NCBI GenBank assembly: GCA_947491475.1
Contig: CANLKN010000035.1
Span: forward strand, 1 to 35,612
Length of the DNA stretch: 35,612 nucleotides
Origin: Akkermansiaceae bacterium
Lineage (GTDB): Bacteria > Verrucomicrobiota > Verrucomicrobiia > Verrucomicrobiales > Akkermansiaceae
Direction of reading: 5' to 3'
Shown here: one piece after another, positions 1-35,612 of the stretch
Layout: each line of letters opens with the position of its first letter
Numbering within the stretch: the stretch's first letter is position 1
Program-made: the position numbers and the translations under genes
Notes under the pieces: generated by a model
What the model was told of the DNA's origin: nothing
Database searches by the model: none
Seen by the model: the letters and a program-made list of their open reading frames with translations, nothing else

Positions 1-9
1 AAACACCGT

Positions 10-78
10 CCGGAGTTCGCGCTTCAGCGTGATTCTTCCACTCCGCCCTGCGGGGACAAGCTGAAGCTTGAACTCCGG
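10..78. repeat. Imperfect inverted repeat, 19-base arms
   Basis: The left arm (10-28) and right arm (60-78) are reverse complements at 17 of 19 positions, separated by a 31-base spacer. The arms carry GGAGTTC...GCTTCAGC and GCTGAAGC..GAACTCC. There is no T-run after it, so it does not look like an intrinsic terminator. It lies about 100 bases upstream of the first gene and is probably a dispersed intergenic palindrome. No second copy was noticed in this window. Confidence 0.5.
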
Positions 79-176
79 GCGATCTGATACGCAGGGAAGA
101 CGGGTGATTTCCAACAGGTTTCCGGTGAAACAAAGCATTCCCTAATTACAGCCCGGTCCCTAGCCTCCGGCCATCC

Positions 177-1268
177 ATGAACCATTCCTACACCAAACCC
201 CTCGCCATCGCGATGTGGGACTTCTCCTGGCTCGAGCGTGTCTGGCCGGGCGGCGGCTACGAAAACTGGGAACTCGTGCTCGATGAGCTGGTCGAGCGCG
301 GCTACGACGCGGTGCGCATCGATGCGTTTCCTCAATTTGTTTATTTCGAGAACCTCAAGAACTCCTGGGATCTGGTGCCGATCTGGCCGCAGATGATGTG
401 GGGCAGTCCGCATCGGAATGTCATCTCGGATGTCTCCGCACAACTGATCCGCTTCATGGGCCTGTGCAAGGCGCGCGGACTCAAGGTCGCGCTCTCCGCG
501 TGGTTCCGCCAGGACACGGAGGACACGCGCATGAAAATCGATACTCCGGAGGTCTTCGCGGAGATGTGGCGCAAGACCTTGGATGTCGTCCACGAAGCCG
601 GTTTGGCCGACATCCTGCTCTATGTGGACCTCTGCAATGAATACCCCGCCTTCGCGCCGTTCATCAAATCCAGCGTCACGGTGGAAATGGTTTCGCGACG
701 CTCGGAAACCGGCGTGCGCTGGATGCGCGACAGCCTCGCTTCCCTGCGGCGGCACTATCCGGATCTCGACTACACGTTTTCGATTTCCACCGAGTTCGAC
801 ACCCTGCACGAGGAGGATTTTTCCTTCCTGGATTTCCTCGAACCGCACATCTGGATGGATCGCTACGGCGATTTTACCCTGCGGCTGGGATACGACGCGA
901 TGATCGCCAACGACATCGACAAAATGTCCGCCGCGCCCGCTCTCTACGCGGAGCATCGCGAGCACTGGCTGGCCTGTATCGACAAGGGAATCGAACACAT
1001 CCGCGATATTTCTGTGAAGGCAAACAAGCCGCTCATCACCACCGAATGCTGGGCGATCACCAACTACAAGGACGGTCCGATGATGGAGTGGGACTGGATC
1101 AAGGACGCCTGCGAGCATGGGGTGACCCGTGCCCTGGCCACGCAGAGGTGGATCGCGCTTTCCACCAGCAATTTCTGCAGCCCGCAGTTTCCCGGAATGT
1201 GGCGCGACAAGGAGTGGCATCTCAAACTCACCGATCTCATCCACAGCGGCCAGCTCCCCGAGCTCTAA
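177..1268 (+). CDS. Cellulase-like TIM-barrel glycoside hydrolase
   Basis: This 363-residue protein begins at an ATG with no clear ribosome-binding site. It reads as a clan-A type (beta/alpha)8 glycosidase of the 'sugar-binding cellulase-like' group. An Asn-Glu pair at residues 154-155 (context YVDLCNEYP) sits where clan A puts the acid/base, and Glu290 (context ITTECWA) where it puts the nucleophile. Aromatic residues that could line a sugar cleft are plentiful (WDFSW near 14, IWPQMMW near 69, HIWMDRY near 224). No signal peptide is visible, so a cytoplasmic location is likely. The stop is 5 bases before the next gene's ATG, so the two are probably cotranscribed. The fold assignment is fairly safe; the substrate is unknown. 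Confidence 0.75.
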   Translation: MNHSYTKPLAIAMWDFSWLERVWPGGGYENWELVLDELVERGYDAVRIDAFPQFVYFENLKNSWDLVPIWPQMMWGSPHRNVISDVSAQLIRFMGLCKARGLKVALSAWFRQDTEDTRMKIDTPEVFAEMWRKTLDVVHEAGLADILLYVDLCNEYPAFAPFIKSSVTVEMVSRRSETGVRWMRDSLASLRRHYPDLDYTFSISTEFDTLHEEDFSFLDFLEPHIWMDRYGDFTLRLGYDAMIANDIDKMSAAPALYAEHREHWLACIDKGIEHIRDISVKANKPLITTECWAITNYKDGPMMEWDWIKDACEHGVTRALATQRWIALSTSNFCSPQFPGMWRDKEWHLKLTDLIHSGQLPEL

Positions 1269-1273
1269 CATTC

Positions 1274-3586
1274 ATGACAAAGAGAGCCCCATCCCTGGTT
1301 TCTCGGGTTGGCCTTTCAGTCCTGAAACCGCTTTTCACATGCCTGTGTGCCGTCCACCTGGGCGGTTGTGGCGATGGCGGGAAATCAGGCCCCGGACTGG
1401 ATGCGGACCCCGCACCCGATCCGACGGCGCGCCCGGCATTTGAACGCATCGAAGCGGTATCTTTTGACGCACAGCAGGGAATCATGGTCAGCGAATGTCA
1501 CGACGATGATGATTCCAAACAATGCGTGGGCTACATCGAGCAGGGCGATCATCTGCGCTTCGACAAGGTGGACTTCGGTAAAGGAGCGATGGGATTCGAA
1601 GCGCGGGTGGCCAGCCACCTTGACGGTGCGATCATCGACATCCGGATCGGCAGTCCGGATTCCGAGCCGGTCGGCCGGCTGCTTGCGGATGGCACCGGCG
1701 ATTGGCAGAAATGGACGACCGCCGCGACGCCGATCACAAAGATAAAGGGCGTGCATTCGGTTTATTTGACATTCGGGGATCGCTTCAATCTCAACTGGTT
1801 CCGGTTCACGCGTGAAAGCCCGGAGCGGACTCCTGTCGTATATGACCTCATCCACAAAACCGATCCGCTGCCCGCGCCCGTTCGCGACACATGTCCGGAT
1901 GCCAATGAGGCAACCGACGGTCTCGGCCGCACGCTGCCAACCGCGAGGGAAACCGGCCCGCCGAGTGGGGATAAATTCGTCGGCGTCTTTTATTTCCTCG
2001 TTCACGGCGAGGATGACAGAACGATTTATGATATCAACAAGCTGCTGAAGGAAAACCCGGGAGCGCCCAAACTCGGCCCGGTGGGTGAGCCGCACCACTG
2101 GGCGGAGCCGTATCTCGGATACTACCATGGCCACGATCCCTTTGTGATCCGCAAGCACGCGCAGATGCTTTTCGATGCCGGCGTGGACACGCTCGTGCTT
2201 GATGTTTCCAACGGCGTGACCTATCCCCGATCGTTCATCGCGGTTTTCGAGGAATTCGCCCGAATGCGCCGCGAAGGACTGCCCACTCCGCAAATCGCGT
2301 TTCACAGCGGCGAGGATGTATCGAACTGTGCCACGACCGTCACCAAGCTCTACGAACTTCTCTACAGCCGGAGTTATTATCCGGAGTTATGGTTTCACTG
2401 GCAGGGGCGGCCGCTCATTTTTGGAAACATGCAGGCCGTGCCCGGAAAAATCCGTGACTTCTTCAGCGTGCGCCGATCATGGGCATGGAGCGCGGATGCC
2501 TGGTTTGGCGACGGACGTGATGCCTGGCCGTGGATGGATCATTATCCGCAGAAATTCGGTTGGCATGAAGATCCCGCCAAGGCGGAGGGGATTTCCGTAG
2601 CCATCGCCGAGCATCCCATCATGGGCGTCGGGCGCAGCAGCACCAGTTCCGTTACGCCGCAGCCAACCAATGCTTTTCCCACAATCGACATGTCCGCCAG
2701 GGGAATCTTCTTCGATCTCCAGTGGAAGCGCGCATTCGAAGTGGATCCCGAGTTCATTTTCATTACCAGTTGGAATGAATGGATCGCCGGCCATTACCAA
2801 ACCGCGCCGGGCCAGGCGGTGTTTTTTCTGGATCGGGCGCTGAAAACCCCGGGCAGCAGTTATTTCGTGGACTCCTACAATCCCGAGTTCAGCCGCGATG
2901 CCGAACCGATGCGCGGGGGCTTCGGCGATGCCTACTACTATCAGATGGCGGCCAACATCCGGCGCTTCAAAGGCGCTCGCGAGGTTCCGGTCGCTTCAGG
3001 GCAGAAGCAAATCGCAATCAATCGGGATTTCTCACAGTGGGATGATGTCGGTCCCGAATACCTCGATGACATGGGCGATACCATGCACCGGGATTTCAAA
3101 GGCTTCGGCAAGGCTAACCAATATGTGAACATCAGCGGACGGAATGACATCATTGCATGCAAAGTCTCGGCTGGCGGCGATCATGTTGCTTTCCTGGCGA
3201 GGGCCGCCGCGGATCTTACCACTCCGGAGCCAAACTGGATGGTGCTCTATCTCGACACCGACAGCGACCCGCAAACCGGTTGGGGCGGATTTGATTGCGC
3301 CGTAAACCGCCTTGCCCCCGGATCGCTCGAAAAGTGGAATGACGGCTGGCAAAAAGCCGGCGAGGTGCCGTTCTCAGTCTCCGGACATCAGTTGCACCTT
3401 GCCGTTCCATTGGAGATTTTCAGCGGGCACGCGAAGCAAGGATTCCTTTTCAAATGGGCCGACAACTCGACGCCGCAGCAGGATCTCATTGAGTTCATCG
3501 ACATGGGGGACTCCGCGCCCAATGCGCGCTTCGTATGGCGATTTGTCCCAGCCGCTACAATTAATCCCGATTCCAACAACAACTAA
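1274..3586 (+). CDS. Lipoprotein with CBM-like domains and a GH71/GH99-like catalytic domain
   Basis: The ATG at 1274 is preferred over frames opening further upstream because it gives a clean lipoprotein signal: basic start, hydrophobic stretch and lipobox LGGC with Cys32. About 770 residues follow. Residues about 50-165 look like a CBM6-type beta-sandwich (paired Asp/Gly turns, ending FNLNWFRF). Residues about 235-545 resemble the GH71/GH99-like family (VGVFYFLVHGE, GVDTLVLDVSN, FITSWNEW). Residues about 600-760 look like a CBM9/DOMON-type sandwich (LYLDTDSDPQTGWGG). The protein is probably anchored in a membrane facing the periplasm or outside, acting on polymeric glycan. GH99 relatives are endo-acting on mannose-rich glycans, but specificity here is not established. 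Confidence 0.75.
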   Translation: MTKRAPSLVSRVGLSVLKPLFTCLCAVHLGGCGDGGKSGPGLDADPAPDPTARPAFERIEAVSFDAQQGIMVSECHDDDDSKQCVGYIEQGDHLRFDKVDFGKGAMGFEARVASHLDGAIIDIRIGSPDSEPVGRLLADGTGDWQKWTTAATPITKIKGVHSVYLTFGDRFNLNWFRFTRESPERTPVVYDLIHKTDPLPAPVRDTCPDANEATDGLGRTLPTARETGPPSGDKFVGVFYFLVHGEDDRTIYDINKLLKENPGAPKLGPVGEPHHWAEPYLGYYHGHDPFVIRKHAQMLFDAGVDTLVLDVSNGVTYPRSFIAVFEEFARMRREGLPTPQIAFHSGEDVSNCATTVTKLYELLYSRSYYPELWFHWQGRPLIFGNMQAVPGKIRDFFSVRRSWAWSADAWFGDGRDAWPWMDHYPQKFGWHEDPAKAEGISVAIAEHPIMGVGRSSTSSVTPQPTNAFPTIDMSARGIFFDLQWKRAFEVDPEFIFITSWNEWIAGHYQTAPGQAVFFLDRALKTPGSSYFVDSYNPEFSRDAEPMRGGFGDAYYYQMAANIRRFKGAREVPVASGQKQIAINRDFSQWDDVGPEYLDDMGDTMHRDFKGFGKANQYVNISGRNDIIACKVSAGGDHVAFLARAAADLTTPEPNWMVLYLDTDSDPQTGWGGFDCAVNRLAPGSLEKWNDGWQKAGEVPFSVSGHQLHLAVPLEIFSGHAKQGFLFKWADNSTPQQDLIEFIDMGDSAPNARFVWRFVPAATINPDSNNN

Positions 3587-3647
3587 CACTGCCCACAAAT
3601 TCATATGAAACAATCCTGTCTCGTTCGACAATCGCCAGGCCGAACAG

Positions 3648-3737
3648 ATGATCTCCGAACAAGACTATCAAGCCCTTGACCAGTTGGTTCTGGACCAACC
3701 TGCGGGGTTGACTATACCAGCCCGCGCCATCCCATGA
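3648..3737 (+). other. Possible 29-codon leader ORF overlapping the next start
   Basis: A short ATG frame encodes 29 residues (starts MISEQDYQALDQLV) and its TGA overlaps the ATG of the GH106-like gene as ATGA. Such overlap is typical of translational coupling. The same frame is open a little further upstream without a start, so it could equally be a gene remnant. Nothing in its composition identifies a function. Confidence 0.25.
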
Positions 3738-6700
3738 ATCCTGAATCCTTTCGTTCGCCCGATGTTTCCTATCGACCCGCGCCATTCTGGGCGGTCAACG
3801 ACACATTGGAGCCTCCGGAGGTGGCGCGGCAACTCGGCGGAATGATCCAACATGGATTTTCCGGTGGCTTTTTCCATTCCCGCACCGGCTTGCAGAGCCG
3901 CTATCTGGGTGATGAATGGTTCGAGTCGGTGAAGGCCGCAGCCGCAGTGGCAGAGCAGCAGGGCGGACACCTTTGGCTCTATGACGAGGATCAGTGGCCG
4001 AGCGGCAATGCGGGCGGCATGATCGCGGCGATGGATGACCGCTACCGGGCGGCCACGCTGGAAGCGGAGTTCGTTCCTGACGGCTGCGCGGCGCGGGTTC
4101 ATGAAGAGGAAGTCCCTGTCGCGGCCTACAGAATCGACGGTCGGACCGGCGTAAATGTTTCCAATGTTTCGCGCATCGCCCCTGAGGATGCTTTCGCACC
4201 GCAGGAATGCGAGCGGCTGATCCTGCGCCGCCGCTACGAGCCAAAGCGGAATTGGTTTAACGGCCAGTCGGCAGTGAATTTACTGGAACCGGAGGTGACG
4301 CGGGAGTTTTTGCGCCGCACGCATGAGGTATATAAAGAACACATCGGGGATGAATTCGGCAAAGCCGTGCCGGGCATCTTCACCGATGAGCCGAACCTTC
4401 ACGTCACCGGCGAGGGTTTCCCGTGGTGGGAGGCGATGCCTGAGACACATGCGGAATGGTGCGGGCGTGATTTCTGGGCGGACGCGCCATGGATGTTTCT
4501 CGACGGTGTTCCGGCCCGGGCCGCGCGCTTGCACATACACCGCACGATCTTGAAGCAGTTTGGCGAAAGTTACAGCAAACCGGTTTATGACTGGTGCGAC
4601 CAAAATGGTTTGGTTTCCACCGGCCATTTTCTTGAGGAATCCACTTTCGAGTGGCAATTGCGCGCGACGTGGGGCGGTATCATGGCGCATTACCGCTGGA
4701 TGCACATGCCGGGCATCGACCATTTGTGCCGTCAGCTCAACGTTGATCTGCCTCTCCTTCTCGCTGGCAAGCAGGTCAGCTCGGTGGCACGCCAACTCGG
4801 CCGTCCGCGCGTGCTCGTCGAGGCATTCGCCTGCATCCGTCACAGCAGCACGCTGGAGGATTTCCGCTGGCTGGCCGATGCGAACCTCGCGTTGGGAGCC
4901 AATTTTTTCTGTCCGCACATGCAGGTGTATTCGATGCGGGGCCGCCGCAAACGCGACTATCCGCCCAATGTGGGGGAGGTGCAGACTTATTGGCAGGACT
5001 ATGGCGACCTCAACGACTACGTCGCACGGCTGTGTTACGCGCTGACTCGCGGCGAGGCGGCTCCGGATCTTCTCATTCTCCATCCGATTCAAAATGCGAT
5101 GGCTGATCACCGTCTCGACTTTGAGCGCACGGGCGCACTGGCACCCACCGATCTGCCCGGCGCGGAAACATCCGCCCTGCGGCACTGGGACACGCAGTTC
5201 CGCCAGATCGTCGAGACCACGCTCAACGCGGGCTTTGATTGCGATCTCGGGGATGAAGGCATGCTTGCGGACTACGGCTCCGTCGAGGGCTCCCGCCTAC
5301 GCGTCGGGGAAATGTGCTACCCGGTGGTGGTGGTGCCTCCGTCGCGGACGTGGAGTCCGGCGACCGTCGGGTTGTTAGAGCAATTCGTTTCGGCCGGCGG
5401 CAAACTGTTGTTCGTGGGCAAGCATCCGGCGGAGGTCGATTGCCTGCCGGCCACGGACCGCTGGGCCGCCCTGGCAGGCCGGGCGGCGGGTTCCATCGCC
5501 TGTTCGGCTCCCGCGCTGCAAAGCACGTTCGAGCGCCTGCTGCCGGACGCGATCCGCATCCGCACGGCGGACGGTCGCCCTGCTGTTTCGACTTGGGTTC
5601 ACAAGCGCCGTGATGACGGGCGGCTGCTGCTTTTCCTCGTCAATACGCATCGTGACCGACCGCAGTCGTATGAACTCAGACTCCCTGCGAATTTCGCCGG
5701 TGCCGTCAGCCGCTGGAACGCCCAGAGCGGTGATTCGCAACCGATTTCCAGTGAGGGTGGGCGAATCCTGTTAGGTCTGAATCATGCGGACTCGGCCCTG
5801 CTGGTCATCGATCCTAACAGCGAGCCAGGCACCGTCATTCCGCCTCCGACATGCCGGTCGGAAACCGTCATTCCGCTTTGCGGACCATGGGAATACCGGC
5901 GCTCGGAACCAAACGTGCTGGTGATCGACCGCATGGCGACCAGCGTGGATGGCGGGCAAACGTGGTCCGCCGAGGACATGGACCACCGCGTCCGGCAGAG
6001 AATCGCCAGGCATTTTGACGTGGATGCTGCGCTAGAATGGCAGCCATGGGTGGTGAGCGAGAGCAAGCAGTTCGATGGCAAGGGTGGCCCGGTCACCTTG
6101 CGTTATCGTTTCCGCGTGGGGGACAAACCACCCGCTTCGGCCTCGCTGGTGATGGAGTGGCATCCAGGAATGCAGGTCACATTGAACGGCTCGCAGGTGG
6201 ATTTCCGGGATGCAGTCACGCACTGGGAACGCAACTTTCGATCAGTGCCGGTTTCGGAAATTCTCCGCGCCGGGGAGAACATTCTTGAGGTGGCTTTTCC
6301 ATATCATGCGCTCTCTGAAATCGAGCCGGTATATATCACCGGGGATTTCGGAGTGCGGCTCGATGGCCAGGAGCCAGTAATCACGCCCGAGGCTGCCATG
6401 ATCGGGACGGGATCATGGGTGTGCCAAGGCCTGCCCTTTTACTCTGGCGAAATCATTTACCGGATTCCCTTTGAAGCACCGGTGGACGGAGCACGCGTCC
6501 GCCTGCGCCTGCGCGATCCGCGGGGATCCTTGTTCCGCTTCCGGGTCAACGGGCGGGATGCCGGAAAGATCCTCTGGAATCCCTACGAGCTCGATTTGAC
6601 GCCCTACATCCGCAGCGGCGGCAACCTGCTGGAAATCACCGTGGTCGGCAGCCGCCAGAATACCTTCGGACCGCTGCACGACCAACAGAGCGATGGCGAG

Positions 6701-6802
6701 GGCGCGGTCGCCAGCCCGGATCACTATCAGAATGAGAATCTGCTGCGAGAGCAATGGAGCCTCCACGACTACGGCCTCATGGGTGGCCTGGAATTCTTTT
6801 AG
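3734..6802 (+). CDS. GH106-like alpha-L-rhamnosidase family glycosyl hydrolase
   Basis: The 1022-residue protein opens with the arrangement typical of the GH106/'glycosyl hydrolase' rhamnosidase family: FWAVNDTLEPPEVARQL, then a Gly-rich GGFFHSRTGL and LWLYDEDQWPSGNAGG. A TDEPN motif near residue 217 and the stretch around VEAFACIRHSSTLEDF fit the catalytic barrel. Residues about 500-680 look like the middle beta-galactosidase-like Rossmann/trimerisation region. The C-terminal third is beta-sandwich (galactose-binding-like), ending in a jelly roll with FRVNGRDAG. No signal peptide is evident. The family is known for removing alpha-L-rhamnose from pectins and other glycans; the exact linkage is inference. 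Only 147 bases separate it from the upstream lipoprotein gene. Confidence 0.75.
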   Translation: MNPESFRSPDVSYRPAPFWAVNDTLEPPEVARQLGGMIQHGFSGGFFHSRTGLQSRYLGDEWFESVKAAAAVAEQQGGHLWLYDEDQWPSGNAGGMIAAMDDRYRAATLEAEFVPDGCAARVHEEEVPVAAYRIDGRTGVNVSNVSRIAPEDAFAPQECERLILRRRYEPKRNWFNGQSAVNLLEPEVTREFLRRTHEVYKEHIGDEFGKAVPGIFTDEPNLHVTGEGFPWWEAMPETHAEWCGRDFWADAPWMFLDGVPARAARLHIHRTILKQFGESYSKPVYDWCDQNGLVSTGHFLEESTFEWQLRATWGGIMAHYRWMHMPGIDHLCRQLNVDLPLLLAGKQVSSVARQLGRPRVLVEAFACIRHSSTLEDFRWLADANLALGANFFCPHMQVYSMRGRRKRDYPPNVGEVQTYWQDYGDLNDYVARLCYALTRGEAAPDLLILHPIQNAMADHRLDFERTGALAPTDLPGAETSALRHWDTQFRQIVETTLNAGFDCDLGDEGMLADYGSVEGSRLRVGEMCYPVVVVPPSRTWSPATVGLLEQFVSAGGKLLFVGKHPAEVDCLPATDRWAALAGRAAGSIACSAPALQSTFERLLPDAIRIRTADGRPAVSTWVHKRRDDGRLLLFLVNTHRDRPQSYELRLPANFAGAVSRWNAQSGDSQPISSEGGRILLGLNHADSALLVIDPNSEPGTVIPPPTCRSETVIPLCGPWEYRRSEPNVLVIDRMATSVDGGQTWSAEDMDHRVRQRIARHFDVDAALEWQPWVVSESKQFDGKGGPVTLRYRFRVGDKPPASASLVMEWHPGMQVTLNGSQVDFRDAVTHWERNFRSVPVSEILRAGENILEVAFPYHALSEIEPVYITGDFGVRLDGQEPVITPEAAMIGTGSWVCQGLPFYSGEIIYRIPFEAPVDGARVRLRLRDPRGSLFRFRVNGRDAGKILWNPYELDLTPYIRSGGNLLEITVVGSRQNTFGPLHDQQSDGEGAVASPDHYQNENLLREQWSLHDYGLMGGLEFF

Positions 6803-6874
6803 ATTGCTTTCCCATGCGATGCTTCTTCCCTTGTGCGAACCCGCCCAGTTACCCGAAATGATCTCCGCACTTTC

Positions 6875-8308
6875 ATGAATCCGACTCCGCAACCGAACAC
6901 AAGCGATCACCGCGTTCCGATGAAAACCAAAGTCGGCTGGGGGGCGGGTGGTTTTCTGGAAAACAGCGTGGGCAACAGCATCAGCGTGATGGCGCTGCCC
7001 ATTTTCAACATCGCTCTCGGCTTGAGTCCCGTCTGGCTTGGCTGGGCCATGAGCATCCCGCGCCTCCTCGATGCGATGATCGACCCGTTGATCGGAACAC
7101 TCTCCGACAACACCCGCTCGCGCTGGGGCCGCCGCCGGCCATGGATCTTCGCCGCGGGAATCATCACGCCGATCTGTCTGGCGATGCTGTGGAGCGTGCC
7201 GCCTCACTGGGGGCAAACCGCGACTTTCATCTGGTTCTCGTTTTTCTGCACGATCGTTTTCATTTCCATGTCGGTCTATGGAATCCCATACAACGCCCTC
7301 GGCTTCGAGTTGAGCACCGATTACAACGAGCGCACGAATGTCCAGGCATGGAGGTTTTTCTTCATTGCCATCAGCGGGTTGTTGGTCGGCTGGCTGTATC
7401 GGTTCTCGCTGAGTCCCTTGTTGGCCGGAGCGCCGCAGGCGGGAGTGCGCCCGGAAGTGATAGGCATGCGCAACTTGATGTGGATTCTCGCGCCGTTTCT
7501 CATGCTTTCCGCCCTGGCACCGTGTTTTTTCGCCCGTGAGAAAACCGCCATCTGCGCTCAGGAGAAAATCGGGCTGATCGATGGATTCCGCATGACCTTG
7601 CGCAACAGGCCCTTCATCCTGTTTGTCCTGCTGGGTCTTTTCAGCCTTACGGGCATGCAGTTGGTTGCGCCTTTCGGCCTCTACATCGGCATCTTTTATG
7701 TCTGCGATGGCAGCAAGGAATTTGCCGCTACGATCGCCGGCGTGGCTACCATTCTCAATACCGCGCTGTCCTTCGCCCTCATTCCGGCAGTGGCGAAAAT
7801 CTCCGCCGCCATCGGCAAGCGCGAGACGCTGCTGATCGCACAGATTTGTCTCATGCTCGCATCCCTCTCCACATGGCTGGTTTTCAATCCGGCGATGCCA
7901 TGGCTGATGGTCGCCGTGATTCCGCTCAACTGCTTCGCCCTTACCTGTTTCATCATCCTGAGCGGTTCGGTCCTCGCCGACATCTGCGATTATGATGAGT
8001 TGAGCACCGGTCTCCGGCGCGAGGGCATGTATGGCGCGGTGAATTTGTTCATCGGTAAAATGGCAGGCTCATCGATCGGTATTCTCAGTGGCTACATGCT
8101 GCTGTGGGCCGGCTATCTCAACCAGGAGAGCATCAGCGACAATGTCCTGTTCCGGATGCGGCTGATGTATCTGGCGGTGCCTGCAAGTCTGGGTCTGATT
8201 GGATTCATCATCACACTGTTCTTCCCGCTGACGCGTGCCAAGGTGATGGAAGTTCACGCGGAGATCGGTCGCCGCAGGCTGGCCCAGGCACCTTCTCAGA
8301 TCGATTGA
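6875..8308 (+). CDS. GPH-family sugar:cation symporter (MFS)
   Basis: This is a polytopic membrane protein of about 477 residues with roughly 12 hydrophobic segments. The loop GTLSDNTRSRWGRRRPWI is the hallmark of the glycoside-pentoside-hexuronide:cation symporter family, and SVYGIPYNALGFELSTDYNERT matches its second conserved region. ADICDYDELSTGLRREGMYG matches the C-half signature. I chose the ATG at 6875 (MNPTPQP); a GTG at 6833 would add 14 residues. It follows the GH106-like gene by 72 bases on the same strand and is the obvious importer for the sugars released by the upstream glycosidases. Substrate is unknown, though rhamnose, fucose or an oligosaccharide fits the context. Confidence 0.85.
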   Translation: MNPTPQPNTSDHRVPMKTKVGWGAGGFLENSVGNSISVMALPIFNIALGLSPVWLGWAMSIPRLLDAMIDPLIGTLSDNTRSRWGRRRPWIFAAGIITPICLAMLWSVPPHWGQTATFIWFSFFCTIVFISMSVYGIPYNALGFELSTDYNERTNVQAWRFFFIAISGLLVGWLYRFSLSPLLAGAPQAGVRPEVIGMRNLMWILAPFLMLSALAPCFFAREKTAICAQEKIGLIDGFRMTLRNRPFILFVLLGLFSLTGMQLVAPFGLYIGIFYVCDGSKEFAATIAGVATILNTALSFALIPAVAKISAAIGKRETLLIAQICLMLASLSTWLVFNPAMPWLMVAVIPLNCFALTCFIILSGSVLADICDYDELSTGLRREGMYGAVNLFIGKMAGSSIGILSGYMLLWAGYLNQESISDNVLFRMRLMYLAVPASLGLIGFIITLFFPLTRAKVMEVHAEIGRRRLAQAPSQID

Positions 8309-8465
8309 TCCGACAATATGATCGAGGAACCCAAGAACGACCTGCGGGCCGTAGGCTTCCGCAGTCACCGAGCGGAAGTATTCTTTGGATCTTGAGGTCA
8401 TTTTCCGTATGCAAAAGATCATTACCGCCATTTGCAAGCCGCCAGTCATCCGGTAACTTCACGCG

Positions 8466-9896
8466 ATGAAAAACTCACCGGTTCGAGTCGGGCTTTTTGG
8501 CATTGGATTGGATACCTACTGGCCGCAGTTCGCCGGCTTGAAGGAGCGCCTTGAGGGATACATGGAGGAGGTTTCCGGCAAGCTCCAACGGCCGGGCGTG
8601 GAAATCGTCAACCTCGGACTGATCGACTCGCCGGAAAAGGCGATGGAGGCCGGCCACCGTTTCCGCCGCGAGGATGTGGACATCATTTTCCTGCACGTCA
8701 CGACCTATGCGCTCTCGTCCACCGTGCTGCCGGTGGTGCGCCGCGCCAAGGTGCCGGTGATTATTCTCAACCTCGCTCCCGAGGCCTCCATCGACTACGC
8801 CAGCTTCAACCAGATGGGCGACCGCACGGCGATGACCGGCGAGTGGCTCGCCCATTGCTCGGCCTGCCCGGTGCCGGAAATCGCCAACGTTTTCAACCGC
8901 GCGGGCATTCCATTCGAGCAGATCACCGGCATGCTCGGCGACGACCCGGAATGTTGGAACGAGGTGGACCAGTGGATCGACGCCGCCCGCGTGGCGCACG
9001 TGATGTCCCACAACCGCCTTGGCCTGATGGGGCATTATTACAATGGCATGCTCGATATTTACTCGGACACCACGCTGCAATGCGCGGCCTTCGGCGGTCA
9101 CATGGAAATCGTGGAGGTGGATGAGCTCGCCGCGCTGCGCCGCGAGGTGGGCGATGCGGAAATCGCCGCCCGGGTGGCCTTGTTCCGTGCGCAGTTCGAC
9201 GTGCAGGACGATTGCTCGCAGGAAGAACTCGAACGCGCCGCGCGCACTTCCGTGGCGCTCGACAAGATGGTGGAAGCCCACGATCTCGGATCGATGGCTT
9301 ATTATTACATGGGCACCGGCAACGTGGACAACGAGGACGCGATCAGCTCGATCATCCTCGGCAACTCGCTTCTCACAGCCCGCGGCGTGCCGGTGGCCGG
9401 CGAGTATGAGGTCAAGAACGCGCAGGCGATGAAGATCATGGACACCTTCGGTGCCGGTGGTTCGTTTACCGAATACTATGCCATGGACTGGAAGGAGGAC
9501 GTGGTGCTGATGGGCCATGACGGCCCCGGCCACATCGCCATCGCCGAGGGCAAAACCAAGGTCCGCCCGCTCAAGGTTTATCACGGCAAGGTCGGCCGCG
9601 GATTGTCGGTGGAAATGTCGGTGAAACACGGCCCGGTCACGCTGCTTTCGGTGGTGGAAAACGCTGGCGGCGGCCTCAAGCTGCTGGTCGCCGAGGGCGA
9701 ATCAGTGCCCGGCCCGATCCTTGAGATCGGCAACACCAACAGCCGCTACAAGTTCAGCATCGGCGCGCGGCGATTCGTCAACGACTGGAACGCCCAGGGC
9801 CCCGCGCACCACTGTGCGGTGGGTGTCGGCAAAGTCGCCGACAAGATCGAGAAGCTAGGCCGCCTGCTGGGCATGCCGGTGGTGCGGGTTTGTTAG
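8466..9896 (+). CDS. L-arabinose/L-fucose isomerase-family protein
   Basis: The 476-residue protein has the three-domain layout of the L-arabinose/L-fucose isomerase superfamily, which interconverts aldoses and ketoses with a metal ion. The four catalytic positions of E. coli AraA (E306, E333, H350, H450) have counterparts at similar spacing: Glu313 (AGEYEVKNA), Glu336 (FTEYYAMD), His351 (LMGHDGPGH) and His448/449 (GPAHHCAVG). The N-terminal region has the Rossmann-like VGLFGIGLDTYWPQF. It is probably cytoplasmic and active. It follows the symporter after 157 bases, so it likely handles the imported sugar. Overall sequence is far from classic AraA, so the natural sugar (fucose, rhamnose-related or arabinose) is undecided. 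Confidence 0.75.
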   Translation: MKNSPVRVGLFGIGLDTYWPQFAGLKERLEGYMEEVSGKLQRPGVEIVNLGLIDSPEKAMEAGHRFRREDVDIIFLHVTTYALSSTVLPVVRRAKVPVIILNLAPEASIDYASFNQMGDRTAMTGEWLAHCSACPVPEIANVFNRAGIPFEQITGMLGDDPECWNEVDQWIDAARVAHVMSHNRLGLMGHYYNGMLDIYSDTTLQCAAFGGHMEIVEVDELAALRREVGDAEIAARVALFRAQFDVQDDCSQEELERAARTSVALDKMVEAHDLGSMAYYYMGTGNVDNEDAISSIILGNSLLTARGVPVAGEYEVKNAQAMKIMDTFGAGGSFTEYYAMDWKEDVVLMGHDGPGHIAIAEGKTKVRPLKVYHGKVGRGLSVEMSVKHGPVTLLSVVENAGGGLKLLVAEGESVPGPILEIGNTNSRYKFSIGARRFVNDWNAQGPAHHCAVGVGKVADKIEKLGRLLGMPVVRVC

Positions 9897-9905
9897 AAAT
9901 GCGCG

Positions 9906-10718
9906 TCAAACCGCCACCGGCGCGGCGATGTGCGGGTGCGGGTCGTAATTTTCCAGCCGGATGTCATCGATGGTGAAGGCATCGATGCTGCGGACCTGCG
10001 GGTTGAGCCAGAGTTTCGGCAGTGGCCGCGGCTCGCGGGTCAGTTGCAGGGCGGTTTGTTCGAGGTGGTTGCTGTAGAGATGCACATCACCGAAGGTGTG
10101 GACGAAATCGCGCGGCTCGTAATCGCAGACGTGTGCGACCATTTCGGTGAACAGGGCGTAGGAGGCGATGTTGAAAGGCACGCCGAGGAACAAATCCGCA
10201 CTGCGCTGATAGAGTTGGCACGACAAGCCGGGACGACCGCCGACGCGCGCTTCGTGGACGTAAAACTGGAACAACAAATGGCACGGCGGCAGCGCCATCT
10301 GATGGATCTGGCCGACATTCCATGCGGAAACAATGTGTCGGCGCGACTGCGGATTTCCCAACAGACCGTCGATGAGCAGGTGGATCTGGTCGATGGTGCG
10401 GCCCTCGGGTGTCGGCCATGCGCGCCATTGTCTGCCGTAAACGGGGCCGAGTTCGCCCTCTGCATCAGCCCACTCGTCCCAGATGGTCACGCCGTTTTCC
10501 TTGAGGTAGCGGGTATTGGTTTCGCCGCGCAGGAACCACAGCAGTTCGTGGATGATCGAGCGGAGGTGGAGTTTCTTGGTCGTCACGCAGGGGAATCCCT
10601 GGCGCAGGTCGTAGCGCACCTGGCGGCCGAAGACCGAAACCGTGCCGGTTCCTGTGCGATCCGAGCGGTGTTCCCCGTTTTCCAAAACGTCCCGCATCAA
10701 ATCGAGGTAGGTTTTCAT
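9906..10718 (-). CDS. thyA: Thymidylate synthase
   Basis: This is the classic folate-dependent enzyme, 270 residues against about 264 in E. coli. It methylates dUMP to dTMP with 5,10-methylene-tetrahydrofolate. The start [15 protein letters not shown] is typical; the frame is open 43 codons further upstream but that extension is not conserved-looking. Landmarks are DRTGTGT (20-26), [14 protein letters not shown] (88-101), RRHIVSAWN (126-134) and the catalytic Cys146 in [28 protein letters not shown] (168-183) and HLYSNH (213-218) bind nucleotide and folate. It ends [11 protein letters not shown], as in functional enzymes. It is convergent with the isomerase gene and divergent from the CBS gene. 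No folA is visible beside it. Confidence 0.97.
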
Positions 10719-10845
10719 CACGGCGATCAAGCCACGCCCCACCCGGGGCCGGCAAGGAAGAAGGGGATTTGAAATGAAGTTTGCTGCAACCTTGACGGCC
10801 TGCACCGGATTCATCAGTTTTTTGAAAAACCCAATCAACAAAGCC

Positions 10846-11295
10846 ATGGAAATTCACGGAACCGTGCGGGATATCCTGCAAAACAAAGGCGGCGAGGTCT
10901 GGACGACTTCTCCCGAATCCACTGTTTACGACGCCATCGGCCTGATGGGTGAGAAAAACATCGGCGCTTTGGTGGCGGTGGATGGTGGCGAGGTTGTCGG
11001 CGTGCTTTCGGAGCGCGACTACAGCCGCAAGGTGGTCCTGCAAAACCGCACCTCGCGCGATACCCTTGTGGGAGACATCCTGTCCCGCCCGGCGATCGCC
11101 GTGAGCTGCGCAGACAGTATTGAAACCTGCATGCAGCTCATGACCTCGCGCCGCATCCGGCATCTGCCGGTCGTCGAAGACGGCGCGTTGGTGGGTTTGA
11201 TCTCCATGGGCGACCTCGTCAACTGGGTGATGCAATCGCAGCGCCACACCATTCAGCAGCTTCAGGGCTACATTTCCGGTGAGTATCCCGGGTGA
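10846..11295 (+). CDS. CBS-pair domain protein
   Basis: From the ATG at 10846 this is a 149-residue stand-alone pair of CBS domains. The first covers about 8-65 ([45 protein letters not shown]). The second covers about 75-135 ([45 protein letters not shown]). Both carry the usual GLIS/GVLSERD adenosyl-binding strand. Family members bind AMP, ATP or SAM and act as energy-state sensors; the partner is unknown. An ATG at 10774 in the same frame would add 24 residues, but it would crowd the thyA promoter region, so I prefer 10846. Confidence 0.88.
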
Positions 11296-11316
11296 GCGGA
11301 GGTTTCAGCAAGTGCT

Positions 11317-12003
11317 TCAGAAATCGAAGATCGCCTGCGGGCCTTTTTTAGCCGGTGCTTCGGATTCAACACCCTCGCGCAGGCCAGCGGCGGAGAAACG
11401 GATCAGGCGGCCGAGCATTGCTTCGGTGGTGGGTGTCGCCGACGCGTGATTGCTCAACGGATTCTGGCCCAATAGAACGTGGATGGTCGCGCCTTCCACA
11501 AAGTGAGCCCGCCATGCGAGTTCCTCACCGCTGAGAGCGGGAAGAGCCTTGGACAGCGCCTTGAGGAAGCGGTTGCTTGCATGGGTCTGCAACTGCTGCG
11601 CTTCCGGTGGAAATGAAGCGGGTGCCAGCGCAAAAATCCGGCCCAGCAGTTTTTGGAACAATGGCTCGGCGAGCTTGGATTTCCGGGTCATGCCCTGCAG
11701 AGGCCGCAGCCATGCATCGCAGACTTCTTCGATCGGCGTGGCTTTTCCAGCCCATTTCCTCTCCACCGCCTCCAAGCGGGCGAGGCGCTCTTCGTTGACG
11801 GGGTTGGCGTAGTGGACGATCAACAGGTCGATCAAAACCTCGCGGCTGCCGAAGTGATAGTTCAAGGCCGCGATATTGGTTTCGGCACTTCCGGTGATGT
11901 CCCGGAAGCTCACTGACTCGAAACCGCGCTCGGCAAACAGGACCTCGGCAGCATCCAGCAGGCGACGCTTGGGACCGGATTCTGGAAACTTCTTCACTCG
12001 CAT
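11317..12003 (-). CDS. TetR-family transcriptional regulator
   Basis: The protein has 228 residues. Residues about 10-57 form a TetR N-terminal domain: RRLLDAAEVLFAERGFESVSF leading into a helix-turn-helix (RDITGSAETNIAALNYHFGSREVLIDLLI). The downstream helical region with a large hydrophobic pocket resembles the CecR/DUF1956-type C-terminal domain, which binds small ligands. The gene is convergent with the CBS gene and divergent from the rpiB-glyA fusion, with a 190-base shared upstream region. It may therefore control itself or the fusion gene. No operator palindrome was securely recognised apart from the hairpin next to the fusion start. Confidence 0.85.
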   Translation of the reverse strand: MRVKKFPESGPKRRLLDAAEVLFAERGFESVSFRDITGSAETNIAALNYHFGSREVLIDLLIVHYANPVNEERLARLEAVERKWAGKATPIEEVCDAWLRPLQGMTRKSKLAEPLFQKLLGRIFALAPASFPPEAQQLQTHASNRFLKALSKALPALSGEELAWRAHFVEGATIHVLLGQNPLSNHASATPTTEAMLGRLIRFSAAGLREGVESEAPAKKGPQAIFDF

Positions 12004-12163
12004 AAGACGCGCCCAGTCAAATGAATCTCACATCCATGTCAAACACCGAGCGCTTTCTTCTGAAAGAGACTCCTGCTGGCAGCGCATGGCATCGGCGCTG
12101 GTGGCGGATGATTTTTCATGCGGCATGGAAATCATGGAGGGTGGAAATTTCCGGTTTCCAATC

Positions 12164-12187
12164 CGGGATTCCGAGTCTTGAATCCCG
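12164..12187. promoter_or_regulatory. Perfect 8-bp inverted repeat just before the rpiB-glyA start
   Basis: CGGGATTC (12164-12171) and GAATCCCG (12180-12187) are exact reverse complements around an 8-base loop. The right arm ends 6 bases before the ATG at 12194. In mRNA the hairpin would cover the position of a ribosome-binding site, and as DNA it could be an operator for the divergent TetR-type gene. A chance or REP-type palindrome is also possible. Confidence 0.4.
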
Positions 12188-12193
12188 CCGCCC

Positions 12194-13867
12194 ATGAGCC
12201 ATCCCACCTTCCGCATCGCCGTTGGCGCCGATCACGGCGCTTTTGATCTAAAAAACGCTGTTGTTTCCCACCTCAAGGCCGTCGGCCATGAGATTCACGA
12301 CTTCGGCACGCACGACGCGGCCGCGGTCGATTACGCCGATTACGCCAATCTCGTGGCCCGCAATGTGGCAGACGGCACCTACGACTTCGGGATACTTGCC
12401 TGCACCTCAGGTGTCGGCATGAGCATCGCCGCCAACCGCCACCGCCACGTGCGCGCTGCCAGCGTGCGCTCGGTCGAGGAAACCATGATCACCCGCCAAC
12501 ACAACGATTCGAATATCCTCTGCCTGAGCGGCAGACACACCGATGCCGCCACCGCCATCGCCATGGCGGACACCTTCCTCATCACGCCCTTCGAAGGTGG
12601 CCGCCACGAAGCGCGCATTTGCAAAGCCTCCGGCAGTCGCATTGCAGAGACCGATCCGGCGATCTATGCTGCCATCACCGCCGAGGAGAAACGCCAACGC
12701 AACAACATCGAGCTTATCGCTTCGGAAAATTTCACCTCGCCCGCCGTGATGGAGGCCCAGGGTTCGGTGCTCACCAATAAATATGCAGAGGGCTACCCCG
12801 GCCGCCGGTGGTATGGCGGTTGCGAAAACGTGGACATCGTCGAACAACTCGCCATCGACCGGGCCAAGGAGCTTTTCGGTGCCGAGCACGCCAACGTCCA
12901 GCCGCACTCCGGTTCGCAGGCGAACACCGCCGTTTATTTCTCCGTCCTCAAACCGGGCGACAAGATTTTCACCATGGATCTCGCCCACGGCGGCCACCTC
13001 ACCCACGGCCACAAGGCAAATTTCTCCGGCCGATTCTATGACGTCACCCACTATGGCGTATCTCCGGATGACGAGCGCATCAACTATGACGAATTGGAAA
13101 AAACCGCGCGCGAACTGAAACCCGCGCTCATCACCGTGGGGGCTTCAGCCTATTCCCGCGTCATCGATTTCGAACGCATGGGCAAGCTCGCCCGTGAGAT
13201 CGGTTCCTATCTGTTTGTGGACATGGCGCACATCGCCGGTCTCGTCGCCGCGGGCATCCACCCGAGCCCGATCCCGCACGCGGATTTCGTCACATCCACC
13301 ACCCACAAGTCCCTGCGGGGCCCGCGTGGAGGCATCATTTTGTGCAAGGAGGAGTTTGCGAAGAAAATCGACTCCCAGGTGTTCCCCGGCATCCAGGGCG
13401 GCCCGCTCATGCACGTCATCGCCGCCAAGGCCATCTGCTTCGGCGAGGCGCTCAAGCAGGAGTTCAAGGAATACTCGTCACAAGTTGTTAGAAACGCGCA
13501 AGCCATCGCCGCGCGTCTCACCGATCACGGATTCCGCATCTGTTCCGGCGGCACCGACAACCACCTGATGCTTGTCGATCTGCGCAACAAGAACCTCAAC
13601 GGCACCGAAGCCTCGCACGCCCTCGACGAGGCCGGTATCACCGTCAACAAAAACGGCATCCCTTTCGACACTGGCAGCCCGATGAAACCCAGCGGCATCC
13701 GCATCGGCACCCCCGCGGTCACCACCCGCGGCATGATGGAGAAGGATGTCGAACAAGTCGCCGACTTCATCCACGAAGCCTTGTCGGATCATGCCAATCT
13801 AGCGAAGTTACACGCACTCCGCGAACGGGTCTTCGCCTTCAACCGCGACTTCCCGCTTCCTTGGTGA
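12194..13867 (+). CDS. rpiB-glyA: Fused ribose-5-phosphate isomerase B / serine hydroxymethyltransferase
   Basis: One uninterrupted 557-residue frame holds two complete enzymes. Residues 1-145 are Rpi[11 protein letters not shown] (Asp13/His14), active-site Cys70 in [14 protein letters not shown], His103 in RQHNDSN, and EGGRHEAR near 134-141. Residues about 150-557 are [15 protein letters not shown] (172-182), [25 protein letters not shown] (235-244), and the PLP lysine Lys372 in [21 protein letters not shown] and SGIRIGTPA follow. The linker is only a few residues. RpiB interconverts ribulose-5-P and ribose-5-P; SHMT converts serine plus THF to glycine plus methylene-THF, the cofactor ThyA uses 1.5 kb away. 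All listed catalytic residues are present, so both halves look active. Confidence 0.95.
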
Positions 13868-13903
13868 ATCAAGGAGCGTGGGTGTCCCGCCCACAAAAAT
13901 TCT

Positions 13904-14287
13904 TCAGCCAAGGCTCTCGCAGAACTTGCGTAAGGCTTTGACTTCTTCGTCACTGGCCACTCCGGCCACGATGTGACCGGCAAGGCTGCGTGCGAGCGCT
14001 GCGGTATCCTGGGGAATCTCCAATGACTCGATCAATGCCCGCGCGATGGCTGAAAACGTGTTGCCGTTGTAGTTGGTGAATGGCGCGAGACGATGACATC
14101 TGCGACACAAATCGACCATCTCGTCCAAGCTCATCGACTCCATTCTCGATTTCTCCCAGAGCGCTCTGCAGGCGGCATGTCCGTCAGAAGTCGGCCCGTG
14201 ATGGGCGTTTTTGGATTTGCAGAGCTGCTCATTTTGCCAAACGACCAATTCCCATGGCACTTCCGCCAGCCATGTCCTTGAATTCAT
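13904..14287 (-). CDS. Small conserved-looking protein of unknown function, Cys/His-rich centre
   Basis: Not recognised. The ATG at 14287 gives 127 residues starting MNSRTWLAEVPWELV. The frame stays open upstream, but that part only translates REP-like DNA. The middle has several Cys/His residues (LCKSKNAHHG, HAACRALW, DLCRRCHRLAPF) followed by TNYNGNTFSAIARALIESL. That could be a small metal site followed by a helical C-terminus. It is convergent with rpiB-glyA and next to a scrambled region with toxin-antitoxin debris, so it may be part of mobile or accessory DNA. It is soluble by composition and has no signal peptide. Confidence 0.6.
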   Translation of the reverse strand: MNSRTWLAEVPWELVVWQNEQLCKSKNAHHGPTSDGHAACRALWEKSRMESMSLDEMVDLCRRCHRLAPFTNYNGNTFSAIARALIESLEIPQDTAALARSLAGHIVAGVASDEEVKALRKFCESLG

Positions 14288-14389
14288 GGTTTCCGCGTTT
14301 TGGCTTCGCGGACATGGCAACAAACTACATCGCCAACCGCCGTCTGGCAAGATGCCGCTTTGCCTTGCTTGGGGCGCTGGACAGGACTG

Positions 14390-14463
14390 GATCCCGAAGG
14401 GATCTAAGCCGTAACCATGTAGTGGAGGGGAGGGGGTTGGATCGTGGCGCGGGCATTCTGCCC
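14390..14463. repeat. REP-like hairpin pair
   Basis: Two perfect hairpins lie in a gene-free stretch. The first is GATCCC-GAA-GGGATC (14390-14404). The second is GCGGGCA-TTC-TGCCCGC around 14449-14465. The 21 bases 14443-14463 recur exactly as the reverse complement at 24168-24188, showing that this is a dispersed element. Such short GC-rich palindromes between genes are typical of REP elements mobilised by RAYT transposases. No RAYT gene is in the window. Confidence 0.6.
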
Positions 14464-14500
14464 GCCGCCGACTTTGCGCGTCTGATCCATTCCGCATACA

Positions 14501-15292
14501 TCATACCTGCCGGTGATGCGGATCCGATCCGTTTCTCGCACGCATTCCATATGAGGGGCGGCTGGATTGGCAGCGATGTGGATTTGCTGGTGGAATTCCA
14601 GCCTGGCAGCAACATCGGGCTTTTTGAAATGGGTGCGCTGAAAGAGGATTTGGAGGAACGACTCGGCTGCCAGGTGGACCTGCTAAGCCGACGCGCCGTG
14701 GAGCGCAGCCGCAATCCCATCCGTCGCGCCGCGATCCTCGCTCATCACATCCCGATTTATGCCCGTTGAAAAACAGACCGCGCTGTTGCGGGATATCCTT
14801 GATTCCGCCCAGACCATCCGCACGTATCTCAACGCAGTCAGTCGGGAGTCCTTCATGGCTGACATGGAAAAGCAAGATTGATCGGATTATGAGTGACGAA
14901 TTTGTCCTGCGCCGAACCAGCAATCCCAGCACCCCTTCATTCACCAGCGTCCACGCGGCGCAACTGAGGACGGAACTGCCGGCGAAGATGGCGAGGTCGC
15001 GTTTTTCCAGCGGGCCGAAGCGGCCCTTGCGGAGGTAGGCGGTGGTGAGAAAGGAATCGGTGAGGCTGGAGAGGGCGACGAAGGCCAGCGGGCGCGAGCG
15101 CGGCAGGCGCAGCACGGCATGTAGGAACCGCGAGGGCAGGGCTGGCAGACGGTTTGCAAAGGACCTGATGAGGGCTTGCAGGGTTTGCATCACGCCGACG
15201 CCGAGCCAGTCGATGCCCATACGTTGATAGGCGTGCAACACGCCGAAGTTGATGAGCACCGCACCCACGGACATCGCGACCGCGCCGGTCAT
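14501..15292 (-). CDS. Putative membrane protein ORF with a scrambled C-terminus
   Basis: Not recognised. The first about 135 residues look genuine: a hydrophobic N-terminus (MTGAVAMSVGAVLINFG), an amphipathic middle (MQTLQALIRSFANRL), then AYLRKGRFGPLEKRD and a second hydrophobic stretch (LAIFAGSSVLSCAAWTLV). Beyond about 14890 the frame only reads the antisense of the MNT/HEPN remnants, with Cys/Pro/Arg-rich low-quality sequence. The natural end was therefore probably lost at the same junction that truncated the toxin gene. Upstream of the ATG the frame stays open about 20 codons with plausible residues (CQTARKAGEAAAHVQGYHG), so the real start may also be further up or non-ATG. Probably a degraded gene. 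Confidence 0.4.
   Translation of the reverse strand: MTGAVAMSVGAVLINFGVLHAYQRMGIDWLGVGVMQTLQALIRSFANRLPALPSRFLHAVLRLPRSRPLAFVALSSLTDSFLTTAYLRKGRFGPLEKRDLAIFAGSSVLSCAAWTLVNEGVLGLLVRRRTNSSLIIRSILLFHVSHEGLPTDCVEIRADGLGGIKDIPQQRGLFFNGHKSGCDERGSRRDGWDCGCAPRRVGLAGPPGSRVVPPNPLSAHPFQKARCCCQAGIPPANPHRCQSSRPSYGMRARNGSDPHHRQV
14551..14769 (+). pseudogene. Truncated MNT-type nucleotidyltransferase (antitoxin-like)
   Basis: From an ATG at 14551, 72 residues read as the back two thirds of a minimal nucleotidyltransferase: GSDVDLLVEFQP, then LFEMGALKEDLEERLGCQVDLLSRRAV and ending near RAAILAHHIPIYAR. The family normally has about 35 more N-terminal residues, including the LFGSxARGE loop that binds nucleotide. 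Here the upstream DNA is unrelated, so the DxD is kept without its Gly-Ser partner. In intact pairs the protein (MntA) AMPylates and silences a HEPN toxin. Its 3' end overlaps the HEPN fragment by 11 bases, as in real operons. It is probably inactive. Confidence 0.65.
14759..14881 (+). pseudogene. 5' fragment of a HEPN (HepT/DUF86-like) toxin gene
   Basis: The 40-residue frame begins MPVEKQTALLRDILDS and continues through TIRTYLNAVSRESFMADMEKQD to a stop. This matches the first helices of DUF86/HepT ribonucleases, where the next residues would run into the partner-binding helix and the catalytic RxxxxxHxY motif. All of that is missing. The ATG lies inside the end of the MNT fragment, giving the expected antitoxin-toxin order. 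The break coincides with the end of the neighbouring membrane-protein region, which suggests a deletion or insertion junction near 14881. Confidence 0.6.
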
Positions 15293-15557
15293 GCCGTGGT
15301 AGCCTTGGACATGCGCCGCTGCCTCCCCGGCCTTTCGGGCGGTTTGGCAGCAATGTTGCGGTCATTGCTAACCGCTTTTGGCAGAGGATTCGTAAGTCCT
15401 CATCCGTCGGAACTGACGAGTTAAGTCAAGCGATGAGGAGTGGATGGGGGCAAGGAAAATGAAATTCCATATTACCAAATCCAATCTCGGACGGATCACC
15501 GACCCTAGCTGGGAGCTCTTAAGTGAAACAACACCCGCCCCCCTCTCCTTCCCGTTC

Positions 15558-17387
15558 TCAATCTTCCAGATAGAAAAGCAGGTCGCTGAGGGTGTCGAGA
15601 ATGGTGCGCAGTTGATTCCAGTCCCGCGCATCGATGGCCACGGGGATGGCGGCGAGGCTGGTGTGGATGGCGGCGGCATCGGTTTCCGGCACGCCTTGAT
15701 CGAGAAGTTTGCCAGCGCGGTTACGCAGGCTCTTGGCGGAGGCGAGCAATGCGGAGGAGTTCGCCGGTCCCTCGTTTTCTGGAGCGGATAGATCGACGGA
15801 TTCTCCGTCATACTCCGAAGTGAATTCGTCGTCCTCATCTTCGGCTTCCTCATCATCTTCTGAAAATGCGGCGTCCTGTTCTTCGAAAAGAGCGGCGAGA
15901 TTAGTGCGGGCGGCATCGAGATTGATCCGATGTTGACCGGCGGTATCGATGGTGACGGACTTGGCCAGCCCGGTGCGTTTTTCGGTGGCCGTGGCGGTGA
16001 GCAAGCCGTTCAGATCGATGTGGAACTGGACGATGATTTCGTTACCGGCGGGCACATCGGAGAGCCCGGTGACCATGAACTCACCGATGCTGAGGTTCTC
16101 GGAGGGGTCATCGCTTTCACCCTGGTAAACCTGAACTTCGACCTTCTCCTGGAAATCTACCTGGGTGGTGAACAGGTCGGCCTTGGTGACCGGCAACGGT
16201 GTGCCACGACGGACAACCGGGCAGCAGCCGAGGATTCTCCCCATGAAATCATGACCGACCACGGCGAGCACGCTGTAGGTGTGGGCGGAAATATCGACCA
16301 GAATCGCCGGAGTCGGTTGCCCGGCAAGGGTGGCTCCCTGAATGGCCGCCCCCATGGCAACGACCAGATCCGGGTTGATTTCATGGCGGGGTTCCATGTC
16401 GAGAGTCCGCATCAGCAGCTCCTGCACCGCAGGGGTGCGGGTGGCACCACCGACGAGCATGATCTTATCGAGTTGGTGCGCGGTGATACCGGCGTCGGCA
16501 ATCGTGCGCTGAACACAGTCGAGCGTTTTCACCAACCACGGATCAATCAGTTGTTCGTAGTCATAACGGGAGATCTCGGTTTCAAGGTGGCTGGCAGGGG
16601 TGAGATATTCTTCCCGGACGGTGGCGAATGGTTCGTCAGACAGGTGGATTTTGGCGATTTCCATGGCGCTCTTGAGGCGACGGTGTGCGGCAGCGGGCAG
16701 GGAGTCCGCGTGTTTTTCCCGCAAGCGTTCCTCGCCCAGATTGGTGAGTGCTTCGTCGAAATCATCTCCTCCGAGGTGGATGTCACCATGGCTGGCACGG
16801 ACCTCGACGATGCCGTTTTCGACACGCACCACAGATACATCGAAGGTGCCTCCCCCGAGGTCATAGACAAGAAGGGTTTCATTTTCCGAAGTGTCGGATT
16901 GGCCCGCTCCATAAGCGAGAGCCGCAGCGGTGGGTTCATTGATGATGCGCAGAACCTCCAGTCCGGCGAGACTGCCGGCGTCCTGAGTGGCCAGACGCTG
17001 GCGCTCGTTGAAAAAGGCGGGAACCGTGATGACCGCCTGGGTGACAGACCTGCCGAGGTGGGCTTCGGCGGCTCGCTTGAGTTCGCCGAGAATCAATGCG
17101 CTGATTTCCTCCGGCCGGTAGGATTTTCCAACCAGCTCGGCGGTGGCGTCGGTGCCCATGAGCCGCTTGATCGAGAGAACCGTGTTTTCCGGGGCGGAGA
17201 TGGCTTGGTTCTTTGCCGCTTGGCCGACGACCAGCTTGCCGGTGGGATCGATGCCGACGACGCTGGGCATCGTAAGCTGGCCATTCACCGGAATGACCGT
17301 GAGCTTGCCGTCCTGGGCGACGGCGACAGAGGAGTTGGTGGTCCCGAGATCGATACCGATGACGAGTGGCGGGAAGTTCTGGTTCAT
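15558..17387 (-). CDS. Hsp70-family chaperone (DnaK-like, specialised)
   Basis: The 609-residue protein has all ATPase landmarks of Hsp70: IGIDLGTTNSSVAV (10-23), VITVPAFFNERQR, INEPTAAALAYG, VYDLGGGTFDVSVV and LVGGATRTPAVQ. The substrate-binding part follows (VVRRGTPLPVTK, VQVYQGESDDPSENLSIG). The lid is short and interrupted by an acidic insert (about 509-531, rich in Asp/Glu), and the end is FYLED, not EEVD. It is therefore not the housekeeping DnaK. It is the last gene of a four-gene minus-strand operon, 27 bases after the GrpE-like gene. The arrangement recalls E. coli hscC, whose J partner genes are nearby. It probably acts in the cytoplasm on a narrow set of clients. Confidence 0.9.
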   Translation of the reverse strand: MNQNFPPLVIGIDLGTTNSSVAVAQDGKLTVIPVNGQLTMPSVVGIDPTGKLVVGQAAKNQAISAPENTVLSIKRLMGTDATAELVGKSYRPEEISALILGELKRAAEAHLGRSVTQAVITVPAFFNERQRLATQDAGSLAGLEVLRIINEPTAAALAYGAGQSDTSENETLLVYDLGGGTFDVSVVRVENGIVEVRASHGDIHLGGDDFDEALTNLGEERLREKHADSLPAAAHRRLKSAMEIAKIHLSDEPFATVREEYLTPASHLETEISRYDYEQLIDPWLVKTLDCVQRTIADAGITAHQLDKIMLVGGATRTPAVQELLMRTLDMEPRHEINPDLVVAMGAAIQGATLAGQPTPAILVDISAHTYSVLAVVGHDFMGRILGCCPVVRRGTPLPVTKADLFTTQVDFQEKVEVQVYQGESDDPSENLSIGEFMVTGLSDVPAGNEIIVQFHIDLNGLLTATATEKRTGLAKSVTIDTAGQHRINLDAARTNLAALFEEQDAAFSEDDEEAEDEDDEFTSEYDGESVDLSAPENEGPANSSALLASAKSLRNRAGKLLDQGVPETDAAAIHTSLAAIPVAIDARDWNQLRTILDTLSDLLFYLED

Positions 17388-17414
17388 GAGTGAATGGGCA
17401 TCGCAGTTGGAAAA

Positions 17415-18080
17415 TCAGCGGGCAGAAACGCGGGAAACCCGGACCTGGGCCGGGCGGACAAGCTGGTCGGATGCGGTATTCCTCCACCCTGGAAGGATCT
17501 CCACAAGCACCGTGTGGTCGGGTTTTTCCGGGTCCACGGTGGATTCGACGGCGGTCATGATGTTCGGATCAAAGGCGCGGTCCATGACATCCAGTCGCTC
17601 CAGACTTGCCCGTTGCATGGTGGCCGCAAGGTGACTGCGGAGAATGGAAACGGCATCCGCCTGCATTTCCCAGGCTTCTCTCCATGCTTCCACCTGTCGG
17701 CGTGCGCCCGGCCACCATGGATCGCGGGCTGCGGGCGGACGGGCAAATCCATGGGCCACACGGTCGATGCGGTCCGCAAGTTCCACCAGCGCCAGCGCGC
17801 CAGATTGCGGCAGCCCATCACATGGCGGCGACGCGGCGGATGTGATGGCCGGCAAATTGCGCACTGCCTTGTGAGTGTCGTTGGACGTGGCGGAGAGCGC
17901 GTCGAGCAGACCGCCGAAGTTTTTCAACACCTCGAGTACCCGCCGGTTGCCGCGACGGTTTTCCTCGGTGCTGGCAACGAGTTCCTCATGCAGTGCTTCA
18001 AGTGTGATTTCCGAATCCTCTTCCTCTTCGGAAAACTCCTCATCGTCGGGCATGTTCAATGAATCATTGGGTGGCATCAT
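17415..18080 (-). CDS. GrpE-like nucleotide exchange factor
   Basis: The start at 18080 gives 221 residues. The N-terminus is strongly acidic (PDDEEFSEEEEDSE). Helical segments follow (ALHEELVASTEENRRGNRRVLEVL), with a middle predicted to be flexible. The last 65 residues fit the GrpE beta-wing: LERLDVMDRAFDPNIMTAVES, then HTVLVEILPGWR and a terminal LVRPAQVRVSR, matching the family's 'FDP..HEAV', 'V..E...GY' and 'LRPA.V.V' positions. Its role would be ADP release from the Hsp70 encoded 27 bases downstream. It is more divergent than housekeeping GrpE, and the long central part (about 60-135) is unlike it. Identification rests mainly on the C-terminus and context. Confidence 0.75.
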   Translation of the reverse strand: MMPPNDSLNMPDDEEFSEEEEDSEITLEALHEELVASTEENRRGNRRVLEVLKNFGGLLDALSATSNDTHKAVRNLPAITSAASPPCDGLPQSGALALVELADRIDRVAHGFARPPAARDPWWPGARRQVEAWREAWEMQADAVSILRSHLAATMQRASLERLDVMDRAFDPNIMTAVESTVDPEKPDHTVLVEILPGWRNTASDQLVRPAQVRVSRVSAR

Positions 18081-18105
18081 GGGATGGAAAATAGAGATGG
18101 AAATT

Positions 18106-18432
18106 TCACTTCGATTGTTCCCGCAGGGCGGCGTTGGCGCAACCATGCAGGAAGGTGCGGAATGCGTCCGCTCCAGGCGGTTTCATTTTTCCGGGAAGCC
18201 GGGCAAAATCCTCCAGAGCCCGCAACGGACCGATCCGCTCCGACGGCAGGTGAAACAACAGCCAGTGGCGACGGTCGGCGGCAGTCCGCGTCGCCTGATA
18301 GGCCTCCTGGATGACCTGGAATTCGCGCGGCCGGTGCTCCGGCGGATAGCGGCGCAGTAAATTCTGATAGGCCGCGCGCACTTCTTCATCGGTGGTATCC
18401 ACCGGCACATCGAGGACGAGAAACGGGTTCAT
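18106..18432 (-). CDS. J-domain-like protein lacking the HPD motif
   Basis: The 108-residue protein starts MNPFLVLDVPVDTTDEEVRAAYQNLLRRY, which matches helices I and II of a J domain. FQVIQEAYQ matches helix III. At the turn between them, where J proteins have His-Pro-Asp, residues 30-32 are Pro-Pro-Glu (YPPEH). HPD is required to stimulate Hsp70 ATPase in canonical J proteins, so this one is either a J-like protein with an altered mode or a non-stimulating adaptor. The C-terminal half (LLFHLPSERIGPLRALEDFARLPG) is unlike known zinc or client domains. Stop and start spacing to both neighbours is very short (25 and 4 bases), so it belongs to the chaperone operon. Confidence 0.75.
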   Translation of the reverse strand: MNPFLVLDVPVDTTDEEVRAAYQNLLRRYPPEHRPREFQVIQEAYQATRTAADRRHWLLFHLPSERIGPLRALEDFARLPGKMKPPGADAFRTFLHGCANAALREQSK

Positions 18433-18436
18433 AATG

Positions 18437-21100
18437 TTAGAAAAGATCGATCTGGCGGGGATCAGGAGCGGATTTTTTCGCGCTTTTTTTCGCCTTTGCG
18501 GTTTTTGCGGAACGAGAGGGGCCGAATGCGGCGGTGAGAGCCAGGATGGCCATATCAAGATTCTTCTTCTTCACGCCCATGCCTAACAAAATCTGACGAA
18601 TGGTCTCCACCGCCACGTCGTCTCCGTTGATAATGGCGACCTTGAGGTCGTCCATGTACCGGTCCGGAGACAATATGCCGCTAGTGTGGGGTTCTTCATC
18701 TTCATCGTCATCCCATATATCGTCATCATCCCATGTGTCATCGTCCCCGTCGTCGTCTTCATCGAAGAAGCTGCCGAAGGGCTGTTGAAAACTCCCGTTC
18801 TTGATAGCCTTTTGCAACTCCCTTGCCCGCGCCGCAATCGCGGGAAGCCCTGCGGCCTCCGCGTCGGCAATGATGGATTTCAGGTATTTGGGGTGATTCC
18901 GGGGTTCTCCGGAGTCGCAAAGCAGACTTGCCAAGCGGAGACGCGGATCCGTTTTTTTCGAACCGCAACTCACCTGTTGGTGAAGCGCATTGGCAATGTC
19001 CCGGGACACCAACGCAATGGCATGAGAGGCGGTCTCCGAGGCCCCTTTCTTGAGGGCATTAATTCCGTCAAGTGTTTCCAGCAAACCCGCCGGGTCAGCC
19101 TGGAGTTGGCCGGGAGCCACCAAATACCCCAGAGCCTTCAGGAGCCGGTCACTGGCAGCTTTCGTGTGTTTCCATCCCCAGCCGGAGATGTAACTGGTGA
19201 AATTCATAATCCGCAGCATTTCAAGCAGGGACTTCCATGTGCATTCGGATGAAGACCTGGCCACGGTCCATGCCCGCTCCCATTCCTTACGGGGTGGCAC
19301 ACCATAGACGGACGCCAGCGTGATGGCAAAAAACAAGCGAACCAGACCCGAGGGAGCCATCGCGACGGAATCCGCCTCCGCCTGTGTGCCGGTCTCGGAC
19401 TCCTGCTCCAACAACGACCGCCGGACCCGCGCCATCCAGCGACTGAGCATGTAGTGACCGCTTGGCGCGTTTTCTAACAATGGATCGATCGCCGCCCACA
19501 AGTCTGCGGTTGAGGCACCCTTGCTACCGACCTCCCGCACCCGCAGAACTAAAGCAATCACGATCCTTTCCTTGATCGCCTTATCAAGTGGATCCAGAGC
19601 CAGCGCGGTTTGCAGCATGGTGATGCCTTTGGGATAACTCTTGCGGGCAATGGCACGGTCCCCGGCAAGAATTAGGATGCCTTTGTTGCGGGGGAATTTT
19701 TCCACCAGATCGTCCAGCATCTTGTTGCTCCGCTTGGTGTCGTCCTGCCTGATCAAAAGAGACACCAAGCCAAGCCACGCACCCTCATTCGCCTCATCGG
19801 ACTCAATGGCTTTCTCATAGGCCTTGACTGCCTTGGCCGCGCTCTTACGCACCTCAGAGCCGTCAAAATCGAACGGGTTGCTCAGCTCGCCTGGTTTTCC
19901 CAAGGCGTCGCCAAGCCATTGCCATGCCAGCGAGTCACGCTGCCGATCCGGCCCATGACATCTTTGCCACAGATCAATGACCATCCGCCAGCATCGATCC
20001 AATTCGCCGTGTGGCATCTCACCATTTTCCGCGACACACATCGAGCGCAAAACCGCCAGCACCGACTTGGGAAAGTGAGAATTGGTCTTCGCCCGCTCAT
20101 TGCCGAATCGCAGGTAAAATTTTTCAGAATCCGACCAATCATCCTGATTCATGCGGGCATGGGATGGCAGGATCGCATCCGTCAAAAGAGCCGGTAATCC
20201 GGAAACAACGGACGGAAACGAATCTTTCATGCCAGCCGCCAGATCATCGAACGCCTGGATTCGCCTGCCCGCCTTCCATGAGGCGGAGGCGCTTAAAATC
20301 GGTGCCGCCCACGCTGCTGGCTGACCGGTGACCGCCAAATAAAACGGAATCGTGGCGGTGGCCGGTGCCGGGCGCGCACCCGCGACCAGATCCGGGGCCA
20401 AGGACGCCGCCGCCCGCGCCAAAGCCCCAGTGGGTGGCAATTGCCCGAAACACTGGCGGGAAGTTTCACGATCATCCTCGAAAACACAGCGCACGCCGCG
20501 CAGGAAAATCCGCCACTGCCAGAAAACCGACTGCCTCGGCAGGTCACGCAGGGCATGTTTTGCCTCCTCCCACCGTCCGTCACCGGTCGCGGCACATGCG
20601 GCGCGCACCGCCTTCAACTCCGCGGCCAACCGCGCGGCCTGCGCGTCAGCGCCCTCATCATCCGTCACAAACCCATCCGTCACCAGCAAATCGACAGCTC
20701 CCTGATCCGCAGGTGAAACAACAAGCGCCTTCATCAATGCCTCGTCCGCCCTCAACGCGGCCTCCCACCATCCCACCTTACCGGAATCCTTCAGCGCAGC
20801 CACCTGACGCTTGCTTGTCGGCGCGGCCATTTCCGCCCGCAGCATGGCCATTGTATCCGCCGGGGCAAAAGTTGCCAGATAGGTCATCACTGTTTCCGCA
20901 TCCTTGACCAGCCCTTTGCCAAGCATATCGCGCACCAATCCCACATTCGCCCGGATGAGTAAAACCAGATACCGCCCGCGGTCCTTCTTGCACAATTCCT
21001 TGGCCGCATCCCGCGCTTTTCTCCAAAGCCCCGCCTCTATCAACTGAAGCACCCGCGCACCTTCAGAATCGTTTGCAAACTCCTTTGGATTTCCACTCAT
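18437..21100 (-). CDS. Large helical-repeat (TPR-like) protein of the chaperone operon
   Basis: The 887-residue protein is first in the operon. It is largely alpha-helical, and several stretches look like tetratricopeptide repeats (WRKARDAAKELCKKDRGRYL near 27; AVKAYEKAIESDEANEGAWL near 425; YPKGITMLQTALALDPLDKA near 485). There is no signal peptide or membrane segment. Near the C-terminus is an extreme Asp-rich run with WDDDDIWDDDED (DNA about 18691-18768). A Lys/Ala tail (KTAKAKKSAKKS) follows, and the last residues are RQIDLF. It is probably a client-recruiting scaffold for the Hsp70; this is inference from context. No enzyme motif was found. The next gene starts 4 bases after its stop. 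Confidence 0.75.
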   Translation of the reverse strand: MSGNPKEFANDSEGARVLQLIEAGLWRKARDAAKELCKKDRGRYLVLLIRANVGLVRDMLGKGLVKDAETVMTYLATFAPADTMAMLRAEMAAPTSKRQVAALKDSGKVGWWEAALRADEALMKALVVSPADQGAVDLLVTDGFVTDDEGADAQAARLAAELKAVRAACAATGDGRWEEAKHALRDLPRQSVFWQWRIFLRGVRCVFEDDRETSRQCFGQLPPTGALARAAASLAPDLVAGARPAPATATIPFYLAVTGQPAAWAAPILSASASWKAGRRIQAFDDLAAGMKDSFPSVVSGLPALLTDAILPSHARMNQDDWSDSEKFYLRFGNERAKTNSHFPKSVLAVLRSMCVAENGEMPHGELDRCWRMVIDLWQRCHGPDRQRDSLAWQWLGDALGKPGELSNPFDFDGSEVRKSAAKAVKAYEKAIESDEANEGAWLGLVSLLIRQDDTKRSNKMLDDLVEKFPRNKGILILAGDRAIARKSYPKGITMLQTALALDPLDKAIKERIVIALVLRVREVGSKGASTADLWAAIDPLLENAPSGHYMLSRWMARVRRSLLEQESETGTQAEADSVAMAPSGLVRLFFAITLASVYGVPPRKEWERAWTVARSSSECTWKSLLEMLRIMNFTSYISGWGWKHTKAASDRLLKALGYLVAPGQLQADPAGLLETLDGINALKKGASETASHAIALVSRDIANALHQQVSCGSKKTDPRLRLASLLCDSGEPRNHPKYLKSIIADAEAAGLPAIAARARELQKAIKNGSFQQPFGSFFDEDDDGDDDTWDDDDIWDDDEDEEPHTSGILSPDRYMDDLKVAIINGDDVAVETIRQILLGMGVKKKNLDMAILALTAAFGPSRSAKTAKAKKSAKKSAPDPRQIDLF

Positions 21101-21227
21101 TCCCCTCGCGGAGCGAACTGTGAGTTCCAGAGAGAATCAAGCTTGAATTGAAACACCCATCACTCACCGGTTTCCTCATTACCGGTTTGCTCTTGCCTAG
21201 GCAAACCCGTCATTTAAACTGGTCATC

Positions 21228-21302
21228 GTGAAAACAATCAATGCGACGGAATTCAGAGGAAATCATCCCAAGCTTCTCGATAAAATCCAGCACTCGTCGT
21301 GA
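21228..21302 (+). pseudogene. Possible Phd/YefM-type antitoxin start, truncated
   Basis: A GTG frame encodes 24 residues, beginning VKTINATEFRGNHPKLLDKI, then stops. This resembles the N-terminal strand and helix of Phd/YefM antitoxins (typically M..I.ATEFR....LLD.V). No DNA-binding remainder or toxin gene follows, because zwf starts 48 bases downstream. It is best read as a decayed fragment; chance similarity cannot be excluded at this length. Confidence 0.35.
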
Positions 21303-21349
21303 ATCCGGCCATTCAAACTGACCTCAGCATCTCAGCATTTCCCCCCCTC

Positions 21350-22879
21350 ATGAACCCCTTCCGCGAAGATCTCGTTGCCCGCTCGATGGCGGAGCCCTGC
21401 ACTGTTGTGATCTTCGGAGCTACTGGCGACCTCACACATCGCAAGCTCATCCCCGCTTTGTATAACCTGGCGGTGGATGGCGAATTGCCGACGGGAGTGA
21501 ACATCATCGGTTTCGCACGTCGCGAAAAATCCGACGCCGAGTTCCGCGCTGGCTTGGCCGGGATCAACCAAAACGTTTCACGCTCCGGCCATGATGATTG
21601 CGTTTGGAACTCATTCATCGAAACCGTGAGTTATCATCAATCCGAGTTCACGGATGAGGCGGGATACCGCAGCCTAGCAGATAAACTCGATGCGATCGAT
21701 ACCGCACGCGGCGGCAAAGGGAATCGTTTGTTTTACATTGCCTCCGCACCTGAGTTCTTCGATGAAATTCTCATTCATCTCAAAAACGCCGGACTCAACC
21801 AAGCGGGGGAGGGGAGGTGGGCGCGGGTGATCGTTGAGAAACCCTTCGGAGCCGATCTCGCCACCGCGCGCCACCTCAATGAAGTGGTCAACGCCACTTT
21901 TGAGGAAAAGGACACCTATCGAATCGACCACTACCTCGGCAAGGAAACCGCGCAGAACCTGATGGTGCTGCGTTTCGCCAATGCCATCTTCGAGCCACTC
22001 TGGAACAGCAAACACATCAGCCACATCCAGATCACCTGCGCTGAAAATCTCGGCATGGAAGGCGGCCGCGGCGCTTATTATGATACCGCCGGAGCCCTGC
22101 GCGACATGGTTCAGAACCATCTGCTGCAACTGCTCAGTCTGGTGGCCATGGAACCGCCAACCGATCTAACCGCCGATGGCGTGCGCGACGAAAAAGTCAA
22201 AGTCATCCGTTCGCTGCGCAAGTGGGACACACTGGAAAAAGTCGCCGCCAACGTAGTGCGTGCCCAATACACCGCCGGCCACGTCGATGGCATTGCGGTG
22301 CCCGGCTACCGCGAGGAAGACCGCGTCAATCCGCAAACTGACACCGAGGCCTACGTGGCGGTTCGATTGCTCATCGACACCTGGCGCTGGAGCGGCGTGC
22401 CGTTCTACATCCGCATGGGCAAGCGTCTGCCGAAGAAATCCACCGAGATTTCCATTCACTTCAAGGACGCGCCCTGCGTGCTTTTCAACAAGCCGTGCAA
22501 TGGCATCCCCGGCGGAAACGTGCTGGTCATCCGCATCCAACCGGACGAAGGCATCTCGCTGCGCATGGTTTCCAAAATCCCCGGCAACAATCTGCGCCTC
22601 GAACCGGTGAAAATGGATTTCCACTATGCCACCAGTTTCGGCAAAACCAGCCCGGAAGCCTACGAACGACTTTTGTTGGATGCCATCGCCGGGGACGCCA
22701 CCCTCTTCGCCCGCCGCGACGAAGTGGAGGAGGCATGGAAGTTCATCGACCCCATCGAGCACGCCTGGCACCAATCGGCCCCCCCGCCGCCAATGGCCGC
22801 ATTCACCGCCGGCAGCTGGGGCCCCAAGGAAGCCGACGAACTCCTCGCCCAAGACGGCAACCAGTGGCGGCGGCTGTAG
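21350..22879 (+). CDS. zwf: Glucose-6-phosphate dehydrogenase
   Basis: The 509-residue enzyme oxidises glucose-6-phosphate to 6-phosphogluconolactone with NADP+ or NAD+, the entry to the oxidative pentose-phosphate pathway. The nucleotide-binding GATGDL is at 23-28, EKPFG at 163-167, and the signature RIDHYLGKE at 191-199. The catalytic-base histidine is in DMVQNHLLQ. C-terminal IRMGKRLPKK and EAYERLLLDAIAGD are typical. I used the ATG at 21350; the frame also opens at GTG 21299, which would add 17 residues overlapping the antitoxin fragment. It stands alone on the plus strand without gnd or pgl. RpiB activity is encoded 9 kb upstream. Confidence 0.96.
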   Translation: MNPFREDLVARSMAEPCTVVIFGATGDLTHRKLIPALYNLAVDGELPTGVNIIGFARREKSDAEFRAGLAGINQNVSRSGHDDCVWNSFIETVSYHQSEFTDEAGYRSLADKLDAIDTARGGKGNRLFYIASAPEFFDEILIHLKNAGLNQAGEGRWARVIVEKPFGADLATARHLNEVVNATFEEKDTYRIDHYLGKETAQNLMVLRFANAIFEPLWNSKHISHIQITCAENLGMEGGRGAYYDTAGALRDMVQNHLLQLLSLVAMEPPTDLTADGVRDEKVKVIRSLRKWDTLEKVAANVVRAQYTAGHVDGIAVPGYREEDRVNPQTDTEAYVAVRLLIDTWRWSGVPFYIRMGKRLPKKSTEISIHFKDAPCVLFNKPCNGIPGGNVLVIRIQPDEGISLRMVSKIPGNNLRLEPVKMDFHYATSFGKTSPEAYERLLLDAIAGDATLFARRDEVEEAWKFIDPIEHAWHQSAPPPPMAAFTAGSWGPKEADELLAQDGNQWRRL

Positions 22880-22984
22880 CGGAGCGTCGATGGTCTCCGC
22901 ACTTTTTCCCGAAGGTGAAGCGCCAAGCGCCCATTTGGTTACACATCCACACTTGGCAAGGTTGATAACCCGAGCAAAAGCGAA

Positions 22985-23368
22985 TCATTTGAGCCCGCAT
23001 GCGGCAGACAGTCGGTGCCGATTTTGTGCGAAGAGCCGGTAGGCGGAATCAAAGATCCACCGGCAGCCCGGCAGGACGGAAAACAGATACAAAGGCGTGG
23101 TCCACCAGATGCGCCGCATTGCATATCGATAAGCGTCCGCGCCCGCCAGATGCGTGCCATCCGTCAAAAGCAGGCGAAGGTCGTCCAGCAGGATTACCGG
23201 TGGCAGCTTGAGCTTTTCCATCACCCATGGTTCCTGCAATGCGGCGATGCCGAACCCGCGCCGCCGCAGTGCTTTTTCCCAGAACCAAACGCCGCGGCGA
23301 CAAAATCCGCAGGAATCATCGTAGAGAATCCAACCTGCCGAAAGCTTGTTTTCCCCAAACGCTTTCAT
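22985..23368 (-). CDS. DCC-family thiol-disulfide oxidoreductase-like protein
   Basis: The ATG at 23368 gives 127 residues (MKAFGENKLSAGW). The N-terminal WILYDDSCGFCRRGVWF has the hallmark of the DCC/DUF393 family, with the CxxC pair at Cys20 and Cys23. A basic/aromatic middle (VWFWEKALRRRG) and ADAYRYAMRRIWWTTPLYLFSVLPG follow, the latter a hydrophobic segment seen in family members. The family has a thioredoxin-like fold; its substrate is unknown. It is convergent with zwf and faces away from the small ORF and coiled-coil gene on the other side, with a 250-base AT-rich upstream region. Confidence 0.85.
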   Translation of the reverse strand: MKAFGENKLSAGWILYDDSCGFCRRGVWFWEKALRRRGFGIAALQEPWVMEKLKLPPVILLDDLRLLLTDGTHLAGADAYRYAMRRIWWTTPLYLFSVLPGCRWIFDSAYRLFAQNRHRLSAACGLK

Positions 23369-23456
23369 TGCAAACGACCTCTCTGTTGCACGCTGCGGAT
23401 GATTCCTTCCACCTGAAGCACGCTCAACGGAACTATTTTTTAAAAAAAGCAGCAAT

Positions 23457-23484
23457 CTGATTTCTTAATTTTAAACTGATTTCT
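23457..23484. promoter_or_regulatory. Direct repeat in an AT-rich divergent region
   Basis: CTGATTTCT occurs at 23457-23465 and again at 23476-23484, 19 bases apart, close to two helical turns. It is embedded in AT-rich DNA that stands out from the GC-rich surroundings. A palindromic TTTTTTAAAAAA lies just before it (23436-23447). It lies between the DCC gene start and the rightward small ORF, so an operator or promoter role is plausible but unproven. Confidence 0.3.
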
Positions 23485-23622
23485 ATCCTGGCCACCTCCA
23501 TCCGCCAGTTGGACCGCGATTCGCAACAACTCGGCTCTGCCATCGAACACCTCCAGCAATTGCTTGTTTCCCTGCCGCAAACTCCGCCTCAGCACCAACC
23601 CGCCAACCCACCCGATAGATGA
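23461..23622 (+). other. Start-less small ORF coupled to the downstream gene
   Basis: An open frame of 53 codons contains a convincing amphipathic helix (SIRQLDRDSQQLGSAIEH, then LQQLLVSL) and a Pro/Gln-rich tail. It ends in TGA overlapping the ATG of the next gene (ATGA). There is no ATG or GTG; CTG at 23476 or TTG at 23509 are the only likely starts. It is either a genuine small helical protein translated from a non-standard start, or the 3' end of a gene whose front was lost. Confidence 0.35.
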
Positions 23623-24113
23623 AATCTCCGATCCTGCCTCTGATTTGTGGTGTCGCCACTGCCGTGATGACCGCCGCCGGCATCAGTCACTGGTGGTCAC
23701 TGCGCCAGTTCATCACGCTGATGGATGCGGATGCCCTCAGGGTCCCTGCGCAAATCATTGCTCCCACCACACCATCCGCGCCCGTGGTCAGTCGCGAGGA
23801 GGTCGCTCCGCAAGCAGTCGCCACTCAAGCAGTCGCCGCGCCCGTTCAGGCCGCGCCGGATCCCGCCCAGCAGCAGTTTTACGAAAAACTGCTCTCTCGC
23901 ATGGAAAGCCTGCAAATCCAGAACCGCGACCTGTTGGACCAACTGGCCGAGACCAACCGCGACCTGATGAAACTTGAATTCCGCGTCGATACCCACTCGG
24001 AGTCGTTCCGTCCGCTGCCAGTTGCGGAAGACCGGCCGTTCACCCTCATCGATCAGGATCTCGGCGTGCTGCCGCCGCGCGCGGAACCCGTTTTGTTGCC
24101 AGATGGTGAATAA
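23619..24113 (+). CDS. Membrane-anchored coiled-coil protein of unknown function
   Basis: The protein has 164 residues. Residues about 4-27 form a single N-terminal membrane segment or uncleaved signal (ILPLICGVATAVMTAAGISHWW). A Pro/Ala/Gln-rich linker (about 50-85, with APQAVATQAVAAPVQAAP) precedes a short coiled coil (FYEKLLSRMESLQIQNRDLL, then DQLAETNRDLMKLEFRVD). The tail is Pro-rich. The likely layout is a small inner-membrane anchor with a periplasmic spacer and oligomerising helix. The start overlaps the stop of the preceding small ORF, so the pair may form one transcription unit. I do not recognise a family. Confidence 0.65.
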   Translation: MKSPILPLICGVATAVMTAAGISHWWSLRQFITLMDADALRVPAQIIAPTTPSAPVVSREEVAPQAVATQAVAAPVQAAPDPAQQQFYEKLLSRMESLQIQNRDLLDQLAETNRDLMKLEFRVDTHSESFRPLPVAEDRPFTLIDQDLGVLPPRAEPVLLPDGE

Positions 24114-24161
24114 ATCGGGCGTCTCCCGCGTTTCTGATTCGCGTCTTACTTTTTATTCGCA

Positions 24162-24213
24162 GGCTCCGGGCAGAATGCCCGCGCCACGTGGCCCGGACAT
24201 TCTGCCCGGAGCC
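24162..24213. repeat. Large perfect palindrome (16-bp stem) sharing a repeat with 14443-14463
   Basis: The arms 24162-24177 (GGCTCCGGGCAGAATG) and 24198-24213 are exact reverse complements around 20 bases that contain a further palindrome, GCCACGTGGC (24183-24192). The 21 bases 24168-24188 are the exact reverse complement of 14443-14463. It sits between two plus-strand genes without a downstream T-run, so a REP-type element is likelier than an intrinsic terminator. As RNA it could still stabilise the end of the upstream message. Confidence 0.65.
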
Positions 24214-24230
24214 TTCACTCCAAAGTTATT

Positions 24231-25073
24231 TTGATTTCCGACTCTCAAAACCGTTTTTCATCAATCGTCTTGTGCGGCAGCATGTTATGGCTTGCCGCTT
24301 GTGCATCCTTGCAATTTTCGGACGCTGCACCGGCGTGGCAAAACCAACTTACCGCGCCTGTGCCAGGTCCTTGGTCCGCCATCGCGCCTTCCTCGCTCGA
24401 TTTTGAAGTCAGTTGGAAAGGCATGCTCGACTCCGGCCGCCTGCGCATCGAGTTCGAGCCCAAGGACGGCCGCAAGCCGGGGTTGCTCGTTGTCCGCTCG
24501 TCCGCCGCAAGCCGTGGGCCTGCCGCCGCATTGTTTCCCTACCGCAGCAATTTCTGGTCCGAGATCCACCCTGAATCGCTCAGGCCGCAATTCTTCCACT
24601 CCGTGGAGACCGACCGCCGTGAAACCGTCACCAGCACCACCCGCCACTTCCACGACCGTGTCGAGTCGGTGGAAATCACAGAACCGCTCGGGAAAGGAAA
24701 AACCAAGCGCAATGATCGGGTTTTCAAGTTCAGTCCGGCATACGATATCTTCTCCGCAATGCTGCACGTCCGCAGCCAGGCACTTGTGGCCGGCGAGCGC
24801 ATTACGCTCGTCGTGCATCCTTTCGACAATCCCTACCTGCTCAATGTCAGGGTGGTCGGACGCGAAATCCACTGCGAACGCAGGACCATCCGCCTGGGCG
24901 TGTCGATGCAGAAGATCGACCGCGATACACTTGAACTGCGCCCTTACAAGAAGATGAAGCGCGAGGCCACGCTATGGCTCAGCGATGATGAAGAGCGTAT
25001 CCCCGTGGAATTGCGCGCGGCGATCTTCATCGGTGATGTCCGCGCTGTTCTAACGGATTTCCGCAAGTTGTGA
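24231..25073 (+). CDS. DUF3108-type envelope lipoprotein
   Basis: The frame starts at TTG 24231 and gives 280 residues. The N-terminus has a hydrophobic stretch ending LWLAACAS, a lipobox with the acceptor Cys, so it is probably a lipoprotein; an ATG at 24282 would start too close to that Cys. The body is beta-rich and matches the DUF3108 pattern: LDFEVSWKGMLDSGRLRIEF, then FFHSVETDRR, YDIFSAMLHVRSQ, and a C-terminal ATLWLSDDEERIPVELRA. The last is a signature of this family of unknown function. It is convergent with the symporter gene (2 bases between stops). Confidence 0.8.
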   Translation: MISDSQNRFSSIVLCGSMLWLAACASLQFSDAAPAWQNQLTAPVPGPWSAIAPSSLDFEVSWKGMLDSGRLRIEFEPKDGRKPGLLVVRSSAASRGPAAALFPYRSNFWSEIHPESLRPQFFHSVETDRRETVTSTTRHFHDRVESVEITEPLGKGKTKRNDRVFKFSPAYDIFSAMLHVRSQALVAGERITLVVHPFDNPYLLNVRVVGREIHCERRTIRLGVSMQKIDRDTLELRPYKKMKREATLWLSDDEERIPVELRAAIFIGDVRAVLTDFRKL

Positions 25074-25075
25074 GT

Positions 25076-26902
25076 TCAATGCACGGTCGGCCCCGCATCG
25101 CCATCGCCGAAGGCAGCGCGTGGCAGGCGCACCCGCTCGACAAGCATCTCGATTTCCGCCGAGGGTTTCCCGGTGAAGCGCGAGACCACCAGCGTGACGG
25201 CGAAGTTGATCAGCATGCCAATGCTGCCGATGCCTTCGGGTGAGATGCCGAAGAGATATTGCGAGGGATCGCCCTGCACGCCGAAGAAGCCGAAGCAGAA
25301 ATACCAGATGTAGGTGAGCGTGAAGAGCATGCCCGCAACCATGCCACTTACCGCGCCCTGCCAGTTCACACGTTTGGAAAAGATTCCCAATACGATGGCC
25401 GGGAAGAATGACGAGGCGGCCAGGCCGAAGGCGAAGGCCACCACTTGCACCACGAAACCCGGAGGGTTGACGCCGAAGTAGCCGGCGATGATCACCGCCA
25501 CGCCGGCGCTCAGACGGGCCAGTGCCAGTTCGCCTTTTTCAGTGAGTGATGGCCGCAGCGTGCGCTTCACCAGATCATGAGCCACCGAGGTGGAGATCAC
25601 CAACAGCAAGCCGGCTGCGGTGGAGAGTGCCGCGGCAAGTCCTCCAGCCGCCACCAATCCCACCACCCACGCCGGCAGCGACGCGATCTCGGGGTTGGCC
25701 AGCACGATGATGTCGGGATCGACATAAAGTTCGTTGGTGCTCGCGCTGGGAGGGTTGAGCAACAGGCGTTCGCCAGAGGCTCCCCGCGTTTCCTTACTAC
25801 TGGGCGGCGCGAAAACCGGTGCCACCTTGGTGGTGCCTGGATGCTTTTCGATCGCCGGCCCGCTCGCATCATAACGCACAGTGCCGTCGCCATCCTTGTC
25901 CACCCAGGCGATGAGTCCGGATTTCTCCCACTGCTTGAACCATGAGGGAAGCTCCACATACGCGGTGTTGGAAACCGCCTGCAGCAGGTTGGTCCGCGCG
26001 AAGACCGAGACCGCCGGCGCAGTGGTGTAGAGGATGGCGATGAACAACAGCGCCCAAAACGCCGAACCGCGCGCGTCGCTGACTTTTTTCACCGTGTAGA
26101 AACGCACGATCACATGCGGCAGTCCCGCCGTGCCGACCATCAACACCAAGGCGATTGCGAACACGTCGGTCATCGGCTTGGTGCCGCTGGTGTATGGCGC
26201 GAAACCGAGTTCCTGGCTCAGGCGGTCGAGGTTCTCGACCAATCCCGCCGAGCCGTCCTTGAGATCGGCGGCCAGTCCGAACTGGGGTATCGGGTTTCCA
26301 GTGAGCATCAGCGAGATGAAAATGGCGGGCACCATGTAGGCGAAGATCAGCACGCAATATTGCGCCACCTGCGTGTAGGTGATGCCCTTCATCCCCCCGA
26401 GAACGGAATAGAACAACACGATGACCATGCCGATCACCACGCCTCCCTCTACCGGGATTTCCAGGAAGCGCGAAAACACCACGCCCACACCGCGCATCTG
26501 GCCGGCGATGTAGGTGAAGGACACCAGGATGGCGCAAGCGATGGCCACCAGCCGTGCGGTCCGCGAGGCGTAGCGGTCGCCGATGAAATCCGGCACCGTG
26601 AACTTGCCGAAGCGCCGCAGATACGGTGCAAGCAGCAGTGCCAGCAGCACGAAGCCTCCGGTCAGGCCCATCAGATAGACCGAGCCATCGCGGCCCATGA
26701 AGGAAATCATGCCCGCCATGGAAATGAACGATGCGGCGCTCATCCAGTCCGCACCGGTGGCCATGCCGTTGGCGATCTTGGGCACGCCGGTGCCTGCCAC
26801 GTAGAAGTCACCGGTGCTGCGCGCCCGCGTCCAGATGGCGATGCCGATGTAGAGGCCGAAGCTCAGCCCCACGAGAATATAGGTCCAAATCCGGATGTCC
26901 AT
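25076..26902 (-). CDS. Solute:sodium symporter, large subunit (SSS family)
   Basis: The protein has 608 residues with about 13 membrane segments. The start (MDIRIWTYILVGLSFGLYIG) and GTGVPKIANGMATGADWMSAASFIS are typical of the acetate-permease-like SSS branch. Together with the small-subunit gene it fits the two-gene 'putative solute:sodium symporter' type. GKFTVPDFIGDRYASRTARL is present, as is the mid-helix region ALVLMVGTAGLPHVIVRFYTV. An extramembrane insert of about 85 residues (about 320-405) contains an EF-hand-like loop, DKDGDGTVRYD (335-345). Substrates in the family are mostly monocarboxylates. Only 41 bases separate its start from the small-subunit stop, so the pair is one operon. 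Confidence 0.9.
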   Translation of the reverse strand: MDIRIWTYILVGLSFGLYIGIAIWTRARSTGDFYVAGTGVPKIANGMATGADWMSAASFISMAGMISFMGRDGSVYLMGLTGGFVLLALLLAPYLRRFGKFTVPDFIGDRYASRTARLVAIACAILVSFTYIAGQMRGVGVVFSRFLEIPVEGGVVIGMVIVLFYSVLGGMKGITYTQVAQYCVLIFAYMVPAIFISLMLTGNPIPQFGLAADLKDGSAGLVENLDRLSQELGFAPYTSGTKPMTDVFAIALVLMVGTAGLPHVIVRFYTVKKVSDARGSAFWALLFIAILYTTAPAVSVFARTNLLQAVSNTAYVELPSWFKQWEKSGLIAWVDKDGDGTVRYDASGPAIEKHPGTTKVAPVFAPPSSKETRGASGERLLLNPPSASTNELYVDPDIIVLANPEIASLPAWVVGLVAAGGLAAALSTAAGLLLVISTSVAHDLVKRTLRPSLTEKGELALARLSAGVAVIIAGYFGVNPPGFVVQVVAFAFGLAASSFFPAIVLGIFSKRVNWQGAVSGMVAGMLFTLTYIWYFCFGFFGVQGDPSQYLFGISPEGIGSIGMLINFAVTLVVSRFTGKPSAEIEMLVERVRLPRAAFGDGDAGPTVH

Positions 26903-26943
26903 GCAATGAGTGATGCTGCGAGATTGTTGTTAGATCATCCAAC

Positions 26944-27240
26944 TCATGAATTCTCGCGGCCCTCGCCCGAGGTCCCCTTGAGAAGTTGGCGGTCGAGACG
27001 GTTCATGATGCCGGCATAGGCGGCAATGATCAGCACGAAGGCGCAGACGCTGCCTTGCTGGGCAAACCAGAAGCCGAGTTTGAGCCGGGTGCCCGGCAGG
27101 TAAAAGCGGTCGAGCTGATCGACGAAAAGAATTCCGCAGCCATAAGAGACGATGAACCAGATACTCAGCAGCACGGTGAGCCAGATCAGGTTTTTCCTCC
27201 AATAGGCGCGTTTGGCTTCTTCGCTGGGTAATTGTTTCAT
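26944..27240 (-). CDS. Solute:sodium symporter small subunit (DUF4212)
   Basis: The 98-residue protein has two membrane segments: NLIWLTVLLSIWFIVSYGCG and FAQQGSVCAFVLIIAAYAGI. The pattern is AYWRKNLIW.., then DRFYLPGTRLKLGFWFAQQGS, which is the DUF4212 signature. This family is found almost always next to the large SSS-type subunit, as here, where the large gene follows 41 bases later on the same strand. It probably assembles with the transporter in the inner membrane. I used the ATG at 27240; an upstream start in another frame is a shadow. Confidence 0.9.
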   Translation of the reverse strand: MKQLPSEEAKRAYWRKNLIWLTVLLSIWFIVSYGCGILFVDQLDRFYLPGTRLKLGFWFAQQGSVCAFVLIIAAYAGIMNRLDRQLLKGTSGEGRENS

Positions 27241-27342
27241 GGTGGTGGCGACTGATTAGCCACGCCCCGCAGCAGGTGTCATGCCCGAATTCTTGATTCA
27301 AAAAAATTCATCCCATTGGATGGGCGGGGAATGCCGCTTGCG

Positions 27343-27362
27343 AAGCGCGGACTCCCGCGCTT
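27343..27362. repeat. Perfect 8-bp hairpin before the L,D-transpeptidase gene
   Basis: AAGCGCGG (27343-27350) and CCGCGCTT (27355-27362) are reverse complements around an ACTC loop, ending 8 bases before the chosen ATG. It could form in the leader mRNA or be an intergenic palindrome; there is no sign of a terminator tail. Confidence 0.35.
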
Positions 27363-27370
27363 TGGTGCGC

Positions 27371-28114
27371 ATGCCCGCCATGATGATGCGCACCCTTCTT
27401 CCGCTCACCCTTGCCTTGTCCACACTGGCTTGCGCCAGCGCTTTTGAGCTGCCGGCCTCTTCCACGCAGTGCCTGGTAGGTATCGCGGAAAGCTGGGACA
27501 GCTCGACGGTGACACTGCGTTTTCATGAAAAATCCGGGGGCCGCTGGGTCCAGCGCGGCGAATCATGGCAGGGACGCCTCGGCAAAAAAGGACTCGTCTG
27601 GGGCCGCGGCATTCATCCGCTGCCCGCAGGGACCGCCACCAAGAAAGAGGGCGATTGGCGCGCACCGGCAGGTGTTTTCTCCCTCGGCGGCGCATGGGGA
27701 TACGATACCTCGATCCGCAAACACCCGCGGCTGTCTTACCGCCAAGTCACGCCGCGCGACTTGTGGGTGGAGGATCCCGCCTCCGAGCATTACAACCGCC
27801 ATTTGATTCTCGAGCGCGATCCCTCGACGCCGTGGGAAAAGAAGCAACAGATGAAACAAACCGATCCTGCGCACGCCTTGAAACTTTTCATCGCCCACAA
27901 CGCACCGCCCAATGTGGTCCCCAACGAAGGTTCTTCGATCTTCTTCCACATCTGGCGTAGCGGCGGTTCCAAGCCCACCGCCGGTTGCACCACCATGGCC
28001 GAGGCAAAACTTCGCGATCTCATCACACATCTCGATCCCGACCGGCAGCCGCTCTACGTGCTGTTGCCAAAAGCCGAATATGAAAGATACCGCGGGCCGT
28101 GGAAACTTCCCTAA
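27371..28114 (+). CDS. L,D-transpeptidase (YkuD-family) precursor
   Basis: From the ATG at 27371 this is a 247-residue protein; starts at 27380, 27383 and 27386 are almost as good. A signal peptide is clear (MMMRTLLPLTLALSTLACASA), so export is likely. The YkuD active-site motif HIWRSGGSKPTAGCTTM gives His193 and the catalytic Cys206. Preceding it are WRAPAGVFSLGGAWG and HLILERD. Such enzymes make 3-3 cross-links in peptidoglycan or attach proteins to it; some family members lack peptidoglycan activity. It is divergent from the DUF4212 gene. The frame opens 30 codons further upstream, but those residues do not resemble a secretory start. Confidence 0.88.
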   Translation: MPAMMMRTLLPLTLALSTLACASAFELPASSTQCLVGIAESWDSSTVTLRFHEKSGGRWVQRGESWQGRLGKKGLVWGRGIHPLPAGTATKKEGDWRAPAGVFSLGGAWGYDTSIRKHPRLSYRQVTPRDLWVEDPASEHYNRHLILERDPSTPWEKKQQMKQTDPAHALKLFIAHNAPPNVVPNEGSSIFFHIWRSGGSKPTAGCTTMAEAKLRDLITHLDPDRQPLYVLLPKAEYERYRGPWKLP

Positions 28115-28338
28115 AAATCAGACATCCTGTCGCCTAGGCTGCTTAACTGAAACAAATCCGCAGCGGCAGCGAACGCATCCCGCATGGCGTGAGCGGAGGA
28201 ATGAAACAAGGCGTTGTAGCCGTATCCATACAGTCCTCTTATATCACCGGCCTTGAAACGTATGGCGGCTTCACCCTCGCAAATCCGTAGGCACGAATTC
28301 CCATACCGGGCAAGCTCTAACTGGGGAATTTTGCCGGC
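28111..28338 (-). other. 75-codon ORF without a start, in frame after the GHL6-like gene stop
   Basis: Directly downstream of the TGA that ends the GHL6-type gene, the same frame stays open for 75 codons with coding-looking composition (EGEAAIRFKAGDIRGLYGYG, then NALFHSSAHAMRDAFAAAAD) and ends in TAG at 28111, inside the end of the convergent transpeptidase gene. There is no ATG or GTG near its beginning. It could be the remnant of a separate gene, a C-terminal tail cut off by a recent nonsense mutation, or stop-codon readthrough. I do not recognise the sequence. Confidence 0.35.
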
Positions 28339-30309
28339 TCATTTCCCGATTGTTCCAAAAAAATGGTTCACTTCGAGCAACAAGCGTCCCTTGGCGATGG
28401 GCAGGGTGAATGAGCCATCGGCATTTTGCGGCAGCTCTTCACCGGTTTCAAAGATACGCACGGTCTTTGCGTTTGCCGGAAGGTGGAGGCTTTCCCCCGC
28501 GAAGCTCATGCGCTCCTCGATCACGTCAATGTCCAGGGCTTTCCGCAGCGGCACGTAATGCAGCAGGGTGAGCAGCAGATCCTTGCCGCGGCGGCGCGGC
28601 ACGCAAAGCACGGTGGTCGGCAGCGCCGCGCCGAATGGTGCCGCGCCGATGAGCCGCGCCATCGCCTGCTTCCAGACATCGCGTGCGGCCAGGTTGCCGG
28701 TCTGGCGGTATTCACGGAAAATCGGGTCGGCGAAATAAACGAAGTTTTTCCCGGTCACGACGGCGGGAAAAGAATTTGGCTTCGCCACCGGCGGCGTCTG
28801 CATGTGCGAACTGAAGTGCGCTTCGGTGCGGTTGAAATACGGCGGCACGCGTTTCACCAGCACTTCGGTTTCCTTGCCATGAAGGATGTTCAAGCCGGCG
28901 GCATAGAAAACCCGGTCGCTGTCGCCGAGCCGCCAGTAGGTCGGGAACTTTTCCGTTTCGCCCGCCATTTGCAGCGGCAGGAATTCCGGCAGCGCGCGGT
29001 GGCTGGCCAGCAGCTTGCCGCCGCGTTTTTGAAACTGGCGGAGGTTTTCCAGCAGTTTTTCCGTGAAGACAATATGGTCGGGCAGGATGACCAGATCGAA
29101 ATCGGCGAGATCGCTGGCATCATCGATCACGGCGCTGTCATAGTGCGCCTCGTCACACATCTGCACCGCGCCTTCGATGATCTTGTCGCACAGGCCGGCA
29201 TCCAGCGTTGGGTCGTTGGGCAGCACGATGCCGACTTGTGGCATGGCTTTTGAGCCGGCGTAAAACGGCTCCGCGGCCTCGCACTGTTGATAGACTTTGC
29301 CGATGAGTTCGTAAGCGGCGGGGTCCGGCCTGCCGCGCGGCGGGAGTTGGTCGCCCACGCTGTTGCCGCCGCCGAGAGCCTGCGAGCGGAAGCATTCATA
29401 TTCGAGTGCGGCCTGCGGTTTGATGCCGCCGAAGTCTCCCCATGAAGTCTGGAACCTTCCGGTCATGCCCAGCCATGGCTTGCCCCAGTGCGCCAACTGC
29501 CGCGCCTGCCGCGGAAAATGGAAGTAGCCCCATTGGCCGGACGGCAATGACTCGATTTCGTAGTGCGTCGCGGTGCCAGGACGGCTGCGCGAACCGAGAC
29601 GGCTGTCGGTGAACATGGCATTCGTGCCGTTGAAAAAGATCGTGGCCTGCGGTCGCAAGCCGCGAACCAGCCGCGTGAACCGTTTGGCGAAATGCGTTTG
29701 CGCCAAATCCTGAAAGCGCGCCTGCGTGGCGGCGTCCTTGCCGAGCAATCCGTGCCTGGTGCGGAATTTGAGACTCTCATCACTCCAGCAGCATTGGCCG
29801 TCGAAAAACACGATGTCGAAAAACAGTCCGTCCACGTCATAACGTCCGATGATCTCGCGGACATGCGCCTCGATGTAGTCCTGATAGTCGGGATGCAGCC
29901 AGTTGTTGAACCACCAGGTGAAGTTGTGGTCACCGGACCGTAGAAACGAGCCGTCGGCCCGCACCATCCGCCACTCCGGGTGCTTGAACGCCACGTCCTC
30001 TTCCCATGCGACGGTCGTATAGATCGGGCAGCGGATGCCTTCGCGGTGCAATGCCTCGATTTGTTCTCCCAGCAGATCACGGCCTTTGAGGGCAGGATGT
30101 GGAGTGCCAACCTTCGTCGGGTAATAACTCATGCCATGATGGCATTTCGCAAACACGGTCACGCTGTTGATGTGGGCGCGCTTCATCGTCCTCGCGAATT
30201 CCCGGGCATCGAACTCGCGGCCGACATCGGGAATCAGCGGCGAGGTGTGGAAGTCCAGGTGAACCTGGCGCTGATGGCTGGCGAGGATGGTGTTGGAATT
30301 CGGTTTCAT
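28339..30309 (-). CDS. GHL6-type glycoside hydrolase with a beta-galactosidase trimerisation-like domain
   Basis: The protein has 656 residues. The N-terminal half fits the hypothetical glycosyl hydrolase 6 (GHL6) barrel: QVHLDFHTSPLIPDVGREFD, INSVTVFAKCHHGMSYYPT, YDVDGLFFDIVFFDG, and a WWFNNWLHPDYQDYI segment. GHL6 is related to GH29-like alpha-L-fucosidases. Residues about 350-480 resemble the beta-galactosidase trimerisation (Rossmann/GATase-like) domain (VILPDHIVFTEKLLENLRQF, then KRGGKLLASHRA). The C-terminus is a small beta domain. Its ATG overlaps the GH38 stop as ATGA, showing tight coupling. It is probably cytoplasmic; an actual substrate has not been assigned here. Confidence 0.75.
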   Translation of the reverse strand: MKPNSNTILASHQRQVHLDFHTSPLIPDVGREFDAREFARTMKRAHINSVTVFAKCHHGMSYYPTKVGTPHPALKGRDLLGEQIEALHREGIRCPIYTTVAWEEDVAFKHPEWRMVRADGSFLRSGDHNFTWWFNNWLHPDYQDYIEAHVREIIGRYDVDGLFFDIVFFDGQCCWSDESLKFRTRHGLLGKDAATQARFQDLAQTHFAKRFTRLVRGLRPQATIFFNGTNAMFTDSRLGSRSRPGTATHYEIESLPSGQWGYFHFPRQARQLAHWGKPWLGMTGRFQTSWGDFGGIKPQAALEYECFRSQALGGGNSVGDQLPPRGRPDPAAYELIGKVYQQCEAAEPFYAGSKAMPQVGIVLPNDPTLDAGLCDKIIEGAVQMCDEAHYDSAVIDDASDLADFDLVILPDHIVFTEKLLENLRQFQKRGGKLLASHRALPEFLPLQMAGETEKFPTYWRLGDSDRVFYAAGLNILHGKETEVLVKRVPPYFNRTEAHFSSHMQTPPVAKPNSFPAVVTGKNFVYFADPIFREYRQTGNLAARDVWKQAMARLIGAAPFGAALPTTVLCVPRRRGKDLLLTLLHYVPLRKALDIDVIEERMSFAGESLHLPANAKTVRIFETGEELPQNADGSFTLPIAKGRLLLEVNHFFGTIGK

Positions 30310-32567
30310 GGTTTCAAGGTTGAATGAATGATTTTTCCCGCAGGCACGGGCATGACCAGCGGCGCTTGCTCCAGCTCCAGCGCCAGCTTCGGCAAATCCG
30401 CGGCGGGCAGCGCGATCAGGCCGCGTAGTTGGAACTCGCCGTTGTCAATCACCGGCCGGTGTGGCGGAACGAACTCCGGCTGATCCCGCATTTCGAGCGT
30501 GTGGCGTGTTGCGCGAACGAGTGTTGCAGCCAGTGTTCCATCACGCGTGTTGAAATTATAGAGACAATCGCTGGCGAAGCCGAAGCGCGGTTTACCCTTG
30601 GCATCCACCACGCGCACCCAGCGGCCGCCGGGAGCTTCGCCGCAGGGCCCGCGCCGCAACACGCCGCCGGGTACGTCGTAATCCGCAACCTCGCCGCCGG
30701 GCAGCAGGAGTTTCACGCGGGTGCGTGGCTCGTCGAAAAACAAGCGTGCATCCCAGTCCACCGCCGGCCGTTGCCGGTGCAGCCGAAAGGTGAAATCCAG
30801 CCGAGATTTTCCGCTCTCGAAACGCACACACAGCGCCGCCCGCAACGGCCCGTGTTCCAGCACCTGCGTCGCGGTGATCTTCCACTTGGCGAGCACATCG
30901 TTGAACTCCAGTGCGTCCGCTTCCTCATAAAGTCCGCCCCAAGAACCGAAGGCATCCACCACCGTCACCACGCTCAATCCATCACCAGTCAGCAAGGATT
31001 TCCCGGCGGAAAGAATTCTAACTCCGCCGGCACCCACAACCGCGCTTACAGAAAGCAACCCTGATGAAATCGTTTGTCCGTTCTTGCTCACTTTCACATG
31101 CGGCGCGGCGACTTTCACCGGCTTGCTGCCCTCGACCCAGCCGACGGTGAAGACTTCCGCGCTACCGGCCGGCAGCTTCGCGTCGATCAGCACACGCCGC
31201 CGCCACGGCAAATTCGGCATGAACTGGTGTTCGGTTTCGATCACTTGAAAGGGCACTTTGCGCCCGCGGCTGTCGCGCACCTCCACGGGCACTTCTCCGG
31301 GTTTTCCGACATATGGGCGTATCGGTCGGTAGTCCAATGAAGCCTCCAATTCCAGCGGACCGTGATAGCTCTGCGGGTGCGGATTGATCGCAAGGAACGG
31401 CACGGCGCACGGATAATCTCCGGCGGGCGCTTTGACGGGAATATCCAACCGCAATGCGAGGGCGAGAAGGGCCTTGCGTTCCTGTTCGCGGATGCCGTGC
31501 CGGACGCCGCCGAGTTGTTCGAGCTGTTCCCGCAAGGCCCGCTCGGTGGATGTGCCGGGAAGGATGTCATGAAAGGAATTGAACAAGACCTGCCGCCACA
31601 GACTGTCCATGTCGGCCGCGGCGGGGCGCAGCGGTTTCGGCAGTGCGGCGCTCAATGCCTCCAAACGCAGAATGCCGGACTCGGCCTTGCGATAGTTGGT
31701 CTTGATGCGCAGCGCGCTGGCATAGCAGCCGCGCAGGCAGAAATTCAGTTCGCCTCGAACGACCGGGAGTTGGATTTTTTTTCGGCGAAGCTCGGTTTCC
31801 ACCGCCGCGAAATACCGATGCAGGCCGGAGAACTCGACGTTCACTTCCGGATGCGCTTTCGCCCACACCGCGATGTCATCCAACTGCCGCCGGGTCGGAC
31901 CGCCACCGTGATTGCCGAGTCCGAAAGGCACGAACAGGTGCGACACGGGTTCGGCGGGCGCGGCCGCAAGATACGCATCGAGACGACGTGGCATTTCATC
32001 GCGCTCACAGCCATACCATCCGGTGACATAACTCGAGGCGAGCACGCGCCGGCCGTTAGGGCTCTCCCACCAGAATAATTTAGGCTCGCTGCCGCGCTCG
32101 GGGCGGCCAAAGGCATAAGCGCGCAGGCCGTGAGCCCGAAGAATATCCGGCAAAAACGCCGTGTGGCCGAAACAATCCGCCGACCAGCCAACCCACGGCT
32201 TGCTCCCGAAATGTTTTTTGAAAAACGCCTGCCCCAGCTCGAAGTGTTTGTGCAGCGTGGCCGTGGCGGGCAGGTTCATGTCCGACTGCAGGAACGTGCC
32301 GCCGACCACATCCCAGCGGCCGGATTTCACATGGTCTTGGATCGCGCGAAACGCGGCGGGATCGTAACGCTGGATTTCCTCGTAGATGAGTGATTCGCCG
32401 CGAATATAGGTCAGCTCCGGCCGCTCTGCCATCAGCGCGAGCACGGTGCGCACGGTGCTGATGGCTTCGTTCAAGCCTTCGTGCGCATCCCACAGCCACA
32501 CCGGATCCAGATGCGAATTGGCAACAAGGTGAAATGTGGGTTTCGCAGGCGGGGATGGAATTCGCAT
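30306..32567 (-). CDS. GH38-family alpha-mannosidase-like enzyme
   Basis: From the ATG at 32567 the protein has 753 residues; a TTG at 32582, overlapping the upstream stop as TTGA, would add five. GH38 motifs are intact: zinc ligands His19 and Asp21 in ANSHLDPVWLWD, the nucleophile/zinc Asp131 in WSADCFGHTAFLPDIL, GLGNHGGGPTRRQLDD, and SFHDILPGTSTERAL, whose His is the last zinc ligand. The C-terminal half is the large beta-sandwich typical of the family. It removes alpha-mannose residues, or acts on related sugars in distant members. There is no signal peptide. It is the third gene of the minus-strand carbohydrate operon. Confidence 0.88.
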   Translation of the reverse strand: MRIPSPPAKPTFHLVANSHLDPVWLWDAHEGLNEAISTVRTVLALMAERPELTYIRGESLIYEEIQRYDPAAFRAIQDHVKSGRWDVVGGTFLQSDMNLPATATLHKHFELGQAFFKKHFGSKPWVGWSADCFGHTAFLPDILRAHGLRAYAFGRPERGSEPKLFWWESPNGRRVLASSYVTGWYGCERDEMPRRLDAYLAAAPAEPVSHLFVPFGLGNHGGGPTRRQLDDIAVWAKAHPEVNVEFSGLHRYFAAVETELRRKKIQLPVVRGELNFCLRGCYASALRIKTNYRKAESGILRLEALSAALPKPLRPAAADMDSLWRQVLFNSFHDILPGTSTERALREQLEQLGGVRHGIREQERKALLALALRLDIPVKAPAGDYPCAVPFLAINPHPQSYHGPLELEASLDYRPIRPYVGKPGEVPVEVRDSRGRKVPFQVIETEHQFMPNLPWRRRVLIDAKLPAGSAEVFTVGWVEGSKPVKVAAPHVKVSKNGQTISSGLLSVSAVVGAGGVRILSAGKSLLTGDGLSVVTVVDAFGSWGGLYEEADALEFNDVLAKWKITATQVLEHGPLRAALCVRFESGKSRLDFTFRLHRQRPAVDWDARLFFDEPRTRVKLLLPGGEVADYDVPGGVLRRGPCGEAPGGRWVRVVDAKGKPRFGFASDCLYNFNTRDGTLAATLVRATRHTLEMRDQPEFVPPHRPVIDNGEFQLRGLIALPAADLPKLALELEQAPLVMPVPAGKIIHSTLKP

Positions 32568-32578
32568 GGGGTGTTCGT

Positions 32579-35140
32579 TCAACTTGCGGCGATGTTCTCA
32601 GGCCCATTCTTCAGGGCAAGTTCATAGGATGAAAGTTCGAGACGCAACCGCATCGCTTCGCCATGCCAGTGCAGTTCGCTGTTCCATGACGTGCCGGCTT
32701 CGGTTCCCAGCCCGCTTTTGGTGTTCACCACCACGAATCGCAGGATGCGCATGGCAGGCATTCCGGGCCACGAACCCTCCCGGGGGCTCAACTCCAGTTC
32801 ACGCTCCGCATCGTGCCAGCGCAGGGTCCAGTCCTCGCGTTCCCCTCGAGTGTGGCCGAAGCCGTCACCAGCATCGTCGTAGAAACGAAAGCTGCCATCG
32901 CGTCCCGGATAGATGCGGATTTCCATCGGTGCGCTTGGATCTTCGCCGACGTGCTGGCGCACAGGGCCGAGCGGCAGGATGGTTCCCGCCGGGACGTAAA
33001 GGGGCAAACGGCCCAGCGGCGCGGAAGCCTGGATGGTTTGCCCGCCGTCGAGGCGCTCGCCGCTCCAAAAATCCCACCAATCGCAACCGGCTGGCAGGAC
33101 GACCGTGCGCCCTTCAGCTTGCGGCGGCAGCTTCTCTCCTCCCGGGCCATGGTGCATGGGCGCGGTGACCGGGCACACCATCAGGGCGGAGCCGCAAAGG
33201 AATTGGTCCGCAGCCGCCACAGCGATGGGGTCATCTGGAAAATCGAAGGCCAACATGCGCAGCCATGTCCGCCCATCTTCCACCACGCCCCGGGCCACGG
33301 AATAAAGATACGGCACCAAGCGGCTGCGGAAACGGATCATCGTTACGATGCCGTCATGAATTTCCCCGCCGGGCGCGCCGAAATGCCATGGTTCGCGCGG
33401 CGTGTCGGTGCCATGCGATCGGAACATCGGCAGGAAAGCGGCGAATTGCAGCCAGCGCAAATAAAGTTCGCGATAGCCGGGGTCGCGCACCCCATCCTCA
33501 TAATCCCCCGCCCAAAACCACAGCGGCGGGTGATCCGGCTGGCCCAGCCAGCGGCGGCAGCACGCGGTGTTGCCGACAAAAAATCCGCCGATGTCGCAGG
33601 TCCACCATGGCATGCCCGTGGCGCTGTAATTGAGCGCCTCGGCAATCTGGCTGCGCAACACATCCCAGCGCGCGCTCACGTCGCCGGACCACACCACCGT
33701 GCCATAACTTTGCGAACCGGGAAACGCGGCGCGGGTGAGATTGAGCATGCGCCGCTCCGGGGCGGCGGCAAGCTGGTGTTCCCAGAGACCTTGGGCGTGG
33801 CGCAGCGGGTAGAGGTTGATGTGTTCGGGATCGAGATATTTTTTGAACTCGGCGACGTTGGCTGTGGTCCGCCGGGCACGGTCAGGGGCCACCTCGCCAA
33901 ACCAGTCGGCATTGAAAGGCTCGGCGCAATCGGTCCACCACGCATCCACTCCATGACAAAACAAGCCGCGCTCAACCTGCCGCCAGTAAAGCGCCCGTCC
34001 GTTGGGATTCATGGCATCGTAGGTGGTTCCGTCGGCACACAGGAGATTTGCCTCGCGAAACCCGATCTGATCGGGGCCGTCGTTGCGCATGCACGGCCAG
34101 ATCGACCACATCAGATGCACGTGTTCTGCATGGAGATCGCGCACCAGCCCTGCCGGATCACCAAAGCGTGTGGGATCACAACTCTTCTGCCCCCACCAAT
34201 CGCCACTCCAGGTTTTCCAATCCTGGACGATCAAATCAAGCGGAATGCCCCGCTGACGAAACTCATGGGCTGTTGCCAGCACCTCGGCCTGGTCCGTGTA
34301 GCGCTCGCGGGATTGCACATAACCGAATGCCCACTTCGGCAGCGGTGCCACGGCTCCGGTGAGAGCGCGGAAACGTTCCACGACATGATCGAAGGCCGGG
34401 CCCAACAAAAACCAGAAGTCCATGGAATCCTCGCAATCGCAATCCAGCCGCAGGCCCGCCGCCGTGTCGTCGAACTGGATGAAGGAGGCGCTGTCCACCA
34501 GCAGTCCCCAGCCACGCGACGACAAGATCATGGGAACCGGCACCTTGGTGTTATGATGGTATAACTCCTGCGTGTGGCCGCGGTAGTCGAAGCATCCATC
34601 CTCGTGCGAGCCCAGCCCGAAAATCCGTTCATCCGGCTGTAATTCCAGCAACAGGCTGGTGCGGTAGGCCCGGCGGTCGATCACGGACTCCAGGCCTTCC
34701 GCGATGATCTTCACCCCATCAGGCGAGGGCTCGGAGCGGAATCGCGTGTCCGGCCCCACACGATTCACGAGCACATCGGTTTCTTCCAGCCGGCGTCCGC
34801 CCCGCAGCGGCTCGCGCACCAACAGCCGGCCCGCGGCATCATGCCACGCCAATGTTAGATTGGCGCGGCTGATACGGATGCGGAGGGCGCGGGTATCAAA
34901 CCACCAGTCGTCCGCCGTCTCCTCAAGGATCGAGTCCACCGGTTCGGATAGCACGCCGGTGCACAGCAGCGGGGACACGGCCCGCGGATCGCGGCGGGTG
35001 TGGATCAGCCGCACGGCATCGGGCGCGGCGGCAACCAGCAGCAGACGCTCCGGACCGAAACACAGTTCCAGCCGTCCGTGGCCATCGTGGGAAACAAGCT
35101 CCGCGCACATTGGTTGAGCATGGCTGAGGTCGGCGTTCAT
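32579..35140 (-). CDS. GH31-family alpha-glucosidase/alpha-xylosidase-like enzyme
   Basis: The 853-residue protein has the GH31 layout: N-terminal beta-sandwich (about 1-260; ERIFGLGSHEDGCFDYRGHT is the family's galactose-mutarotase-like signature), a barrel starting at GYVQSRERYTDQAEVL, and C-terminal sandwiches. The catalytic pair is present: nucleophile Asp404 in WWTDCAEP and acid/base Asp487 in WSGDVSARWD. MPWWTCDIGGF and FRSHGTDTPREPW are also conserved. A glucose/xylose-type substrate is typical, but an Asp-Cys-Ala-Glu-Pro nucleophile strand is found in several subgroups, so specificity is open. No signal peptide was seen. Its ATG lies 3 bases after the stop of the URO-D-like gene, and its stop overlaps the GH38 start region. 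Confidence 0.9.
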   Translation of the reverse strand: MNADLSHAQPMCAELVSHDGHGRLELCFGPERLLLVAAAPDAVRLIHTRRDPRAVSPLLCTGVLSEPVDSILEETADDWWFDTRALRIRISRANLTLAWHDAAGRLLVREPLRGGRRLEETDVLVNRVGPDTRFRSEPSPDGVKIIAEGLESVIDRRAYRTSLLLELQPDERIFGLGSHEDGCFDYRGHTQELYHHNTKVPVPMILSSRGWGLLVDSASFIQFDDTAAGLRLDCDCEDSMDFWFLLGPAFDHVVERFRALTGAVAPLPKWAFGYVQSRERYTDQAEVLATAHEFRQRGIPLDLIVQDWKTWSGDWWGQKSCDPTRFGDPAGLVRDLHAEHVHLMWSIWPCMRNDGPDQIGFREANLLCADGTTYDAMNPNGRALYWRQVERGLFCHGVDAWWTDCAEPFNADWFGEVAPDRARRTTANVAEFKKYLDPEHINLYPLRHAQGLWEHQLAAAPERRMLNLTRAAFPGSQSYGTVVWSGDVSARWDVLRSQIAEALNYSATGMPWWTCDIGGFFVGNTACCRRWLGQPDHPPLWFWAGDYEDGVRDPGYRELYLRWLQFAAFLPMFRSHGTDTPREPWHFGAPGGEIHDGIVTMIRFRSRLVPYLYSVARGVVEDGRTWLRMLAFDFPDDPIAVAAADQFLCGSALMVCPVTAPMHHGPGGEKLPPQAEGRTVVLPAGCDWWDFWSGERLDGGQTIQASAPLGRLPLYVPAGTILPLGPVRQHVGEDPSAPMEIRIYPGRDGSFRFYDDAGDGFGHTRGEREDWTLRWHDAERELELSPREGSWPGMPAMRILRFVVVNTKSGLGTEAGTSWNSELHWHGEAMRLRLELSSYELALKNGPENIAAS

Positions 35141-35143
35141 GAT

Positions 35144-35612
35144 TCAATAATAGGGCTCAACCAGTTTGCACACACGCTCGACCTCGGCCTCGTCCTGAAA
35201 TTGAATCAGAATATAGACTCCTTTCGGGCCGATGGAATCGAGCAGCGGCAGCACTTCGTCCGGCGTGACGTTGACAATCTGCACGGATTTCCCGGCCGCA
35301 AGGATGCGGCGATACAGGTCGTGCCAGCGCGGGTGCCCGCCGCTTTCGATGCCGGCCTGCGGGGTCCATTCGATGGCGTCGAGCGGCTCGATCTGCAACA
35401 GCGCGTCGAGATGCCCCATCGCCTGCGTGCCGTCGAGATGATAGAGCGAATGGTCGAGCCACACGCACTGCGCGGTCAGCGCCGGGACGACAAAGCGCCG
35501 ATACATCGCGGGCGAAAACATTGCCGAGGAATCGCACTGCAACTTTGCGACCTTGCCCGGCCCCCAGATATGGAATGCGCCATAGGTCGAACTGCCGTCG
35601 TCCAAGCGGATC
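35144..35612 (-). CDS. Uroporphyrinogen-decarboxylase-like (URO-D family) protein, partial
   Basis: Only the C-terminal 156 codons are in the window; the frame is open to the edge and the gene must start beyond base 35612. Visible motifs are FHIWGPGKVAKLQCDSSAMF, then VWLDHSLYHLDGTQAMGHLD and LQIEPLDAIEWTPQAG. These fit the C-terminal barrel of URO-D-related proteins of the kind often found in carbohydrate or methyltransferase-type gene clusters, not heme-pathway HemE. The first gene of the operon in this window, it ends 3 bases before the GH31 start. The function (perhaps corrinoid-methyltransferase-like or sugar-related) is unknown. Confidence 0.65.
   Translation of the reverse strand, partial: IRLDDGSSTYGAFHIWGPGKVAKLQCDSSAMFSPAMYRRFVVPALTAQCVWLDHSLYHLDGTQAMGHLDALLQIEPLDAIEWTPQAGIESGGHPRWHDLYRRILAAGKSVQIVNVTPDEVLPLLDSIGPKGVYILIQFQDEAEVERVCKLVEPYY

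Follow-up and report, generated by a model that had tools for sequence, protein, structure and literature searches.

A J-like protein lacking the HPD histidine, encoded with an Hsp70 and a GrpE-like exchange factor in Verrucomicrobiota

A four-gene cluster in the window (the whole 35,612-nucleotide stretch of Akkermansiaceae DNA analysed here) encodes a short protein of predicted J fold in which Pro-Pro-Glu (PPE) stands in place of the His-Pro-Asp (HPD) triad. On balance this protein is probably a dedicated J-type co-chaperone that carries a [PST]-P-[DE] motif, works with the Hsp70 encoded two genes downstream and would stimulate its ATPase. The HPD triad is regarded as an indispensable switch of Hsp70 machines. 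The cluster protein is not classed here as a canonical (HPD) J-domain protein; judged from its sequence, it would most likely work like one.

The genes run along the minus strand from 21100 to 15558 in the order large TPR-type protein, J protein, GrpE-like exchange factor and Hsp70. From their coordinates the intergenic gaps are 4, 25 and 27 bases, the first separating the stop of the TPR-type gene from the J start. The features are as follows.

18437..21100, minus strand: TPR-type protein of 887 aa, first gene of the cluster, with weak TPR matches in Pfam
18106..18432, minus strand: J-fold protein of 108 aa, ATG start at 18432, supported by a Pfam DnaJ match and a predicted fold
18337..18345, minus strand: codons CCG CCG GAG, Pro30-Pro31-Glu32, where J domains have His-Pro-Asp
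17415..18080, minus strand: GrpE-like nucleotide exchange factor of 221 aa, supported by a Pfam GrpE match (2.1e-11) and a predicted fold
15558..17387, minus strand: Hsp70 of 609 aa, the proposed partner of the J protein (Pfam HSP70, 2.5e-136)

The J gene and its predicted fold

The initial annotation had read PPE for HPD at residues 30-32 of a protein with recognisable J-domain helices. Translation of 18432-18106 (minus strand) confirms the motif, and a scan of the full translation finds the tripeptide HPD nowhere in the 108 residues. PPE is in register with the motif of DnaJ, nine residues leading from Y22 to P31 here and from Y25 to P34 in DnaJ. Against the Pfam DnaJ family (PF00226) the protein scores 28.9 bits, only just above the cut-off of 27.8, and with PPE it does not carry the HPD signature of the J domain.

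The helices are likewise borne out, as a prediction, by structural modelling. An AlphaFold2 model built on 24 homologues has helices at residues 3-7, 15-28, 35-48 and 51-61, with PPE in the loop joining the second and third, and shows helices II and III as a hairpin, as in the J fold. Ten-residue block means of pLDDT are 92-97 over residues 1-60 and 61-82 over the last 48 residues. When PDB chains were aligned to the model, 45 of 84 reached a Z of at least 8, values which the aligning tool warns are modest for helical folds; chain B of 5nro, a J domain bound to DnaK, aligned over 56 residues with a Z of 8.2 and an rmsd of 1.5. Foldseek returned no matches to the model below an E of 0.001.

Comparison of the J gene with three relatives gave dN/dS values of 0.09, 0.14 and 0.18, dS being near saturation in the comparisons that gave the last two, and purifying selection acts on the gene. 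By eye the J protein has no acidic run, unlike its three cluster partners, in which such a stretch lies near the C-terminus of the TPR-type protein, at the N-terminus of the GrpE-like protein and in an insert near the C-terminus of the Hsp70.

Conservation of the motif and of the cluster

Homologues were sought by a protein search of 145 related genomes and by profile searches of 387 genomes of the phylum and 386 of the order, these last two samples overlapping and at most 12 candidates being scored per genome. Including that of the window, 24 short cluster J genes from 23 Verrucomicrobiota genomes were read, comprising 23 at E <= 1e-15 among the matches listed and one (G054) from the protein search; L034 and L110 are near-copies, as are L029 and L030. 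The motif is PPE in 16, SPE in five, and SPD, TPD and TPE in one each, giving Pro (16), Ser (6) or Thr (2) at the first position and His in none. The motif Pro is kept in 24/24, P31 being one of only five invariant columns in the J alignment, and the third position is acidic in 24/24. On the tree of 22 cluster Hsp70s at least four changes are required at the first motif residue, each of them from one of P, S and T to another, although the Pro codons CCC and CCT are one base from His codons. A displaced histidine was considered and rejected: His occurs at position 29 in only 7/24 and at position 33 in only 3/24, so no shifted His is conserved.

Since a profile made from members without His could miss members that have it, the GrpE-like profile was also run against the phylum sample. 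Matches were obtained in 71 of the 387 genomes and were near full-length in nine (E 3e-40 or better). These are the same nine genomes that gave strong J matches, and the J genes read beside their GrpE-like genes have PPE or SPE in 9/9; the GrpE-like rows of the nine were themselves part of the search profile. The next matches drop to E 3e-18, and most of them, among the matches listed, cover the C-terminal part only. A scan of genome contigs gave one close homologue, L023 from a MAG labelled Akkermansiaceae (at 88% over 108 aa the closest of the named homologues), and two weak matches, of which L024 is an HPD protein and L025 just a 12-residue open frame.

J domains outside the cluster read differently. 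Among 40 control J domains, which are best-scoring loci rather than a random sample (41 loci were given, L006, an HPD protein, falling outside the 40), 28 have HPD, 11 RPD and one RPE. The 12 RPD/RPE proteins are all long, at 352-564 aa (L055, L088-L097, L102), and the other five places found in the protein search of the 145 genomes (L017-L021) are also long RPD proteins. Arg in the long J proteins of Verrucomicrobiota is thus another departure at His. An HscC-like Hsp70 adjoins the long J gene in three of the four neighbourhoods inspected (L037/L118, L119, L120, L121). Two short J genes found without the cluster (L116, L117) read HPD, and E. coli DjlB and DjlC, when translated, read HPE. In the window's own genome there are five other J-domain matches, four of them above the Pfam cut-off, with HPD in 5/5; L004 of this genome is an HPD protein of 211 aa that appears HscB-like by eye. 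By these counts each kind of J protein has its own first residue: DnaJ-like rows and DjlB/C have His, the long proteins of the phylum Arg, and the cluster proteins Pro, Ser or Thr.

The gene order is conserved with the motif. GrpE-like and Hsp70 genes lie downstream of J in 22/24 loci, and in the other two (L031, L032) the contig stops 388 and 161 bases past J, stretches that gave no GrpE match. Upstream of J a large gene is present at the 21 loci with room for it. It matches the TPR-type profile in 17/21, two of these matches being weak (L108, L109), and in the remaining four the upstream ORF is of the same size and has no detectable similarity to the TPR-type protein. Pfam found no matches in the upstream genes of L103, L104, L105, L107 and L109. 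No second J match was found in the cluster. An ORF 3' of Hsp70 is common to six loci (L034, L035, L036, L110, L113, L114), a group outside which the window falls, and none of the 12 largest groups of conserved flanking genes beyond the four contains the window. Elsewhere in the window a single ORF (12194-13867, plus strand) fuses ribose-5-phosphate isomerase B (residues 8-144) to serine hydroxymethyltransferase (residues 151-526).

The product of the third cluster gene, whose start at 18080 was chosen as the first Met past the J stop, is predicted to have a GrpE fold. It scores 44.2 bits against Pfam GrpE (cut-off 25.8), its profile matches a solved GrpE at 1e-13, and 11/11 PDB matches to its model below an E of 0.001 are GrpE entries. 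The rmsd values are large, as expected of long hinged helices. The gene is the genome's second GrpE, beside its ordinary one, which hints that the cluster Hsp70, with an exchange factor of its own, actively cycles nucleotide. In known systems the Hsp70 ATP cycle requires a J protein, and since the cluster has a dedicated GrpE-like factor and only one J match, we infer that this J protein would be a working one.

Two other assignments of the cluster were rejected. As a defence island it drew from PADLOC one weak match, on the Hsp70. Conflict systems with Hsp70 and GrpE centre, in the accessible text of PMC7159879, on GTPases with FNIII proteins, and Pfam finds neither GTPase nor FNIII domains in the four cluster proteins. 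The titles and abstract openings of the open-access literature searched hold nothing on the cluster or on a [PST]P[DE] motif, and an earlier description is possible.

The partner Hsp70 and the proposed mechanism

In a quick tree the 22 cluster Hsp70s lie together on one side of a branch (support 99), apart from DnaK/HscA and HscC. This tree had long branches (E. coli HscC, E. coli HscA and the genome's own second Hsp70), and in a careful tree made without these three the cluster Hsp70s still group together (98/93), long branches still being flagged. In these trees, which are unrooted and hold four HscC rows at most, the partner Hsp70s group separately from the HscC rows and may thus stand outside HscC. 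The second non-DnaK Hsp70 of the genome (L040) joins HscA in the quick tree, with a support of 80 and a long-branch warning.

Contact residues were taken from the J-Hsp70 list in the accessible part of PMC8215388 (DnaK/DnaJ numbering), according to which the Pro of the motif faces P419 of DnaK and the acid faces R167 and Q378. Among the cluster Hsp70s R167, N170, E217, P419 and the linker residues L391 and D393 are each retained in 22/22, and Q378 is kept in 15/22, the other seven having Met or Leu. On the J side the residue matching DnaJ R22 is Arg in 22/24, K26 is kept in 0/24 (one Arg), K48 in 1/24 (two Arg), and the R27 position is basic in 10/24. On the cluster Hsp70s E206 is kept in 0/22 and D477 in 1/22, and D211 is deleted in 22/22; apart from R22 and E217, most of the steering charges are lost. 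A reading of this charge loss as co-evolution of a private pair was weakened by the same losses elsewhere: the genome's own DnaK has the D211 deletion too, HscC (4/4) lacks D211 and D477, and E. coli HscA lacks E206, D211 and D477. As the loss is not specific to the cluster, binding that is weak, or of another kind, would account for it equally well.

DnaK position 397, just past the linker, is His in 15 and Tyr in seven of the 22 cluster Hsp70s. HscC types have His (3/4) or Tyr (1/4) there, and two DnaK rows, HscA and the genome's second Hsp70 have Leu (4/4). From these sequences, a change at position 397 possibly accompanies altered HPD motifs.

We propose that the J protein, the GrpE-like protein and the Hsp70 would form a private Hsp70 machine of Verrucomicrobiota, the J protein and the Hsp70 pairing physically and the TPR-type protein probably being a client or an adaptor partner. 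The Pro and the acid of the motif would dock on the Hsp70 as in DnaJ (P419 and R167, DnaK numbering), and docking would trigger ATP hydrolysis in the cluster Hsp70. The His hydrogen bond to the L391 linker carbonyl would be dispensable, or replaced, in this pair. The wider claim, which we give roughly even chances and put forward tentatively, is that the cluster marks one more lineage of bacterial Hsp70, equipped with a GrpE of its own and triggered by a His-less J protein in which Pro and the acid are the minimal motif and the His contact has been lost.

For the altered motif the initial annotation had offered two readings, an unusual mode of Hsp70 engagement and a role in structure alone. 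The first stands in a narrower form, with only the His contact missing, because Pro and the acid are kept, as are the Hsp70 residues that receive them; the purely structural role is less favoured. It had also advised reading the HPD position in homologues beside similar Hsp70 genes, and named an intact HPD there, or a predicted structure without a J fold, as evidence against its interpretation. With His in 0/24 and a J fold predicted, neither is seen in the cluster.

According to the accessible text of PMC8215388, stimulation is lost on changing His to Gln in all systems tested, and a 2026 review (PMC13254874, in the part accessible) states that HPE seems to be the only tolerated replacement, which makes the cluster motif a testable exception. 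The same text of PMC13254874 mentions a J analogue, made by design, that lacks HPD and stimulates Hsc70; in principle, then, stimulation can occur without His.

Alternative readings and known systems

A dedicated, stimulating co-chaperone has one serious competitor, which we judge unlikely, at well under an even chance: a pseudo-J (type IV) protein that anchors or positions the Hsp70, or, like Pam16, competes with active J domains, the stimulation coming instead from a canonical HPD protein. HPD is formally broken in the cluster protein, and the non-conservative replacement that marks type IV is present in His to Pro, Asp to Glu being conservative. The J-positioning basic residues are mostly gone, five other J matches in the genome, all HPD, could supply the stimulation, and His to Gln or Asp to Asn kills stimulation in the accessible parts of PMC8215388 and PMC13254874. 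However, Pro and the acid are kept in 24/24, unlike the DKE/DKS of Pam16 (PMC13254874, accessible text), the receiving residues are retained on the partner Hsp70, and the cluster holds no second J match.

It is improbable that the protein is a plain HscC co-chaperone of the DjlB/DjlC kind with a slightly drifted motif. The loop after the motif is equally short in both (HPETDPQGF against PPEHRPREF), K26 is lost in both, and a deletion in NBD lobe I is common to the partner Hsp70 and HscC. Against this, the cluster J protein, at 108 aa, lacks the long C-terminal region that DjlB/C have, and the 22 partner Hsp70s stand apart from the HscC rows, which are few and in an unrooted tree. No GrpE-profile match was found around the HscC-like Hsp70s in the stretches at L037/L118, L119 and L121, and it is the long J proteins of the phylum, reading RPD/RPE in 12/12, that lie beside an HscC-like Hsp70 (3/4). 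A decaying or misread gene is hardly credible, as the Pfam score barely above the cut-off is set against a dN/dS of 0.09-0.18, a conserved gene order and 23 homologues whose motifs are of the same type.

If the co-chaperone reading is true, the cluster J protein may be evidence that a J protein can dispense with the histidine. Whether natural departures from HPD are accidents or selected is still unknown according to the accessible part of PMC13254874. The cluster provides a natural series of 24 His-less proteins that keep Pro and the acid, 22 of them followed by their own Hsp70 and exchange factor, and through this series the actual role of His can be probed with a simple ATPase assay. The cluster also points to a group of Hsp70s, equipped with all its co-chaperones, that is absent from the literature searched.

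Among known systems, DjlC/DjlB with HscC in E. coli is similar in having a specialised J protein next to an Hsp70 that is divergent, in its short loop after the motif and in the loss of K26. Its motif also departs from HPD (HPE), yet DjlC stimulates HscC (PMC8215388, accessible text). It differs in keeping His and in exceeding 470 aa, and the long, tail-anchored form described for DjlB/C in the same text is not that of the 108-aa cluster protein. The HscC rows fall in another part of the tree, and the annotation of the 15 kb around E. coli hscC shows no GrpE gene. Type IV J-domain proteins and Pam16 share the J fold and a changed HPD. Pam16 reads DKE or DKS, with Pro gone too, and it sits on a functional J protein, Pam18 (PMC13254874, accessible text), whereas the cluster protein keeps Pro and the acid in 24/24 and has no second J match beside it. 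DnaK-DnaJ-GrpE is alike in that the same three kinds of protein are encoded together, but the cluster Hsp70 lies outside the DnaK rows, its J protein is only 108 aa with a motif without His, and many of the charge contacts are lost.
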